62,746 nt of DNA, taken from positions 1 through 62,746 of the forward strand of contig CAMNRM010000027.1 in the NCBI GenBank assembly GCA_946553025.1. Direction: 5' to 3'. Below, one piece after another: positions 1 through 62,746 of this stretch (position 1 is the stretch's first letter; every line of letters begins with the position of its first letter). Both the position numbers and the translations under genes were made by a program. Source of the stretch: an uncultured Clostridium sp. (GTDB lineage: Bacteria; Bacillota; Clostridia; Lachnospirales; Lachnospiraceae). The notes beneath the pieces are model-generated. The model was not told the origin of the DNA. It searched no databases and worked only from the letters and a program-made list of their open reading frames with translations.

Positions 1-14
1 TAAAGATCTTCCCT

Positions 15-42
15 CCCCCTGCAGAGCAGGGGGTTTATTTTT
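15..42 (+). terminator. Rho-independent terminator
   Basis: A perfect 8-bp stem (CCCCCTGC at 15-22, GCAGGGGG at 26-33) with a 3-nt loop is followed by TTTATTTTT. It would end a plus-strand transcript entering from left of the window. Confidence 0.8.
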
Positions 43-56
43 ACTGTGACACAAAG

Positions 57-112
57 AACAGGACAGCCCTGCCACCTGCGTGTAAGGTCTGTCCTGTTTT
101 AATCTTTTCTGG
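57..112 (+). terminator. second hairpin, possible terminator
   Basis: AACAGGACAG (57-66) pairs exactly with CTGTCCTGTT (89-98) around a 22-nt loop and is followed by a T-rich run. It could be a back-up terminator for the same upstream transcript or part of the structured block that continues to 271. Confidence 0.45.
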
Positions 113-210
113 GGTGTGGTCAAAGGAAACTCGGAATCCACTTCGTTACTTCCTCGTAATCCTATGCTGCTATCGCTGCTTGTCAGATGTGACTTGCACC
201 CCACCTGACA

Positions 211-271
211 CAAGTAAGTCCCCCAACCCACAGCTTTCGTCTTTGCGACTTAGAAGCGGGGGACTTACTTG
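211..271. repeat. 14-bp perfect inverted repeat, possible remnant end of an IS200/IS605-like element
   Basis: CAAGTAAGTCCCCC (211-224) is the exact reverse complement of GGGGGACTTACTTG (258-271). The 33-nt interior can fold further (GCTT near 233 with AAGC near 254). The look of this block recalls the structured right end of IS200/IS605-type elements, but no transposase or TnpB gene lies in the window, so that link is inference. The rest of 100-295 holds no gene I can support. Confidence 0.45.
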
Positions 272-295
272 ATAGGTTAAAAATTCATTCCCGCC

Positions 296-1321
296 TTAGT
301 CCACAAACACCGAATTATACCGATCAATACACTTGCCCATACACTCGGAGAAATGTCCAATCGAGCCAAGAGGTGCTCCTGATCCGCTTAAATCCAGCGG
401 ACGTCCGCTGTCTACCTGTTTCATCATCCACTCCAGCGCCTGGGCCAGTCCGTCGTAAAGGCCGTCAAATGGACGGGAATTGCTGATGGATTCCTTCATT
501 AACTGGTCATTGTCGGAAGTAGCAGCGTCAAAATCAGCAACTACCTTCAGCAGTTCATCATATAATGGACGAATTTCGGTCAGATCAAGTTCCGTAATAT
601 TTTCATCCGTAATTTCCTGTGCATCGATAACATCCAATACCTGCCTTGCAATCGTAAGCGCATGGCTTGCATTGTAGATAATCAGTCTTCCTTCATCTAA
701 AAACTTCTGCTCTTCCTGGGCTGTTCTCTCCGCCCCCATCTGGGAAATGGCATCCATAAACTGATAGCCGAGATCGATAACCTTATCCGCGGATGCATAG
801 ACAACGGCATGGTATTCTTTCGCCTTCTGGTACTGGTTATCCGCATAGTCATAGCTGTCGCTGATATCGGAAAACGTCGTCATAATATCCCGCAGAGGAT
901 CGGCAATTTCTTTTACCAGCGGGTCTAATTCTTCATATGCCGGCTCCATATCGGCCAGCATCAGACAGTCTTCAACAATATCCGTGTTCTTTCCGTAAAC
1001 CCGGTAGCCATAGGTAAGCCCGGTATCCGGAAGCAGGGAAAATTCCTCTTCACGGCCGACAACTTCAAAATAATAGCCGATGGAATCAATAACTTCAAAA
1101 ATATCATTGTTCAGTTCCACATAGTAGTTGTACTTCACCAGATCCATATCCTCCGGCGAGAGGGTTTCCTCTTCCGGCTCGGTTTCCGTTTCTGTTTCGG
1201 TTTCGACTGCCTCCGTCACTTCCTCTGAGGGCAGGCTGCGCCCTTCCTTTTCTCCGCAGGCCGTCAATGTAAGCGCTAAAAAGGCTATGGCTGCGGATTT
1301 TGTCAGCATACTCTTTCTCAT
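296..1321 (-). CDS. predicted lipoprotein of unknown function
   Basis: A 341-residue exported protein. The start at 1321 is chosen because AGGAGG lies just before it; a longer reading to 1390 lacks a site. Residues 1-22 form a lipoprotein signal ending in LTLTAC (lipobox Cys22). An acidic TETETETEPEEE-type tether follows, as is common in surface lipoproteins of Gram-positives. The rest is predicted mostly helical with no cysteines of note and no catalytic motif I recognise. It is probably anchored on the outer face of the membrane. It is transcribed leftwards and stands alone; a weakly structured gap of about 200 bases separates it from the dehydrogenase upstream. Confidence 0.7.
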   Translation of the reverse strand: MRKSMLTKSAAIAFLALTLTACGEKEGRSLPSEEVTEAVETETETETEPEEETLSPEDMDLVKYNYYVELNNDIFEVIDSIGYYFEVVGREEEFSLLPDTGLTYGYRVYGKNTDIVEDCLMLADMEPAYEELDPLVKEIADPLRDIMTTFSDISDSYDYADNQYQKAKEYHAVVYASADKVIDLGYQFMDAISQMGAERTAQEEQKFLDEGRLIIYNASHALTIARQVLDVIDAQEITDENITELDLTEIRPLYDELLKVVADFDAATSDNDQLMKESISNSRPFDGLYDGLAQALEWMMKQVDSGRPLDLSGSGAPLGSIGHFSECMGKCIDRYNSVFVD

Positions 1322-1522
1322 TTCATCCTCCTCAAATTTTTTTGCAGCAATACAGTTTTTATGTATTTTCGCAAATAATAGCAACGCCAAGGATGATTAT
1401 AACAAAAAAACAAAGGATTGTACAGATTGAATGAATCATTTTCTCGTTATTTTTTCATAAAAACCGGACGAAAAATCCCGCAAAAAACCAGTACTATTGT
1501 TATCCTTTAGTTCTTTAACCCG

Positions 1523-2596
1523 TTAAATGGACATAAGCATTTTGCAGTAATCTTCCGTTTTATTTTTCATGATCCGAAGCCCTTTTTCCAACTCTTCCAT
1601 CGAAAAACGATGCGTAATTAATTTTTCCGGTGCAATCCGCCCATTTTCCAGCCGTTCAAGTACATAGTGCCAGTCATCGTCCGCAGAATGGGTGAATGAA
1701 GAATTCCAGGTTCCATAAATCCTAAGCTGATTGCGCAGGATTTTCCAGTAAATATTCTTTTCCAGTTCCATATCCGAATAAGGATTGCCCACGAGGACGA
1801 TTTCTCCCCCCGGCTGTGTGCAGGAAACGCCAAGACTCACCGTTTCCTTCTTTCCCACGCACTCAAAAAAGACCTGCGGCCCCATGTTTTCGGTACGCCC
1901 GGCAATCCAGGCCGCCGCATCCCGGGTTCGGATATCGCAGTAATTTTCCTTAGACAGCCCCAGATTCATTACCGTTTTCTCCTGAAACTCCTTATTTCCC
2001 AGGACAAGCACATTTTTAACTCCCGCTTCCAGCAAAAACATCAGCACCAGCATCCCAATCGTGCCCAGCCCGCAGACCACCACCGAGTCCAAAAAACCTT
2101 GCGAAGAAAGAGAAAGCTGCCGGACAGCATGGACAGCTACAGCCATCGGCTCTAACATCGCTGCCTGTGCATAGGTAACATTCTCCGGAAGAGAAAGAAG
2201 ATTCTGCACGGGAACCGAAACCAATTCCGCAAATCCTCCGTCCCTGCGCGAGCCTAAGTAGCTGTAATTCCTGCACATTTCATACTGTTTTTTCCTGCAT
2301 GGCATACAGTTTTTGCAGGGGATGAGTGGAAAGATTCCCACACGCTGATTCAGCCAGGAACTGTCCTTTTCATCCTGCACCTGCACCACCTGTCCGGAAA
2401 ACTCATGCCCCGGAATCAGAGGGTAATGGTAGGCCCCTGTGCGGTAAATCCTGGGGATGTCCGAACCGCAGATTCCGGCCGCCTTCACAGCCACCAAAAC
2501 TTCCCGTTCCCCAAGAGATGGCATATCCTGCTCTTTATAGCAAATCCTTCCCAGATCCTCCAAAACCCAGGCATTCATTTTTTGTTCTTTGTTCAT
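1523..2596 (-). CDS. zinc-dependent medium-chain alcohol/polyol dehydrogenase
   Basis: A 357-residue MDR-superfamily oxidoreductase, cytosolic, likely oxidising a sugar alcohol or sugar-alcohol phosphate with NAD(P). The sequence shows the catalytic zinc motifs GICGSD (Cys43 region) and GHEFSG, a structural zinc cluster of four cysteines (CKNCMPCRKKQYEMC), and a nucleotide-binding region with VVCGLGTIGML. Length and layout fit galactitol-1-phosphate 5-dehydrogenase or sorbitol dehydrogenase relatives, but the substrate cannot be read from sequence. AAGGAGA about 9 nt before ATG 2596 supports the start; a second Met at residue 7 is the alternative. There is no PTS or kinase neighbour to suggest a pathway. 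Confidence 0.85.
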   Translation of the reverse strand: MNKEQKMNAWVLEDLGRICYKEQDMPSLGEREVLVAVKAAGICGSDIPRIYRTGAYHYPLIPGHEFSGQVVQVQDEKDSSWLNQRVGIFPLIPCKNCMPCRKKQYEMCRNYSYLGSRRDGGFAELVSVPVQNLLSLPENVTYAQAAMLEPMAVAVHAVRQLSLSSQGFLDSVVVCGLGTIGMLVLMFLLEAGVKNVLVLGNKEFQEKTVMNLGLSKENYCDIRTRDAAAWIAGRTENMGPQVFFECVGKKETVSLGVSCTQPGGEIVLVGNPYSDMELEKNIYWKILRNQLRIYGTWNSSFTHSADDDWHYVLERLENGRIAPEKLITHRFSMEELEKGLRIMKNKTEDYCKMLMSI

Positions 2597-2739
2597 TGGA
2601 TTTTCTTCTCCTTTATGTTCTTATTTCGTTTTTATGTTTTAAAAACAATAGAGTTCCTTAGAGCATGTTCGAAAAATAATTCTTTGATTTTGGCTGCACC
2701 TGTCATTGTTTCTAAATGACACTGTTTCTTATCTTTTCG

Positions 2740-3303
2740 CTACAGTATACAGCAGTCCTGATGCCAACAATTTCCCATTAAGCTTCCCTTAACACTCCAT
2801 TCGTCACCATCTGTTAGCATATAGGTCATGGATTTGATAATTTTTTCTGTAGAATAACGCTTAAACCGCATCAGATACATTCTTGTTTTTTCATCCGTAA
2901 TCTCATCTAAATCAATTTTATGTTCTTTTATTGCGTTCAAAATATGTTTTCGCATTTCAACAATATCTTTATGTCCCGTCCCTGTCCATTCAACCAACTT
3001 AGAAAATGCAAATACAATATGTTCAAAACAAATCATATCCAACAAAATAATCTGTTCCGGATAATTTACAGCTATTTCCTGTAATTCCAACAATTTATTT
3101 ACAATATCCATATTATCATAGACAATATCAAATGCCAGATAATAAGTATCTTCTTTCAGCGGTTTAAGTTCCCTGACAGCATCCAAAATCCCCTGATTGC
3201 TTCCTTTACTCTCAATAATCATTTTGTTCTGATACAAATAGTTATTGACCAACTGCCAAAAATGTAATCCTGCTCCCCTATCTTCTGTCCATAAATACCT
3301 CAT
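2740..3303 (-). CDS. uncharacterised protein, possibly TOPRIM-like; third gene of a three-gene cassette
   Basis: A 187-residue protein, last of a cassette read leftwards (3691-4152, 3300-3710, then this gene). Its ATG overlaps the previous stop by 4 nt (ATGA at 3300-3303), which implies translational coupling. The N-terminal half has a beta-strand-like segment with a Glu followed by a Gly-Ser turn (IIESKGSNQGI) and later LAFDIVYDNMD. That pattern recalls the Glu and Asp-x-Asp strands of TOPRIM domains seen beside OLD-type ATPases. The resemblance is visual only. The C-terminal half is helical. It ends WHQDCCIL with paired cysteines. Function unknown. Confidence 0.6.
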   Translation of the reverse strand: MRYLWTEDRGAGLHFWQLVNNYLYQNKMIIESKGSNQGILDAVRELKPLKEDTYYLAFDIVYDNMDIVNKLLELQEIAVNYPEQIILLDMICFEHIVFAFSKLVEWTGTGHKDIVEMRKHILNAIKEHKIDLDEITDEKTRMYLMRFKRYSTEKIIKSMTYMLTDGDEWSVKGSLMGNCWHQDCCIL

Positions 3304-3710
3304 GCCTTCACCAATTCTTTCTGCAATGTGATATAATTTCCCTCTTCATTTAACTGAGTAAAACTGTCAGCAGATAAATTCAATCCATCACAGTTTCTTA
3401 AAAATAATAAATATTGATTACTTTTTTCAAAATTAATAAACTTCTTATCCTCCTCTTTTAAAATTGTATCTGCATTATCAATTACAATAAACTTCTCCCT
3501 GCATGAATATAAAGAAGTATGAAAATCATCTGTTTTATAATTGAACAGCTTTATCTTATGATATTCATCTGTCTGCTTAATATCTTCCAGCATTTGATAC
3601 AAAAAAGTCTTCCCTGTAGCGCTATCTCCACGCACCAGTGTAATTCTGTTTGTAAAAATTAATTGATAATAAAATGGATTTGCCTGGAACTCAATACGGG
3701 AATAAATCAT
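3300..3710 (-). CDS. small P-loop ATPase; second gene of the cassette
   Basis: A 136-residue protein with a clear Walker A motif GDSATGKT near residues 25-32 and a Walker B-like hydrophobic strand ending in Asp (KFIVIDNAD), so it should bind and perhaps hydrolyse ATP. It is much shorter than a full AAA+ or ABC ATPase and lacks a visible signature motif or sensor. The start at 3710 (MIYSRIEF) is preferred over the longer reading to 3785 because AGGAGAG sits 6-9 nt ahead. It overlaps the upstream gene by 20 nt and the downstream gene by 4 nt, so the three products are probably made together. Confidence 0.7.
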   Translation of the reverse strand: MIYSRIEFQANPFYYQLIFTNRITLVRGDSATGKTFLYQMLEDIKQTDEYHKIKLFNYKTDDFHTSLYSCREKFIVIDNADTILKEEDKKFINFEKSNQYLLFLRNCDGLNLSADSFTQLNEEGNYITLQKELVKA

Positions 3711-4152
3711 CTTCGGCTCTCCTCTCATATTCTTTGTTCCACCATACTTCATAACCACTTTTTCCAATAACAATATCTTCATCATTAAACTTTATTTTAA
3801 CCTGATTGCCTATAGTAAAACGCTCTGGGTAATCCATAAAAAGCTTAATTTCATCCAGACGAAAAAGCATAGTCAGCACATTCCGTCCACATTCCTTTGC
3901 ACTTACCACTTTCCCTGGATTTTTAATAACATTTAAATACGTTTTACATCCACTGGAAAGGTTACGCACAGTTCCCACACCATATTTTGTTTCAATATAA
4001 TTATCCGCCGTTAATTTTGCGTGATCAATTTGAAAAATAGCTTCCTTATCCTGCTCGGTAAATGGCTGATTACTGGTATACAGATTGAAATACCAATCAT
4101 TTTTTAATATCCAGTCTTTAGATTCCAGTTTTTCTGTATATAAATAAATCAA
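3691..4152 (-). CDS. DUF4869-like protein; first gene of the cassette (TTG start)
   Basis: A 153-residue protein of unknown function. The order of features (MIYLYT-type N-terminus, then a mid-region with LSSGCKTYLNV, then SAKECGRNVL) resembles DUF4869 proteins of Clostridia as I remember them; a profile search would settle this. The obvious longer start (GTG 4170) contains the ribosome binding site GGAAGGAG itself, so TTG at 4152, 8 nt after that site, is the better start and gives the N-terminus expected for the family. It leads a compact cassette with a P-loop ATPase and a possible TOPRIM-like protein. Confidence 0.65.
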   Translation of the reverse strand: MIYLYTEKLESKDWILKNDWYFNLYTSNQPFTEQDKEAIFQIDHAKLTADNYIETKYGVGTVRNLSSGCKTYLNVIKNPGKVVSAKECGRNVLTMLFRLDEIKLFMDYPERFTIGNQVKIKFNDEDIVIGKSGYEVWWNKEYERRAEDDLFPY

Positions 4153-4258
4153 TAAATCCACTCCTTCCACAATTGTATCATTATTGGCTGCCTATTTACC
4201 ATTTGATTTTAGCATAATCACAAGCATGGTAATATATCAAAATATTTTTTATTGTTAC

Positions 4259-7200
4259 TTAAATCCCAAACTTTGTAAACACATCCGGCAAAGTTTTTGT
4301 TTTGCTGTCCAGGTAATTCTGGAAATCCTCCTCGGTATAGCAGTATTCCAGTTCATGGTCAAACCGGGATACCGACAGCCTTCCCTTATAGCTGTCCACC
4401 CGCGATACCTCAGAAAAATCAAACAGCTTATCCATCAATCCTTCCAGACTTTCCGCCTTATACAGCCGCAAAAAATCATAGGCATAAAATAAACCGCTCT
4501 CCCCCACGGCAAAGGGCAAAGGGGCAAAGCTTTTCCTTGCTTCATAAGATTTCCCCCAGCCAAAATGCCCGACCACCAGATGTTTTTCCCGGATTTTCTG
4601 CGACAATGCCCTTGTCCTGACATTTAAGTCCCCGGCAAATTCCGGTGACTGGAAGGATAAATCAAAGCCGAAAATATTCATCTTTGTATAAAAAATCCGC
4701 TCAAAACAGGGGTTTTTCCTGCTTCCCATCTGTAAAAGGACATAGCTTTCCGTCATCCATCCCCCATCCTCAGCAAAAAACTTACGGACAGCCGGGGTGA
4801 TCTCCTCCGGCGACCAGGGCCAGCCTGGGATGTAGGGAACCGTTCTTTTGGCTGCCTTGCGGTACTGCTCCTGCTCCTTTAGGGCATCGATAATCCTGCG
4901 CATTTTCTCCTTATTTTCCATCCCTTCCAAGGAATAGGAAGCAAGCAGAATAGGTTTCGGCTGGCGCAGGGAAGACAGCTTTTGGACGGCAAACTGCTTC
5001 TTTCCTTCCAGATCCAGCGCCTTTGCCGCCTTTCCTTCTCCGGGGAGCAATGGCAGATCTTCCCAGCCAAAACAGGTTTTCCGATAGGTTTTTATACTGC
5101 GCATCCCCACCTCTGCCTTAAAGCAGAAGCGCTCCTGTTCTTCATAAAAGACAGCCTGGATACGCCTTGCATCATTTTCCGGAACCGGAGGCCAGGCGTT
5201 ATCCGCCGCAAGCATCTTTGCCAAAACCGGAAGGGTTGCCGGGGCTAAGGGAAGGTATTTAAGCCAGGTAAGAATGATGGCTTCGGCCTCTTTCCTCTCC
5301 TCATCACGGATTGCTGTCGCTGCTAAAAGAAGGAAAGACTGCCCTGTTGTCAGATGATTTTGGGGACAGGTTTCTGTTTGGCTTTCCTGGAAAGTTTCAG
5401 GGCAAGCTTCTGTTTGGCTTTCCCGGGAAGTTTCAGAACAAGCTTCTGCATAGCTTTCCCGAGAAATTTCAGGACAGGTTTCTGCGATTCTTTTCCATTC
5501 TTTAAAGGTAAATGCCGGGTAAATTACGGGTTCTTCATCGATAAAATAATGGACAACATGCAGGTGAAATTCCGCCCTGAACCTGCGCCTATCCGGCAGA
5601 AGAAATTCCAGGCTTTTGGGCGATAAGACGGCATTTTCCTCTTCATCAAACCCCACAAATGCCTTTCTCCACCCCATGGAAGGCATGTAAACCGTCTGCA
5701 TATAGGCCGGAAGCGACCATACATTGCCCTGAACGTAGTCTTTCGTGCTCTGCCGGTCTGCGACACAGATAAAACTGCGGCAGCCAAAACCGGTCATCAG
5801 GAAATATTCCCAGAAATCCCGGTTATCACCGTCAATCGCAGAAAGTTCTGTGTTCTTCTCTTCCCGGAGATAACGGTAATCCATTTCCAGCAGGTTTCGG
5901 TGAAACGCCATGGAAATAGCCAATCCCTCCTGCATCCTGTACACATCCTCGGGCCGGGGCCAGGGATAATCTTCCTGATAAAAAGCAGAAAGCTTCTTTG
6001 CAAGCGTTTCGGGCAGAACCTTTCGCGGGGCTATCTGAAGCATCATTTTATCGAATAAATCCGGCTCATAACGGATTTTTTTCCATTCCCGGTGCTGAAA
6101 TAAAATCTCAATCCGAGAGCGGATTTCTTCGGTTTCATCGTATTCCCGGCGGTCATAGCAAGAGTGATAATCGGAAACAATCTGCATTAATTCCTGATAC
6201 CATTTCCTGATCATCTGCTCTGTGCTGTCCTTATCAAACAGTTCAACTTCGATATTGGGGAAGCGGGATAAAATCGCTGTTTTTAATGGCAGATAAATGG
6301 CTTTCCGGCTGCTGTGATCCAGATTTTTAAGGTCATATTCGCGGTACATATAACGGTAAATGCAGTCGGGAAGGTTATCTGTATTTACCCAGTGCGCGTA
6401 CAGCAAAAGAAGGCTTGTACTCCTGGTTTCCGGGTAAATGTCTTTTCGCCCGTTTTTCTCATACAGATGATTCACCTTTCCGCCGTCCAAAATGCGTTCC
6501 CACACCTCTTTTTCCTTTTCGGTAAGAAGCCCCCTCTGGTTCATCGTGCGCAAAGCCAGATAGTCGGAAAACGAGCGCAGGCGCACCAGGTTTTCCGCAC
6601 GCATTAAGATCCGTCCTGTCCCGGAAATCCTGCTCATCATCAGCTTTTCCATCAGTTCCGGGCTGTCCTGCACACGGAAATCTTTTGGGTTAAGTTCCTC
6701 ACCCCCGGTATTTTCTTTAGGAGATTCCCAAAAACTGCTGTAAATTTCCCACAGTTTCCCGGCAATCACCCGATTATAAAAACTCCCCTCGACATTCACC
6801 TCACCGAAACTGTCCGGGTGCAGACCGTAGGCAATGGCAAGTTCAATGATCAATGGTCTGGGCAGGGATTGCAATCCGATATCCTGTAATCCTGCATCCT
6901 GCAATTCTATCCCCTGTGAATTAAGATATTTTTCTTCCACAAACTGCATAAGCCCTTTGCCAAACTTGTCGTCAAACTGCTCATTTAAAAATTCTTCCGA
7001 CAGGAAATAGTTTCTAAAGACCTCTGCCTTTTTTGCATTTTTCTCATCTTCAAGAAGTGCAATTAACTTCCCTAATGCTCCCTTTTCCCTGCTCTGTTCA
7101 ATGGCTTTCTGCTCTGCCTGTGCTAACTTTTCCAGCAGGGATTTTTCTGTTTTTTCTTTTCCTTTTTCTATTCCTTTTTCTTTATCCTGAACACCTGACT

Positions 7201-7579
7201 TTTCTGCCAGGTCTGCACCACTTTCTTTGTTGTTCAGGTCTGTGCGGTTTCCTTCAACTTCCTGGTCTGCATCACATTTTTCGCCATTCAGGTCTGTGCG
7301 GCTTTCTTCATCTGCCTGTCCTGCACTGCTTTCTTCGGTTCCCCGTCCTGCACCACTTTCTTCATCTGCCCGCTCTGTTTTTCTTCCTCCATCTGTCCGT
7401 CCTTCGACCGCTTTCGCATACTGTAATGCCTGCTGATAAGCACGATTTAACTCGCCAAATGCCTGGGGATCTTCTTCCAGATGATGAGATTTTGCCTGCT
7501 GTGCATAGGCTTTTCGGATTTTCTGCTTATCATAGGTCGGCTCGATTTCCAATAACTCCCATATGCTTTTTTCATTCAT
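4259..7579 (-). CDS. giant J-domain protein partnered with HscC-type Hsp70
   Basis: An 1106-residue cytosolic protein. Residues 1-60 look like a J domain (IWELLEIEPTYDKQKIRKAY helix I-II, then FGELNRAYQQAL), but the HPD tripeptide that normally activates Hsp70 is absent; the loop reads SHHLEEDP. Residues about 60-150 are a low-complexity acidic linker rich in Glu, Asp and Gly. The remaining ~900 residues are unannotated; near the middle is a short imperfect repeat built on SQTEACPETF-like units. The ATG at 7579 follows GGAGGG by 8 nt and overlaps the Hsp70 stop (ATGAATGA), so the two are translationally coupled. It probably serves as the dedicated co-chaperone of that Hsp70; clients unknown. 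Confidence 0.8.
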   Translation of the reverse strand: MNEKSIWELLEIEPTYDKQKIRKAYAQQAKSHHLEEDPQAFGELNRAYQQALQYAKAVEGRTDGGRKTERADEESGAGRGTEESSAGQADEESRTDLNGEKCDADQEVEGNRTDLNNKESGADLAEKSGVQDKEKGIEKGKEKTEKSLLEKLAQAEQKAIEQSREKGALGKLIALLEDEKNAKKAEVFRNYFLSEEFLNEQFDDKFGKGLMQFVEEKYLNSQGIELQDAGLQDIGLQSLPRPLIIELAIAYGLHPDSFGEVNVEGSFYNRVIAGKLWEIYSSFWESPKENTGGEELNPKDFRVQDSPELMEKLMMSRISGTGRILMRAENLVRLRSFSDYLALRTMNQRGLLTEKEKEVWERILDGGKVNHLYEKNGRKDIYPETRSTSLLLLYAHWVNTDNLPDCIYRYMYREYDLKNLDHSSRKAIYLPLKTAILSRFPNIEVELFDKDSTEQMIRKWYQELMQIVSDYHSCYDRREYDETEEIRSRIEILFQHREWKKIRYEPDLFDKMMLQIAPRKVLPETLAKKLSAFYQEDYPWPRPEDVYRMQEGLAISMAFHRNLLEMDYRYLREEKNTELSAIDGDNRDFWEYFLMTGFGCRSFICVADRQSTKDYVQGNVWSLPAYMQTVYMPSMGWRKAFVGFDEEENAVLSPKSLEFLLPDRRRFRAEFHLHVVHYFIDEEPVIYPAFTFKEWKRIAETCPEISRESYAEACSETSRESQTEACPETFQESQTETCPQNHLTTGQSFLLLAATAIRDEERKEAEAIILTWLKYLPLAPATLPVLAKMLAADNAWPPVPENDARRIQAVFYEEQERFCFKAEVGMRSIKTYRKTCFGWEDLPLLPGEGKAAKALDLEGKKQFAVQKLSSLRQPKPILLASYSLEGMENKEKMRRIIDALKEQEQYRKAAKRTVPYIPGWPWSPEEITPAVRKFFAEDGGWMTESYVLLQMGSRKNPCFERIFYTKMNIFGFDLSFQSPEFAGDLNVRTRALSQKIREKHLVVGHFGWGKSYEARKSFAPLPFAVGESGLFYAYDFLRLYKAESLEGLMDKLFDFSEVSRVDSYKGRLSVSRFDHELEYCYTEEDFQNYLDSKTKTLPDVFTKFGI

Positions 7580-9446
7580 CTTCACTGCCCTCCATTGCTT
7601 CCCCGTTTTCTATTTCGTATTCATCCTTCTCCTTTTCATCCTCGTTTTCTATTTCGTATTCATCCTTCCACTCCCACTTATTTTTCAATTCCCCGTTAAA
7701 TAACCATTCTTCCCTGTGTCCGCTCTCTTCGTCCAGCCATGCAAGCTGCTCTTCCATCTCCTGGACGGCTTTTTTTATCTTATAGCGGCGACGGCTGTTT
7801 ATTCCGGCAACAAACCAGTCAATCATTTGCCCAATCCATTCCCGCTTTCTTCCCATGCTCTGCTCGTAATATTCCCTTGCTTTTTCTATAAGTTTTTTAT
7901 TCTTTTCCTGCTCCTGCGGCGGAATCATCTGTTCTTCCAACTGCTTTTTATAGTACTCTAATTCGGCTGGGGAAAGCTGCTGATTGGCAAGGAGAATCTG
8001 GTTTTTCTCCTGCCGGGAATTTACGACTTCCACATGGAGGATTCCATTGATATCATAGGAAAAATACACGTCAATCCACTCTTTTCCCGCCTTTTTCGGC
8101 TCCACATTTGCCGTCACTTCTCCCAGATAAATATTGTCCTTGGCATAATATTCTTCCCCCTGGTAAATCTTTACGGTCACTTTTGACTGGTAGTCATATA
8201 AGGTCACCAGACGTTCACAGCGAAAGGCGGGAAGGGTGGAATTGCGCTCAATCATCGGAAGAAGATAACCCTGCTTATCCCCCTGCCGGCGAAAGCTCTC
8301 CACCCCCAGCGTGAAGGGGCCGACATCGGTCATTAACATATCGCGGATATCCTTATTCCTGCTGCGGATTCCGGTATAAACCCCGGCACCCATGGCCACC
8401 ACCCTGTCCGTTTCCCCCAAAACGACGGGTTCCCTGCCCAAAAGTTCGGTTAAAAACCGCTTTACTACGGAAAGCCTGGAAGAACCGCCCACCATAATCA
8501 AATCATCCAAATCCGCGACACTGTGCCCGGCATCTTCCAGCAGATGGAGGAACAATGCCCTGATTTTTAAAAACAATGGCATACAGAGTTCAAACAGCAA
8601 ATCTTCATCAAATTCTGCGGTATACTCTTTTCCTTCATATTCCAGCAAAACCCTTACACTCTCCCGCTCTTTAAGTTCCCGCTTCGCCTGTTCTGTCCGG
8701 CAAAGCAGCTTCGCCCATAGAGCAGGGGCAAGTTCCTCTTTTTTTATAGAATGAATTTTACAGAAATGTTCTGCCATCAAATGATCGATATCATCCCCGC
8801 CCAGGGCATTATCCCCCGCCACGGCAATAATTTCGATAACATTGTCAAAACACTCCACATAGGATAAATCAAGCGTTCCCCCGCCAAAATCAAAGACCAG
8901 AAGGCTCTGATCCGAAAGGTTGTTCTTGTATTCGCTTGGTTCGGTTTTATCTGGATTCATCCCCTGCCCCATCCGATAAGCAAGGGCTGCAGCAGAAGGT
9001 TCATTAATCAGGCGATCCGCCTTTAATCCGGCAATCTGCGCCGCTTTTTTGGTATCGCTCCTCTGCTTGTCATTAAAATAGGCCGGTACGGTAATGATTG
9101 CCTCATCGATCGGCTCGCCCAGAAAGGCTTCTGCACAGTTTTTGATGTGTTTTAATACCATTGCCGAAAGATTCATTGCCGTATAATTGCTATTTCCCAG
9201 ATGCCAGGTCTTTTTCGTTCCCATAAACCGTTTAAAGGAAAGAACGGTTTCGCCCTTTGAACAGGCGAGCAGTTCCCTTGCCTCGCGCCCTACAAAAAAA
9301 TTCTCCTCATCTTCCGTACAAATACAGCTTACGGCACTGGGAATCAGGTAATTCCCCGACTCATCCGGGATAAACTGTACCCGCCCGTCCTTCCAGTAAG
9401 CCGCCAGACTGTTTGTTGTTCCCAAATCAATCCCTATCATTGCCAT
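7572..9446 (-). CDS. hscC: HscC-type Hsp70 chaperone
   Basis: A 624-residue Hsp70 homologue. The ATPase domain shows IGIDLGTTNS (phosphate 1), VPAYFNDKQR, LINEPSAAALAY, FDFGGGTLD (phosphate 2) and MVGGSSR (adenosine). A shorter substrate-binding part follows, with TLGVES at its start. HscC-like features are the early IPDESGN and the compact C-terminus. The tail holds a small duplicated acidic unit (DEYEIENEDEKEK then DEYEIENGE), visible as a DNA duplication near 7610-7665. The start at 9446 has GGAG 8 nt upstream and lies inside the end of the HxlR gene (20-nt overlap). It belongs to a three-gene operon with HxlR and the J-protein. Confidence 0.9.
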   Translation of the reverse strand: MAMIGIDLGTTNSLAAYWKDGRVQFIPDESGNYLIPSAVSCICTEDEENFFVGREARELLACSKGETVLSFKRFMGTKKTWHLGNSNYTAMNLSAMVLKHIKNCAEAFLGEPIDEAIITVPAYFNDKQRSDTKKAAQIAGLKADRLINEPSAAALAYRMGQGMNPDKTEPSEYKNNLSDQSLLVFDFGGGTLDLSYVECFDNVIEIIAVAGDNALGGDDIDHLMAEHFCKIHSIKKEELAPALWAKLLCRTEQAKRELKERESVRVLLEYEGKEYTAEFDEDLLFELCMPLFLKIRALFLHLLEDAGHSVADLDDLIMVGGSSRLSVVKRFLTELLGREPVVLGETDRVVAMGAGVYTGIRSRNKDIRDMLMTDVGPFTLGVESFRRQGDKQGYLLPMIERNSTLPAFRCERLVTLYDYQSKVTVKIYQGEEYYAKDNIYLGEVTANVEPKKAGKEWIDVYFSYDINGILHVEVVNSRQEKNQILLANQQLSPAELEYYKKQLEEQMIPPQEQEKNKKLIEKAREYYEQSMGRKREWIGQMIDWFVAGINSRRRYKIKKAVQEMEEQLAWLDEESGHREEWLFNGELKNKWEWKDEYEIENEDEKEKDEYEIENGEAMEGSEDE

Positions 9447-9783
9447 CGTTCATTCTCCATCCTTGTAAAAAATGATACCTTATCCCCCATTCTTCCATAG
9501 CCATAATGATAGGGCGCATAGACTGCCCCAAGTCATTTAAGGCATATTCCACACGGGGCGGCACTTCCGGGTAAACGGTACGGGTAATAATTCCGTCTGC
9601 TTCCATAGAGCGCAAACTGTCCGTTAAAACTTTTTGGCTGATACCCTCTAAAGATTTTTTTAATTCATTAAAACGCCACGGACGCTGTAAAAGGTTGCGC
9701 AAGATAAGTAATTTCCATTTGCTTCCGATAAGCTGTACGGTTGTTGCTACCGGACATTTTGGCAGTTCTTCTTTTGTCAGCAT
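9427..9783 (-). CDS. HxlR-family transcriptional regulator
   Basis: A 118-residue winged helix-turn-helix protein of the HxlR type. Hallmarks are CPVATTVQLIGSKWKLLILRNL at the N-terminus with Cys10, the recognition region GISQKVLTDSLRSMEADGII, and the wing YALNDLGQSM. The N-terminal Cys is in the place used for thiol sensing in redox-responsive members. It heads the hscC/J-protein operon and probably represses it; two direct repeats of TTCAAAAGTTC just upstream are candidate operators. Start ATG 9783 has GGGAG ahead. Pairing a redox-type regulator with an Hsp70 suggests a stress response, which is inference. Confidence 0.85.
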   Translation of the reverse strand: MLTKEELPKCPVATTVQLIGSKWKLLILRNLLQRPWRFNELKKSLEGISQKVLTDSLRSMEADGIITRTVYPEVPPRVEYALNDLGQSMRPIIMAMEEWGIRYHFLQGWRMNDGNDRD

Positions 9784-9795
9784 AGAATATCTCCC

Positions 9796-9818
9796 TTCAA
9801 AAGTTCTTTCAAAAGTTC
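9796..9818. promoter_or_regulatory. direct repeat, candidate HxlR operator
   Basis: TTCAAAAGTTC occurs at 9796-9806 and again at 9808-9818 (12-nt period), between the HxlR start codon and its promoter. The position suits autorepression; binding is inferred. Confidence 0.4.
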
Positions 9819-9839
9819 AAAAAAGAATGTTGCACCACA

Positions 9840-9868
9840 ATTATAATATAACCATCGCTTCCATTCAA
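9840..9868 (-). promoter_or_regulatory. sigma-A type promoter for the hxlR-hscC-J operon
   Basis: On the minus strand TTGAAT (9868-9863) and TATAAT (9845-9840) are separated by 17 bp, which is close to consensus and points at the HxlR gene. Confidence 0.65.
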
Positions 9869-9990
9869 GAGGAGTTACAAAAAGGTGACTAAGTAATAGA
9901 TTTGTGCGTACTTTTTTTCGTTTTCATCATGACGTACAATGTACTCAAGGAACAAGAAAGTTCCTGAATTCACAATGGAGGTATTGAAAA

Positions 9991-10164
9991 ATGGCACTCT
10001 CAAACTTAACTGGTTGGAATGAAAAATCTGCTCCATCGGCCTGTGGCGCTGCTGACAAGCCGGAAGAAAAGCCTGCTGCCTGCGGTTCTGCTTGTGGCGC
10101 TGGCGACAAGCCGGAGGAAAAGCCTGCTGCCTGTGGTTCTGCTTGTGGCGCTTCGAACAAATAA
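9991..10164 (+). CDS. ACGX-repeat precursor peptide (RiPP)
   Basis: A 57-residue peptide. After a short leader with Trp9 come five Ala-Cys-Gly-X units (Cys18, 31, 35, 48, 52). Residues 21-37 and 38-54 are a near-perfect 17-residue duplication (51 nt in the DNA) of the form xDKPEEKPAACGSACGA. A strong GGAGG lies at 9977-9981. This is the architecture of the ACGX-repeat peptides that accompany a radical SAM/SPASM enzyme, and that enzyme follows directly. The cysteines are presumably the modification sites; the product and its activity are unknown. It is too short for ordinary gene calls and is easily missed. Confidence 0.85.
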   Translation: MALSNLTGWNEKSAPSACGAADKPEEKPAACGSACGAGDKPEEKPAACGSACGASNK

Positions 10165-10182
10165 GGAGTTTTTATTCCAACA

Positions 10183-10220
10183 ATCTCCGGCGGGGCAGTT
10201 TTCCTGTCGGAGATATTTTC
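10183..10220 (+). terminator. intercistronic hairpin, probable partial terminator
   Basis: ATCTCCG (10183-10189) pairs with CGGAGAT (10208-10214), with inner pairing of GGCAG with CTGTC and a trailing ATTTTC. It sits between the precursor and its maturase, the usual place for attenuation that leaves more precursor mRNA than enzyme mRNA. Confidence 0.55.
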
Positions 10221-10299
10221 AAAAAACCCCGACCTTATCGGTTTTCAGATAAATCGTTAATAACTGTCAAACAGAGGAAATCAAACGGAGGAAAACAAC

Positions 10300-11334
10300 A
10301 TGAAACAATACTTTGCTTTTCAGTGGCATATTACAGATGAGTGCGACCAGCGCTGTAAACACTGTTATATTTTTTCCGAAGATAATTGTAAAAATCTGGA
10401 TGCAATGGATTGGGCGCAGATGAAGGAAACTTTTTATAATTGTCTTGATTTTTGTGAGGTTTATGGGCGGCTGCCTTATTTTTATATCACCGGCGGTGAC
10501 CCTATTTTGCACCGGGATTTTTGGCGGCTTCTTGCGCTGATAAAAGAGCATGAAATCCCCTTTACAATTTTAGGAAATCCCTTTCATTTATCCGATGAGG
10601 TTTGTCAGAAATTAAAATCCTATGGATGTCAAAAATACCAGCTTTCCCTTGACGGAATGAGAGATACCCACGACTGGTTTCGCAAACCTGGGTCTTTTGA
10701 TTGTACGCTCAAAAAAATTGCCTGTATCAAAAAGGCAGGGATTCGTTCTGTCATTATGACTACGGTATCCGGCACGAACATCAGGGAAGTTCCCGATATC
10801 ATTGATACCGTTGTTTCTGCCGGTGCCGATGTGTTTGCTTTTGCCCGCTACTGCCCCACCAGTGAAGAAAAAGACACCGGTATTTCTCCGCTTGCCTACC
10901 GGGAATTGCTTGCTCTATGCGATAATAAATTTCAGAAATATGAAGCGAATGGCTGTCACACTTATTTTAATAAAAAAGACCACCTCTGGACGCTCTATGA
11001 GTATGAAAAGGGAATTTTCAAAATCCCGGAGGACGCACAGGACGGCATGATATACGGCGGCTGTAATTGTGGTAACTGTCACATGACAATCCTGCCAACG
11101 GGGGATGTTTACGCCTGCCGCCGGGTACAGGGCAGCAAGGTCGGAAACGTATTTCATGACCGTCTTGCAGATATCTGGGTTTGCCAGATGGAAGCCTATC
11201 GCGATTATACAAAATTTGAAAAATGTTCCCAGTGTGAGCTGCTTGCCTTCTGCCGTGGCTGCCCCGCAGTGGCAAGCGGGAAAGACGGGAATTTTTATGC
11301 GGTTGATCCGCAGTGCTGGAAGGAGGTTGTTTGA
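10300..11334 (+). CDS. radical SAM/SPASM peptide maturase, ACGX system
   Basis: A 344-residue enzyme. The N-terminus carries the SAM-binding iron-sulfur motif CDQRCKHC (Cys15, 19, 22). The core keeps the ITGGDP and LSLDG strands. The C-terminal SPASM region is rich in cysteines (GGCNCGNC, then YACRR, CSQCELLAFCRGC, and a last Cys in DPQCW) that would bind auxiliary [4Fe-4S] clusters. Such SPASM enzymes modify ribosomal peptides, for example by forming thioether or carbon-carbon links. Its target is almost certainly the ACGX peptide 135 bp upstream. GGAGG about 9 nt before ATG 10300 supports the start. The nitroreductase gene begins 3 nt after its stop. Confidence 0.88.
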   Translation: MKQYFAFQWHITDECDQRCKHCYIFSEDNCKNLDAMDWAQMKETFYNCLDFCEVYGRLPYFYITGGDPILHRDFWRLLALIKEHEIPFTILGNPFHLSDEVCQKLKSYGCQKYQLSLDGMRDTHDWFRKPGSFDCTLKKIACIKKAGIRSVIMTTVSGTNIREVPDIIDTVVSAGADVFAFARYCPTSEEKDTGISPLAYRELLALCDNKFQKYEANGCHTYFNKKDHLWTLYEYEKGIFKIPEDAQDGMIYGGCNCGNCHMTILPTGDVYACRRVQGSKVGNVFHDRLADIWVCQMEAYRDYTKFEKCSQCELLAFCRGCPAVASGKDGNFYAVDPQCWKEVV

Positions 11335-11336
11335 TA

Positions 11337-11924
11337 ATGAATGAAACCATGCAGACGATTTTACACCGCCGTGCAATCCGGCGTTTTGACGAAAGGCAGA
11401 TAGAGGAAGAACTTTTACAGCAGATAGTACAGGCAGGGCTTTACGCTCCGAGTGCGGGCGGGAAACAGGGAGTGATTTTTGCCGTATGTCAGGACAGAGA
11501 AGTGAATGAACGGTTAGGGAAAATCAAACGGGCAAACTCTAATCCCCATATGGCAACAGCGAAAAACTATGTATCGAAAGAACAGCCAAGCATTGCCGAC
11601 GACCCTAAGCTGGTAAATGCTTTTTATGACGCGCCAACGGTTATTACCATGTTTGCCCCGAAAAATTTTCTCTTTTCCGCAGATGATTGTGCAGTCGCCG
11701 CCGAAAATATGATGCTGGCCGCGGACTCTTTGGGCATTGGCTCTTGTTATATCGGACAGGGCTGGACAGCTTTTGCCGACAGCTACGGACAGGAAATTTT
11801 GCGTAAATGGAAAATCCGCACCGATTATTATGCCGTTATGCAGCTTCTCTTAGGCTATCCAAAAGCAGATGATAAGCACCCCGCAGCAAAAGCACGCAGA
11901 AACGACAGAGTTTTAAGATTTTAG
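11337..11924 (+). CDS. nitroreductase-family flavoprotein linked to the ACGX cluster
   Basis: A 195-residue FMN-dependent nitroreductase-like protein. The N-terminus IRRFDERQIEEELLQQIVQAGLYAPSA is the family hallmark, and the C-terminal part has the conserved GIGSCYIGQGW and LLLGYP elements. The start at 11337 (AAGGAGG about 10 nt upstream) is preferred over an upstream GTG at 11313. Immediate adjacency to the radical SAM gene suggests it acts on the same pathway, perhaps as a flavin oxidoreductase that supplies or removes electrons during peptide maturation. It could equally be a housekeeping flavin reductase; the tight spacing argues against that. Confidence 0.8.
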   Translation: MNETMQTILHRRAIRRFDERQIEEELLQQIVQAGLYAPSAGGKQGVIFAVCQDREVNERLGKIKRANSNPHMATAKNYVSKEQPSIADDPKLVNAFYDAPTVITMFAPKNFLFSADDCAVAAENMMLAADSLGIGSCYIGQGWTAFADSYGQEILRKWKIRTDYYAVMQLLLGYPKADDKHPAAKARRNDRVLRF

Positions 11925-11994
11925 ATTAAGACCTTTTTCAGACGTAATCAACGAAGCAACCAACATGTGAACAGTAACACACACAAATAAGGCA

Positions 11995-12023
11995 TTGACA
12001 AATGGACACTTTCTCCTTAAAAT
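11995..12023 (+). promoter_or_regulatory. promoter for thrH
   Basis: TTGACA (11995-12000), a 17-bp spacer and TAAAAT (12018-12023) lie 111 bp ahead of the thrH start. The rest of the 11925-12133 gap shows nothing else I can name. Confidence 0.55.
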
Positions 12024-12133
12024 GTGAATAGCCGAATAAAATGCTTTGCCCAAGTATCACAGCCAATGGCAGAATTAAATGATACAATACTTGAATCGTG
12101 CAATAAAAGCATCGGATGAATGGAGGAAAAGAC

Positions 12134-12742
12134 ATGTTGATTACCTGTTTAGATTTAGAGGGCGTTTTGGTACCGGAGATATGGATTGCGTTTTCCCAGG
12201 CCAGCGGTATACCGGAACTTAAGCGAACCACCCGCGACGAACCCAACTATGAAAAGCTGATGAACTGGCGGCTGCAGATTCTGCGCGAACATCACCTGGG
12301 ATTAAAGGAAATCCAGGAAACCATCGCCACCATCGATCCGCTTCCCGGCGCAAAAGAGTTTTTAGACGAACTTCGCTCTTTTTCTCAGGTCATCTTAATC
12401 AGTGATACCTTTACCCAGTTTGCCTCCCCGTTAATGAAAAAGCTGGGCTGGCCCACGATATTCTGCAATACCCTGGAAGTTGCGGACAATGGCGAGATTA
12501 CCGGTTTTCGGATGCGGACAAAGGATTCCAAGCTGGCCACGGTAAAAGCGCTCCAGTCCATCGGGTTTGAAACCATTGCCAGCGGGGACAGCTATAACGA
12601 TTTAGGCATGATTCAGGCCAGCAAGGCGGGCTTTTTATTCCGCAGCACTGAAAAAATCAAAGCCGACCACCCGGAACTGCCCGCTTATGAGGAGTTTGAC
12701 GATCTGATGGCGGCAATTAAACGGGCGATGGGGATTGCATAG
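12134..12742 (+). CDS. thrH: bifunctional phosphoserine phosphatase/homoserine phosphotransferase ThrH
   Basis: A 202-residue HAD-superfamily enzyme. The N-terminal nucleophile motif reads CLDLEGVLVPE, in which the second acidic residue is Glu rather than Asp, the hallmark of ThrH. Motif II is LISDTF, and motif IV is ASGDSYNDLGM. ThrH can dephosphorylate phosphoserine and transfer phosphate to homoserine, joining serine and threonine synthesis. The start at 12134 follows GGAGGA by 7 nt; the upstream in-frame ATG at 12116 contains that site and is not used. It is a single-gene unit with its own promoter and terminator. Confidence 0.9.
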   Translation: MLITCLDLEGVLVPEIWIAFSQASGIPELKRTTRDEPNYEKLMNWRLQILREHHLGLKEIQETIATIDPLPGAKEFLDELRSFSQVILISDTFTQFASPLMKKLGWPTIFCNTLEVADNGEITGFRMRTKDSKLATVKALQSIGFETIASGDSYNDLGMIQASKAGFLFRSTEKIKADHPELPAYEEFDDLMAAIKRAMGIA

Positions 12743-12759
12743 CCTACATAAGAAGCAGC

Positions 12760-12800
12760 AAAAAACGGAGTAAGCCTTACATCCTGCTCCGTTTTTTCTT
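12760..12800 (+). terminator. terminator of thrH
   Basis: AAAAAACGGAG (12760-12770) pairs with CTCCGTTTTTT (12787-12797), giving a U-run-ended hairpin. Confidence 0.8.
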
Positions 12801-12825
12801 TTCAACCGGAAGGAGAATGTCATCC

Positions 12826-13749
12826 ATGTACTATTTTCATAAGCTGATTGCCATCACCCTTTATTTTACTCTTTTTATCCATAATCCGCACAACGCCTAT
12901 GATAGAATTTCGATAAAGACTACAGATGAACTGCCAGACAACGATATTTTTAAAGAACTGCCAAAAAACTTTACATTCAGCAGCGTTGCCGGAGGCCGGG
13001 GGATATCTTTTGCCTTAAATCCTGACGGAACTTTTACCGGCAGCTATGAAGACCTTGAATTAGGAGCTGCTGGTGAAGGCTATGCCAACGGCACCATCTA
13101 TGTCTGTACTTTTGAAGGCCAATTTTCTGCGCCAAAACCAATCCATGATGCTCTCTATTCGACAAAACTTGAATACTTCCATCCTCAGGAGATCCCCGGC
13201 GGAGAATATTATCAGGATGATGTGCGCTATATTTATTCCGCGCCTGTTGGTTTTGAAGATGGAGATACTTTTCTGATTTACCTTCCTGGCTGTCCGTTAG
13301 AAAAAATACCGGAAAGCTTTTTTTCTCTCTCATCCATTAATCCTGAAATAAGAAAAACTCTTCCTTTTGGCTATTATGGTATGTACAATATAAGAGAAAT
13401 GCGGGGTTTTACCGGCATCGCAGAAAACTCGCCCTGGAATAAGCAGTACAGTTATCATTATCAAAACAATTCCTCGCAGCTTTGGCCGCGCAATTCCATG
13501 ATCGATTTAACCTTCTGGCCCGAAAAAGGCCCGTCAAGTATCGATTTATCTTTCCTATGGTCAGAAGATAATCAGACGGAATTTTTCGCTTCTGACAGCA
13601 AAGGAACCGGCGATTATTCGATAACACTGAAATTTCAGGAAGACTACCAGTCTGTTTTCGTTTCCGTAAAAAGCCAATCCGGGTATGATCTTCGCCCATG
13701 GGGAGGGACCGTTGATGGGATGTTAAAGGCAGAATTTCATGTAGAATAA
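12826..13749 (+). CDS. exported protein of unknown function
   Basis: A 307-residue protein with a hydrophobic N-terminus (ITLYFTLFIHN) that looks like a short signal or anchor, then a segment starting FTFSSVAGGRGISFALNPDGTFTGSYEDLE. Proteins with this opening (a GxG start, then DGTFTGSY) are common lipoprotein-like secreted proteins in Lachnospiraceae, although here no lipobox Cys is visible. The rest is beta-rich with many aromatic residues. The start at 12826 is chosen because AAGGAG at 12810-12815 is only 1 nt from the alternative ATG at 12817 but 10 nt from this one. The gene follows the thrH terminator. No function can be named. Confidence 0.65.
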   Translation: MYYFHKLIAITLYFTLFIHNPHNAYDRISIKTTDELPDNDIFKELPKNFTFSSVAGGRGISFALNPDGTFTGSYEDLELGAAGEGYANGTIYVCTFEGQFSAPKPIHDALYSTKLEYFHPQEIPGGEYYQDDVRYIYSAPVGFEDGDTFLIYLPGCPLEKIPESFFSLSSINPEIRKTLPFGYYGMYNIREMRGFTGIAENSPWNKQYSYHYQNNSSQLWPRNSMIDLTFWPEKGPSSIDLSFLWSEDNQTEFFASDSKGTGDYSITLKFQEDYQSVFVSVKSQSGYDLRPWGGTVDGMLKAEFHVE

Positions 13750-13975
13750 CCGTACTCGTATTATTTCAAATGGATATAAAATAAAGTTTCTGACCTTCAA
13801 GCTGGCTTTTCAGCACTGCGGACTCCTGCCCGGTATCTGTTAAGCACCATATTTTCAAGATTCATGCTGCCGTCATCTGTACCCAAAAACCCTAAGGCTG
13901 CAGAAAAAAACTTTTTGACACCCAGGACATGGCTGCCGCCAAAATTCCTCAGTTAAGGTCATCAGAATAAAAAAA

Positions 13976-14641
13976 CTACAATTTATACTCAGATTGTACC
14001 AATCGATCATTTAATCCAAACACACCTGAACCAATTAAACTTTTCATAAAGTTCCTATCCGGCAGATAACCAAAATATTTATGTAATGCCTCTATATAAC
14101 TCGTTGTTATATTATCTTTTCTACAACCTAAAAATAAATTATCCCCCTTATGCACTCCCGCATACATATCATCACACCTGCTACATCCACAATGAAAGTC
14201 TAAATCCTTTAAAATATCCATCCCCAACAGAACATTACCTGTTGTATCACAAGTAGTTCTAACTGTTGCTAAAGAAGATAGATAATAACCTGCCACAACA
14301 AAATCAAAAGAATTACAGATAAAGGCAACATCATCACGTTTCATTGGCGGTGTATTTTTATTATACTGTTTAACATTAGTGACTCCCCTAATAGGATGCC
14401 ACTTATACTGCTTTTTTACCAAATCTTGTTTTCTGCTTTTATAAAAATCATCAGTACTATTAAAACTAGATGTATCACAATAAGAATGAAAACTTATAGT
14501 TCTAAGCGGAATTAAGCTGTAAACTGCACCTGTATCTATCTTTACCTCACCATATGAAATATTAACTCCGAATAATCTACACTGTAATAATGTTCTAAAT
14601 TCATGTCTATCACTCAATTTAGCCATTAAAAAGTCAGCCAA
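13976..14641 (-). CDS. retropepsin-like aspartic protease candidate (probable TTG start)
   Basis: About 221 residues. It carries a single Asp-Thr-Gly triad (VKIDTGAVYSL) about 36 residues in and, 100 residues later, VLLGMDILKDLDF, which matches the GxD element of retroviral-type aspartic proteases. With one DTG it would act as a dimer. Between and after these lie cysteines in a zinc-ribbon-like spacing (HCGCSRCDD, then LGC). The TTG at 14641 lies 9 nt after AGGAGG and overlaps the previous stop by 8 nt; the ATG at 14659 has no site ahead, since that AGGAGG lies inside its own coding sequence. Its partner is the small protein directly upstream. The gene is AT-rich, unlike its neighbours, so it may have been acquired. 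Confidence 0.6.
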   Translation of the reverse strand: MADFLMAKLSDRHEFRTLLQCRLFGVNISYGEVKIDTGAVYSLIPLRTISFHSYCDTSSFNSTDDFYKSRKQDLVKKQYKWHPIRGVTNVKQYNKNTPPMKRDDVAFICNSFDFVVAGYYLSSLATVRTTCDTTGNVLLGMDILKDLDFHCGCSRCDDMYAGVHKGDNLFLGCRKDNITTSYIEALHKYFGYLPDRNFMKSLIGSGVFGLNDRLVQSEYKL

Positions 14642-14876
14642 AAAAGGCCACCTCCTCATCTAAATAATCAGCATCTTTATATGCAGTACTGATATGTCCT
14701 TTATACTCTTTCATTATATTATACGTATTTGGATCATCTTTATCTGTAGTAAAATATAAAAGTTTACCACCTTTTATGGGACTATAATCTTCTAAAAACA
14801 AATAAACCCCGCATATATTATAAATCTGATCCGGCGTAAGAAACATACCAACTGCTAAATTTTCTTCTTTTAACAT
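14634..14876 (-). CDS. small protein of unknown function, partner of the retropepsin-like gene
   Basis: An 80-residue acidic protein (MLKEENLAVGMFLTPDQIYN at the start). It has a pattern of alternating strands and no cysteine cluster or membrane segment. The start at 14876 has GGGTGG about 6 nt upstream. Its stop overlaps the presumed TTG start of the protease-like gene, so the two are probably made in fixed ratio. A role as chaperone, inhibitor or substrate of the protease is possible but only inferred from context. The AT-rich gap 14877-15061 upstream holds nothing I can name. Confidence 0.6.
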   Translation of the reverse strand: MLKEENLAVGMFLTPDQIYNICGVYLFLEDYSPIKGGKLLYFTTDKDDPNTYNIMKEYKGHISTAYKDADYLDEEVAFFG

Positions 14877-15061
14877 ATTTCCACCCTTCCTTTCCAATGC
14901 ACAAATAAATTATGAAAATTTTATCAGATTCTTTTACCGTTTAACCCATTATATAAATAACCCTCATCAGTTCCACTGATATTATATCAAAATTTTGTCC
15001 ACATTACTACCAAATTTATTTCTTACCCAATATAGGATTATAACACCATCATCTAACAAAA

Positions 15062-15370
15062 TTAACACTTCCAAAGACAGTCCTTCAAGTTTACACAACC
15101 ATTATCCTTAAAAGAAACCCCTTCTTGAATCAGCAGAAACTTTTGTTCCGGCCATCCGGGAGCCAGCCGCCCTGCATGGTTTACCACCCTATGGCAGGGA
15201 TATTTTCCATAAAATTCAGCCATGCTAAGTACCTTCCCCACAAGCCTTGCATTTTTATCCCTGCCGATTAAGCGGGCAATCTGCCCATAGGTCGCCACAC
15301 ATCCTTCAGGAATTTCTTCCACGACTGAAAGTATCTCATAAATCAGACTTTTCGTTAAAACCTGTCCCAT
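15062..15370 (-). CDS. MGMT-family DNA alkyl-repair protein
   Basis: A 102-residue protein that corresponds to the C-terminal domain of O6-alkylguanine-DNA alkyltransferase. It has the helix-turn-helix PEGCVATYGQIARLIG, the Arg finger region RLVGKVLS, and the PCHRV active-site motif with Cys59 intact. Alkyltransferase-like proteins of this size often replace that Cys with Trp, so this one may still accept alkyl groups. The N-terminal domain of Ada/Ogt is absent. A helper role in recognising damaged bases is the alternative. The site before the ATG is weak (AAGGA, 14 nt away). It neighbours the restriction-modification genes but reads in the same direction as the methyltransferase. Confidence 0.8.
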   Translation of the reverse strand: MGQVLTKSLIYEILSVVEEIPEGCVATYGQIARLIGRDKNARLVGKVLSMAEFYGKYPCHRVVNHAGRLAPGWPEQKFLLIQEGVSFKDNGCVNLKDCLWKC

Positions 15371-15444
15371 TACTTTTATTCTGTCCTTATTCCAGTGATT
15401 AACTTTTTTGTTTCTTTCACTCCAATGTCCAATTTCACCTCTAA

Positions 15445-16710
15445 CTACATAAAAGATAAATTTAAAGAAATCGGATTGCTTATTTGCTTATGTTCATCCT
15501 TATTTATTTCAGGGAATTTTTGAAAATCATCGCATGTCCAAAAACCATTCTTTTTTCTAAGTTCTACAATTTTAGGCGGAAAAAGACCTTCAGATTCTTC
15601 TTGCTTTTTCTGTAATTGTCTAAGGTCAGATTCTGGATGAATAAGGCGTTCTTTAATTATTTCACAATCTCCAAGTTCACAACCTATCCATTTACGTTTA
15701 AGCAGTTGTGCCACAGCAAAAGTAGTTCCGCTTCCTCCAAAAGGGTCAAAAACCGTATCGCCCTCATCTGTACTCATTGCTATTATTCTATCCATAAACT
15801 TTACGGAAAGCTCATTATATTTCCTATTTTTATCTCCTTTATGACGAACAGGATAAATATCTGTCCATACGTCAGAAACATTAACTCCTGACACATTCAT
15901 CTTATTTTTATAGCCGCCGTAATCTTTTAATTCTCCGCCACAATGACGGCATACCTGCAAGGGAATCCGCTGATTATGGAAAGTATTTGCTTTTCTTCCT
16001 TTAACAAAAGATAGCAAACCATAATGTGCCGGATAAAGCCGGTTTTGGATAGGAAGACTAAATTTCATATCCACCGCAATCCACGCCCAAAAGGTAAGCG
16101 TTTCTGCCAAATAAGAGGCAATATAAGTGCACCATTTAGGAATATTATAGACGAAAATCCTTCCTCCAGGTTTTAATAATCTAACGCATTCATCCAGCCA
16201 TTGATAGGTCCAGTTTATATATTGGGACATCGTTAAATGATCATTAATGCCAGAATCATAGGCTTTGTTTAAATTAAATGGCGGATCGGCAAATACCAAA
16301 TCCACACATTCCTGCGGAAGACTGCGCATAACTTCAATACAATCGCCATGATAAAGCTGACCATATTCATTCTCATAATATGGATGCAATGTACTGGATT
16401 TATCCGGTTTCTTTATTTCTTCAGGTTCCAGAAGTGCAGCAATATTCTTAATATTTTCAAAGTAAGAACTCCTATAGGCTAATGGGATTCGCCCCATAGC
16501 AAGCTCGATTTCCAGTTCAGACATGTTAAGAAAATCATAAATGGCTTCTTTAAAATTTTCGTCGGAAGGAATGTATGAAGTCTGCTTTAAACCTTCTATA
16601 TCTGCTTTTTTTATTTTTCTCCCCCGGAAAAACAAATACAATTCGTTCAAATCCATGCCCTGATTTTCTGCTTTGCTTAAAAGTAAATCAAATATCGAAA
16701 AGAACTGCAT
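15445..16710 (-). CDS. DNA methyltransferase of a type II restriction-modification system
   Basis: A 421-residue beta-class amino-methyltransferase. The catalytic motif DPPF is at residues 142-145 (after LYHGDCIEVMRSLP), and the SAM-binding motif FDPFGGSGTT comes later near 320, so the order is catalytic before SAM-binding. DPPF favours N6-adenine, though N4-cytosine is not excluded. A CxxC segment (CRHCGGEL) lies in the target-recognition region. The first 100 residues are a helical extension. It is divergent from the controller and nuclease genes, with a 98-bp shared promoter region. Its job is to protect the host at the site cut by the neighbouring nuclease. Confidence 0.88.
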   Translation of the reverse strand: MQFFSIFDLLLSKAENQGMDLNELYLFFRGRKIKKADIEGLKQTSYIPSDENFKEAIYDFLNMSELEIELAMGRIPLAYRSSYFENIKNIAALLEPEEIKKPDKSSTLHPYYENEYGQLYHGDCIEVMRSLPQECVDLVFADPPFNLNKAYDSGINDHLTMSQYINWTYQWLDECVRLLKPGGRIFVYNIPKWCTYIASYLAETLTFWAWIAVDMKFSLPIQNRLYPAHYGLLSFVKGRKANTFHNQRIPLQVCRHCGGELKDYGGYKNKMNVSGVNVSDVWTDIYPVRHKGDKNRKYNELSVKFMDRIIAMSTDEGDTVFDPFGGSGTTFAVAQLLKRKWIGCELGDCEIIKERLIHPESDLRQLQKKQEESEGLFPPKIVELRKKNGFWTCDDFQKFPEINKDEHKQISNPISLNLSFM

Positions 16711-16737
16711 GGTTAAAAACCTCCAATGTCACTCATC

Positions 16738-16756
16738 GTCTGTAGACTTATCGTCT
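16738..16756. promoter_or_regulatory. C-box-like operator of the restriction-modification system
   Basis: Two overlapping dyads are visible: GTCT-N2-AGAC at 16738-16747 and AGAC-N5-GTCT at 16744-16756. They lie just upstream of a plus-strand TATAAC box (16765-16770). GACT/AGTC-type dyads at this place are the usual target of controller (C) proteins. Confidence 0.6.
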
Positions 16757-16808
16757 TGTTTCAGTATAACATGAGAAGTACAATAAGTCAATCAAAGAGG
16801 AAAATACC

Positions 16809-17039
16809 ATGACCTATTCAAACTCACTCCGAGAAATTTTAGCAAATAACATGCGTATGCTTCGGGCTAAGGAAAATATATCACAAGAAGATTTTGCCGA
16901 CAAATGCGGCCTTCACCGAACCTATATTTCTGATGTTGAGCGATGTAATCGAAATATATCGATTGATAACATCGAGCGCATTGCAGAGGCATTTGAGATA
17001 AGCGCATCCGAATTACTAAAGGAGAATCTGTTATGCTGA
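16809..17039 (+). CDS. XRE-family controller protein of the restriction-modification system
   Basis: A 76-residue helix-turn-helix protein: NMRMLRAKENISQEDFADKCGLHRTYISDVERCNRNIS, then a helix ending SELLKENLL. Size, fold and location between methyltransferase and nuclease fit a C protein that delays nuclease synthesis until DNA is methylated. AGAGG lies 8 nt before ATG 16809. It overlaps the nuclease start by 7 nt, so the nuclease depends on its translation. It probably binds the dyads at 16738-16756 and controls both directions. Confidence 0.85.
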   Translation: MTYSNSLREILANNMRMLRAKENISQEDFADKCGLHRTYISDVERCNRNISIDNIERIAEAFEISASELLKENLLC

Positions 17040-17668
17040 TTGTAAAAAAATATATTTCCCCTCTTGCCAAAAAACTTATAAAAAATGATCCTTTAGTCAA
17101 ACAGGCATATGATGAAATTGCTGATTCCATTGTGCGCAATGTTTCACCCGGACAAGATATTTTTATTTTAAATAACACAAAGAAAAGCGCTAATGGCGTT
17201 GGACCAGTTAAAGAGCGATGTTATGAACTGCTTGAAAATACCTACGGCTGGTTTCGTGAAAAACCACTCCACTATTTTCATAACGATGCAAAAAAAGGCG
17301 GCCCTATCGATGTTTATAAGGAGTTTTCTAAAAATCAGCACATCATTAGAGTTGGTTTAGAGTTTGAAACCGGAAATATTTCTTCCGCACATCGCTCAAT
17401 GAACAAACTATGTGTTGGCCTATGCAAGAACGAACTTGACATTGCTTTTCTAATGCTGCCTGTATTGGATACATCATATTATTTAACCGACAGAGTAGCT
17501 AATTATGAAGAATTATTTCCCTATTTAGAACCGCTTTTACATCATTATCCATTTGTTGTATTTGGTTTTGGTGCCGAACGCTATGATAAAAATGCCGTAT
17601 TGCTTCCTAAAGGAAAAGATGGCATGTCTTTGCGGACAATCCGAAAATGGAAAACAAAAAATACATAA
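17033..17668 (+). CDS. type II restriction endonuclease, BglII/BstYI-like
   Basis: A 211-residue protein. The putative metal site is an Asp (PID, residue 93) followed by Glu110 and Glu112 in RVGLEFETGN, close in form to the D...ExQ/E pattern of the BamHI-BglII-BstYI group, with the GNxS turn and a following helix (HRSMNKL). These enzymes cut sites containing GATC, but the specificity here is not known. ATG 17033 is preceded by AGGAG at 8 nt and overlaps the controller stop. The call depends on the gene neighbourhood as much as on the motif. Confidence 0.72.
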   Translation: MLIVKKYISPLAKKLIKNDPLVKQAYDEIADSIVRNVSPGQDIFILNNTKKSANGVGPVKERCYELLENTYGWFREKPLHYFHNDAKKGGPIDVYKEFSKNQHIIRVGLEFETGNISSAHRSMNKLCVGLCKNELDIAFLMLPVLDTSYYLTDRVANYEELFPYLEPLLHHYPFVVFGFGAERYDKNAVLLPKGKDGMSLRTIRKWKTKNT

Positions 17669-17703
17669 AACTTTTGAGGCTTCTATCATCCGTCCCGTGC
17701 CCA

Positions 17704-20277
17704 TCACTTTAACTGCTGCCCCGCCTTCCTCCAGGCCCCCGGCGGCACGCCCTCGGCCTGTTTAAAGCTGCGGAAAAAGCTTTTTGTCGTCCCATACCCG
17801 GACAATTCGGCAATCTCTTCCATCTTTTTATCCGTTTCCAGAAGATAGCGCTTGGCCCGTTCCAGCCGCAGGCCGTTGACAATATCGATAAATTTCCTCC
17901 CCGTCAATTGTTTCACGGTCCGCGACAAATGCTCCGGTGAAATTTCAAAATGCTCTGCACACATCGAAAGAGAAAAATCAGGATTTTGATAGCCCTCCTC
18001 AATTACCTGCAAAATCCGCCCTTTTAATTCCTGTTCACCTCCGGTTTCGCTCCGCGCCTCACAGAGTACGGCCAAAAGCTTTCCAAGGGCTGAACATGCA
18101 TCGGGAAGGGTGGTGCTGCTTAATATCCCGGCAACCATATCCTGGCATACTTCTGCTGTTTCCTCTGCTGCATTCGACTGCTCCACAACCCGCATTGCCA
18201 TATCGGATAAAAGCATATGAATCCCTCTGCCCTCCTCCACAGAAATCCCCTGTGCTAAAATCCCGCGGTAGAAGTCCTTGAGCAAATCCCGGCAGCCCTC
18301 CCCATCCTTTTGGCAAAGCCGTCCCCAAATCTGCTTTTCCAGACGGCTGGTGCAGGACTTTTTCTCGAAAAAACCGCCTTCTCTCTCCCCCTGTTTAATC
18401 CTCTCATAACTGATGAATGAAGGTCTGCCCAGGATAAATCCATAGTCTAACGCCTGTTTTGCCTGTTTAAGACTTTGATTTAACTCCCTGATTTCATCGC
18501 AGGGCAAGCCCAGTCCGATGGAAATGGTCATCTGCAGTTCACGCTGTAAATATTCCATCATCTCCTGCAAAAGCCGTTCCAAATAAGCACACAATTCCCC
18601 GTTCACTTCATCCGCGCAGCAAGCCTGCTCATCCCTTCCTTTCCCATCTTCCGCCAGATTAATCACCAGATAAATCTGCTCTGCATCCGCAGATACCGGA
18701 AAAGCAGGTCCTATGGGAGCTAAATATTCCTGCGCCACATTTTTTAATACAAACAGCCGAAGATCCCGTTCCTCCGCAGAGATGAATTTCCACGCATTTT
18801 CCCTTCCCTCTGCCTGCAATTCCCGTCCTGCTATATTTATTTCATTTATTGCGTTTGTTCTATTTATTACATTTGTTTCATTTATTGTGTTTGTTCCATT
18901 TATTACGTTTATTGCGTTTGTTCCATTTGTCAGATTTTCTTCCACCCGCACAGCCGCCAGACAAAACTTCGGATAGGGAAAAACAATGCCCATGCTGCAA
19001 AGCTTTTCTTCCATCTCCTCCCCGTCCCGCCAATACCCGCCAATCAGCTGAAGCAATATCCCCTCCCCCAGCCGTTCCCGGTTTTTTATCAGCTTACGGG
19101 ACGCGGAATCAAATGCCAGCCTTGTGCTGTTGTATTGCAATTCCAGTTCCTCATATTTTTGCTTTAAACGGGAAATCCCGGATTGAATATACTCCAGTTC
19201 ATTTCCATGTTCTGCGCCCTCCCCAAGCCCAATCGCTTCGATATGCGCCGTAAGCTGCCGGATAGGCTTATAATTCCACACAGCCAGAAAAAAACAGGCC
19301 GGAATCCCCAGAAGAAGATAGAAAAACAAACCCAGACGCATCGGACTTACCGCCTCATGAGTCTGCTCCGCAATCGGTGCATAGGAGATCAATGTTTCGT
19401 AAATCCAGCCCGTTTTCTCTGCATTCAGCCTGGTTAAAAGGTAACGCCCATCTAAAATTTCCTGATAATCCTGTGCATTCCTTTCAACTTCCCCATTATC
19501 CTTGTCAATATCTTTACTGCCTTCCTCAACTTCCCCAATATCTTTTTCAAATTCCTCCCTTGGAAAACCTTCACCGTAAGCACTATACAATTCTTCCCCG
19601 TTATCGGCACGCCAAATCGTGGTTTTTCCCATCCCGGACATGGGCAGAATCATTTCGTCCATCCATTCCTTTTTCAGCAGAACCACCAGCTTTGCCGCTT
19701 TCCCTTCACGGTTTCCCATACTGTGTCCAATTTCATAAAAATAGGCAATGTTTTCCGTCCTCTTTGCCCCATTCTTCATCCACGCCACAGGCAGAAAAAA
19801 ACTTCCCTTCTGCCGCAGAAGTTCCCTCCCCCGGCTCTGCATCTGCGCATCCTCAAAACTCCACTCCATCCGATAAAAATCTTCTTCCCGGTAAAAACCG
19901 TTGGCATTGGCAATGCGCCCGCTGTTCTCATAAAACAAGTAAATATCTTCAACAAACGGATGATCCGTGTAATGCCTGCGGATACTCTGCAAAAGCTTCG
20001 TCGCACTCTCCCGGTCATAACGGCTCAGCTGACTGCCCACAAAAGGAAAATACTGAACATACGGCTCCTGGGCAATGGCAAGGCACATCTTCCGCACCGC
20101 CTCCACCTGCTCATCCACCGCAAGCATGGTCTGATGCATCACTGCCGTCTGCCTTTCCCTGTATAATTCCTTAAATTTCTCTTCGGTCTGCCGCTGGATC
20201 GCCAGGTAAACTAAAAGAAAAACCGCCAAAACCAGAAAATACGAGCCAATCATCCAGCACTTTACCTTCTTTTTCAT
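17704..20277 (-). CDS. membrane-bound AraC-family regulator of the polysaccharide transporter
   Basis: An 857-residue sensor-regulator. There is a transmembrane helix near residues 8-28, a large extracellular sensor of about 290 residues (cache-like), and a second helix (GLFFYLLLGIPACFFLAVW). A cytoplasmic linker follows, and a C-terminal AraC double helix-turn-helix (FSLSMCAEHFEISPEHLSRTVKQ, then MEEIAELSGYGTTKSFFRSFK). Such proteins sense sugars outside and switch on the adjacent LplABC-type transporter. Odd feature: near the middle is an Asn-Ile-rich low-complexity run (INGTNTINETNVINRTNAIN), encoded by short degenerate repeats at about 18840-18935. Start supported by AAAGGAA. Confidence 0.85.
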   Translation of the reverse strand: MKKKVKCWMIGSYFLVLAVFLLVYLAIQRQTEEKFKELYRERQTAVMHQTMLAVDEQVEAVRKMCLAIAQEPYVQYFPFVGSQLSRYDRESATKLLQSIRRHYTDHPFVEDIYLFYENSGRIANANGFYREEDFYRMEWSFEDAQMQSRGRELLRQKGSFFLPVAWMKNGAKRTENIAYFYEIGHSMGNREGKAAKLVVLLKKEWMDEMILPMSGMGKTTIWRADNGEELYSAYGEGFPREEFEKDIGEVEEGSKDIDKDNGEVERNAQDYQEILDGRYLLTRLNAEKTGWIYETLISYAPIAEQTHEAVSPMRLGLFFYLLLGIPACFFLAVWNYKPIRQLTAHIEAIGLGEGAEHGNELEYIQSGISRLKQKYEELELQYNSTRLAFDSASRKLIKNRERLGEGILLQLIGGYWRDGEEMEEKLCSMGIVFPYPKFCLAAVRVEENLTNGTNAINVINGTNTINETNVINRTNAINEINIAGRELQAEGRENAWKFISAEERDLRLFVLKNVAQEYLAPIGPAFPVSADAEQIYLVINLAEDGKGRDEQACCADEVNGELCAYLERLLQEMMEYLQRELQMTISIGLGLPCDEIRELNQSLKQAKQALDYGFILGRPSFISYERIKQGEREGGFFEKKSCTSRLEKQIWGRLCQKDGEGCRDLLKDFYRGILAQGISVEEGRGIHMLLSDMAMRVVEQSNAAEETAEVCQDMVAGILSSTTLPDACSALGKLLAVLCEARSETGGEQELKGRILQVIEEGYQNPDFSLSMCAEHFEISPEHLSRTVKQLTGRKFIDIVNGLRLERAKRYLLETDKKMEEIAELSGYGTTKSFFRSFKQAEGVPPGAWRKAGQQLK

Positions 20278-20299
20278 TTCCTTTCCCCGCCTTTTCGTT

Positions 20300-20475
20300 G
20301 CTTTTTTCCCGAATACGTCTGATCATTCCTGCAAAATTCATCACGCATATACCAATGATCATTCCCGCAAAAGTCATCATCCCCTGCAGTCAATAACTCC
20401 ATTATAATCGATCCTGCAATTTTCGTCTATTTTTGTTTAAGCCAAATAATAAACTGACTAAGCCAAATAATAAAC
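20300..20475. repeat. short direct repeats between binding-protein and regulator genes
   Basis: GATCATTCCTGCAAAA near 20321 recurs as GATCATTCCCGCAAAA near 20354, and TAAGCCAAATAATAAAC occurs at 20438-20454 and 20459-20475 (21-nt period). The 20278-20560 gap otherwise shows no gene. The repeats may serve regulator binding or be simple slippage products. Confidence 0.4.
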
Positions 20476-20560
20476 CAAAACAACACCCGGAAAGGACTGC
20501 TGCAAGATCTGCACCAGCCCTGTTTCCTACATTTCTATTCTATCCTGACCATCGTCATTT

Positions 20561-22312
20561 CTATTCTTTCCCAACCATTTTCAATCTCTCCTGCAGCCGG
20601 TCATAAGCCGCCTGTTTAATCTCTATCGCCCGGTCAATATTCATGCTTTTAATGGTTTCCACGAACTTATCATAGTTATCAAAGCTTTCCGTTCCCAAAA
20701 TATAGCGGATGGCATTTTCATCCCGATAGGTTTCAATATCACTCATAATCGCGGCAAATTCTGCCCCTTCCTCCGGGGTCATGCTCACCGTCAGCGGATA
20801 ACGGTCATTAAAATCTGTGTCATCCCATTTTGCCGAGGCTTCCTGCTGTGCCGGCCATTTCCACATGCGGACGGCGTAGACATCATCGCTCTGCTTATAG
20901 GCTTCCATCTGTGCCACCATGGCATATTTGCCGATCGCTACATCCACGGATAATCCATCAGGATCGTGCAGCACCTGATCCGTAAAATGCGGTGTTTTGT
21001 CCTCGCCCAGTTCATAGCTGACACCTTCCACACCCCAGTTTAACAGCATATCGCCCTCATCGCTGTAATGGTAATCCAGCCATTTGCAGGCCGAATCAAT
21101 GTCCTTACAGGAAGAAGTAATAGCCACTCCGATACCAATAAAGGGGAAGTTGCTGGCATTATTAAACTTTGGCCTACTTCCCTTTTCCACCACCGGGAAC
21201 CGCACGCCGCCTACCTTGGAATCGTCATCGCCAAGTGCAGAGATATATACGCCCATCCCCGCGCCCAGGCCGGAATGCCAGACACCTGCCCTGCCGGAGG
21301 TAATTAACGCATCGTGCTCCTTGTCCCCGTAGGTGGCAAACTCCGGCGCAATCAGTCCTTCATCGTACCAATTCGCCATTGTCTGTAAATATTCCTTAAA
21401 ATCCGCCTCCATCGGCCCGAACTTTACCACGCCGTCCTGTACATAAAAATCATAATCCAGCCCGTCCCAGGCATTGGCTAAGGTGCGGACAATGCTGCTT
21501 CGGGTGGAAAGCTTGCGGGAAACCATGGGGATAATCTCCTCGCCGCTTTCATTCGTCCCCTTTTCCTTAAATGCGGTTAAAACCTGATGCCACTCCTCGA
21601 TCGTTTCCGGTTCCTCAAGTCCCAGCTCCTTAAGCCAGTCTTTGCGGATCTGGTCGCCGCGGATACATATGATTTTCGGGTCATCCGTATAATAAGGATA
21701 GAGATTGGGGAAACAGTAAATATTTCCGCTGTCCGTCATCATCGCCGCTTCCACCTCCGGGTGCTCGTCCAGAAAACCGCGCAGGTTCGGACAGTTTTCG
21801 GCAATTAATTCATTCAGCCGCAGAATCACCCCGTCCTCAATCATCTTGTCCGCGCCGCCGGATACCTTATTGCCCCAGTCATAATAAATCATATCGGGAT
21901 ATTCCCCGCTTGCCAGCAAAAGACTGAATGCATCGGCCTCCTGCCCAATCGGCGGATGGATAAATTCCACCGAAATCCCCGTATTCTTTGCCATCTCCTG
22001 ATAGCAGAGGATATTGGCATAATTATCCGTCGTCGGGGCAATGCGGGAGGAATCCATATTGGTCCAGTAGGTAAGGCTTGCCGCACCATTTGCGTCCTGA
22101 TTTGCACCACCCTCTGCGCTGCCTCCCGCTCCGGTTTCACCTCCCGCACTCTGCCCGGATGCCCCCGAAGCATTGGCCGAACCGCCGCTGCCTGCATTAG
22201 AGGCGCAGCCTCCCATCAGCCCTGCCGTAAGGCAAAACGCCGTAAGAAAACAGGCCGTTCGTTTCATTTGTTTTCTTCTGTTGGTTTTCGCATTTTCTGT
22301 TGCTTTTCGCAT
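20561..22312 (-). CDS. extracellular sugar-binding lipoprotein, LplA/YtcQ type
   Basis: A solute-binding protein of about 583 residues. After a basic stretch and a hydrophobic segment the lipobox LMGGC places the anchoring Cys at residue 36. A Ser/Gly/Ala-rich tether leads to SLTYWTN and then a family 1-type periplasmic fold (for example PDMIYYDWGNK and GVWHSGLGAGMG). The size is typical of binding proteins paired with LplB/LplC permeases for pectin- or hemicellulose-derived oligosaccharides. The start at 22312 has GGAGG 8 nt upstream; 22327 is the alternative. It lies last of the three transporter genes, with a truncated repeat element between it and the preceding permease. Confidence 0.85.
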   Translation of the reverse strand: MRKATENAKTNRRKQMKRTACFLTAFCLTAGLMGGCASNAGSGGSANASGASGQSAGGETGAGGSAEGGANQDANGAASLTYWTNMDSSRIAPTTDNYANILCYQEMAKNTGISVEFIHPPIGQEADAFSLLLASGEYPDMIYYDWGNKVSGGADKMIEDGVILRLNELIAENCPNLRGFLDEHPEVEAAMMTDSGNIYCFPNLYPYYTDDPKIICIRGDQIRKDWLKELGLEEPETIEEWHQVLTAFKEKGTNESGEEIIPMVSRKLSTRSSIVRTLANAWDGLDYDFYVQDGVVKFGPMEADFKEYLQTMANWYDEGLIAPEFATYGDKEHDALITSGRAGVWHSGLGAGMGVYISALGDDDSKVGGVRFPVVEKGSRPKFNNASNFPFIGIGVAITSSCKDIDSACKWLDYHYSDEGDMLLNWGVEGVSYELGEDKTPHFTDQVLHDPDGLSVDVAIGKYAMVAQMEAYKQSDDVYAVRMWKWPAQQEASAKWDDTDFNDRYPLTVSMTPEEGAEFAAIMSDIETYRDENAIRYILGTESFDNYDKFVETIKSMNIDRAIEIKQAAYDRLQERLKMVGKE

Positions 22313-22344
22313 TCCTTTTTCCTCCATTTTTCTTTCTACTCCTT

Positions 22345-22392
22345 GTTACTGTTCAGGGGGTTGCGCAGGCGGGGCATGTTCCGTGAGGAATC
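22345..22392. mobile_element. truncated copy of the dispersed structured element (copy C)
   Basis: The left arm only: GTTACTGTTCAGGGGG, then GCAGGCGGGGCATGTTCC and GTGAGGAATC, matching the left third of the complete element at 37538. It stops at the stop codon of the upstream permease gene. Confidence 0.65.
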
Positions 22393-23279
22393 TATTCCTT
22401 AACTGCTCCCACCATAACGCCCTTGACAAAATGCTTCTGCAGCATGGGATAAATCACCAGGATCGGTACGGTTGATACAATAATGGTTGCATATTTAATC
22501 ACTTCTCCAATTACCACGCTCTCCCCGGAAGAATCTGCGCTTCCCGCGGACATGCTCTCAAAAGAGTTGCCGATTAAAATTTCCCGAAGCACCAATTGCA
22601 GGGGATATTTTTCCCTGGACTGAATATACATCAATGCCTGATACCACTGATTCCAGTGCGCCACGCCGTAATACAGCACCAGCACGGCTATCGTGGACTT
22701 AATCAGCGGAACGACAATCCGAAATAAAATATCAAAATCATTTGCCCCTTCAAGAACCGCGGCCTCCTCCAGACTGTCCGGCAGACCTTCTATCGCCGTG
22801 CGCATAATCACCAGATTAAACACATTGATTGCCGTGGGAAGAATCATTGCCCAGCGGGAATCATAAAGTCCCAGTTCTTTAACCACAAGGAAACGGGGAA
22901 TAATACCGCTGTTAAAAAACATGGTAAAGACAATCATCATCGTCACGGGCTTTTTCAGCAGGAAGTGTTTTCTGGATACCGCATAGGCCGCCAGCAGGGT
23001 CAGCATAATATTTATCGCCGTTCCGCCAAACAGATTGATTAATGTCGTAGTATAGCCAGTAAAAATCGACCGATTCTTAAACACGGATCGATAACCCTCC
23101 AAACTAAACCCAAGAGGTTTCCACAAAAATCCTTTGTGCTTCACCAACTCCCACGGATCGCTGAATGAGGCAAAAATAACATATAAAAATGGGTAAAGGG
23201 CAAGCAGCATTAAGGCCAGCATAATTACCGTATTAAAACAGTCAAAAGGCTTTAATTTCACGTTTATTTTCCTATCCAT
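22392..23279 (-). CDS. ABC transporter permease, LplC/YtcP type
   Basis: A 295-residue inner-membrane protein with six predicted membrane helices, beginning DCFNTVIMLALMLLALYPFLYVIFA. It carries the EAA loop EEAAVLEGANDFDILFRIVVPLIKS that docks the shared ATPase. No ATPase gene is present locally, as is usual for this subfamily, which shares an MsmK-type ATPase encoded elsewhere. The start is uncertain: GTG at 23291 lies only 2 nt from GGGAG, so ATG 23279 is preferred. Together with the other permease it forms the channel for an oligosaccharide. Confidence 0.88.
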   Translation of the reverse strand: MDRKINVKLKPFDCFNTVIMLALMLLALYPFLYVIFASFSDPWELVKHKGFLWKPLGFSLEGYRSVFKNRSIFTGYTTTLINLFGGTAINIMLTLLAAYAVSRKHFLLKKPVTMMIVFTMFFNSGIIPRFLVVKELGLYDSRWAMILPTAINVFNLVIMRTAIEGLPDSLEEAAVLEGANDFDILFRIVVPLIKSTIAVLVLYYGVAHWNQWYQALMYIQSREKYPLQLVLREILIGNSFESMSAGSADSSGESVVIGEVIKYATIIVSTVPILVIYPMLQKHFVKGVMVGAVKE

Positions 23280-23384
23280 AGCTAGATTCACACTCCCGCT
23301 TTTATCTCGATTTTTCTTCCCGGTTTTTTACCTGGTTTTTCTTTGGTTCTTCATCCGAATATATCCAAATTTATCCAAATTTTC

Positions 23385-24293
23385 CTACCATAATCCATTC
23401 CCGCCAAGCTTTTTGCACAGCTTATTTGCCCCGACTAACAGGATGCAGTTGACACAGGAATTAAACAAATCCACGGCTGCCGAATAACTGAAATTGGACT
23501 CCAAAAGCCCCTTGCGATAGACAAAGGTAGAAATAATATCCGCCGTTTCATAGATGCTTTCACTGTACATTAACAGCACCTTATCCGCCCCGACCGTCAT
23601 CATTTTCCCCACACGCATAATAAACATAACCGTAATCGTCGTGGCAATGCAGGGCAGGGTAATATAAAGCATTTTCTTCAGCCGTCCCGCGCCGTCGATA
23701 GAGGCCGCCTCATAGAGCTGGCTGTCAATGGATGTAATCGCCGATAAATAGACTATCGAACCCCAGCCGATTTCCTGCCATATCCCTGAACCGACATAGA
23801 GCGGGCGGAAGGCATGACTGTCCATAAAAAAATTAAATTTCGTCCCCATAATCTGATTCACCAGCCCGTCCACGGCAAAAAAATTTCTAAGCAGGGCACA
23901 GACAATAACGATGGAAATAAAATGCGGAAGATAAGTAACCGTCTGTACCACCCGCTTAAACCCAGTATGATTGATTTCATTAATTAAAATCGCCAGGATA
24001 ATCGGTGCCGGAAAGCCAAAAAGGATATTTTCCACACTTAACACCAATGTATTGCGAATCAGCCGCCCGAAATAATAACTTCCAAAAAACGTTTTAAAAT
24101 GCTTCACCCCCACCCAGGGACTGTCCGCAATCCCTTTGGCAATGCTGAAATCCTTAAATGCAATCTGGGCGCTCAGCATTGGAATATAATGAAAAACCAC
24201 AAAATATGCCACAACCGGGAGGAGCATAAGGTAAATATATTTATTCTTCTGCACATCCCTTTTTATTCTCTTCACTATCGTTGTACTTCTCAC
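23385..24293 (-). CDS. ABC transporter permease, LplB type (probable GTG start)
   Basis: About 302 residues with six predicted membrane helices (first: YIYLMLLPVVAYFVVFHYIPM) and the EAA loop EAASIDGAGRLKKMLYITLP. It is the first gene of the transporter operon. An ATG at 24299 abuts the ribosome binding site GGGGAG without spacing, so GTG 24293 (6-nt gap) is the likelier start; an open frame to 24470 lacks family resemblance. The following 94-bp gap leads to the partner permease. The order permease-permease-binding protein-regulator is the reverse of the common regulator-first order. Confidence 0.85.
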   Translation of the reverse strand: MRSTTIVKRIKRDVQKNKYIYLMLLPVVAYFVVFHYIPMLSAQIAFKDFSIAKGIADSPWVGVKHFKTFFGSYYFGRLIRNTLVLSVENILFGFPAPIILAILINEINHTGFKRVVQTVTYLPHFISIVIVCALLRNFFAVDGLVNQIMGTKFNFFMDSHAFRPLYVGSGIWQEIGWGSIVYLSAITSIDSQLYEAASIDGAGRLKKMLYITLPCIATTITVMFIMRVGKMMTVGADKVLLMYSESIYETADIISTFVYRKGLLESNFSYSAAVDLFNSCVNCILLVGANKLCKKLGGNGLW

Positions 24294-24625
24294 CGTCATC
24301 TCCCCTTTCTGTCTTTCTCCGCTACGTGAACAGCAGCTTTTCTTCACATGCTTTTCCCGTAATCTGATTCTACTACCCGGCATTTGTGCTGTAAATTCCC
24401 AGTTTTTGATGGGAAATGACATTCTTTGATTCTCTTCTGCCAAAGGAAAACCACCAGTGAACACATGCAAACCGCAACCTGTCCTATTTTTTGATTATCA
24501 AATTTATGGAATTGTCTTTTACAAGCAATGCTGTTATGGTAAAAAGCAAAAGAACAGATAAAGGATGTTACGCAATGGACTGGCTTACACCATTTATGGA
24601 CGTGACAAACGAAAAAGATGCATTG

Positions 24626-24653
24626 ACAAAAAGAGTCCGGCTTTCCGGACTCT
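24626..24653 (-). terminator. terminator of the coiled-coil gene
   Basis: AGAGTCCGG (24632-24640) and CCGGACTCT (24645-24653) form a perfect 9-bp stem with a 4-nt loop. On the minus strand it is followed by TTTTTGTC, so it ends the 24757-25260 transcript. Confidence 0.8.
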
Positions 24654-24659
24654 CGCATT

Positions 24660-24701
24660 AAAATACAGTTATTAGAATACAGTTATTAAAATACAGTTAT
24701 C
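24660..24701. repeat. 14-nt tandem repeat, three copies
   Basis: Three consecutive 14-nt units of the form (A/G)AATACAGTTAT(T/C) lie directly behind the terminator. Confidence 0.7.
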
Positions 24702-24756
24702 ATTACAATAAAGCATAAAAACACAATTACAGTTACCATAAATATTCATTACAAAA

Positions 24757-25260
24757 TCACACACTCACATTCACATTTTCCCCAATCGCCTCTGCTGCTT
24801 CTGCAGTTTCTCCGGACTTATCATACGTTACATCCTGTGTGCGGTTTGCGCTGTTCGTACCGGCAGAAGAATCCTGCACCGCCGCTTCTGCCTGCTGTTT
24901 TCCTTCTTCGCTGATCTCGGCAGAATCAAAGCTGCTTTCGGGTTCTTTGGTTTCCCCTTGTTTCTTTTCCTCTATCCGTTTTTCCAGTTCTTCCCGCTCT
25001 TTTTGCCTTGCGCGGATGAGTTCTTCCTGCCGTTCTTCTTCCTTCTTCTTTGCTTCCTGGGCATCTAACTTCATGCCTTCGCTGCTCTTTTGGCTGTATT
25101 CTCCCGCCTGTTCGGTCAGCCCGGCTGCATAACTCATCGCCCGCTTCATCTTATCGGTATCTCCCTTGCGCTCTGCCTCTTTGGCCACGTTCATTGGGGT
25201 AGATAGCAGCTGAATACTTGCGCTGGCTCCTGCCAGTCCCTCCATCGTCTTTGCGTGCAT
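24757..25260 (-). CDS. coiled-coil protein of unknown function
   Basis: A 167-residue hydrophilic protein. The N-terminal 55 residues are an amphipathic segment (GLAGASASIQLLSTPMNVAKEAERKG), residues 60-105 form a highly charged coiled coil (KKKEEERQEELIRARQKERE and beyond), and the tail is Glu/Ser/Ala-rich. There is no signal peptide, cysteine or catalytic motif. AAGGAGG stands 7 nt before ATG 25260. It is divergent from a chemoreceptor gene and ends in a good terminator, so it forms a unit of its own. No function can be assigned. Confidence 0.7.
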   Translation of the reverse strand: MHAKTMEGLAGASASIQLLSTPMNVAKEAERKGDTDKMKRAMSYAAGLTEQAGEYSQKSSEGMKLDAQEAKKKEEERQEELIRARQKEREELEKRIEEKKQGETKEPESSFDSAEISEEGKQQAEAAVQDSSAGTNSANRTQDVTYDKSGETAEAAEAIGENVNVSV

Positions 25261-25435
25261 ATGTTGTCCTCCTTTTTTTATGTACGAACCACGCTCCTGT
25301 TTACCGCTTCCTGTATAATTCCAAAAAACACAAGCCCTGAATGCCCATGCCTTCTGTCTATTATATCGATCGTCGAAAAAAAAAGATTAGAACAATGTCC
25401 TCAATGGATTGTTTTCTGTTATGAGATGTTTTACA

Positions 25436-25464
25436 TTGAAAGCGGAGGCAAACTATGCTAAAAT
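25436..25464 (+). promoter_or_regulatory. promoter for the chemoreceptor gene
   Basis: TTGAAA (25436-25441), a 17-bp spacer and TAAAAT (25459-25464) lie 86 bp before the start codon. The rest of the 25261-25550 gap shows nothing else. Confidence 0.55.
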
Positions 25465-25550
25465 GATTAAAGACATTTTTATTTACACCCTTGTAAAATA
25501 CATCAATAATTACAAAAATACCCATAAAAGGGAAGGAGCAAAAACTAGTA

Positions 25551-27230
25551 ATGAAAAAAGCAATGAACCAATCCAAACTCATCCTGATATTAAACGGGCT
25601 TTCCATTCTGTCACTTTTATTTATGGTGATTCTCCTGTTTATTGCAGGAAATGTCAACCGCGGATTAAATGCAGCGAATGATGACCGTTTTAATCTCACG
25701 TACAATGCCAACCGTTTTATGAACGGATCTGCCTACTTAACGAACGAGGTTCGGGCTTACGCCTCCACGGGAAACCAGGAACACTATGACAATTACTGGA
25801 ATGAAGTCAATAACTTAAAAAACCGCGATATCGGCGTTACTGCCATGCAGGAAATCGGCATTACCGCCAGTGAACAGAGCATGATTGACAGCATGTCCTC
25901 CATTTCCAACAACCTGGTTCCCTTAGAAGATGAGGCGATGAAAAACGTCCAGGCCGGACATATGGAGGAGGCTCTTAATTATGTCTATGGAACGGATTAT
26001 AATACCTCCATTGCCCAGATTAATTCCATCAAGGAACAGTTTTTATCTGCCCTGGATGCCAGAACCAAGGCCGAAGTTGATTCATTATCCCTTCGTTCCA
26101 CCATTATCCAGGTGCTCATCGTCCTCTCGGTAATTGTTGTTGTCGTACTTCAGCTGGTGATTAATGCCATCACCAAAAAACGGATCTTAACGCCCATTAT
26201 CCGCGTTAAGGATCAGATGGGTGAAATTTCCCAGGGCAACTTGTCCGCCAGCTTTTCCTTAGAATCCGATACCTCCGAAATCGGTATGCTGGTAGAATCC
26301 ATTCACGAAACCAAGAGGGAACTGAAAAAATACATTGACGATATCGACTCCAAACTTGCACAGATGGCAGACGGAAAGATGGATTTGTCCATTGACCAGA
26401 ACTACCGCGGGGAATTCCTGCCCATTCAAAACGCCATGCGCCGGATTTTAGATGCCTTAAATGCTGCGCTTTCCCAGATTAACCGGACAGCCGCTGAGGT
26501 TTCTGAGGAAGCAGAAAAGATGGCAACCGATGCCCAGGTGCTCTCCCACGGCGCAGTCGAACAGGCTTCTGCTGTCGAAGAATTATCCTCCAGCATCCAG
26601 TCCTTGTCCAGTCAGGTCAACCGCACCTCGGAGGACGCAGGAAATGCCAGAAAATGCTCTACCGACGCTGCAGCCCAGCTGACTGCCTGCAACCAGAAGA
26701 TGAAAGACTTAACCCAGGCCATGGAAGATATCTCCACATCCTCACGGCAGATCAGCGGAATCATTAAGATTATCGAGGATATCTCCTTCCAGACCAATAT
26801 CCTTGCCTTAAATGCCGCGGTCGAAGCCGCACGCGCCGGTTCTGCCGGAAAAGGCTTTGCCGTGGTTGCCGATGAAGTGCAGAGCCTTGCCAATAAGAGT
26901 TCGGTCGCTGCACAGGATATCACCAAGCTGATTGAATCCTCCCTGAAACTGGTCGAGCATGGAACCGCCCTCTCGAACGACACCACCCAGAGTCTTGCCA
27001 CAGGCGTTGCCGGGGCACAGCAGTCCACGGAACTAATCGAGCGCATCGCCGACTCCGCCGTACAGCAGGCAGAAATGCTGCGGCAGCTGACCGAAGGCAT
27101 GGAACAGATTTCCAATGTCGTACAGACCAACGCTTCCACCGCAGAAAAGTCCGCAGCTTCCGCCGAAGAACTGCACAGCCAGGCCCAGGAACTGAAAGAA
27201 TCCGTACAGAAGTTTAAGCTTCGCAGATAA
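25551..27230 (+). CDS. methyl-accepting chemotaxis protein
   Basis: A 559-residue chemoreceptor. One membrane helix at about residues 9-31 is followed by a helical ligand-binding domain of about 150 residues (four-helix-bundle type), a second helix near 180-200, a HAMP linker ([20 protein letters not shown]) and a long signalling hairpin. The signalling tip reads [24 protein letters not shown], followed by [11 protein letters not shown], the invariant CheA/CheW-contact region. The ligand is unknown. AAGGAG lies 12 nt before ATG 25551, after a likely promoter at 25436. A strong terminator follows the gene. No other chemotaxis gene is near apart from the hemerythrin-receiver protein at the far right. 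Confidence 0.92.
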
Positions 27231-27245
27231 TATAATATAACCAGC

Positions 27246-27288
27246 AGCCGGAAAGTCCTCCAAATAAAACGACTTTCCGGCTTTTATC
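27246..27288 (+). terminator. terminator of the chemoreceptor gene
   Basis: AGCCGGAAAGTC (27246-27257) pairs exactly with GACTTTCCGGCT (27271-27282) and is followed by TTTTAT. Confidence 0.82.
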
Positions 27289-27308
27289 TGGACTCGGTTA
27301 AAACCCCC

Positions 27309-29150
27309 TTAATACGGATAGTATACAACCTGATTTCCCAAAGATACGGCAAAAGAAAGATTCGCTGTATCAACATCCGCAGGTACCTGGTAAAAAATTT
27401 CGCCTTCCTTGGTTTCTCCCGGATCAAGATAGCTTCCGTTTAAGCATTTGCCATAGGAAAGCAGGTCTACGCAATCATAGGTATCCCCCGTAACCGTGTC
27501 TACAAGTTCAATAATGGTATCTTCACCGACACGATAAATCATGGGAAGAAAGCCTTCCTCCTCTGTGCTCTTATTGGTAATGGTGAAATAGCCCCTGGCA
27601 AAAGTGCTTCCCTCGTCCGGGTCATAGCGGAACATCCCCGAAGTAAACCCGCCGGTCAGTTCACCGCCGTGATAGGTAATTTCCCATTTGCCCAAAATAA
27701 TCGACTCTTCCTTTTCCAACTGCGATCTTCCTGCAAGATTGTCCAGCAGCGCCACATAGGTATCCGGCGTATTTAGATTGTGATAAATATAAGACAATAC
27801 ATCTGCTCCCGTTACCTCCGGATACTGTGCGTGTTCATCGCCATAGCCGGCAATAATCCTCTCCGGCGCATCTTCCAGAATATTTCCCACATGACAGAGA
27901 AGACTTCCTGATGAAGCTTCATAAAGATCGATGGACGTGCTGGAAGAAACCGCCTGAATCTTGCTGTCGCTGTCCCCGGACATCTGGTAATAGTCGCCGT
28001 AGGTATAACTTGGTGTCAGCACCAGATAATAGTCGGCTTCTTCGGCTGACGCCGGAAACTCCCCGTCCGAAAGCCCGAACATAAAATCACCGATAACATA
28101 CAGCGGTGCCGGAGAACCTGGAAATTCCTCTGCCTGCGTATTCCGGTAGAAAGCAATCACCTTTTTCCCTTCCAACGCAATACCGTCTGTCGGTTCGCCT
28201 TCTGCAGTTTCTGCCGGTTTATCTTCTGCGGCTTCTGTCCCGGCTGCCTCACCGTCTGCACCTGGGTTTACTGTGCCTGCCTCCTCTTCACTGCCTGCCC
28301 CGTCCTCTCCCGTACCTTCCTTCAGATCCAGGACAGACTTCACGGAAACCATCATCTTCGTATTATAATAATCCTCACCGCTCACCTGGGAAGCCATACG
28401 AATCGTACCGGACTCCTCTTCCATCTGCGGAAGAATCTTCTTCATATAAGCAATATAATCTAAGGCTTCCTGAACCGAATCGACAACCACTTCCTTCTCG
28501 TTATCATAATCGAGGAAATAGGTATTCAGCCAGTCCATATAGTTCCAATCCTCATAGTATCCCGCTTCCGTCAGCGCATCTCCGACACGGACAATCGCCT
28601 CCGGTTTTTCCTGCACCCAATGCTCAATCACATCTTTTATCTTACGCCCATAAACCTCATCCGGAGCCCCCTTCCAGATAGCCGCCAGAGCCTGTCCCTC
28701 CAGATCGTCAGCAGCAGCAAACAAAGACCAGAAATAATCATAGGGCGTATATGCGTCCTCAAAAGAAGTCCAAAACTCCTCACCGCCAGTCATCACCTGC
28801 GAAAGAAAACTCACCGCATACTCCCCGGTCTGCGGATAATCCACGGCAAATGCACCATCCGTCCAGGAATCCTCACTGTCCGCCGCACGACCGGCCTGAT
28901 ATTCCTGTGCACAGAGAAGGGCAGCCGCCTTAAATTTCTGACTGTAGGAACTGTCCGCAGAAGAAACCTCCTGCTTTAACGCCTCCAAATCAAACCCCGC
29001 ACCGTGTTCGGCCATGTAGCCTTCAAAACTCTCCGCTTTCCGGGCCGCACTCCAGTACTCCTCTCCCTTGCTTGAAGCCCCCTTACCCTGGCAGGCCGTC
29101 AAGCCGACACAGGTAAGAAGACAGCACAACAAAACAACACTCTTTTTCAT
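27309..29150 (-). CDS. large predicted lipoprotein of unknown function
   Basis: A 613-residue exported protein with lipobox GLTAC (Cys20). The first half is helical and Trp/Tyr-rich (for example EEFWTSFEDAYTPYDYFWSLF). A low-complexity linker of Glu, Ala, Gly and Thr at about residues 285-330 leads to a second half with VIAFYRNTQAEEFPGSPAPLYVIGDF and later GKWEITYHGGELTGGFTSG. It ends in a beta domain that may be of the DUF4352/DUF5067 immunoglobulin-like type (ITNKSTEEEGFLP and DPGETKEGEIFYQVP). It is probably membrane-anchored outside the cell. It is a single gene convergent with the chemoreceptor. Function unknown. Confidence 0.7.
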   Translation of the reverse strand: MKKSVVLLCCLLTCVGLTACQGKGASSKGEEYWSAARKAESFEGYMAEHGAGFDLEALKQEVSSADSSYSQKFKAAALLCAQEYQAGRAADSEDSWTDGAFAVDYPQTGEYAVSFLSQVMTGGEEFWTSFEDAYTPYDYFWSLFAAADDLEGQALAAIWKGAPDEVYGRKIKDVIEHWVQEKPEAIVRVGDALTEAGYYEDWNYMDWLNTYFLDYDNEKEVVVDSVQEALDYIAYMKKILPQMEEESGTIRMASQVSGEDYYNTKMMVSVKSVLDLKEGTGEDGAGSEEEAGTVNPGADGEAAGTEAAEDKPAETAEGEPTDGIALEGKKVIAFYRNTQAEEFPGSPAPLYVIGDFMFGLSDGEFPASAEEADYYLVLTPSYTYGDYYQMSGDSDSKIQAVSSSTSIDLYEASSGSLLCHVGNILEDAPERIIAGYGDEHAQYPEVTGADVLSYIYHNLNTPDTYVALLDNLAGRSQLEKEESIILGKWEITYHGGELTGGFTSGMFRYDPDEGSTFARGYFTITNKSTEEEGFLPMIYRVGEDTIIELVDTVTGDTYDCVDLLSYGKCLNGSYLDPGETKEGEIFYQVPADVDTANLSFAVSLGNQVVYYPY

Positions 29151-29297
29151 AACCTTTCCTCTCCTTTTCTGTCAATGCTTCTCTTATTATACAACAAAAA
29201 TTTGCGATTGGCAACAGTTTATCGAACAAATGTTCATTTTATTTCGAGTTGCATAAATCCAATTTCTCAGAGAAAATCTGAACTATTTCAGGACAAA

Positions 29298-29334
29298 AAC
29301 AGAGCGGCAAGCACGAAGACTTTACCGCTCTGTT
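29298..29334 (-). terminator. terminator of the wall-binding protein gene
   Basis: AACAGAGCGG (29298-29307) pairs with CCGCTCTGTT (29325-29334). On the minus strand the stem is followed by TTTTTGTCC, so it ends the transcript from 31884. Confidence 0.78.
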
Positions 29335-29379
29335 ATGCTGTTTATGTAGCTTTGTAATTCATCTTTTAGAAATTAAATC

Positions 29380-31884
29380 TTAATTTCCGGGAACCCAGGC
29401 TCCGTCAGCGCCTACATAGTATCCGTCAATCACCGTATCCGCAAACAACGCACCCTGTCTGCCGTCGGAAATCGGGTTGAAGTAATACCACTTATCTGCT
29501 ACCTGATACCATCCGGTTACCATAGCACCGTTTGCATCTGCGTAGAAATAAGCATTGTAGAACGGATCAAAGATTACTCCGGTCAGCATAGCGCCCTGGA
29601 AGCTTCCCTCTGCCGGGTTTAAGTAGTACCAGCGGCCATTGATAAACATCCATCCGGTCACCATATCGCCTGCTTCGTTGAAATAATACCACTGATTATT
29701 GATGTAGCCCCAGGTGTTTACTGCATATTCGCCGTTGGTCTTTAAGAACTTCCAGCCGTTTTCACCCATCGTCCAGGTTCCGGTCATGCTGGTAATCGTT
29801 GAAGAACTTCCGCCGATAACATGTCTTCTCGAACCGCCACCGGAGGAGCTGGAACCGCCGCCGTTGTTGTTATTGCCACCCTGGTTGCTTCCTTCTTCTT
29901 TTCCAATATAAGGTTTACCATCTTTTTCAAAACGTGCTACGGCATAGAAATAAAAATCATCTCTGTTTTCTGGTACAAGACGAGTACTGGATTCATATTC
30001 TGCACAATCCAGTGTCTGCCATCCAGCAAACTTATAATTATACATTTGGGGGGTAAAATCAATTGGCATAGTCTTTAATAATTCTTCAATTTTACTCCAG
30101 TTATCACCATTCGTATAATTAAACCGACGGAAACCATAGTTAGGTATTTCATCAAATTCATTTTCAACAACAATTTTACCATCATACTGGAATAATCCAG
30201 GAACAAAACTCATCCCTGCACCAATTTCAACAAACAAATATACGACTTGTTCCTGTTCTTCATAAGTCAAAATCATTGGAAGGTCATACCAGCCCAATTT
30301 TAACTCGTCTTTACTTTTTACCTCATTAGTTTCCGCAACATAGTTAAAAAGATTCCAATCATTTTCTCTATCACTTAACCATGGCCATCTATCTGCATCC
30401 TCTTCCGTTGGAATACGAAGCTTCGCCCCCGTTACAGTTTTAAATTCTTTTGCTGTTGCATCCCATTCTTCTACGCTTATAACACCATTATATCTTCCTT
30501 CAGTGGTTACTAATGTAGGCTCTAACCAGGCATCAATATAACCTTCATCCTCATAATCATTATCGCCAAAGTCATATTCTTTAAATGTAGGTGCTATTTC
30601 ACAACTATTTTCAAGAATCAGTTGATGACTCCCTCTAACAACTTCTTTGCTTGAAGTTTCTGTATTTGTTATAGTATAAGATTCACAATACTTATTACCA
30701 TGAGCTATTCCATCATAATAAAGCATGGTTCCCTTATCAAGTTCCACTTCTTCATTAACTGGCAGATAAATCACACTATATTCATCCGTTGTTTCATCTT
30801 CTGTCCAGGCAGCAATGTAGCCGTCGTCCGAACCAGTTACTTTAACCTTTACTTTTTCAACATCCGGTTCTTTTTCTGAAGCTTTAACTTTTACAAAGAA
30901 GAACGGGCTGAATCCCTGCGTTAAATCTAATGCAAAACTCATATTCCCCGTATCCGGATCTACTTCAACCGGAATAATGTAGGTATCTTTCTCTGCAAAA
31001 TGAATAGCAATAATACGCTCGCCTGCTTCTTTATCCACATCTTTTAAATCATCCGGAACAGGAAGTACAACCGTAACAAACTTCTTATCCCCGGTAAGAT
31101 CTGCACTGTTAAAGTTTTCAATCTTAATATCAATAGGAACAATCGGTGTATCTTTCACTAATTCATAAACGTTTTCACCTGGTTTAACTGCAGCATTGAT
31201 CTGCACTAATTTTTCAGTCAGTTCTGCATATTCTTTTTGATCTTCCTCTTTTACTTCATTAAGCTCTAATTTCGCATCCTGCGGCATACCTACAGCAACC
31301 AGATCATCAAATGCTTTGTCAACAGTTGACGGAAGATTCTGCGGATATTTCCATCCTGCATCCAGTACTGCACCATTATAAATCTCTTCCTTCGCTCCTA
31401 ACACTTTTGGCACTGTTCCGGAATTATCATACCAACCTGCAAAATTCAGACCTAAGTTTTCTTCAATTTTTAACATCTCTGGCTGCAAATTAGTTTCATC
31501 TGCTGCCAATTCTGCAAACCAATGATCAGCTTCTTCAAGATTTACATAATAGCATCCATCTTCGTTTTTAAAAAGCTGTTCACTTTCCACATACGCATCA
31601 AATTCTTCACCATCCATCTTAAAGGTTCTGGTAATGGAACTCTGGGTGGCTATCTTGTTTTCATCCTGTGTCAGTTCTGTTTTTTTTGCATTACTGAACG
31701 TCGCCACAGATGATTTGGAAGCAGTTTCAAAATATCCTGCTCCGGAATTAAAAGTTACGGCAACTTCGCGCATTGTGCTCGGTTGTCCGACTCCGCCCGC
31801 AGCAAACGCCGATAACACATTCGTCGCAGTCATTGCAACGATTAAGGCGGTTGCCACTTGTTGTTTGAGTTTTTTCATACTCAT
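29380..31884 (-). CDS. secreted cell-wall-binding surface protein
   Basis: An 834-residue protein. The start at 31884 (AAGGAGG 8 nt upstream) gives a signal peptide MSMKKLKQQVATALIVAMTA and onwards, ending near SAFAA. The body contains beta-rich modules with GWYDNSG and AGWQTLD elements of the bacterial-repeat (flg_new-like) type. A Gly/Ser/Asn linker (NNNNGGGSSSSGGGS) precedes four to five C-terminal choline/glucan-binding-type repeats (GWKFLKTNGEY, WYYFNEAGDMVTGW, RWYYLNP, KWYYFNP). It should sit non-covalently on the wall. Upstream lies a DNA segment that looks invertible and carries a promoter aimed at this gene, so phase-variable expression is likely. Confidence 0.85.
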   Translation of the reverse strand: MSMKKLKQQVATALIVAMTATNVLSAFAAGGVGQPSTMREVAVTFNSGAGYFETASKSSVATFSNAKKTELTQDENKIATQSSITRTFKMDGEEFDAYVESEQLFKNEDGCYYVNLEEADHWFAELAADETNLQPEMLKIEENLGLNFAGWYDNSGTVPKVLGAKEEIYNGAVLDAGWKYPQNLPSTVDKAFDDLVAVGMPQDAKLELNEVKEEDQKEYAELTEKLVQINAAVKPGENVYELVKDTPIVPIDIKIENFNSADLTGDKKFVTVVLPVPDDLKDVDKEAGERIIAIHFAEKDTYIIPVEVDPDTGNMSFALDLTQGFSPFFFVKVKASEKEPDVEKVKVKVTGSDDGYIAAWTEDETTDEYSVIYLPVNEEVELDKGTMLYYDGIAHGNKYCESYTITNTETSSKEVVRGSHQLILENSCEIAPTFKEYDFGDNDYEDEGYIDAWLEPTLVTTEGRYNGVISVEEWDATAKEFKTVTGAKLRIPTEEDADRWPWLSDRENDWNLFNYVAETNEVKSKDELKLGWYDLPMILTYEEQEQVVYLFVEIGAGMSFVPGLFQYDGKIVVENEFDEIPNYGFRRFNYTNGDNWSKIEELLKTMPIDFTPQMYNYKFAGWQTLDCAEYESSTRLVPENRDDFYFYAVARFEKDGKPYIGKEEGSNQGGNNNNGGGSSSSGGGSRRHVIGGSSSTITSMTGTWTMGENGWKFLKTNGEYAVNTWGYINNQWYYFNEAGDMVTGWMFINGRWYYLNPAEGSFQGAMLTGVIFDPFYNAYFYADANGAMVTGWYQVADKWYYFNPISDGRQGALFADTVIDGYYVGADGAWVPGN

Positions 31885-32063
31885 GTTAATCCTCCTTGCA
31901 TTTTTATTATTTAGTTTCAGGAATTTCCCCAAAACCATAAAAATAATACTGTCCCGACAGAAATGTAAGAACAGTATATTTCTCAGGATTATAAATGTTC
32001 AAAAGCTGTAAATGAATGGTCAAAATCAGCTTACCCCCCTCATAAATACAGGCTTTCTCGGCT

Positions 32064-32089
32064 TTTGCAAAATGTATAGGTTTTGCAAA
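32064..32089 (+). repeat. left recombination-site-like inverted repeat
   Basis: 26 bp made of arms TTTGCAAAA and TTTTGCAAA (reverse complements of each other) around an asymmetric 8-bp spacer TGTATAGG. The arm-8-arm layout is that of a tyrosine-recombinase core site. The exact reverse complement occurs at 32191-32216. Confidence 0.8.
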
Positions 32090-32116
32090 TATTTTATCAA
32101 CTCAATTTTTAATATA

Positions 32117-32145
32117 ATCTTAATGTAAAATTACTAAAAAGTCAA
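32117..32145 (-). promoter_or_regulatory. promoter inside the putative invertible segment
   Basis: On the minus strand TTGACT (32145-32140), a 17-bp spacer and TAAGAT (32122-32117) point at the wall-binding protein gene, so the present orientation would be ON. Inversion between the flanking sites would turn it towards the 3' end of the Uma2 gene. Confidence 0.55.
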
Positions 32146-32190
32146 TAAGATCTCAAGCCTTTTTTAGAATATTTTAATATAAAAATTTTT

Positions 32191-32216
32191 TTTGCAAAAC
32201 CTATACATTTTGCAAA
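32191..32216 (-). repeat. right recombination-site-like inverted repeat
   Basis: Exact reverse complement of 32064-32089: same 9-bp arms, with the spacer reading CCTATACA. The outer boundaries span 153 bp, a size typical of invertible promoters in Clostridia. Confidence 0.8.
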
Positions 32217-32313
32217 TATTTTTTTTTGTAAATAAATAGCATTTTGCCCCATATTTTTCCAAAATCTTTATATTTTTCCCAAAAAACAAAAAATACGCAG
32301 AAATATCCCATGA

Positions 32314-32350
32314 AAAAAAGCGAATGGCCGTTAAAAACCTTCGCTTTTTT
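32314..32350 (-). terminator. terminator of the Uma2-family gene (bidirectional shape)
   Basis: AAAAAAGCGAA (32314-32324) pairs with TTCGCTTTTTT (32340-32350); both strands end in a U-run. Confidence 0.75.
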
Positions 32351-32396
32351 CTTCCATCTTCCAAATATCGAACAGAAATCACTCTTCAAACACACA

Positions 32397-32948
32397 CTAA
32401 GAAAGTAAATTGGCAATTTTAATACTCAATTCTTTACAGATACAAGAAGTAATTTCAATATCAAAGCTGTATTGTCCGGTTTTTTCATTGTTCTCGAAAT
32501 CAAAGACATTCACCGTTCTGTTTAAAGGATTTACAATCCAGTATTCTCTTACCCCTGCCGAGTGGTATTTAAAAAGCTTTATCCCATAGTCCATACGTTC
32601 CGTACTGGGAGAAATAATCTCAATAACCCAATCCGGGGCACCATTGCACCCTCTGTCATCCAGTTTGTTTTTATCGCATATAACCGATATATCCGGTTCA
32701 ACATAAGTTTTATTGTCAGCATTTAAAAAAACAGCAAATGGTGCAGGGTAAACTTCACACTCTCCATGTTTTGCATCAATATAATTTGTAATTACCTGCG
32801 AAAGACGATTAATAAGTTTTTGATGAATCCGCATAGGCGGAGCCATATTATAAATTTGTCCGTCAATTAATTCTGCTCTTTGTCCATCTGGCAGAGCATA
32901 AATATAATCAACAGTACAGATAGCCTTATCTTTTACTGCGCTATTCAT
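32397..32948 (-). CDS. Uma2-family (DUF820) putative endonuclease
   Basis: A 183-residue protein of the Uma2/DUF820 group, a PD-(D/E)xK-fold family. It shows AELIDGQIYNMAPP, HQKLINRLS, then the metal-site acids in YVEPDISVIC and DWVIEIISPST, followed by FKYHSAGVREYWIVNP. The length fits the family (about 180-190). Members are widespread in Cyanobacteria and Firmicutes, often in many copies; their biological targets are not established. AAGGGGAG lies 5 nt before the ATG. The gene is followed by its own terminator and then the putative invertible segment. Confidence 0.85.
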   Translation of the reverse strand: MNSAVKDKAICTVDYIYALPDGQRAELIDGQIYNMAPPMRIHQKLINRLSQVITNYIDAKHGECEVYPAPFAVFLNADNKTYVEPDISVICDKNKLDDRGCNGAPDWVIEIISPSTERMDYGIKLFKYHSAGVREYWIVNPLNRTVNVFDFENNEKTGQYSFDIEITSCICKELSIKIANLLS

Positions 32949-32988
32949 CGCACTCCCCTTCCTGTCAAACTTATGTTAATAATGATTT

Positions 32989-34257
32989 CTACTCCCCCAA
33001 ATCAAACCCCAGCATATCTTCCAGCACAGCCAGATGCGTTTTTGCGCACTGGACAATATCCACAATCTCCACATCCTCATTATAGGACTGTACTTCCTTA
33101 TTATTCGACGGGCCGAACTGAATGGTCGGGATTCCTTTTCGCCGATAGTACTTTGCATCGCTGGTCGCCCACTGGTAAGCCGGGGTCATCGTTCTTCCGG
33201 TAATTTTCTCGGCATTATCCTTCACGGAATGTACCAGAGGATTATCCCCGTCCGTTCTCTGTCCGTCCTCCCAGGCCAGATACTCAATCTCGCAGGCCGC
33301 ACCGGACGCCTTGATAATATCCAATAACTTCTGATGTACCTGCTCTTTGGTAATCATAAAGGGAACGCCAAGAGCCAGACGGGCTTCGCAGTACTCGGCA
33401 GTCATGGCGTCAACATCACCACCATCAATGGATAATATATTAACGTTGACATGATTAATCGCCCCGCCCACTTCCTGGCGGTTCATGGCTCCCCGGATAA
33501 CTTCCTGGGAAGCTTCGACGATTTTCTGCTCTTTTTCGGTCACACTCCCCTCCAAATCGCCCAGTTCCTGGATGTGGGAAAGAATATTAATCATATGATG
33601 AATGGCACTTTCCCCCACATAGTTCATCACACTGCCGTTCATTGCCTTCCGGTAGGTGCGCAGCAATATTCTTGCCCGGCCTTTCTGCCCAATCTCCACA
33701 TAGTCATAGGATGTAGGTTCGGTAATAATGCAGAATTTTGCCCCGTCGGCATAGCCGTTTTCGGTCAGCCATTTGCTGCCCTGCTCTCCGCCCTGTTCTT
33801 CGTCGTGCACCAGATGCAGCGCTAATCTTCCCTGCAAATTCAGTCCTTCTTCGACGATTAATTTTAATAAAAACAAGAGCACCGCACAGCCGCATTTCAT
33901 ATCCGAAGCGCCGCGGCCTAAAACCTGGGTATCGGTGATCGTGCCGCAGTAAGGATCATAGCTCCAGCGGGAAAGATCCCCCGGTCCCACAATATCCAGA
34001 TGCCCGTTTAAAATGCCATATTCTCCGCCGTCTTTCCCCAGTTCCGCCACAATACAGGGAATCTCGCCCCATGGACGCAGAACCTTATAGGAAATCCCAA
34101 GTCCGTCCAGAAAATTACAGGAATAGCGCAGAATTTCCTCAATTCCCTTCCACTCTACACTGGGAATCTGTATCAGTTCCGAACAAATCTGCAGCAGATC
34201 GTCCTGATGTTTTTCCACTAATCCCCATAAAAATTCCTTCTTCTCCCAACTTCTCAT
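32989..34257 (-). CDS. M20-family metallopeptidase (ArgE/DapE/CPG2 type)
   Basis: A 422-residue cytosolic zinc hydrolase. The metal-binding motifs are NGHLDIVGP (His and Asp), GRGASDMKCG (bridging Asp), HDEEQGGEQGS (catalytic Glu pair) and IITEPTSYD. The last metal His is probably in the C-terminal TIQFGPS region, where HxPNE-type members have His and this one has a variant. Likely substrates are N-acyl amino acids or peptides (ArgE/DapE-like deacylase), but the exact substrate is open. The site AGAGG lies 10 nt before ATG. It sits alone, 41 bp upstream of the Uma2 gene in the same direction. Confidence 0.85.
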   Translation of the reverse strand: MRSWEKKEFLWGLVEKHQDDLLQICSELIQIPSVEWKGIEEILRYSCNFLDGLGISYKVLRPWGEIPCIVAELGKDGGEYGILNGHLDIVGPGDLSRWSYDPYCGTITDTQVLGRGASDMKCGCAVLLFLLKLIVEEGLNLQGRLALHLVHDEEQGGEQGSKWLTENGYADGAKFCIITEPTSYDYVEIGQKGRARILLRTYRKAMNGSVMNYVGESAIHHMINILSHIQELGDLEGSVTEKEQKIVEASQEVIRGAMNRQEVGGAINHVNVNILSIDGGDVDAMTAEYCEARLALGVPFMITKEQVHQKLLDIIKASGAACEIEYLAWEDGQRTDGDNPLVHSVKDNAEKITGRTMTPAYQWATSDAKYYRRKGIPTIQFGPSNNKEVQSYNEDVEIVDIVQCAKTHLAVLEDMLGFDLGE

Positions 34258-34434
34258 AAAATAAAAACCTCTTTCTTCTTTTTGTTTCTTTATCTCTAAA
34301 TAGATCTTATCTTTCCATTACCTGTCCGTTAGTTATTCACTGCCGATAAAACACTGCTGTTCCTTTTTTCTTATTTTCCATTCCAAAACATAACTTTCCA
34401 ATCTTAATCATCGTACCACAGCTGTCGAAAAATA

Positions 34435-34463
34435 TTGAAAGGCATACCATAGTATGATATGAT
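34435..34463 (+). promoter_or_regulatory. promoter of the holin-like toxin gene
   Basis: TTGAAA (34435-34440), a 17-bp spacer and TATGAT (34458-34463). The gap 34258-34434 to its left shows no gene. Confidence 0.6.
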
Positions 34464-34484
34464 GTAGACGGAACAATCGTGTTA

Positions 34485-34524
34485 CAAGGTGGTAAACCTC
34501 CCTAACCTTGAAAAGAGGGGAGGT
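34485..34524 (+). promoter_or_regulatory. leader hairpins that occlude the toxin ribosome binding site
   Basis: ACCTCCC (34496-34502) is complementary to GGGAGGT (34518-34524), which is the ribosome binding site of the toxin gene. A competing stem pairs CAAGGT (34485-34490) with ACCTTG (34505-34510). Such occlusion is known from type I toxin mRNAs. Confidence 0.6.
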
Positions 34525-34531
34525 GGTGCAG

Positions 34532-34627
34532 ATGGATACATACCAAGTTCTCAGCCTGTTACTTTTAGGCGGTAATTTCCTGATCGCGCTGCTTGCCTAT
34601 ATAGATAGGAACAACAAGCGAAAATAA
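34532..34627 (+). CDS. putative holin-like toxin, type I toxin-antitoxin candidate
   Basis: A 31-residue peptide: MDTYQVLSLLLLGGNFLIALL as a single membrane helix, then a charged tail ending DRNNKRK. This is the size and form of the putative holin-like toxins (TxpA/Fst-related) of Firmicutes. Promoter, occluded ribosome binding site and a terminator directly behind it make a complete small transcription unit of about 200 nt. The antitoxin RNA, normally antisense to the 3' end, was not identified with confidence; the strand opposite 34640-34720 is where to look. Confidence 0.75.
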   Translation: MDTYQVLSLLLLGGNFLIALLAYIDRNNKRK

Positions 34628-34629
34628 AT

Positions 34630-34670
34630 AAGCCTACCTTGTAATCTTGGCGGATTAGGTAGGCTTTTAT
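34630..34670 (+). terminator. terminator of the holin-like toxin gene
   Basis: AAGCCTACCT (34630-34639) pairs exactly with AGGTAGGCTT (34657-34666) and is followed by TTAT. Confidence 0.78.
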
Positions 34671-34873
34671 CAACCTAGGAGGTCAACCACTTTGTGGGCG
34701 GTTGTTCCTTTGTATTTTTAATATAGCACATCCAGCAAAAGTATTCAAGGGTCAAACACACGTTCGTCATCCTAACCTGGAAAGCAATATAAAAATAAAA
34801 ACCATTTCCGCCAAAAATAACGGGCATCCCATGAAGTTCATCCTCCATAAAATGCCCTGCTCTTTTGTTCCTC

Positions 34874-35188
34874 TTATCTTGCGCGGAAGCTGCTGCACTC
34901 GGTCTGTGAGGCTTCTACAGCGCCGTCACCGGCAATGCCGATGTGCTCGGCCTGGCAGTGCCGCTGTTCATTATACACACAATTTACAGCTTCACAGCCT
35001 ACCTCCAGATTCTTTTCCGGGGTTTTAAACAGGTTGGTAAATGCACCGCCCTTGTTCTCGTCAAAACTCCCGCAGCAGGTTTCGCAGCAGTCCTTTGCCT
35101 GATGGCCGTCCACAATAATCTCGCTCTTGCAGCAGCAGTTATCGGCATTATGCATACAGCTGGTAACATTGCAGTCTAACTTTGTCAT
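34874..35188 (-). CDS. tandem DUF1540 protein
   Basis: A 104-residue cysteine-rich protein with two DUF1540 modules: the first from LDCNVTSCMHNADNCCCKSEIIVDG to CCGSF, the second from VGCEAVNCVYNEQRHCQAEHIGIAG to TECSSF. Each has the C-x4-C, N-x4-C, I-x-I-x-G, T-x-C-x-SF pattern and may bind a metal. AAGGAGG lies 7 nt before the ATG. The family is common in Clostridia and has been linked to spore and stress contexts, but its role is unknown. The gene is monocistronic, between the toxin locus and the Nudix fusion. Confidence 0.88.
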   Translation of the reverse strand: MTKLDCNVTSCMHNADNCCCKSEIIVDGHQAKDCCETCCGSFDENKGGAFTNLFKTPEKNLEVGCEAVNCVYNEQRHCQAEHIGIAGDGAVEASQTECSSFRAR

Positions 35189-35298
35189 TTGACTTCCTCC
35201 TTTATCAATGCTGTTTTCATGACAAAGCTAGTATGGCTTAAAAAAATTATTTTATGTATAAATGTACAGACAGAGAATCGTCAAAAAATCTACAGCCA

Positions 35299-36447
35299 TT
35301 ATCCTATCCCGCGTTCCGCAAAAAACGGCATGACCAGCTTCTGATATTCTCCTTCATGGCAGCACCATTCTCTGGCCCGCAGAAATACCGGTTCTCCGCA
35401 GAGGCTGTGTCCCTGGATATAAGGGGCATTTTTCAGTTCTTTTTTCTCCAGTTCTTCTTTTGAAACAGCAATAACCTCCGAAACCTCCTCCCCGGGAGCA
35501 AAAAAGGGAATATCCAGATGGTAAAGATAAACCTGAGCAATCTCCCGGTCATTGCATCCGTTTACGTCCATTTCCTCCTTTACGGTTCCCAGATAATGAA
35601 GGCGGTCTTCTTCCATGCGGATTCCCATCTCTTCCTCGGCTTCCCGCACTACGGCTTCCTGTGCCGTTTCCTGATCGGCCACATGCCCGGTTGAGCCAAT
35701 ATCATAGTACCCCGGAAAATCATCTTTTATTTCCGACCTCTTCTGGAAATAAAACCAAATCTGGTCGTCCTGCTTTGCATACATCCAGCAGTGTACCACC
35801 GGATGCCAGAGTCCCTTCTGATGAATCTCTTTCCGATCCGCCCGGCCGATAACCTCTCCGGCCTCATTGATGACAGGAAGGATTTCCGGCTTCTCTTTGC
35901 CTGCCTGCTTTCCTTCACTCTCCGGCTTCTTCCCGTTTCCCTGCTTTCCTTCGCTCTCCGCTGTTTCTCCATCCTCCCTCATCCCGCAATTTTCTTCAAG
36001 GAGTTCCGGGAATGTTTCTTCGATAATCCTTGCCGCCGTGGCAACAATCCGGGCACAGGGACGTTTCTTATAATATTCGGCTGTGCGTGCTTCCGGCGAA
36101 GCGCTTTCTTCCGCCTCCAAAAGCCCTAATATTTCCCGGCAGATTATGGTCTGATGCTCCTTTTTAAATGCATCTGCCATCTTCCGCACCGTTTCATAGT
36201 TCTTTGTCTTGGCGTCCTGGTTTGTCGGGTCGGTATTCCCGCAGACCAGCCCGGCAATCATAGCCATACCGGACACGGTTCCGCAGACCTCACGCATCCG
36301 GCCTATGCCGCCGCCCATCGAACAGGACAGCTTCAACGCCGTTTCCCTGTCTAAGCCAAATAAATCGCTGTAAGCACTGAACACGGACTGGCAGCAATTA
36401 TAACCGCTCATAAACAGATTTACTGCATCTTCAACTCTGCTTTTCAT
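35299..36447 (-). CDS. fusion of a C_GCAxxG_C_C redox domain and a Nudix hydrolase
   Basis: A 382-residue two-domain protein. Residues 1-150 are a C_GCAxxG_C_C-family redox-type domain (YNCCQSVFSAYS, GGGIGRMREVCGTVSGM, later a conserved Cys in TIICREI and in PCARIV). A charged linker with a duplicated ESEGKQ unit follows. Residues about 195-345 are a Nudix domain with the intact box G-x5-E-x7-REAEEEMGI (GHVADQETAQEAVVREAEEE) and a preceding GRADRKEIHQKGLWH that resembles isopentenyl-diphosphate isomerase-like Nudix proteins. These two domains are normally separate genes. Continuous reading through the linker and one good ribosome binding site argue for a true fusion. Confidence 0.82.
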   Translation of the reverse strand: MKSRVEDAVNLFMSGYNCCQSVFSAYSDLFGLDRETALKLSCSMGGGIGRMREVCGTVSGMAMIAGLVCGNTDPTNQDAKTKNYETVRKMADAFKKEHQTIICREILGLLEAEESASPEARTAEYYKKRPCARIVATAARIIEETFPELLEENCGMREDGETAESEGKQGNGKKPESEGKQAGKEKPEILPVINEAGEVIGRADRKEIHQKGLWHPVVHCWMYAKQDDQIWFYFQKRSEIKDDFPGYYDIGSTGHVADQETAQEAVVREAEEEMGIRMEEDRLHYLGTVKEEMDVNGCNDREIAQVYLYHLDIPFFAPGEEVSEVIAVSKEELEKKELKNAPYIQGHSLCGEPVFLRAREWCCHEGEYQKLVMPFFAERGIG

Positions 36448-36491
36448 CTCTTTTCTCCTCTTTTATATTCACAGATATAACGCAACAGGTT

Positions 36492-36541
36492 CCAGTACTG
36501 CCTTGCGCAAATTCACTGGAATTTACGCAAGGCAGTACTGG
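36492..36541. repeat. 50-nt near-perfect palindrome
   Basis: CCAGTACTGCCTTGCG (36492-36507) is the reverse complement of 36526-36541, and the interior continues with AAATTC/GAATTT, giving a 22-bp stem with a 4-nt loop and one mismatch position each side. It lies between two same-direction genes with no U-run, so it is more like a REP/processing element than a terminator. Confidence 0.7.
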
Positions 36542-36547
36542 GCTGTG

Positions 36548-37465
36548 CTACGTCAGCATCACCAGGAGCAAAACCGTCATCACGACAATGCTGATTAAGA
36601 TGGACATGGAGTTGCAGGCACTCGAAAGCCCCACATCTCCCCCCATCTCCCCGGTAAATGCCGGACTGGAAGAAGATATCGGCGCAAGGGTAATCAGCAC
36701 CATGGCCTGCCGGGTTTCCAGGGCAAAGGGAAGGCAATAGTAAAAGCACAAAGCAAACAACCCTGCCGTTATATAGCGGAGAAGAAGGTACTTCAAAAGC
36801 TTTCCCGTATATTCCCGGTTAAATTCGATGCGAAAACCCACACCCAGCATCAGCATGGCTAAAAACGCATTGCCGTTTGCAATTGTTCCGACAAAGGAAA
36901 GAATGAACGGCGGCAGCGAAATATGCCAAAGGCAGAGGGTAATCATCAGAAGGTACACCAGAAAAGGGACGGATTTTGCCAGAGATTTTACAATACTTTT
37001 CAGCGGATTTTTATCCCTGGACACGCCTGCCACACTTGCCGCTACACTGTAGGCACCGCCCAGGCAGATCAGTGCATTTCCCGAATCATAAAGACTCGTG
37101 GCCATCATGCCCATCGGCCCTAAGAAACTCTGTACAAATGGAAGGGCAAAGTTTCCCACATTATAGCCGGACACATTCAGGATGGCAAAGCCCTGCTCCT
37201 TCCTGCCCCGGTTTATGTTGAGCAGATAACCCAAAAACATCATCACCGCGCCGCTGCCAAAACCAAACAGTGCCAAAACCAGCATGGAAGGTGATAATTC
37301 CATGCCGGTCAGGCTGCTGGCTATGGCAGCCGGAAGGGTTATTTTCAGAACGATTTTTGACAGAAGAAAGAAATCCTTTTCCTGAAAAAATCCCACGCGC
37401 TTTAAACCATAGCCAAGAAATATAATGGATACAAAAGTTATTGCCTTAATCAATATCGCTGCCAT
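36548..37465 (-). CDS. AEC-family (auxin efflux carrier-type) permease
   Basis: A membrane protein of about 305 residues with eight to ten predicted helices, from MAAILIKAITFVSIIFLGYGLKR to the end LLVMLT. It shows the family signatures at both ends (VLKITLPAAIASSL near the start, PISSSSPAFTGEMGGD near the end). Members export or import small carboxylates such as malate or lactate; the substrate is unknown here. The open frame continues to a TTG at 37534 beyond family similarity and into the flank of the MITE, so ATG 37465 is preferred though its ribosome binding site is weak. Confidence 0.82.
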   Translation of the reverse strand: MAAILIKAITFVSIIFLGYGLKRVGFFQEKDFFLLSKIVLKITLPAAIASSLTGMELSPSMLVLALFGFGSGAVMMFLGYLLNINRGRKEQGFAILNVSGYNVGNFALPFVQSFLGPMGMMATSLYDSGNALICLGGAYSVAASVAGVSRDKNPLKSIVKSLAKSVPFLVYLLMITLCLWHISLPPFILSFVGTIANGNAFLAMLMLGVGFRIEFNREYTGKLLKYLLLRYITAGLFALCFYYCLPFALETRQAMVLITLAPISSSSPAFTGEMGGDVGLSSACNSMSILISIVVMTVLLLVMLT

Positions 37466-37537
37466 ATCTGCCTGCGTCCATCCTGTATTTATTTTGTTGC
37501 TGTTCACATGCTGCCCGGGCAGAACCTGCGCCAACCT

Positions 37538-37713
37538 GGTTACAGTTCACGGGGGTGCGTAGGCGGGGGCATGTTCCGTGAGGAATCCCCTCAAAAAACA
37601 CCGGCGCTTAACGAGGTCTTTTCGAGTTTAGCGTCCGCTGTGTTCTTTTGCGGAGCGAGAGCGCGGTGACGACGGAATATGCCCCCACCGCAGCAGCCCC
37701 GTGAACTGTAACC
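37538..37713. mobile_element. MITE-like structured element, complete copy A
   Basis: 176 bp with 17-bp perfect terminal inverted repeats (37538-37554 and 37697-37713, outer part GGTTACAGTTCACGGGG). It is flanked by a 6-bp direct repeat CAACCT (37532-37537 and 37714-37719), as expected for a target-site duplication. There is no open frame. The interior contains CATGTTCCGTGAGGAATCC and GCGGTGACGACGGAA blocks shared with copies at 48745-48957 and 22345-22392. It must be mobilised by a transposase encoded elsewhere. Confidence 0.8.
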
Positions 37714-37736
37714 CAACCTGTGTAAACAGCAATCAT

Positions 37737-38807
37737 TTATTTTACTTCCACACTCCAGCCCTCAGGCCCCTCAATCCGGCCAAGCTGAATGCCCGTGATG
37801 GTATCATAAATTCTCTGGGTCAGTTCACCGATCCGGTTTTCTCCAATCGGCATCTTTTCCTGCTCAAACCGAAGTTCTCCTACAGGAGATACCACAGCAG
37901 CCGTGCCTGTCCCAAAACATTCTTCCATCTCGCCGCTCTCTGCCGACTTAATAACCTCATCGACAGAAATCCTGCGCTCTTCGACCGGAATTCCCCACTG
38001 ACGGCATAAATACAGGGCAGAATCTCTGGTCACACCGGGAAGTATGCTTCCGTTTAACTGAGGAGTTACGACGGTTCCGTTAATCTTAAAGAAGATATTC
38101 ATCGCGCCTACTTCTTCGATATACTTTCTTTCCACACCGTCTAACCAGAGCACCTGGGCATAGCCCTCGTCGTGCGCTTTTACCTGGCTGGCTAAGGAAG
38201 CCACATAGTTGCCGCCGGTCTTGGCCTCGCCGATACCGCCCTTGACTGCCCTTACATACTCGTCCTCAATCCAAATCTTAACCGGATTTAAGCCGCTCTC
38301 ATAGTAAGCGCCCACCGGCGAAAGAATAATCATAAATTTATACGTATGGGACGGACGAACGCCTAAAAACGGATCGGTGGCAATGATGAACGGACGGATA
38401 TAAAGGGAGGTTCCTGGTTTTGTGGGAATCCAGTCCGCATCGACCTTAACTACGGTTTTTAATGCTTCCATAAAGATATCTTCCGGAATCTCCGGGATAC
38501 AGATCCGGCGGTTGCTACGGTTCGCACGCTTGATATTCATATCCGGGCGGAATAATAAAATCCTTCCGTCATCCGATTTATAAGCCTTTAATCCCTCAAA
38601 CATCTCCTGACCATAATGGAAGACCATGCAGGAAGGCTCAAGTTCCAGTTTCTGGTAGGGCACGACTCTCGGGTCTATCCAGCCTTTTCCCTCCTCATAA
38701 TCCATCATAAACATATGGTCCGTAAAAATCGTACCAAAAACCAGAGGATTATCTTTTCCTGGTTTCTCCTTTGGACAGGTTGTTCTTTCAATTCTTATCG
38801 TCTGCAT
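37737..38807 (-). CDS. ilvE: branched-chain amino acid aminotransferase
   Basis: A 356-residue PLP enzyme of fold type IV that interconverts leucine, isoleucine and valine with their keto acids using glutamate. Clear family segments are FGTIFTDHMFMMDY, VFHYGQEMFEGLKAY, RFRPDMNIKR-like LFRPDMNIKRANRS, GEAKTGGNYVAS (with the PLP Lys) and GTAAVVSPVG. Its length matches the bacterial class II enzymes (about 340-365). It starts at ATG 38807 behind GGAAGAG and has its own consensus-like promoter at 38844-38872. It ends 18 bp from the MITE duplication, so its 3' end may be affected by the element. Confidence 0.93.
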   Translation of the reverse strand: MQTIRIERTTCPKEKPGKDNPLVFGTIFTDHMFMMDYEEGKGWIDPRVVPYQKLELEPSCMVFHYGQEMFEGLKAYKSDDGRILLFRPDMNIKRANRSNRRICIPEIPEDIFMEALKTVVKVDADWIPTKPGTSLYIRPFIIATDPFLGVRPSHTYKFMIILSPVGAYYESGLNPVKIWIEDEYVRAVKGGIGEAKTGGNYVASLASQVKAHDEGYAQVLWLDGVERKYIEEVGAMNIFFKINGTVVTPQLNGSILPGVTRDSALYLCRQWGIPVEERRISVDEVIKSAESGEMEECFGTGTAAVVSPVGELRFEQEKMPIGENRIGELTQRIYDTITGIQLGRIEGPEGWSVEVK

Positions 38808-38843
38808 TCTTCTCTCTTCCTTTCCTGCAATCTATTTTTTATC

Positions 38844-38872
38844 ATTATCTTCCAAAACAGGAAATCTGTCAA
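38844..38872 (-). promoter_or_regulatory. promoter of ilvE
   Basis: On the minus strand TTGACA (38872-38867), a 17-bp spacer and GATAAT (38849-38844), 37 bp upstream of the start codon. Confidence 0.65.
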
Positions 38873-38990
38873 TAATAAGTTTCCGTGTTTTCGGACGATA
38901 ATATCGCTGTTTGGTTTTTGTAAGATTTGCATAAAAACTCATTTGTTTTCTTGTGCAATAAAGAAATTTTAAAAAATATCTCAAAAAATA

Positions 38991-39019
38991 TTGTCAACTG
39001 CTTTTGACATGATTATAAT
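38991..39019 (+). promoter_or_regulatory. promoter of the fructan operon
   Basis: TTGTCA (38991-38996), a 17-bp spacer and a perfect TATAAT (39014-39019). Confidence 0.65.
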
Positions 39020-39031
39020 AAAAACATAAGT

Positions 39032-39043
39032 TGAATCGTTTCA
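39032..39043. promoter_or_regulatory. LacI-type operator O1
   Basis: TGAATCGTTTCA, a near-palindrome 12 bp after the -10 box, where a bound repressor would block initiation. Confidence 0.55.
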
Positions 39044-39172
39044 TTTTAAATTCAATTGTGCATCTTCTATAATAACGCTCAACACCTGTGCAGTATTTAC
39101 CATTTTTTCCCCTACTGCCATCGGACGGATTTTTCATTCTTTTATAGAAGGTGCTTCATTAAAAGGATTGGA

Positions 39173-39184
39173 TGAAACGTTTCA
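39173..39184. promoter_or_regulatory. LacI-type operator O2
   Basis: TGAAACGTTTCA, a perfect 12-bp palindrome with the central CG typical of LacI-family sites. Its centre is 141 bp from O1, a spacing that would allow looping by the LacI protein encoded at 44357. A carbon-catabolite cre site is the alternative reading. Confidence 0.6.
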
Positions 39185-39252
39185 AGTAGACAGCAAGAGT
39201 TTCAAGCAGACAGCAAGAAACCAATTAAAAACAAAAACGGAGGAAAGAGAAC

Positions 39253-40581
39253 ATGAAAAAGACAAACAAACGAAACAAACAGGCAGTCAGCCTCTTATTG
39301 GCCGGCAGTATGGCGATGGCTTTGCTGACGGGCTGCGGCGGCACTTCTTCCAGCCAGAAAACAACCGAAGCCGAAACAGCGGCGGACGGTTCGATGGAAC
39401 TGAGCATCTGGGTCCATGAAACGGACAGTTCGGACGAAGGCAAGCACTACGCCCGCCTGATTGAAGCCTTTAATGAACAGTATGCCGGCAAATACCACGC
39501 CAATCTCTCCCAGATTGCCCGTTCCGGCGATGCCGGCGGCTATGACGATAAGATCAATGCAGCCATCTCCAACGGCGGGCTTCCCGACGTCTACACGGTT
39601 GACGGCGTTACGGTTGCCCAGTATGCGGACGCCGGAGCCATTGTTCCGATTGATGCGTATTTTACGGAAGAAGAACTCGCCGACTTTAACCCTTCCATTA
39701 TCCAGCAGGGAACCTATGACGGAAAGCTTTACACCTTAGGAGCCATGGATTCTTCCGTGGGTATCTTCTACAATAAGGATATGTTTGAAGCCGCAGGAAT
39801 CACCCCGGCGACGGCAGAGAATCCCTGGACGCTCGACGAGCTGACCGAGGCTGCCAAAAAGCTGACCACGGACGACTGCTTTGGGATTACGATGTCTTTG
39901 GACGCCAAGGATGAAACCATGATTTACTTCTTCCTTCCCTTAATCCAGTCCCAGAAAAGCAACATCCTCTCCGACGACGGCCTGCTTACCGACGGCTACT
40001 TAAACGGAGAAGCCACCATAAATGTCTTAACCTGGATTAAATCCATGGCGGACAATGGCTGGGCAAGTGCTACCCCGGCGGAAAACAGCTTTGAACTTGG
40101 GCAGGCAGCGATGGCTTTAACCGGCGCATGGGAACCGGCAAACCTGGCAAAGTTTCCTGACATCAACTGGGGATTAATGCCGATGCCCAAGTACGATGCC
40201 GGTGCGGATGCTGTGTCTGCCTGCGGTTCCTGGACCTTTGCCATCTCCGGGCAGTGTGCCGAGGAGAAAAAAGAAGGTGCGGCAGAACTTCTCCGCTTTA
40301 TGACCAGCACGGACGCCGCAAAGGGAATGTATGAAGCAAACTCCATGCCGCCTTCCAGACAGTCCGCGTTTTCCGAGATTCCAGAGTTTAATGAAGAACC
40401 CTTAAGCGTATTCCAGTACCAGCTTTCCAACACGGCACAGGCCCGTCCGGTATCGGTCAATTATGCGGTAGCCAGCAACCAGTTCGCCACGGCGGTTCAG
40501 AACGTGCTGACCGGAATGGATGTTAAAGAAGCGCTTGACCAGGCCGTAACCCAGTATAACTTCCAGACGGATACGGAATAA
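39253..40581 (+). CDS. fructo-oligosaccharide-type binding lipoprotein (MsmE-like)
   Basis: A 442-residue extracellular solute-binding protein. The lipobox LLTGC sets the anchoring Cys at residue 28. A mature region beginning SMELSIWVHETD follows, with family-1 elements such as NAAISNGGLPDVYTVDG and FYNKDMFEAAG. It captures an oligosaccharide and delivers it to the two permeases that follow. The GH32 enzyme in the same operon suggests fructans or sucrose. GGAGG 10 nt before the ATG. A 7-bp hairpin after the gene may raise its mRNA level relative to the permeases. Confidence 0.9.
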   Translation: MKKTNKRNKQAVSLLLAGSMAMALLTGCGGTSSSQKTTEAETAADGSMELSIWVHETDSSDEGKHYARLIEAFNEQYAGKYHANLSQIARSGDAGGYDDKINAAISNGGLPDVYTVDGVTVAQYADAGAIVPIDAYFTEEELADFNPSIIQQGTYDGKLYTLGAMDSSVGIFYNKDMFEAAGITPATAENPWTLDELTEAAKKLTTDDCFGITMSLDAKDETMIYFFLPLIQSQKSNILSDDGLLTDGYLNGEATINVLTWIKSMADNGWASATPAENSFELGQAAMALTGAWEPANLAKFPDINWGLMPMPKYDAGADAVSACGSWTFAISGQCAEEKKEGAAELLRFMTSTDAAKGMYEANSMPPSRQSAFSEIPEFNEEPLSVFQYQLSNTAQARPVSVNYAVASNQFATAVQNVLTGMDVKEALDQAVTQYNFQTDTE

Positions 40582-40656
40582 ACCTTCATGCGCCCGCAAG
40601 CAGTCGCACCACCATGAATAAAGTAAAGCCGGGCGCATTGGGAATACCTGAATTAG

Positions 40657-40675
40657 CGCCGCCTAATCGGCGGCG
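40657..40675 (+). promoter_or_regulatory. intercistronic stem-loop
   Basis: CGCCGCC (40657-40663), loop TAATC, GGCGGCG (40669-40675). A GC-rich hairpin without U-run between binding-protein and permease genes, the usual place for mRNA stabilisation of the binding-protein message. Confidence 0.6.
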
Positions 40676-40717
40676 GACTTATAAAGTAAACAAGGCAAAA
40701 AGAAAGGGAGGCCACGG

Positions 40718-41620
40718 ATGAAGGTAAAGACCGTCACAACAAAGAAAAAATTAACCAAAGAAAACCTGACCGGACTGGCATTTATCACGCCTGCGGTAGT
40801 TCTGCTTTCGATTTTCTTACTTGTTCCGTTTATTCTTACCATTGGGAACAGTTTTACCAACTACAATATCTTAAAACCGGGCGCAACCGAGTTTACCGGG
40901 CTGAAAAACTTTGTAAAGCTGACCAAAGACACCGTATTTATCAAGAGCATCATTAATACCTTTGTCTTTGTTATCCTGGTTGTTCCGCTGCAGGTGGGGC
41001 TTGCCCTGGGGCTGGCGCTCTTGGTTAACCGCAAGCTTAAAGGGATTTCCATTTACCGGCTGGCATTCTTTGCCCCGACCGTACTATCCTTAGTCGTTGT
41101 ATCGATTTTATGGTCCTATATTTATAACCCGAACAACGGACTGCTTAACTCCTTACTCGGAAGCTTTGGCCTTGGGCCGTTTAAGTTTTTAAATGATCCG
41201 AAAACCGCCATGCTCTGCATCGTAGTCTTATCCGCCTGGCAGGGCTGCGGCTTCCAGATGATGATCTTTCTCTCCGGCCTGCAGGATATCCCACAGTTTC
41301 TTTACGAGGCCGCAGAGGTTGACGGCGCTACGCCTTTCCAGCAGTTTATCAATATCACCCTGCCCGGTTTAAGCAATATCGCCGTGTTTGTTTCCTTAAA
41401 TATCGTGGTCAGCGCCTTCCAGTTAATTATCCAGCCGATGATGATGACCGCCGGAGGCCCGCAGAACGCCACCATGACCATTGTCTACGAAATTTGCCAG
41501 ACCGGCTTTAAGTACAACCAGATGGGCTACGGCTCGGCAATGGCTCTCGTATTTACCATTATTGTATTGACGATTACGCTGATTCAAAATAAAATAACAT
41601 CAAGGCTTAACGCAGACTAA
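40718..41620 (+). CDS. ABC transporter permease (MsmF-like)
   Basis: A 300-residue membrane protein with six predicted helices (first: FITPAVVLLSIFLLVPFILTI). The ATPase-docking EAA loop reads YEAAEVDGATPFQQFINITLPGLSN. GGGAGG stands upstream of ATG 40718. Next to the second permease (17-bp gap) it forms the channel of the fructan transporter; the energising ATPase is not encoded nearby, as is common for CUT1 systems with a shared MsmK. Confidence 0.9.
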   Translation: MKVKTVTTKKKLTKENLTGLAFITPAVVLLSIFLLVPFILTIGNSFTNYNILKPGATEFTGLKNFVKLTKDTVFIKSIINTFVFVILVVPLQVGLALGLALLVNRKLKGISIYRLAFFAPTVLSLVVVSILWSYIYNPNNGLLNSLLGSFGLGPFKFLNDPKTAMLCIVVLSAWQGCGFQMMIFLSGLQDIPQFLYEAAEVDGATPFQQFINITLPGLSNIAVFVSLNIVVSAFQLIIQPMMMTAGGPQNATMTIVYEICQTGFKYNQMGYGSAMALVFTIIVLTITLIQNKITSRLNAD

Positions 41621-41637
41621 AGGAGGGGAAGAAGAAA

Positions 41638-42480
41638 ATGAAAAAGATGAGTTTATCCAGAAAAATCCTGATGTATATTCTTTTAACCGTGATTGCCCTG
41701 GTCTTTATGTTCCCCCTGATTTGGATGCTTGTCAGCTCATTTAAGGACGACGCCGGAATCTTTTCGGATATTACAGGGTTAAAAGCCTTCCTGCCTTCCT
41801 TTAAAGCCGAAGTATTCTTTAACTATCAGGAAGTTCTTGGACGTATTCCCCTGGTAAAGGCCATGCTGAACTCGCTGTCCTATATCGTGGTGGTGATTGT
41901 CCTGGGATTAATTGTCAACTCCATGGCAGGCTATGCCTTTGCCCGCCTGGATTTCCCGCACAAGAACCTGATCTTTTCCATGCTGCTTGCCGTTATGGTT
42001 ATCCCGGCACAGACCGTTATGCTGCCGCAGTTTTCCATTATTTACAAGATGGGCCTGTCAAACTCCTACCTGGCACTGATTCTTCCCGCCATTGCCAGTC
42101 CCATGTACATCTTCTTATTCCGGCAGAACTTCCTTGGCATCCCGGAAAGCATCGAAGAGGCGGCAAAATTAGACGGCGCAAGCGCCCTGCGGATCTTTTT
42201 CCAGCTGATTATGCCGTTAGCCAAGCCAATCTATGCCACCGTAACCATCCTGGTCTTTATCGCCCTGTGGAATGATTTCGTATGGCCGGTTATGGTTATC
42301 TCCGACACCGGAAAACAGACGATCCAGATGGCGTTAAGTAGCCTGTTCAGCATCTCCCCCGTAAACTACGGCAATGTTATGGCTGGACTGACCATCGTCA
42401 CCATCCCCGTGCTGATTATCTTCTTATCCCTGCAGAAATACTATGTCGCAGGTGTTGCATCTACGGGGGCAAAGAACTAA
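41638..42480 (+). CDS. ABC transporter permease (MsmG-like)
   Basis: A 280-residue membrane protein with six predicted helices and the EAA loop EEAAKLDGASALRIFFQLIMPLAKP. Its ending QKYYVAGVASTGAKN is the standard C-terminus of MalG/MsmG-type permeases. AGGAGGGG lies before the ATG. It pairs with the preceding permease in the fructan operon. Confidence 0.9.
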   Translation: MKKMSLSRKILMYILLTVIALVFMFPLIWMLVSSFKDDAGIFSDITGLKAFLPSFKAEVFFNYQEVLGRIPLVKAMLNSLSYIVVVIVLGLIVNSMAGYAFARLDFPHKNLIFSMLLAVMVIPAQTVMLPQFSIIYKMGLSNSYLALILPAIASPMYIFLFRQNFLGIPESIEEAAKLDGASALRIFFQLIMPLAKPIYATVTILVFIALWNDFVWPVMVISDTGKQTIQMALSSLFSISPVNYGNVMAGLTIVTIPVLIIFLSLQKYYVAGVASTGAKN

Positions 42481-42570
42481 CCTAAATTAAACAAATCTGC
42501 CGGACGCATTGGAAATTTATGAACAAAATCGCCTCCGGCAAGGAATTAAAGCAAACAGGAGGAAAATACC

Positions 42571-44223
42571 ATGCTGCTGCATATCAGCGAACCCTATTTA
42601 TGGCTTCCCGTAGAAAAGGAAAATCCCGAAGTCAAACTCCATCTCTACCTTCATCAAAACAACTGTCCGAACCGGGAAAAAATCCAGGAAATCGATATTC
42701 ATCTGGGCGGCAAGGATAAAGATTTTTATACCTCCATGGATGTCAGCCGCTACCTTGGACAGGAGATTGAAATCTGCGGTGAGGTCGAGGAAGATATGCT
42801 CTACGGTATTTTCTGCTATCGGGAGAAGGTGCAAAACGTCTACCCCTTCCGCCCCAAGCTGCATTTTTCCCCGGAAATCGGCTGGAATAACGACCCCAAC
42901 GGCATGGTCTTTGCCGACGGCGTCTACCACCTCTACTACCAGTGGAATCCTTACGGGGTTGTCTGGGGAAATATGCACTGGGGCCACGCCGTAAGCCGGG
43001 ATCTCCTTACCTGGGAGCACCGCCCCATGGCAATGGAACCGGACGAATACGGAACCGCCTTTTCCGGCTGCGGCTGGCAGGACTGCGAAAATATCACCGG
43101 TCACGGCAAAAACGCCCTGCTCTTCTACTACACCGCAGCCGGAGGAGGGAATCTGTGGTCTGCCGAAAAGCACCGCCGCTTCACCCAGCGCCTGAAAGTA
43201 TCCACGGACGGCGGAGAAACCCTGCACCCTTCAGATAAGTTTTTCCTCGACCATGTCGCCGGAGAAAACCGCGACCCAAAGATATTTTACCATAGGGAAA
43301 GCAAAGCCTACATTATGCTGCTCTACTTAGATGGTTCCGAATTTGCCATCTACCGCTCAGGCGACCTTCTCTCCTGGGAGGAAACCAGTCGTCTTTCCGT
43401 CAAAGGCATGTGGGAATGCCCGGATTTATTTGAACTTCCGGTAGAAACAATCGGGGACGCTGATTCTGAAACACTTGAATCACTTGAATCTCCGGTAAAC
43501 GCTGCCGGCGATACTGCATTCAATAAAAAAGAAAAGAAATGGGTATTCTGGTCCGCCGACGGCTACTATGTCGTGGGAAGCTTTGACGGCTGGCGTTTTA
43601 CCCCGGAAACTCCCATGCAGACCGCCTACAGCACCAAGCTTCCCTACGCGGCACAGTCCTTTGCCGGGGTAGATGACCGGACAATCAGCATTGCCTGGCT
43701 GCGGATGGATAACTGCCGCGGGAACTACCGGGGGCTGATGTCCATCCCGGCAGAACTCTCCCTGGTTTTTAAAGACGGACAATATCATCTGAAATTCCGT
43801 CCTGTACATGAACTACAGACCGTTTTAGGCCCGATAAATCAACTGGAAAAAGGGAAAAACCACACCCGGCTTCCCCTTAACGGAACCCCGCTGGATGTCC
43901 ATATTTCCTGGAAGGCGCAGAACAAAGGAACGACAAAGCTTTCTCTGGGCAATTATGAAATCATTGTTGACTTTGTCCGGGAAACCATCCGCTTTAACGA
44001 TCTGGAAAAACACGCAGACACGGCACTTATTGCATTCAGCCATAAAGAAAACCTGGATTTGCAGTTAATTATTGATCAGGAAGTTCTTGAGTTTTTTGGA
44101 AATCATGGTATAATTTATGGTGCGGTGGAAATGGAAGAAAACATCCTCCGCAGCACCCTGACCGTTGAATCGAATGCAGAGATTGCTTCCATGGAATGGC
44201 GCGAAATCAAAGTTCAGGCTTAA
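42571..44223 (+). CDS. GH32 beta-fructosidase (sucrose/fructan hydrolase)
   Basis: A 550-residue glycoside hydrolase family 32 enzyme. An N-terminal beta domain of about 95 residues precedes the five-bladed propeller. Catalytic landmarks: WNNDPNGM with nucleophile Asp108, the GENRDPKIF transition-state Asp, and GMWECPDLF with the acid/base Glu. A C-terminal beta-sandwich (GTTKLSLGNYEIIVDF, then EVLEFFGNHG) completes the fold. There is no signal peptide, so it should act in the cytosol on imported sucrose or short fructans. GGAGG lies 8 nt before the ATG. A short Asp/Glu/Ser-rich insertion (SETLESLESP) after the acid/base motif is unusual. Confidence 0.92.
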   Translation: MLLHISEPYLWLPVEKENPEVKLHLYLHQNNCPNREKIQEIDIHLGGKDKDFYTSMDVSRYLGQEIEICGEVEEDMLYGIFCYREKVQNVYPFRPKLHFSPEIGWNNDPNGMVFADGVYHLYYQWNPYGVVWGNMHWGHAVSRDLLTWEHRPMAMEPDEYGTAFSGCGWQDCENITGHGKNALLFYYTAAGGGNLWSAEKHRRFTQRLKVSTDGGETLHPSDKFFLDHVAGENRDPKIFYHRESKAYIMLLYLDGSEFAIYRSGDLLSWEETSRLSVKGMWECPDLFELPVETIGDADSETLESLESPVNAAGDTAFNKKEKKWVFWSADGYYVVGSFDGWRFTPETPMQTAYSTKLPYAAQSFAGVDDRTISIAWLRMDNCRGNYRGLMSIPAELSLVFKDGQYHLKFRPVHELQTVLGPINQLEKGKNHTRLPLNGTPLDVHISWKAQNKGTTKLSLGNYEIIVDFVRETIRFNDLEKHADTALIAFSHKENLDLQLIIDQEVLEFFGNHGIIYGAVEMEENILRSTLTVESNAEIASMEWREIKVQA

Positions 44224-44298
44224 ACAAAGCAAAAAATAAAAAACCGGCATCATAAGCCGAACAGAAACAACAGAAAATAAAAAACAAAAAAATAATAG

Positions 44299-44343
44299 AG
44301 CCCGAACAGGAAACTTTATTTATGGTTACTGTCCGGGCTTTTA
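44299..44343 (+). terminator. attenuator/terminator between GH32 and lacI-type gene
   Basis: AGCCCGAACAG (44299-44309) pairs with CTGTCCGGGCT (44329-44339) with one mismatch and is followed by TTTTA. Confidence 0.65.
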
Positions 44344-44356
44344 GGAGTAAAGGATT

Positions 44357-45352
44357 ATGGCAACAATCAAGGATGTGGCAAGCGATGCCGGTGTAGCGGT
44401 GGGAACCGTTTCCAAGGTATTAAACGGGCACTATGTCAGCCCGGAAAATAAGCAAAAAGTAGAAGAATCCATAAAGCGCCTGGGCTACCAGATGAACTAT
44501 TACGCCCGGGGATTAAAAACCAATTATACGTACACGGTCGCCGTGATTGTCCCGGATATTTTAAACCCCTTCTTTACCCGCCTGGTCTATGCCGCAGAAC
44601 AGGAACTCTACAAATCCGGCTACCGGATGTTCCTCTGCCAGTCCCAGAGCGACCCGGAAAAAGATTCCTACTACCTCCGCCTTGCAAGGCAGAATAAGGT
44701 GGACGGCATTATGGGCATTACCTTTAACGAAATGGAACTCTCCCTCGCCGGAGATATTCCCGTTGTAATGATTGACCGGCATTTACAGCATAAAGTATGC
44801 TGCGTATCCTCCGATAACTTCCACGGCGGCGAACTCGCGGCCAAACGTCTGATTGACGGGGGATGCCAGAAACTGCTCTTTATCCGATCCGGCTCGCACC
44901 TAAGCAGCGAAACCCTAAAACGCGGCGAAGGCTTTGCTTCCATGTGCCGGGAAAAAAAGATTGCTTACGAAATGTTAGATTCCGGGGATGACACAGGTGC
45001 ATTTGATGACGGAATAATCCGAAGCTATCTTAAAAAACGCATTATCGATGGCAAAGCAAGCTTCGACGGTATTTACACCAGCACAGACAACCTGGCCCTG
45101 ATCGTGTTGGATCTGCTGAACCACCTGCACATCCGCGTACCGGAAGAAGTTCAGCTCATCGGTCACGACGGCTTGCGGCAGATGAACCGAGGCCCTTACC
45201 TGGTTTCCTCCATTGCCCAGCCCATCGAAGAAATGGCGCGGGCCGCAGTCAACACTTTGCTCAAACTCATCCGCAAAGAACCCGCCAGGGAAATGACCAT
45301 GCTTCCGGTAGAATTTGTGGAGGGCGGAACAACCAGGAAAAATTATGGCTGA
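44357..45352 (+). CDS. LacI-family regulator of the fructan operon
   Basis: A 331-residue repressor. The DNA-binding headpiece (ATIKDVASDAGVAVGTVSKVLN and the hinge region) is followed by a periplasmic-binding-protein-like core (TVAVIVPDILNPFFTRLVYAAEQ to QPIEEMARAAV). It most likely binds the palindromes at 39032 and 39173 and responds to a sugar derived from the imported fructan. AGGAGTAAAGGA precedes the ATG. It is the last gene of the operon, behind an imperfect terminator. Confidence 0.92.
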   Translation: MATIKDVASDAGVAVGTVSKVLNGHYVSPENKQKVEESIKRLGYQMNYYARGLKTNYTYTVAVIVPDILNPFFTRLVYAAEQELYKSGYRMFLCQSQSDPEKDSYYLRLARQNKVDGIMGITFNEMELSLAGDIPVVMIDRHLQHKVCCVSSDNFHGGELAAKRLIDGGCQKLLFIRSGSHLSSETLKRGEGFASMCREKKIAYEMLDSGDDTGAFDDGIIRSYLKKRIIDGKASFDGIYTSTDNLALIVLDLLNHLHIRVPEEVQLIGHDGLRQMNRGPYLVSSIAQPIEEMARAAVNTLLKLIRKEPAREMTMLPVEFVEGGTTRKNYG

Positions 45353-45367
45353 TGTACAAAATTTCTA

Positions 45368-45396
45368 TTGATTTTTTTCTAAAAATCGCATATACT
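45368..45396 (+). promoter_or_regulatory. promoter of the type III toxin-antitoxin locus
   Basis: TTGATT (45368-45373), a 17-bp spacer and TATACT (45391-45396), about 20 bp before the first RNA repeat. Confidence 0.7.
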
Positions 45397-45422
45397 AGAA
45401 ACACAGATAGCAATATCTGTAG

Positions 45423-45494
45423 AGCGGTTAGATTGTCCAGTTAAAACAATCGTTTAAAAGCGGTTAGATTGTCCAATTAAAACAATCGTTTAAA
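45423..45494 (+). ncRNA. ToxI-like antitoxin RNA, two 36-nt repeats
   Basis: Two tandem 36-nt units (45423-45458 and 45459-45494) differ at one base. Each starts AGCGGTTAGATTGTCCA and contains GATTGT and ACAATC, which can pair as the stem of a pseudoknot, as in ToxI RNAs. They lie between a promoter and a terminator and directly before a ToxN-like gene, the standard layout of type III systems. The free RNA is presumably cut into 36-nt monomers by the toxin and holds it inactive. Confidence 0.85.
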
Positions 45495-45497
45495 AGC

Positions 45498-45524
45498 AGT
45501 GGGTGATAAATCACCCACTTTTTA
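45498..45524 (+). terminator. attenuating terminator between antitoxin RNA and toxin gene
   Basis: AGTGGGTGAT (45498-45507) pairs with ATCACCCACT (45510-45519) and is followed by TTTTTAC. In type III systems this leaky terminator keeps antitoxin RNA in excess over toxin mRNA. Confidence 0.82.
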
Positions 45525-45539
45525 CTTTACGGAGGCTGT

Positions 45540-46091
45540 ATGGATTGGTACGTTATCGATAAAGATTATATTAAGTTCTTATTACAATTTGATTCTCGTG
45601 TAGGTTATGTTGATTATGGTGAAAAATTAAAATTACATATCGGCGTTATACTTATAGTAAATAACCATTCCTACTATATTCCTGTTTCCTCTGCCAAACC
45701 AAAACACCAGCACATGTCAAACAGCCTGGATTTCCATAAACTTCAAGATGAAATCACTGGTTATTTGTATGCAGTCCTCAACCTCAATAACATGATTCCT
45801 GTACCGAATTCCTGCCTTACCCAACTAAAATATAACCAAATTGAGCAATTTCGCACATTCAATAATGACAAAGAAAAAATTGATTACATTTATCTGCTTC
45901 AAAAAGAAAAAGCCATTATTGATAAACTTCAGCCGTTATTACAGCGAAAAGCAGAAAAATTATATGCAAAATGCCTTCAAATGCCTAATTCTTCTCTTTC
46001 TTCCAGATGCTGTAACTTTCAATTACTTGAAGAAAAAAGCAATGCTTATAAGAACAATAAAAATAATAACGTAATTATTAACATTCCTTAA
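45540..46091 (+). CDS. ToxN/AbiQ-like endoribonuclease toxin (type III)
   Basis: A 183-residue protein of the ToxN/AbiQ group. The N-terminus aligns by eye with ToxN: WYVIDKDYIKFLLQFDSRV, then LHIGVILIVNNHSYYIPVSS and AKPKHQHM, placing a Ser (50/51) and Lys (53/55) where the catalytic Thr/Ser and Lys of ToxN lie. The C-terminal half is helical (MIPVPNS, then LLQKEKAIIDKLQPLLQRKA). GGAGG at 45531-45535. The AT-rich sequence differs from its neighbours, suggesting horizontal transfer. Such systems protect against phages by abortive infection. The C-terminal 25 residues are Asn/Lys-rich and beyond the usual family end. Confidence 0.85.
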   Translation: MDWYVIDKDYIKFLLQFDSRVGYVDYGEKLKLHIGVILIVNNHSYYIPVSSAKPKHQHMSNSLDFHKLQDEITGYLYAVLNLNNMIPVPNSCLTQLKYNQIEQFRTFNNDKEKIDYIYLLQKEKAIIDKLQPLLQRKAEKLYAKCLQMPNSSLSSRCCNFQLLEEKSNAYKNNKNNNVIINIP

Positions 46092-46110
46092 ATGCAAACG
46101 AACCAAAACC

Positions 46111-46157
46111 AACCGCCAGGCAATATACTTCCTTCGCCTGGCGGTTCTGTTTTTTCT
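46111..46157 (+). terminator. terminator of the toxin gene
   Basis: AACCGCCAGGC (46111-46121) pairs exactly with GCCTGGCGGTT (46136-46146) and is followed by CTGTTTTTTC. Confidence 0.8.
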
Positions 46158-46209
46158 TTTTCTATTCCATTTCTAGTCAAAGGAAACTTCTGTCCTTACG
46201 TCCAGCCTC

Positions 46210-48693
46210 TTATGCCATCATCCCCGTAAGCAGTTCAGCCAATACTTCATAAAGCGTATCATCAACTTCCATAGCACTTAACTGAGAGAGCAGAACAGGA
46301 ACCCTTCTCTCCTTCTTCACCAGTTCATAAATCTCATCCTTCTGCACAAAAGAAATCTCCGCCTGGTTTAAGAAATCAAAGATTCTCTTATCCACACCAT
46401 TTTCCCGTGATCTATCCTTCAGCGGCAGAGAAATTTCCAGCTTCTGTCCCATCCTTACCGCTTCAATCCAAACCACAACCGCCTGCTTTTCCCGATCATA
46501 AGCAACACTTCTGCTATCCTCAGCCAGAACAGCTCCATCCAGCATTATCGCAGCATCCTTAACCGCCTCCGGCAAAAACCCGGTAAGTTCCACGGTAATC
46601 TCCCGCTGCGCCGGAATCAGGCTTAAATCCCCTTCTGTCGGCTCCATAACAAACACTGCCCTGCCATCTCTGCCTTCCAAGTCTTTTACTTCCTTAACTT
46701 CCCGGCTCTCCAAGTCAGCTTCCCTGCTTCCCTGCCCGGCTTCCCGATACACCATCCTCGTCTTTGCACAGACACCGTCTGCATAGGCCGAGGTGAGATT
46801 ATCATCCTCATAGAGCATAAACTCCCCGTCCGCCCCCGCATACACGCAAATCTTTAACGAATCCGGGTTCTTTCCCGCCTCCGGTGCAGAAATCTCTTCC
46901 GTCAGCGGTAAAATTCCCCCGGCCTTCGCCAGCACAGGAATACTGTTCAAATCCCGGTACATCCGAAGACTTCGACCGCCCTCATACATCATCCCGGTAT
47001 AAATATCATACCAGACACCCTCCGGCAGCCACACCTTCGTCCCCGCCATATTGATCCCAGCGGCTCTCTTTTCCGTAATCGGAGCAACGATCAGCTCACT
47101 TCCAAAATAATACTGATTCTTAACCTGATACGCCTCTTTTTCCTCTGGATACTCATAATACATCGGCTCAACGATCGGCATATCCTCCTGAAAACTCCGG
47201 TAATTCATCGAATACAGATAAGGCATCATCCGATGGCGCTGGCGCAGGGCATCTCCCATGACAATCTCTGTTTCCTTCTTAAACCGCCACGGCTCCTTCC
47301 CGTTAAACTCACTTCGGGAACTGTGCAGACGCATAATCGGCGAATACACCCCAAACTGCGTCCAACGCGCTACCAATTCATCATCCTTACAGCCCATCAT
47401 GTGCCCGCCGATATCATGGCTCCACCAGCCATAACCGATATTCGCCGCATTCACGGTAAAATACGGCTGAAAATCCAAAGACTTCCAGGTAACAATCGTA
47501 TCCCCGGAAAACCCAACCGGATAGCGGTGACTTCCCGGCCCGGCATAACGCGAAAACGTCATCGGCCTCTTCCCGCCCTTTGCATTATCCAAAAAATGAT
47601 AATGATTCAGTATCCAAAGCGGATCAAGCCCCTCCACCTTACAGCTCGTTCCCTGCTGCCAGTCAATCCACCAGAAGTCCACACCCTCCTCTTCCCTTGG
47701 ATGATGCAGATAAGTAAAATAATTCTCAATAAACTTCGGATCAGCCAAATCACAATTCACCGGATCTTCATTGGCATAATCCACACCCATGGCCTTCGCC
47801 ATATCCACATACATTTCCTCATGCGCCTTCACGCCCTCTGCCGGATGAATATTTAACGCCGTATACATCCCCCGCCGATGAAGTTCACCAAGAAACCTCT
47901 CCGGTTCAGGAAAATACTCCCGGTTCCAGGTATACCCTGTCCACCCGCTCCCGTACTTCTCATCAATATCCATCACATGCCATTCGGTATCGATAATCGC
48001 CACCGTAAACGGAAGATTCTCCTTTGCAAAACGATCCATCAGTTCCACATAGCTCTCCTCCGTATACGGATAAAACCGGCTCCACCAGTTCCCCAGGGCA
48101 TACCGCGGAAGCATCGGCGTTTTCCCGCAGAGAAAATAAAAATCCTTCAAAGCCTGCTTATAATCATGCCCATAGCCAAAGAAATATAAATCCCAAATCC
48201 CCTTCTTCCTCGGCTCCAGCCACCCGTCCTCCAAAAGTACCTGCGACTGGCTGTCATCCAGAAGCGAATAGCCAAACTGCGAAACCACGCCATGATCCAG
48301 TTCTACTTCTCCATCCGCCAAATCCAGCGTCCTTGCCGTTCCGCCCAAATCATGAACCTCTTCCCCAAAACGCCAGATACTGTGATAAGCACTTAAATTC
48401 CCCTTAACCTGAATGCTCAATCCATGGGCAGAAAACACCTCTTCATTATAAATCAGCTGAATCCTCGACGTATGAACCTCAATCCCGTCCGGCCTGTGAA
48501 TCAAATGAAACTCCGTCTTAGGAAAATCCCGGTTCAGCGCCATCTGTGTAGGCCGATCCTCAAAAACCCCATCCTCACTATACTCCAGCCGAACCAACCC
48601 CTCCGTAAGCATCGTAATCCTATACTTTTCCCCCCGGATTTGATTTTCCTCTATTGAAACTGGGCGTGTACTAATCCTGTAAATATCCTTCAT
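46210..48693 (-). CDS. GH31-family alpha-glucosidase
   Basis: An 827-residue glycoside hydrolase family 31 enzyme. The catalytic nucleophile region reads VDFWWIDWQQGTSC and a second conserved block is WWSHDIGGHMMG, after FTVAIIDTEWHVMD. The N-terminal beta domain carries the galactose-mutarotase-like fold typical of the family. The C-terminal 200 residues include a less conserved extension (SREADLESREVKEVKDLEG low-complexity). The start at 48693 (MKDIYRISTRP; AAAGGG upstream) is used because the longer frame lacks similarity. Without signal peptide it should act in the cytosol on alpha-glucosides imported by the upstream transporter. Confidence 0.9.
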   Translation of the reverse strand: MKDIYRISTRPVSIEENQIRGEKYRITMLTEGLVRLEYSEDGVFEDRPTQMALNRDFPKTEFHLIHRPDGIEVHTSRIQLIYNEEVFSAHGLSIQVKGNLSAYHSIWRFGEEVHDLGGTARTLDLADGEVELDHGVVSQFGYSLLDDSQSQVLLEDGWLEPRKKGIWDLYFFGYGHDYKQALKDFYFLCGKTPMLPRYALGNWWSRFYPYTEESYVELMDRFAKENLPFTVAIIDTEWHVMDIDEKYGSGWTGYTWNREYFPEPERFLGELHRRGMYTALNIHPAEGVKAHEEMYVDMAKAMGVDYANEDPVNCDLADPKFIENYFTYLHHPREEEGVDFWWIDWQQGTSCKVEGLDPLWILNHYHFLDNAKGGKRPMTFSRYAGPGSHRYPVGFSGDTIVTWKSLDFQPYFTVNAANIGYGWWSHDIGGHMMGCKDDELVARWTQFGVYSPIMRLHSSRSEFNGKEPWRFKKETEIVMGDALRQRHRMMPYLYSMNYRSFQEDMPIVEPMYYEYPEEKEAYQVKNQYYFGSELIVAPITEKRAAGINMAGTKVWLPEGVWYDIYTGMMYEGGRSLRMYRDLNSIPVLAKAGGILPLTEEISAPEAGKNPDSLKICVYAGADGEFMLYEDDNLTSAYADGVCAKTRMVYREAGQGSREADLESREVKEVKDLEGRDGRAVFVMEPTEGDLSLIPAQREITVELTGFLPEAVKDAAIMLDGAVLAEDSRSVAYDREKQAVVVWIEAVRMGQKLEISLPLKDRSRENGVDKRIFDFLNQAEISFVQKDEIYELVKKERRVPVLLSQLSAMEVDDTLYEVLAELLTGMMA

Positions 48694-48744
48694 GCCAAAC
48701 GAACCCTTTCTAAAAAAATAATATAATAAAAAATAAGTTAATCC

Positions 48745-48957
48745 ACCAGCGAAAGCGGAGCCATGTTCCGTGAGGAATCCCCTCAAAAAACGCCGGCGCT
48801 TCGCATTGAGCACTTAGCGAGGTTTTTTCGAGCTTAGTGCGAAAGTGGTTCCTCTGAGCAAAGAGAAGAGGAACTTCTTAAATGTTGAGTTTAGCGTCCG
48901 CTGCGTTCTTTTGCGGAGCGGGAGCGCGGTGACGACGGAACATGGCTCCGCTGTAGC
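48745..48957. mobile_element. MITE-like structured element, copy B, inside the alpha-glucoside operon
   Basis: GCGGAGCCATGTTCCGT (48755-48771) is the exact reverse complement of 48935-48951. The blocks GTGAGGAATCCCCTC, CCGGCGCTT and GAGCGCGGTGACGACGGAA match copy A at 37538-37713, while the outer arms differ in sequence but remain complementary, and copy B has about 50 extra interior bases. It lies between the second permease and the GH31 gene. No clear target duplication could be read. Confidence 0.75.
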
Positions 48958-48992
48958 GGAAAAGCATAAAAGACTCCTCAAAAAACACGTAG

Positions 48993-49814
48993 TTATCCCT
49001 TAACCGCCGCCGAAGCCACCCCGGCAATAAACTGCTTCTGGAACACCACATAAATCAACAGTACCGGAATAATCGAAATCGCCGTCGCCGCAAACAATGC
49101 GCCGTAATCCGTAGAATACTGCCCGCTGAACATCTTCAGTCCCACCGACAATAACTGCTTTTCCTTCGCACTAATCACCAAATACGGCCACAAATAATCC
49201 TCCCACGTCCACAAAAACTGGAAAATCGCAATACTGGAAATCCCGTTCTTTGCCATGGGGAAAATAATCCGGTGGAAAATAAAGAACTCATCCGCCCCGT
49301 CAATCCTAGCCGCCTCTAAAATCTCATCCGGCAGCGTCGCAATATGCTGCTTCATATTAAAAATCCCAAACCCGCTGAACAATGCAGGAATAATCAATGC
49401 CTTATAACTATCCAGCCATCCAAAATTCTGAATCATCGAATACTTGGGAATAATCGTAACGCACCAGGGAATCATCATGGTCGAAAGCACAAAACCAAAC
49501 AGCAGATTTCTCCCCTTAAACTTATACTTGCTCAATACAAATCCGCAGATCGTACTGGTATAAATCACCGCCAGCGTTACCACAACCGTCACCAGCAAGC
49601 TGTTAAAGAAAAACCGCATAAAGTTAAACCGGGCATTCATCGTAATATAGTTCTTCACCGTAAAAATCTGCGGCAGAAGGTGCTGTTCCAATGCCATAAT
49701 CTCTTTATTCTGCTTAAAGGAAGAGCTTAACATCCAGACAAAGGGATAAACCGTAACCAGTCCCAATACAATAAGAAGCACATTCAGCGCAATGGTACTT
49801 ATTTTTCTTCTCAT
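48993..49814 (-). CDS. ABC transporter permease (MalG/MsmG-like), alpha-glucoside operon
   Basis: A 273-residue membrane protein with six predicted helices, starting IALNVLLIVLGLVTVYPFVWML. The EAA loop reads EAARIDGADEFFIFHRIIFPMAKN, and the C-terminus QKQFIAGVASAAVKG is typical for MalG relatives. GGAGGGAG lies before ATG 49814. It follows its partner permease by 11 bp. The GH31 gene downstream is separated from it by a 300-bp gap occupied by the repeat element. Confidence 0.9.
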   Translation of the reverse strand: MRRKISTIALNVLLIVLGLVTVYPFVWMLSSSFKQNKEIMALEQHLLPQIFTVKNYITMNARFNFMRFFFNSLLVTVVVTLAVIYTSTICGFVLSKYKFKGRNLLFGFVLSTMMIPWCVTIIPKYSMIQNFGWLDSYKALIIPALFSGFGIFNMKQHIATLPDEILEAARIDGADEFFIFHRIIFPMAKNGISSIAIFQFLWTWEDYLWPYLVISAKEKQLLSVGLKMFSGQYSTDYGALFAATAISIIPVLLIYVVFQKQFIAGVASAAVKG

Positions 49815-49825
49815 AAGACTCCCTC

Positions 49826-50704
49826 CTATTCTTCATTGCCTGACACCTTAAAGGAAAGCCAGGTAAAGATTCCCGTGATAATAAAGAGCACAAAGGACAA
49901 TGCCGACGCATAGCCGAAATTATATTTTACAAACGCCTCGTCGTAGATAATGTACGAGGAAAGGTAGGTTGCCGTTCCCGGGCCGCCCTCGGTCATAATC
50001 AGGATCTGCACGTAAGCCTGAATATAAGAAATAATTGAAGTAATCGTAACAAACAGCGTCATCGGCTTTAACAGCGGAAACGTAATGTAACGGAAGTTCT
50101 GCCATGAATTTGCCCCGTCCACCTTCGCCGCCTCCAAAGCATCGGAGGGAAGGGAGTAAAGCCCTGCCATGTACATAACCACCGCATAACCAAAATCCTT
50201 CCAGATGGTCATAATAATTACGGCAATCAGCGCCGTTTTCGGGTTCATCAGCCAGTTAATATCCAGGCCGAAAATCTGATTAATCGTACCAATCTGAGGG
50301 TTATACATAAACTTCCAGACAAAGGCCACCGCAACCATCGGCGTAACCACCGGCATGTAGAATACGGTACGGAAAAAGCTTTTATACTTCACTAATGAGG
50401 AATACACGGCATAGGCAATGGCAAGACCAAGGCCCACACGGAAGATAATGACCACAACCGAGAAAATCACGGTATTCCACAGGGATTTCCAGAACAAAGA
50501 GCTGACCAAAACCTCTTTATAGTTTTGCAGACCTAAAAAACGATAGGTTCCGCTTAACGGATTCCACTCATGAAAGCTTCCTGCAAAAGCGATGGCAATG
50601 GGAGCAATTAAAAATACGGAGAAGAATAATATCATGCCAAGGACAACGATATTCCGCAGGGCAATTTCGCTTTTACTCTGCAAAGGATGTGATTTTTTAA
50701 ACAT
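49826..50704 (-). CDS. ABC transporter permease (MalF/MsmF-like), alpha-glucoside operon
   Basis: A 292-residue membrane protein with six predicted helices (first: VLGMILFFSVFLIAPIAIAF) and the EAA loop LEAAKVDGANSWQNFRYITFPLLKP. GGAGGGA precedes the start codon at 50704. It lies between the binding-protein gene and its partner permease. No ATPase gene is in the operon, so a shared MsmK-type ATPase is assumed. Confidence 0.9.
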   Translation of the reverse strand: MFKKSHPLQSKSEIALRNIVVLGMILFFSVFLIAPIAIAFAGSFHEWNPLSGTYRFLGLQNYKEVLVSSLFWKSLWNTVIFSVVVIIFRVGLGLAIAYAVYSSLVKYKSFFRTVFYMPVVTPMVAVAFVWKFMYNPQIGTINQIFGLDINWLMNPKTALIAVIIMTIWKDFGYAVVMYMAGLYSLPSDALEAAKVDGANSWQNFRYITFPLLKPMTLFVTITSIISYIQAYVQILIMTEGGPGTATYLSSYIIYDEAFVKYNFGYASALSFVLFIITGIFTWLSFKVSGNEE

Positions 50705-50728
50705 AGCTTTCCCTCCATTCTTATTTCG

Positions 50729-50775
50729 AGAGCAGTTCTGTAAAACTGCTGTGTTTAACAGAACTGCTCTTTTGC
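50729..50775 (-). promoter_or_regulatory. intercistronic inverted repeat after the binding-protein gene
   Basis: AGAGCAGTTCTGT (50729-50741) pairs exactly with ACAGAACTGCTCT (50758-50770). Read on the minus strand it follows the binding-protein stop and precedes the permease, matching the stem-loop in the fructan operon; likely mRNA stabilisation or partial termination. Confidence 0.65.
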
Positions 50776-50796
50776 ATACAGCTTTACCTTTTCAGC

Positions 50797-52191
50797 TTAT
50801 TTTGCATACTTATATAAATGCTCCACCGATGTAAAACTGCTGCTGCTCATATCACGGATAATGGACTGCTGTGCTTCCTCTAATGCGGTATCGATATCCA
50901 TGCCGTTAAAGAAAATATTCTGTCCTGCGGTCTTTAAGGAGGTTTCTACCGTAGAAGGCATCGGGCCCGGCCAGATATAGTGGTCAATGTGCTCGGATAA
51001 GATGCTTAAGGACGGATTCTCCATAATGGCTTCGCTGTCTGCTAAGGACTTCTTTGCCGGGAAGGTGCTCATCGCCAGGTTAAAGGCAATCTGTGCGTCG
51101 TCATTGGCAAGGAAATACTTTACAAAATCCTGGGCAACAGCCTGCTGCTCTGCCGGAGCGTTCTTATTAATGCCGAAGGTTGATTCGCCGTTATAGCGGT
51201 TGTAAGCATAGGGATTGCCGTCAAAGGTGGGAATCTCAAACACGCCGAAATTAATGTCGGTCCAGGTGGTATTTAAGGTATTGTAGTAATGGCCCCACTG
51301 CATTACCATCGCTGACTGCCCCTGGCCAAAGCTGTCTGCACATTTCTCGCCGAAATCCTTCGAGCCTACACCGTCAACCTCGTACATATCCACTAACATC
51401 TGCATCACCTGCTTCATGGCGTCGGAGGTTACCTTCGGTGTTTTGCCGTCCTCCTCGAAAAGATTCTCGCCCAACTGATAGTTTAAGCCTAACAGGTAGT
51501 TCTGATGAAAGTCATCGTTAAAGTTTAAACCGGCCTGCATTAAACGGTCGCCGTCCTTAATGGTCAGCTTCTTTGCCACTTCGCGCATCTCGTCCCAGGT
51601 CTTGGGAATATCGGCATCCGTAAGACCTGCGGCTTCCCACATATCCTTATTATAATAAACCGCACCGGTCATCATGCCGTAGTCAATATAGTAAACCTTT
51701 CCGTCAATCACATGCGCCTCAACACCGGTGAAGTCAGCTTCCAGATCTTCTAACGGAATCTCTAACGGAGCCATGTAGTTAATCAGGTTTTCATGATAGC
51801 TGTTATGTACGTTAAAGATTGCCGGGCCATTTGCCCCATCCAGTGCCAGAGGAAGCTTTGTCCAGTAATCCTCCCATGGGTTGTTGACCAGCTTAATCGT
51901 TACATTGGGATGAATCGCCTGATAGCCGTCAATCACCTGCTGGAATAACTCGTCGCTGCCCCATTCCCAGAGTTCAACGGTAATATCCTTGCCGTCATTA
52001 ATTGCCACACTCGGGTCATACTTCACGGTGTCGCCAAACGGTTCGGTCGGTGCCTCTGCCGCCGGTGCTGCTGCTCCCCCGTTTCCGCCGGACGCCCCGC
52101 CGTCGGAAGCGCTCCCGCCTCCTCCGCACCCGGTCAATGCCGTAGCTGCCACTGCTGCTGCCATCACTGCTGCTGTTAATCTTTTCTTCAT
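50797..52191 (-). CDS. alpha-glucoside-type binding lipoprotein
   Basis: A 464-residue solute-binding protein with signal MKKRLTAAVMAAAVAATALT and lipobox TALTGC (Cys22). A Gly/Ala/Ser-rich tether (GGSASDGGASGGNGGAAAPAA) precedes a CUT1 family-1 fold with DITVELWEWGSDELFQQVIDG and VYYNKDMWEAAG. It feeds the two permeases downstream. The GH31 gene in the same cluster suggests maltose, isomaltose or related alpha-glucosides. First gene of the operon; promoter with LacI-type operator at 52277-52326. Confidence 0.9.
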   Translation of the reverse strand: MKKRLTAAVMAAAVAATALTGCGGGGSASDGGASGGNGGAAAPAAEAPTEPFGDTVKYDPSVAINDGKDITVELWEWGSDELFQQVIDGYQAIHPNVTIKLVNNPWEDYWTKLPLALDGANGPAIFNVHNSYHENLINYMAPLEIPLEDLEADFTGVEAHVIDGKVYYIDYGMMTGAVYYNKDMWEAAGLTDADIPKTWDEMREVAKKLTIKDGDRLMQAGLNFNDDFHQNYLLGLNYQLGENLFEEDGKTPKVTSDAMKQVMQMLVDMYEVDGVGSKDFGEKCADSFGQGQSAMVMQWGHYYNTLNTTWTDINFGVFEIPTFDGNPYAYNRYNGESTFGINKNAPAEQQAVAQDFVKYFLANDDAQIAFNLAMSTFPAKKSLADSEAIMENPSLSILSEHIDHYIWPGPMPSTVETSLKTAGQNIFFNGMDIDTALEEAQQSIIRDMSSSSFTSVEHLYKYAK

Positions 52192-52276
52192 GATTCTCTT
52201 ACCTCCATATTTTCTTATTTTTCTTTTTTATCTCCTTTTTATTGCCTAGCGCTTTGTTTCTTGCCTGCCTTTTAAG

Positions 52277-52288
52277 TTTAGCGCTAAA
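52277..52288. promoter_or_regulatory. LacI-type operator
   Basis: TTTAGCGCTAAA, a perfect 12-bp palindrome just downstream of the -10 box; a half-conserved copy (CTAGCGCTTTG, 52247-52257) lies 30 bp on. Likely target of the divergent LacI-family protein. Confidence 0.65.
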
Positions 52289-52297
52289 TCTATTAAT

Positions 52298-52326
52298 AAA
52301 CTATCATAACCTGTCATTTTTGTCAA
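52298..52326 (-). promoter_or_regulatory. promoter of the alpha-glucoside operon
   Basis: On the minus strand a perfect TTGACA (52326-52321), a 17-bp spacer and TAGTTT (52303-52298). Confidence 0.6.
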
Positions 52327-52533
52327 CAGTTTATTCTTGATTTTATGTTTTTACTAGTTTTTTCTCTTATTTTTTATGCAGTTTTACCAGTTTCTTTTTC
52401 TGCAAGGCCAGTTGCAATTTTCTTCCAATTACGTTATAATAGATTTAACAATAAAATATAAATCTATAGCATCACCAGTTATAAACCTTTTGCACCTGCA
52501 ATTAAAATTATTAAACCTTTAGGAAGTACATTT

Positions 52534-53562
52534 ATGGAAAAAACAACATTAAAAGATATTGCCGACAGGGCAGGCGTCAGCATGATGACCGTATCCAATG
52601 TTATCAATGGAAAATCCAGCCGTGTTTCGGCCCAGACCACAGAAAAAATCAATGCCATCATTAAAGAATGCGGCTATGTTCCCAACCTGACCGCCCGGAG
52701 CCTGACCAGGAAAAATTCCAATATTATCGGCGTGATTATCTCCGTAGACAACCAGGACGAAAATTACCTGGAAAATCCCTATGTCAGCACGATGATTGGG
52801 ATTATCGAAAAGGAACTCGGGAAAAACGGCTACTATATGATGTTCCGCTCAGTAACCAAAGAAAAGGATATGTCGCAGTTTTTAAAGAACTGGAATGTCG
52901 ATGGGATTATCTTTCTCTACCCGGACTTTTTAAAGTACGCGGAGAACTTTATCGCTAAACCTCCCTGCCCCTTTGTCGTCTTTGACCAGCCGTTTAATGC
53001 GCCGAAAGTTATCAATATCTGCGCAGACGATCGAAAAGGACTCTACCTGGCAACCAAATATATGATTAACCGGGGACACAACCATATCGCCTTTGCCGCC
53101 GATTACCAGGGCAATGCGATTCTTACCGAACGTTTCCTTGGCTACCGCCAGGCTTTAGAGGAATGTTCGATTCCTTTCCGGGAGGACTATGTCATTGCCT
53201 GTGACCCGTCCTATGAAGGCGGTTTATCTGCGGGAAAGAAAATTGCCGCGATGAGCAATAACTTATCCGCCGTAGTCACCACGGCAGATATCTGCGCCAT
53301 CGGGGTGATGGAGGGCGCAAGGCTGGGCGGGCTTCGGATTCCCGTGGACTTATCCATTACCGGGTTTGATAACTTAAACCTCTGCCAGTACACGACCCCG
53401 AAGCTTACCTCGGTATCCCAAAACATTGCCCAGAAGGCCAGGATCGCCGCGCAGAAGTTAGTGGAAAAGATTCAAAACGACAGTGACGCAGACGACTCCC
53501 CCTGCCAGATTACGCTGGATGTGGAGATTGTGGAGAGGCAGTCAGTAATTGCGCTGTTTTAG
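52534..53562 (+). CDS. LacI-family regulator of the alpha-glucoside operon
   Basis: A 342-residue repressor. The headpiece TTLKDIADRAGVSMMTVSNVINGKSSRVS is followed by NIIGVIISVDNQ and a sugar-binding core containing the signature DGIIFLYPDF. It is divergent from the binding-protein gene with a 342-bp shared control region holding the TTTAGCGCTAAA palindrome. AGGAAG lies 8 nt before the ATG. It probably represses the adjacent operon until an alpha-glucoside is present. Confidence 0.92.
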   Translation: MEKTTLKDIADRAGVSMMTVSNVINGKSSRVSAQTTEKINAIIKECGYVPNLTARSLTRKNSNIIGVIISVDNQDENYLENPYVSTMIGIIEKELGKNGYYMMFRSVTKEKDMSQFLKNWNVDGIIFLYPDFLKYAENFIAKPPCPFVVFDQPFNAPKVINICADDRKGLYLATKYMINRGHNHIAFAADYQGNAILTERFLGYRQALEECSIPFREDYVIACDPSYEGGLSAGKKIAAMSNNLSAVVTTADICAIGVMEGARLGGLRIPVDLSITGFDNLNLCQYTTPKLTSVSQNIAQKARIAAQKLVEKIQNDSDADDSPCQITLDVEIVERQSVIALF

Positions 53563-53657
53563 TGATTTTTCACACATCCTTCCAGGTGTTTTTGGGCAAA
53601 GGGCGAAAAATTATTAAAAAATTCTAAAGAAATCACAAAGAAATCATAAAAAAACAA

Positions 53658-53686
53658 TTGACATTCCTGTGAAAATCTGTTAAATT
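53658..53686 (+). promoter_or_regulatory. promoter of the PTS operon
   Basis: TTGACA (53658-53663), a 17-bp spacer and TAAATT (53681-53686). Confidence 0.65.
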
Positions 53687-53715
53687 AGACTATAGATAAA
53701 AACTGAATAAGGAAT

Positions 53716-53794
53716 GGATTGTTACTGTTAAGCAGGCAAAACCAGTTTTGGACCAGGCTCCCGTAAGCTTGATTGTTCAAGATTGGTTTTTTGT
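53716..53794 (+). promoter_or_regulatory. RAT antiterminator overlapping a terminator (LicT/BglG type)
   Basis: The 28-nt element at 53716-53743 begins GGATTGTTACTG and ends GCAGGCAAAACC, matching the ribonucleic antiterminator (RAT) bound by BglG/LicT proteins. Its 3' part AAAACCA (53738-53744) pairs with TGGTTTT (53784-53790), closing a terminator that ends in a U-run. RAT and terminator are therefore mutually exclusive, and the antiterminator protein encoded next controls its own operon. Confidence 0.88.
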
Positions 53795-53814
53795 GTTTAA
53801 AGGGTGTTGGTGTA

Positions 53815-54642
53815 ATGAAAGTCGATAAGGTAATCAACAATAATGTAGTAAGTGCCATGGATCAGGATGAGAATGAAGTGGTCATTATGGGACGGGGTGT
53901 GGGCTACCATATGAAAAAGGGAATGGAAATCCCGGAGGAAAAGATTGAGAAAATCTTCCGCCTGGATAACCCGGGAACCATGACGAAGTTTCGCAGCCTT
54001 TTAGCCCAGATGCCCCTGGAACATTTACAGATTTCTTCCGAAATCATTGACTATGCAAAAAACGTGCTTAACCGGAAATTAAACCACAATATTTACCTGA
54101 CGCTGACGGATCATATTAATTTTTCCATTGAACGGATGCAGAAAAAGATGATGTTTGCCAATCCCCTGATCCGGGAGGTTAAGAATTTTTATAAGGAAGA
54201 ATACCTGGTTGGCGAATATGCCATTACACTGATTGAAAACCGTCTGGGCATACGTTTTCCCGCCGACGAAGCGGCTTCCATTGCCCTGCACATCGTCAAT
54301 GCGGAATATAATATCAAGATGCGGGATACCATTGACATTACGAATTTAATTCAGGAGGTTATGGGGATTATCCGGGACTATTTCCATATGGAATTTGACG
54401 AAAGTTCCTTAAGCTATGAACGCCTGGTCACGCACCTGCGGTTTCTGGCAGAACGGATTTACTGCAAGGAACTTCTGGACGGGGAAAACCCGGAATTTTC
54501 CCAGGTTATCTCCAAAATGTATCCCATGGAATACCAGTGCAGCTTAAAGATCCGGGAGCACATCCAGAAAAACTATGAACACTATGTAAGCGATGAAGAA
54601 GTATCGTATTTAGCCGTACACATTAAGCGTGTGCGCGTATAA
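53815..54642 (+). CDS. BglG/LicT-family transcriptional antiterminator
   Basis: A 275-residue RNA-binding regulator. The N-terminal co-antiterminator domain (KVINNNVVSAMDQDENEVVIMGRGVGYHMKKG) is followed by two PTS regulation domains. All four conserved regulatory histidines are present: DHINFSIERM (with an earlier His in LEHLQIS) in the first and VTHLRFL and LAVHIKR in the second, plus ALHIVNAEY. Phosphorylation by EIIB and HPr would switch it off and on. The start at 53815 (MKVDKVINNN) gives the family N-terminus. It leads the PTS operon and acts on the RAT just upstream. Confidence 0.92.
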   Translation: MKVDKVINNNVVSAMDQDENEVVIMGRGVGYHMKKGMEIPEEKIEKIFRLDNPGTMTKFRSLLAQMPLEHLQISSEIIDYAKNVLNRKLNHNIYLTLTDHINFSIERMQKKMMFANPLIREVKNFYKEEYLVGEYAITLIENRLGIRFPADEAASIALHIVNAEYNIKMRDTIDITNLIQEVMGIIRDYFHMEFDESSLSYERLVTHLRFLAERIYCKELLDGENPEFSQVISKMYPMEYQCSLKIREHIQKNYEHYVSDEEVSYLAVHIKRVRV

Positions 54643-54661
54643 AGAAAAGGAGGCGGTTATT

Positions 54662-55153
54662 TTGTTTGGTTCACTTAAAAAGTTATTTGGTGGACAGGAG
54701 GCAGCAAAACATGAGATTCTGGCACCGGTGGCGGGAAAGGCCATTCCCATGAGCGAGGTGGCGGACCCCACATTCAGCCAGGAAATCTTAGGCAAGGGGG
54801 TGGCGGTTGTTCCCAGTGAGGGAAAGATTGTGGCACCGGCGGACGGTGAGGTCGTGGTTATGTTTGAAACCAAACATGCGGTAAGCCTTAAGACAGATTT
54901 CGGTGCCGAGCTGATCGTCCATATCGGACTGGATACCGTAAATTTAAAGGGCCAGTTCTTCCAGGCGCACGTCGCCCAGGGCGATAAGGTGAAGGCCGGA
55001 GATTTGCTGGTCGAGGTGGATTTAGAGCAGGTAAAGGCGGCAGGCTACGATGTAACTACCCCCATTATTATCTGCAACACACCCGCCTTCCCCAACATGG
55101 TCTGCCGCAGCGGCATGGAGGTGAAGGCATTAGATCCCATTATCACACTCTGA
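54662..55153 (+). CDS. PTS glucose-type EIIA component (TTG start)
   Basis: A 163-residue EIIA of the glucose/GlcNAc family. It shows ILAPVAGKAIPMSEV, VAPADGEVV, the auxiliary His in ETKHAVSLK and the phospho-His in VHIGLDTVNLKG. The TTG at 54662 is chosen since AAGGAGG (54647-54653) is 8 nt ahead; the open frame extends upstream without a start signal. It is a separate protein and passes phosphate from HPr to the EIIB part of the transporter. Confidence 0.9.
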   Translation: MFGSLKKLFGGQEAAKHEILAPVAGKAIPMSEVADPTFSQEILGKGVAVVPSEGKIVAPADGEVVVMFETKHAVSLKTDFGAELIVHIGLDTVNLKGQFFQAHVAQGDKVKAGDLLVEVDLEQVKAAGYDVTTPIIICNTPAFPNMVCRSGMEVKALDPIITL

Positions 55154-55168
55154 TGAAAACAGACGCTT

Positions 55169-55429
55169 ATGGCAAGAAAAACGGTTACTTTAATGGATAT
55201 TGAGGGGATGCACGCAAGAAACTGTGCAAGAGTTTCCATGCTGTGCAAAAAGTCTATTGTCCGGGTCAGTATCAGCTTTGGGGGAAAGACGGCGGACGGA
55301 AGGGATATTATGGAACTGATGGCGTTGGGGGCATTGTACCGAGATGAACTTACGCTTGAAGCCATTGGCCCGGGGGAAGAAGAAATGATTACAGCGCTTG
55401 AAATGGCGCTGAACGGAACTTCGGTTTAA
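55169..55429 (+). CDS. HPr-like phosphocarrier with Asp at the regulatory serine position
   Basis: An 86-residue HPr homologue. The phosphoryl His15 is kept in GMHARNCAR, although the usual Pro18 is Asn. At position 46, where HPr kinase phosphorylates Ser in Firmicutes, the sequence is GRDIMELM, so Asp replaces Ser. This is a natural phosphomimetic. It may be locked for CcpA-type signalling or protected from HPr kinase while still serving EIIA. The ribosome binding site is weak, so its translation may depend on the EIIA gene 15 bp upstream. The general HPr (ptsH) is presumably elsewhere. Confidence 0.85.
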   Translation: MARKTVTLMDIEGMHARNCARVSMLCKKSIVRVSISFGGKTADGRDIMELMALGALYRDELTLEAIGPGEEEMITALEMALNGTSV

Positions 55430-55538
55430 GAACTTTGGATTAAAAACTTTAGTTTAAAAGCTTTGGTTTAAGAACTTTGGATTAAAAACTTTAGTTTAAA
55501 AGCTTTGGTTTAAAAATTTTGATTTAAAAACTTTGATT
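55427..55538 (+). repeat. eight tandem 14-nt repeats after the HPr-like gene
   Basis: Eight consecutive 14-nt units of the form TAA(A/G)A(A/G)(C/T)TTT(G/A)(G/A)(T/A)T start at the HPr stop codon; units 1-3 are repeated exactly as units 4-6 (42-nt period). Several contain the palindrome AAAGCTTT. The block occupies most of the gap before the EIIBC gene. Confidence 0.85.
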
Positions 55539-55606
55539 TAAGTCCGAAAGGATTTAGATAAACCATCAATGCAGCGGTCATTTGACCGGGAGAAAGGAGT
55601 TTTCTT

Positions 55607-57064
55607 ATGTTAATGAAGTATTTTCAAAAGCTTGGCAAGTCGCTGATGCTTCCAGTAGCATGTCTGCCCATCTGCGGTATTTTAATGGGTATCGGCTACA
55701 TACTGGCTCCGGCTGCCATGGCAGGGGAGGTTCAGGGATTTACCGCAGGGGGATTTCTCTACTCGGTAGGTTTGTTTCTGATTAAAGCGGGCGGTGCCTT
55801 AATCGACAATATGTCGTGGCTGTTTGCCATCGGTGTTGCCGTGGGTATGGCTGACGACAGCGACGGCGCAGCGGCATTATCCGGTCTGGTTTCCATGTAT
55901 ATGATTACCACCCTGCTCAGCAGCGGTACGGTAGCGGGTATTACCGGCAAGGAAGCCGATCCTGCTTTTGGCAAGATTGTCAACCAGTTTATCGGTATTA
56001 TCTCCGGTATTATCGGTTCCACCTGCTATAATAAGTATAAGAGCGTAAAGCTTCCCGATGCCCTGGCATTCTTCAGCGGCAAGCGTGCGGTAGCGATTTT
56101 TACGGCGCTGTATTCTATCGTAGCTGCACTGATTCTGTTCTTTGTATGGCCCATCGTTTACGGTGCACTGGTTGCTATGGGCAAGGCATTTATCGGCATG
56201 GGCGCTCTGGGTGCCGGAATCTATGCATTCTTTAACCGTCTGCTGATTCCGTTCGGCCTGCACCATGCGTTAAACTCCGTATTCTGGTTTGACGTGGCAG
56301 GAATTAATGACCTTGGAAACTTCTGGGGCAATACGGGTGTATTCGGGCAGACCGGTATGTACATGACCGGATTCTTCCCCTTCATGATGTTCGGTCTTCC
56401 GGCTGCTTGTCTTGCGATGTATCACACGGCAAAACCGGAAAAGAAAAAGATTGCCTACGGTCTGTTATTCTCCGCAGCCTTCTGTTCCTTCTTTACGGGC
56501 GTTACCGAACCCATCGAGTTCGCGTTTATGTTCCTGGCTCCCGGACTATACGTGGTTCATGCCCTGCTTGCCGGTATCACCGCAGGCATTACCGTAGCTC
56601 TTCCCATCCGCGCAGGCTTCTCTTTCTCCGGCGGTGCGGTAGATATGGTACTCAGCTCCTTTACGCCTCTGGCACAGAACCCATGGTTCTTGATTCCCAT
56701 CGGCGTAGTTGTCGGCGTTATCTACTATATCGTATTCCGGGCTATTATTGTTAAGTTTAACTTAAAGACCCCCGGACGCGAGGACGACGAGGACGAAACC
56801 CAGGTCGTTCTGTCCAATAACAACTTTACCGAAGTGGCAAGAATTATCCTGGAAGGTATCGGCGGCCCGTCGAATGTAACCTCCATTGACAACTGTATTA
56901 CAAGACTCCGCCTGGAAGTTAAGGATTACACGGCTGTCGATGAAAAGAAAATTAAGTCCGCAGGCGTTGCCGGTGTAATCCGCCCGGGAAAGACTTCCGT
57001 TCAGGTTATCGTAGGTACACAGGTACAGTTTGTGGCGGATGAATTTAAGAAGCTTTGCAAATAA
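55607..57064 (+). CDS. PTS EIIBC component, glucose/N-acetylglucosamine family
   Basis: A 485-residue membrane transporter. The EIIC part (residues 1-400) has about ten predicted helices and the signatures PVACLPICGILMGIGY, GLHHALNSVFWF and GVTEPIEFAFMF. The C-terminal EIIB domain carries the phosphocysteine in SIDNCITRLRLEV. Order is EIIC-EIIB. GFSFSGGAVDMVL is seen in both NagE- and PtsG-type members, so glucose, GlcNAc or maltose are all possible. AAGGAG 7 nt before ATG 55607. It ends the operon with a strong terminator. Confidence 0.92.
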   Translation: MLMKYFQKLGKSLMLPVACLPICGILMGIGYILAPAAMAGEVQGFTAGGFLYSVGLFLIKAGGALIDNMSWLFAIGVAVGMADDSDGAAALSGLVSMYMITTLLSSGTVAGITGKEADPAFGKIVNQFIGIISGIIGSTCYNKYKSVKLPDALAFFSGKRAVAIFTALYSIVAALILFFVWPIVYGALVAMGKAFIGMGALGAGIYAFFNRLLIPFGLHHALNSVFWFDVAGINDLGNFWGNTGVFGQTGMYMTGFFPFMMFGLPAACLAMYHTAKPEKKKIAYGLLFSAAFCSFFTGVTEPIEFAFMFLAPGLYVVHALLAGITAGITVALPIRAGFSFSGGAVDMVLSSFTPLAQNPWFLIPIGVVVGVIYYIVFRAIIVKFNLKTPGREDDEDETQVVLSNNNFTEVARIILEGIGGPSNVTSIDNCITRLRLEVKDYTAVDEKKIKSAGVAGVIRPGKTSVQVIVGTQVQFVADEFKKLCK

Positions 57065-57101
57065 AGGCGGATTGATGTAAAAAACAGACTGCTCAGCGCA
57101 G

Positions 57102-57149
57102 GGACTGCCGGTTAAACGTTGTGATTAACCGGCAGTCCTGTAATTTTTT
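57102..57149 (+). terminator. terminator of the PTS operon
   Basis: GGACTGCCGGTTAA (57102-57115) pairs exactly with TTAACCGGCAGTCC (57125-57138) and is followed by TGTAATTTTTTC. Confidence 0.85.
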
Positions 57150-57169
57150 CTATGATAGTACCTCTTGTT

Positions 57170-58537
57170 TTACTTGTTTTCTTTTCCATTCATCATTTGC
57201 TTTTTCTTAAAATACCCATCAATCCTGTTCTTAATTTCAGTTGGTGACAAATATTTTAACATATAACCTTCTGGGTTCAAATTCAATACCCTGTTCACAC
57301 TTTCTGTATCTCCTCTGCTGGTCAAAAAAATCACGGGAATAGAAGCAAATTCTTCTTCTGAACGAAGCATCTCCAATGCATATCTTCCGTCACAGACTGG
57401 CATTTCGTAATCCATCAAAACTAAATCCGGCTTTTCTAACGTAATTGCCCGAATAGCCGCCACCACCGAATTTGCCAAATTCACATCATAATCTTTACTC
57501 AAAAGATTTTTAAGCCCCTGCCTTATGGTCACAGAATCATCGACAACCAGTATTTTGGGCTTGCCTGACCTTTCTCGCTTTAAAAGATAGCGCTCAATCT
57601 CTGTCATTGCATTATCTACTCCTATCGGCACTCCGACCCCTTTTTCCAGCAAATGCGGAGCAATAACACAATAGGAAAAATATCCCGCTCCGGTGTCAAA
57701 CAGTAAACTAACCTGTGGGTGTTTATTTTCAAATACATCTAAAAATTTATCATAAGTCAGAAGATTTTCCTCCCGCATTTCATAAATCTTTAATGACGGA
57801 AAATACTGCATTACCCGCCATACAAATTGTTTTACAATATAACGTGATGCATTAATCAACATGATATCCAGTTCATCGGACGAAAAGCCCATGATTTTCC
57901 CAACAGTATTAATAAGAAATTTTTCTTCTAAAACCAAAAGGATTTCCCACTGCTTATCCTGAACATCTGCATCATAAACCAACCGATAATACACACTTTT
58001 TCCAAGTTTTTCTCCCCCGTAAGCCTCGCTGAGCACTTTGGATTCCAGTTGGAACATATCCCGGATAAGGCTGATAATCACCGTCTGCATAGCCTTAATC
58101 TCCTCATCCGGCAGCAAATCCTCCCACTTACTCAGCTTATCTCCTACGATAGCCAGATCTTCGGTTCGGGTATGTCCAATCAGCCATCCGGCACAAACAC
58201 CAAGAAAATGTTCAATAGATGCTTGAGAATAAGCTTCCCGGATCAATTCCTCTTCAAGTGCCGGAAGTGTTTCTTCCCGAAAACCCTTATGTAAACGGCG
58301 GTGTGTTCCCAGTCCTTCATAATTCACTGACTGCATGTACAATTCTTCATCTTCAAAATGACTCATTGCATGTTCTTTTAAAAATTTAATGCCATCCTGA
58401 TAGGCTTTAGGATTAGTCTTTTTTGCTCTGCTCAATGCAAAAAGATTGTTAATTATCTGAAATAATCTCTGATGCTCATTATCAATAATATCCACTCCAA
58501 TATTATACTCATCTTTCCATATCAATTGATTATTCAT
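57170..58537 (-). CDS. hemerythrin-CheX-like-receiver protein
   Basis: A 455-residue three-domain protein. Residues 1-135 are a bacteriohemerythrin (NEHQRLF, HAMSHFEDEE, THRRLHKGF and WLIGHTRTED supply the di-iron ligands). Residues about 150-325 resemble a CheX/CheC-type phosphatase fold (LVYDADVQDKQWEILLVLEEKF to GVGVPIGVDNAMTEIE). Residues 330-455 are a receiver domain with ILVVDDSVTIRQG, the phosphorylated Asp in LVLMDYEMP and the Lys in YMLKYLSP. It could link oxygen or redox sensing to chemotaxis signalling. Its ATG overlaps the stop of the upstream surface protein gene (ATGA), with AGGAG 8 nt ahead. Confidence 0.85.
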   Translation of the reverse strand: MNNQLIWKDEYNIGVDIIDNEHQRLFQIINNLFALSRAKKTNPKAYQDGIKFLKEHAMSHFEDEELYMQSVNYEGLGTHRRLHKGFREETLPALEEELIREAYSQASIEHFLGVCAGWLIGHTRTEDLAIVGDKLSKWEDLLPDEEIKAMQTVIISLIRDMFQLESKVLSEAYGGEKLGKSVYYRLVYDADVQDKQWEILLVLEEKFLINTVGKIMGFSSDELDIMLINASRYIVKQFVWRVMQYFPSLKIYEMREENLLTYDKFLDVFENKHPQVSLLFDTGAGYFSYCVIAPHLLEKGVGVPIGVDNAMTEIERYLLKRERSGKPKILVVDDSVTIRQGLKNLLSKDYDVNLANSVVAAIRAITLEKPDLVLMDYEMPVCDGRYALEMLRSEEEFASIPVIFLTSRGDTESVNRVLNLNPEGYMLKYLSPTEIKNRIDGYFKKKQMMNGKENK

Positions 58538-61500
58538 GTTATCTTCTCCTTTTTATGTTTGACCGATTGCAAAAATTTATAGAATATCTTAATCATCATC
58601 AATATTCCCGAAAAAAATACAATCACAATCAGCCACGCTGTATTATCCCCTGTTTTAGGAAAGGCTGATATCGCAGAAGAGGAAATATGTTTTTGTTTAT
58701 CTGGAATATTGTAAACTTCCGGGCTGTCAGGACTTTCAGATACCTCTGCATTTTCTGGAAAAATATCATTTTCCAGAGGTTTAAGAACACTTGAATCCCC
58801 CATTGAACTTTCTGCATTTTCAGGTATGGCATCCGAATTTAAAGCATCACTTGCATTACTGATTGTACCAGAAATACCTGTAGCAGATGTTCCTGAATAC
58901 CCGGAAGCTGCGCTGTACACACCAGAAATTTCTGAAGGATGAGAAATTTCGGGTTTATCCAGAGAACCCGGCGGATCGGTATTTCCAGAATCATCCGGGG
59001 GACTCGGCAGGTCGGTATTTCCAGAATCATCCGGGAGGCTCGGCGGATCGGTATTTCCAGAATCATCCGGGAGGCTCGGCAGATCGATATTTCCAGGATC
59101 ATCCGGGGGATTTGGCGGGTCGGTATTTCCAGAATCATCCGGGGGACTCAGTAGATCGGTATTTTCAGAATCATCCGGGGGACTCGGTGGATCGGTATTT
59201 CCAGAATCGTCCGGGAGGCTCGGCAGATCGGTATTTCCAGAATCGTCCGGGGAACTCGGCGGATCGATATTTCCAGAACCATCCGGGGGACTCGGTGGAT
59301 CGGTATTTCCAGAATCGTCCGGGGGATTTGGCTGGTCGGTATTTCCAGGATCATCCGGGGGATTTGGCGGGTCGGTATTTCCAGGATCATCTGAAGTTTC
59401 TGGTTCATTGAAAAGGTTCAGTTTTTGTTCCGACTTTGCTTCTCCTGCCTGAATAAAAAGGCCATTATCGGTTACAGCTACACCTTCAGGGAGTTGTTCC
59501 CATGCAAGTACACTGCTGTAGCCGGGAATACTTTTCGTTTCAACCAGTTCATACGACGCACGGGGTTTTACTTTAAAAGAAAGTTTTCCCTCTGCATCGG
59601 TTATCCCCTGTGCAAAAGGAAGCCCTCGCACCTGTTCTTCATGGTTCCACTGGTACAGGGTAAATGTTACACCTGCTAACGGCATTTGATTCTCGCTGTC
59701 TTTTTTAACAATTTGTATATCGGCTTTCCGTGCGGCTACACCACCGCCTCCGCCGCCACCCCCGCCGCCCACGAATGCATTATTATTTTTATTTCCGCCA
59801 AGAAGCATCGAGCCGCCATCAAAATATACGCTGTTGCTGTAACCTCCTGTCTGGCGTTTTATGATATCTGCTGTATAAGTTAACACATAAGCTTCCCGGC
59901 TGCCCTCATTAATGGGAAGCTGTACAGTAAAAGCATTTGATGACGGATCATAATCGGCAATACTTAACGGCTGCCCGGTTCCCGTCTTTTGATAAGAAGG
60001 CTTCTGATCCTTATCTACGCTTGTACCGGACAGGTCTGCCGGATAAAAATACAGGGTATCTGTGTCCAGTTGAAGCCGTTTATCCAGTGTATCTACAAGC
60101 GCAGGGTTTTCGGGAAGAGCAAGCCCAAAGGGATTAATTAAAACCTCATACCGGATAAGTTCCTGCTGGTTATCTACCCCGCTTGTTTTAAGCAGCCCGT
60201 GATTAGAAAATCTCTGTTCCACCTGATGCGAAACTTCTGCAAATTCAACACCATCTGCCCAGCCCTTCATGCGAATCGTATTTTCTACCACAACCGTCTG
60301 ATCGCCGCCAAATCCCAGAATCTCCGGATCAACCTCCGTTTCAAAAGTAACCATCGTTTTTTCGTCAACACGACCTAAATTCATGGTCAGTTCCTGCCCT
60401 GATAATGACGCTTCGAGCTTTTCTGGATCTGGTTCCGCCGCCAACGTTCCTTCTTTATAGGTCAGTCCCAGGGGCAGGTTATCGCTCAAAACCACATCGG
60501 TCATTGGAAGTCCCGCCGCATCAACTTCCACCGTCCATTTCATTGTCCTGGCAGAGTAATCGTAAACCGGAGGTTTTTTAGCCAGGACCTCACTGCTGAC
60601 CTTAACTGTGCTGTCAGCGCTTGCGCTTCGTTCCTCATCCATATTTCCAATCTTCATATTCGTGGTGGAAATCGTATTTTTAAGCATCACCTCTGATGTA
60701 TTATTAGAAAAAAGACAGGGATCGCAAACCTTTGTTGTATAACGGAGGGTAATCTTCCTCCTGCCTATTTCTCCGACTTTAATACTAAGGTGTTGCGAGT
60801 CATTATCATAAACGAAACTGACCAGATCTTTTTCATTTTCCTCTGGATTTTGATTATCAAACAAAACCAAAATATCCTGAATATCCCCTGCCAGTTCCAA
60901 ACCGCTTCTGTGTCCGGCAATTGTGCACCTGGGACCGATAATGCTTAAATTATCGCTAAAGTCCCCGCCTAAAAAATTTGCTTTATGAGGATTGATTTCT
61001 ACTGTCCATGAAATGGTACGGTCTTTTGGGTGAAAGCCATCATTGGTTTTCATCAGCACAGATGTGCCGGAGGTTCCGCTGCCATCCCCGCTTCCAACAG
61101 GGACAGTAATCTTAGGTGTGGTATACTCCCTGTCCTTGTAGTTAAAAGTAAAAAAGGCAACATTATTACCCAGGCTCGTACCGCTGTTATACATTTCTTC
61201 AGGAACCACCGTCTGATAGGTAATGTTCACCGGCTTATCTGATACTTCAATAGGCGAAATGGTAAAAGTATTATTGCCGACATTATACCTCTTCATTTCC
61301 GCCGCAGTCTTTCCCTCTATCTGTATGGAATCTTCCACCAAGCTGCTGCCATCGGGAAGCTGATCGTGGAGTGTCAGTTCATTATCCTCAGTAAAAGAAA
61401 AACCATTGGGATTCATTGTAATAGTCCAGTCCGTGGTGGAACCTGTGCCATCGGTGTGCCGTGTTGTTTTTCCTGTTTTAGTTATCCATACCGGCTGAGG

Positions 61501-62664
61501 AATAATTACTGTACTCTGGCTGCTGATACCCAGAGCATTCCACAGGCCATCCTTCTCAGCAAACACATCCGCGGTATTGCTTATCTTTTTGCCGCCACTT
61601 CCCGGCAGAAGAAGTTCATCCTTAATCAAGGTCTGATACGTAATTTTCAGTTCCTGTGCCGGATTTGCCTGTGTTGCTTCTCCTGCGCAAAACCGGGTTC
61701 CGCCAAAAACTAAAACGGTTTCACCTTCGTTAACCAGAGGTTCTATAAGCGCATAGGTATCTGCATCAGCAGGAATGTCATCGCGGGATGCATAGACTGA
61801 AACAAAACTTCCATCAATTTTTATGCTGTTCTCCACATATTGGTGCAGGGAGGTATCTATTTTATCACGCAATTCTATCGGGGTGTCTAAAGAAATAGCA
61901 TCCTTCCCGTCAGGATTCTGATGGGGCGTATAGTCTATCTCCCAGGTGATGGTTTTATCGTTGACTTCACCGCCTTTTTGGATTTTTGCCTTTGCATGTA
62001 TTGGCTCATTTTCTGCATAGCCAAAATTAATTTGAGAATTATCTTCAAATTTCATTGCATAAAGATTGTTCTTTCCCTCTACAGGCATTTCATCCGGCGG
62101 CACATCCCCTGCCCGGGTACAGTTCAGATAAAAGAAGGCATCTTCAAGTCCCTCATAGTCGGATAACACTGTGTCCGAACTGTCTGTTTTTGCATCAAAT
62201 TCCACCCAGGCCCTGCCACTGCTTCGTTCTGCATAAAGTCTTCCAAATTGTTCTTCTCCATCTTCCGTTTCAATCGTCAGCGGAGAACCATTTAAATCAG
62301 GCAGAACCAGATGGGGAGAAACCTCCAGATAATAGCTTGTATCAGATTTAATGTTTTGACATTGTTCTTCATTAATCTCATAAGTGTAGCGCAGTACCAG
62401 CTTCTGATCTTTTTTAATCAATGCGTTATCCTGGACAACATCGCCGTCAAGCTGATCATCTGTACTGGCATAATGAAGAGTAATACTCTGAAACCGTACT
62501 ATATCTGAAAATTTTCCTTGCTTTTTTGCATTCGACGGCGTCGCTTCACTAATCGCAGATGTCCATGATGTGTCAACTAAGGCATAAACCGGAATACCAT
62601 TGCTAATAAGAAGCGCAAGGGAAAGCAGTAAAGGAAGAGTATGGTTCGTAATCCATCGTTTCAT
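58534..62664 (-). CDS. LPXTG-type (FPKTG) multidomain surface protein
   Basis: A 1376-residue wall-anchored protein. The start at 62664 follows AGGAG and gives the signal peptide TNHTLPLLLSLALLISNGI with cleavage after VYA. A long series of beta domains follows (adhesin-type, with repeats of the TITWEIDYTPH and RTISWTVEINPH form, as in Cna/SdrD-like isopeptide modules). Then come a poly-Gly run, a SpaA/Cna-B domain (IQIVKKDSENQMPLAGVTFT), twelve 12-residue repeats of the DDSGNTDPPSPP kind, and the sorting signal FPKTG (1335-1339), a membrane helix and a basic tail. A sortase should join it to peptidoglycan. It is translationally coupled to the hemerythrin-receiver gene. Confidence 0.88.
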   Translation of the reverse strand: MKRWITNHTLPLLLSLALLISNGIPVYALVDTSWTSAISEATPSNAKKQGKFSDIVRFQSITLHYASTDDQLDGDVVQDNALIKKDQKLVLRYTYEINEEQCQNIKSDTSYYLEVSPHLVLPDLNGSPLTIETEDGEEQFGRLYAERSSGRAWVEFDAKTDSSDTVLSDYEGLEDAFFYLNCTRAGDVPPDEMPVEGKNNLYAMKFEDNSQINFGYAENEPIHAKAKIQKGGEVNDKTITWEIDYTPHQNPDGKDAISLDTPIELRDKIDTSLHQYVENSIKIDGSFVSVYASRDDIPADADTYALIEPLVNEGETVLVFGGTRFCAGEATQANPAQELKITYQTLIKDELLLPGSGGKKISNTADVFAEKDGLWNALGISSQSTVIIPQPVWITKTGKTTRHTDGTGSTTDWTITMNPNGFSFTEDNELTLHDQLPDGSSLVEDSIQIEGKTAAEMKRYNVGNNTFTISPIEVSDKPVNITYQTVVPEEMYNSGTSLGNNVAFFTFNYKDREYTTPKITVPVGSGDGSGTSGTSVLMKTNDGFHPKDRTISWTVEINPHKANFLGGDFSDNLSIIGPRCTIAGHRSGLELAGDIQDILVLFDNQNPEENEKDLVSFVYDNDSQHLSIKVGEIGRRKITLRYTTKVCDPCLFSNNTSEVMLKNTISTTNMKIGNMDEERSASADSTVKVSSEVLAKKPPVYDYSARTMKWTVEVDAAGLPMTDVVLSDNLPLGLTYKEGTLAAEPDPEKLEASLSGQELTMNLGRVDEKTMVTFETEVDPEILGFGGDQTVVVENTIRMKGWADGVEFAEVSHQVEQRFSNHGLLKTSGVDNQQELIRYEVLINPFGLALPENPALVDTLDKRLQLDTDTLYFYPADLSGTSVDKDQKPSYQKTGTGQPLSIADYDPSSNAFTVQLPINEGSREAYVLTYTADIIKRQTGGYSNSVYFDGGSMLLGGNKNNNAFVGGGGGGGGGGVAARKADIQIVKKDSENQMPLAGVTFTLYQWNHEEQVRGLPFAQGITDAEGKLSFKVKPRASYELVETKSIPGYSSVLAWEQLPEGVAVTDNGLFIQAGEAKSEQKLNLFNEPETSDDPGNTDPPNPPDDPGNTDQPNPPDDSGNTDPPSPPDGSGNIDPPSSPDDSGNTDLPSLPDDSGNTDPPSPPDDSENTDLLSPPDDSGNTDPPNPPDDPGNIDLPSLPDDSGNTDPPSLPDDSGNTDLPSPPDDSGNTDPPGSLDKPEISHPSEISGVYSAASGYSGTSATGISGTISNASDALNSDAIPENAESSMGDSSVLKPLENDIFPENAEVSESPDSPEVYNIPDKQKHISSSAISAFPKTGDNTAWLIVIVFFSGILMMIKIFYKFLQSVKHKKEKIT
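58961..59392 (-). repeat. twelve tandem 36-nt coding repeats
   Basis: Twelve 36-nt units encode DDSGNTDPPSPP-like 12-mers, a proline-rich stalk. Units differ by a few bases. The opposite strand is also open here, which is a side effect of the 36-nt period. Confidence 0.85.
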
Positions 62665-62718
62665 TACAATTATTCTCCTGTTCATTTGGACAAAATTATT
62701 GTTCACAGCCGCAGGTTT

Positions 62719-62744
62719 TACAACATAATTTTTCTTATGTTGTA
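62719..62744. promoter_or_regulatory. 10-bp palindrome upstream of the surface protein gene
   Basis: TACAACATAA (62719-62728) is the reverse complement of TTATGTTGTA (62735-62744), with a 6-nt loop. It lies 55 bp before the start codon at the window edge; candidate regulator site or leader hairpin. Confidence 0.5.
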
Positions 62745-62746
62745 GA

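Follow-up and report, generated by a model that had tools for sequence, protein, structure and literature searches.

The short segment 32064-32216 of a contig from an uncultured Clostridium is probably a DNA-inversion switch that would drive the gene of a secreted wall-binding protein, and the enzyme that flips it, acting in trans, would most likely be a serine recombinase. The window, by which we mean the whole stretch of 62,746 nucleotides that was analysed, is contig C27 of a genome of 4.87 Mb in 126 contigs (G000). Two 26-bp inverted sites enclose a promoter-like sequence here, further copies of the same site are dispersed over the genome, sister segments carry related promoters, and another genome has the same build in front of a TnpB-like gene; from these observations we infer that inversion takes place.

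The inverted repeat and its putative promoter

The original prediction described two 26-bp sequences as exact reverse complements, each with the arms TTTGCAAAA and TTTTGCAAA around an 8-bp centre, and the sequence comparison agrees on every point: the left site reads TTTGCAAAATGTATAGGTTTTGCAAA, and 101 nt separate it from its partner (Table 1). Three perfect inverted repeats of at least 16 bp with a gap of 30-1000 are found in the window (26, 18 and 17 bp), the 18- and 17-bp ones at 48754-48952 and 37538-37713. When the window was shuffled 100 times with its dinucleotides preserved, no perfect inverted repeat exceeded 17 bp, 16 bp being reached in four shuffles and 20 bp in none, and we therefore judge the 26-bp repeat to be real and reject a chance origin. 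The segment has a G+C content of 19%, and the window of 45%. Two other readings of the repeat were also discarded, that of a terminator (none found in 31860-32400) and that of a known RNA family (no Rfam match at the gathering score in the window and five loci).

Table 1. Coordinates of the switch on contig C27 and of related features in the same genome and at other loci
Feature	Location	Strand	Remarks
Left recombination site, 26 bp	C27: 32064..32089	.	matches 32191-32216 as its exact reverse complement; core among the ten zero-mismatch copies of the genome
Right recombination site, 26 bp	C27: 32191..32216	.	exact reverse complement of 32064-32089; zero-mismatch core site
Putative invertible segment, 153 bp	C27: 32064..32216	-	oriented toward the surface gene in the assembly
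Putative promoter TTGACT-17-TAAGAT, within the segment	C27: 32117..32145	-	consensus score 9/12; position as in sister switches
Possible second promoter TTGAAC-18-TATACT, outside the segment (rival)	C27: 31973..32002	-	score 9/12
Ribosome-binding site AGGAGG	C27: 31891..31896	-	before the ATG of the 29380-31884 gene; by eye
Presumed target, 834-aa secreted wall-binding (choline-binding-repeat) protein	C27: 29380..31884	-	C-terminal choline-binding-type repeats
Uma2-family gene, other side of the segment	C27: 32397..32948	-	convergent with the flipped promoter
Inverted site pairs	C10 61837/61964; C12 30622/30759; C14 36408/36546; C27 window pair		core without mismatch
TnpB-like genes	L011:6947-8410; L013:6048-7415; L066 (C16:49709-50998)		after each gene come an RNA-like stretch and genes of a membrane and a secreted protein (for C16, by eye)
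RNA-like stretches	L011:8411-8849; L013:5475-6047 and relatives		
Serine recombinase relative	C22		two site-like 26-mers of its own downstream, of unclear orientation, by eye; missed by the TACAC regex
Serine recombinase relative	C1		N-terminus looks out of frame, by eye
Serine recombinase relative	C39:19467		most distant of the four
Serine recombinase relative	C39:35820-36425		best candidate

Both promoters named in the original prediction, the inner one aimed at the 834-residue protein gene and the outer one that could replace it, are present on the minus strand. A promoter scan of 31860-32400 gave five hits, all of 9/12, where shuffled sequence gives 2.7 on average (sd 1.6); this number of hits is not significant per se. 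Besides the inner promoter, two others lie within the segment or reach into it. We accept the inner promoter chiefly because its -10 element, TAAGAT, aligns over the -10 of the sister segments on contigs C10, C12 and C14, gap-free up to the site, the consensus score alone being unremarkable. The C27 interior has no clear relation to the five interiors compared with it (z -0.1 to 2.4, 100 shuffles each), those of C10, C12 and C14 giving z 0.7 to 2.4. C27 has an inverted site pair around a promoter that is recognised by position only.

The presumed target has a signal-peptide-like start, as judged by eye. As assembled, the inner promoter points at this gene, which we read as the ON state, where a sigma-A-type promoter would fire leftward and the wall-binding protein would be made. 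After inversion of the interior by the recombinase the promoter would face the convergent gene, and the wall protein would be off or left to the outside promoter. Since the flipped promoter would meet the Uma2-family gene head-on, no gene is apparently served in the other state, and the switch would be of a plain ON/OFF type. One may also suppose that the segment inverts, by either type of enzyme, while the outside promoter mainly drives the wall-protein gene, and its consensus score is indeed equal to that of the inner one. The inner promoter, however, shares its position with the promoters of the sister switches, and we consider a leading role of the outside promoter to be quite unlikely.

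A common site in one genome

The site core, TTGCAAAA-NNTATANN-TTTTGCAA, was found in ten zero-mismatch copies in the genome, the next-best place having three mismatches, and a backwards control of the search gave one place. In each of the four complete pairs the sites are in inverted orientation, at a period of 127-138 bp, and enclose a promoter-like sequence. Contig C49 ends, and contig C48 starts, exactly with a site, and the orientation of these two sites fits a fifth pair with its interior missing. Breaks at the inner site edges would be expected if the reads held both orientations, and a fifth switch probably lies between the two contigs; a synteny comparison with four congeners found no C48 homologue near homologues of the C49 gene. 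Near the C48 site (L015:720-860) the sequence looks, by eye, like the leftover end of a wall-binding repeat and resembles the C-terminus of the presumed target of the window switch, and a 36-aa peptide of C48 gave no Pfam hits.

Compared with 100 shuffles each, the interiors of C10, C12 and C14 prove to be mutually related (z 5.4 to 14.3), and they have similar promoter sequences; those of C10 and C14 can also be read as a FliA/SigD-like element TTAAGTTT-N11-GACGATAT. In the assembled orientation the C10 and C14 promoters point away from TnpB-like genes, and that of C12 away from a BTAD gene. In the stretch L012:7882-15000 the C12 switch faces this BTAD regulator, a protein whose PilZ match stays below cut-off, and a protein of 1773 aa or more whose LPXTG-type match is below cut-off as well. 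Eight sites outside the window pair, a promoter position shared by the sister switches, and the same arrangement in the other genome (locus L035, described below) speak together for an invertible promoter that serves a surface protein and is flipped by a recombinase in trans, as had been predicted from the window.

The same sites could be thought to belong to a static palindromic element, that is, to the ends of a MITE or to protein-binding sites which never invert. A dimeric regulator might bind to quasi-palindromic sites, and such an element would also be favoured by the single copies of the site that exist elsewhere. We hold it to be very unlikely all the same, given that the complete pairs are all in inverted orientation around promoter-like sequence and that two contigs break exactly at sites; no target-site duplication was seen by eye, and the C27 interior is unlike those of C10 and C14, on which two grounds a MITE was rejected.

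An inversion switch is thus the reading that we retain, and the sites themselves tell something of the enzyme. The central TATA is constant in all ten of them, and the 8-bp centre differs between the paired sites in two of the four complete pairs, those of C12 and C14, by a single position in either case. Taken together, the within-pair differences and the constant TATA would suit an enzyme that requires a match of the innermost bases only.

Related sites in other genomes

The exact 26-bp pattern is absent from all ten other sampled congeners, and a core site within one mismatch was found in four of 396 other sampled genomes of the family, one site in each. A scan of viral contigs for the site gave no hits. 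A scan of genome contigs gave 14 stretches; a partner in inverted orientation no farther than 1500 bp away, with 2 mismatches, is present in L035 only, the best one in the other stretches having at least 6. L035, which comes from a MAG of another genome, has an inverted pair with the arms of the present sites except for one base, which accounts for one of the two mismatches of the pair, and its promoter is related to that of C10 (z 7.6); we take this promoter to be FliA-like as well. Its inverton is bordered on one side by a TnpB-like gene (55% identity) and on the other by the gene of a 205-aa serine recombinase, whose end lies about 35 bp from the site. Locus L166 (G358:C83) has a core-matching site with a C10-like AAA gene beside it and, 2.1 kb from the core site, an 86%-identical serine recombinase; the contig ends 40 bp beyond the site. 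L037 is the same place as L166, and its stretch ends near the site too.

At a further locus, L169 (G315:C9), the inverton in front of a TnpB-like gene has another site, CCAAAAACTACACTTTTTGG. Its interior is related to those of C10, C14 and L035 (z 3.8 to 4.8), and the C12 interior is weakly related to both L035 (z 1.1) and L169 (z 1.7).

TnpB-like genes and their RNA-like tails

Relatives of the TnpB-like genes occur in 16 of 397 family genomes, the present one included. An alignment of the C14 gene to 8iaz, at what we take to be the catalytic RuvC positions, gives D to S, E to V and the third D to E, and the C10 gene, read against C14, has A, A and E at these places; both genes look nuclease-dead, or TldR-like, from this loss of the RuvC acids. 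A short inverton of the same build was found upstream in four of 26 TnpB-like loci (C10, C14, L035 and L169), and L177 and L178 have other inverted repeats. In the remaining 20 loci none was found at 20/24 in up to 900 bp, less than 200 bp of upstream sequence having been scanned in two of them, and the C16 gene (L189) likewise has no inverton upstream.

A conserved RNA-like stretch was found by pattern in 19 distinct TnpB-like loci (29 entries scanned, some of them of the same locus), and the conserved guide-like tail in which it ends is typically ...CCAATATGCCTTATTT, with variants. The guide position proposed first was given up, the stretch having proved to be a variable hairpin. A guide-target search in the fetched stretches turned up only the tails as such and, as no more than possible targets, places that differ at two of 14 positions. 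The C10 and C14 genes are followed by genes for a membrane protein and a secreted protein, with others that look glycosyltransferase-like by eye; the secreted proteins matched no Pfam family at E 0.001, and an inspection by eye of the C10 and C14 ORF lists revealed neither csrA nor flagellin.

Which recombinase may act in trans

A profile search of the genome matched PF00589 at 24 places and PF00239 at 26. Contig C27 has no match to either profile, in agreement with the earlier statement that the window holds no recombinase gene, and PF00239 has no match on any of the six site-bearing contigs. We propose that a trans-acting serine recombinase of about 200 aa, of the resolvase/invertase family, would bind both quasi-palindromic sites of the window. 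Four relatives of the L035 enzyme are encoded in the genome (57-66% identity), among which the one at C39:35820 was chosen as the candidate by elimination (Table 1). Its gene precedes, by about 3 kb, one for a homologue of the membrane protein of C10/C14 (34-36% identity), and the only quasi-palindrome of at least 10/12 in its surroundings is terminator-like, 167 bp upstream.

Among 30 serine-recombinase loci listed from a longer set of matches, six have an adjacent short inverted pair with a period of 119-139 bp, and 11 have a 26-bp site with the centre TACAC, always at most about 170 bp downstream of the gene, by a regular expression that was composed after the results of the inverted-pair scan were seen. 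The union of the two scans covers 13 of the 30 listed loci, and 17 have no site by either scan, including most of those closest to the L166 enzyme. The same expression found no site in 20-kb stretches around the four serine enzymes of the present genome.

In common with systems of the Hin/Mpi type, the genome has a small (about 200 aa) Resolvase-domain recombinase, and its 26-bp sites are quasi-palindromic about a 2-bp centre. The core dinucleotide of Hin/Mpi-type serine invertase systems is asymmetric, whereas it is AT in all ten sites found here. A self-complementary central dinucleotide provides no directionality at the exchange step for a serine enzyme, and the serine reading is weakened by this. 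It is also weakened by the 17 listed loci devoid of sites and by the affinities of the candidate, whose first NCBIfam match is the excision recombinase XisF with 60.9 bits (cut-off 375), the Mpi model giving 41.3 bits (cut-off 272). In the four enzymes scanned the Mpi-family score is 41 to 45 bits, below that cut-off, and XisF scores above Mpi in three of the four (60.9, 50.7 and 49.5 bits), with 44 vs 41 in the fourth. The best solved relatives of the candidate are Sin/bin3-type and gamma-delta resolvases, ahead of the DNA-invertase chains 4m6f and 3uj3. Since XisF, Sin and gamma-delta are nearer to it than Mpi and the DNA-invertase chains, a role as an invertase is read from the sites alone. 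In a tree where 5 of 30 inner branches were well supported, the candidate had no clear grouping with the L035 and L205 enzymes.

The original prediction took the sites for those of a tyrosine recombinase, and a 194-aa XerA/FimB-like enzyme of this kind, encoded at C10:58245-58826, might flip the same switch in trans; we regard this as possible, though rather unlikely. Its distance from the C10 pair is 3 kb, and it is the recombinase nearest to any site of the genome. The asymmetric 8-bp centre would supply directionality for a tyrosine enzyme, and in excerpts of a gut-inverton study the enriched invertase families named are tyrosine-type or integrases (PMC11892184). Of 20 homologues fetched (49-66% identity), 11 have their gene enclosed by a perfect inverted repeat of at least 16 bp, and such repeats consist of near-palindromic sites, so the homologues are plausibly invertases. 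Both kinds of enzyme are enriched together with the TnpB-like gene (E <= 1e-40), the serine one (E <= 1e-70) being present in 13 of 16 such genomes vs 82 of 397 overall (Fisher p 1.8e-7) and the tyrosine one in 6 of 16 vs 38 of 397 (p 0.002), in counts which ignore relatedness and use E-value limits that differ for the three proteins.

It is the sites that argue against the tyrosine enzyme. Where those of its homologues are clear, they read TGCAACATT-N9-AATGTTGCA (L102, L104, L112) or a variant of it, unlike the sites of the present genome, and the span from TGCA to TGCA is 27 bp in them vs 22 bp here; FimB/RecV-like homologues flanked by the same site were thus not found, sequence and spacing both being different, and the C10 gene itself is not flanked by sites of the homologue type. 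L035 and L166, whose sites have the arms of the present ones, contain a serine-type recombinase and no relative of the tyrosine enzyme in their stretches, although G358 has one elsewhere. Outside G000 the tyrosine enzyme occurs in 37 sampled genomes, and just one of these, G358, has a core site with at most one mismatch, in a single copy. With centres that differ within two of the four pairs and small serine recombinases adjoining related sites, the tyrosine part of the original prediction is the less favoured reading.

The inverted repeats around these homologues (L098-L099, L101-L104, L106-L107, L112 and L114-L115) measure 0.69-0.88 kb end to end, and several of the loci adjoin sequence that reads, by eye, as csrA or flagellin. 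Such loci are probably self-inverting switches in their own right.

Returning to the serine recombinase, the same enzyme would flip three or four sister segments, those of the TnpB-like cassettes (C10 and C14), of the BTAD regulator (C12) and probably the one between C49 and C48. It is tempting to go further and to see in one small serine recombinase a global switch that randomises surface proteins and TnpB-derived RNA-guided repressors in each cell, a doubtful proposal that we put forward tentatively. If it is true, inversion would set the RNA-guided repression programme and the surface coat of every cell outside the csrA/flagellin context. Four or five putative invertible promoters with one common site in one genome make a defined and testable set, in which DNA inversion would be tied to nuclease-dead-looking TnpB-derived genes at loci with no recognised csrA or flagellin.

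Comparison with known systems

RecV is a tyrosine recombinase, and Bacteroides fragilis belongs to a phylum different from that of the genome analysed here. The flagellar switch of Clostridioides difficile is a segment of 154 bp bounded by inverted repeats, and RecV is required at several loci including cwpV (PMC7446863); the length of the segment is nearly that of the C27 one (153 bp), and its repeats are imperfect. Salmonella Hin/hix, in the part of PMC3798978 that deals with it, also combines 26-bp sites and promoter inversion by a serine recombinase, with a segment of about 1 kb, whereas the present one is of 153 bp with no recombinase inside. In Bacteroides fragilis one serine recombinase, Mpi, is described in the corresponding part of PMC4747536 as inverting 13 regions in trans, which carry promoters of surface genes. 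The likeness of our set to this regulon is in the many promoters that would be inverted in trans; the loci are fewer here, and the candidate enzymes match the Mpi model far below its cut-off, the first NCBIfam match being XisF. In a survey of a defined gut community the median number of invertons in a Firmicutes_A genome was 3 (PMC11892184).

A literature search combining invertible promoter, Lachnospiraceae and invertase found no paper, and TnpB, phase variation and DNA inversion are treated together, for example, in PMC13418256. This publication describes csrA-tldR loci with hin and an inverton of about 120 bp in Oscillibacter and Flavonifractor plautii, so that the combination of hin, inverton and TldR is already published for csrA/flagellin loci (PMC13418256). 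Like those loci, the ones described here have a short invertible promoter with a TnpB-derived gene downstream, in L035 a small serine recombinase beside it, and a FliA-like promoter in C10, C14 and L035. Unlike them, C10 and C14 are followed by a membrane and a secreted protein and not by csrA/fliC, the sites are dispersed over the genome, and the window switch would serve a wall protein with a sigma-A-type promoter. The switch of the window is an ordinary kind of element in an unusual set, in which C10 and C14 are close to the published csrA-tldR build.
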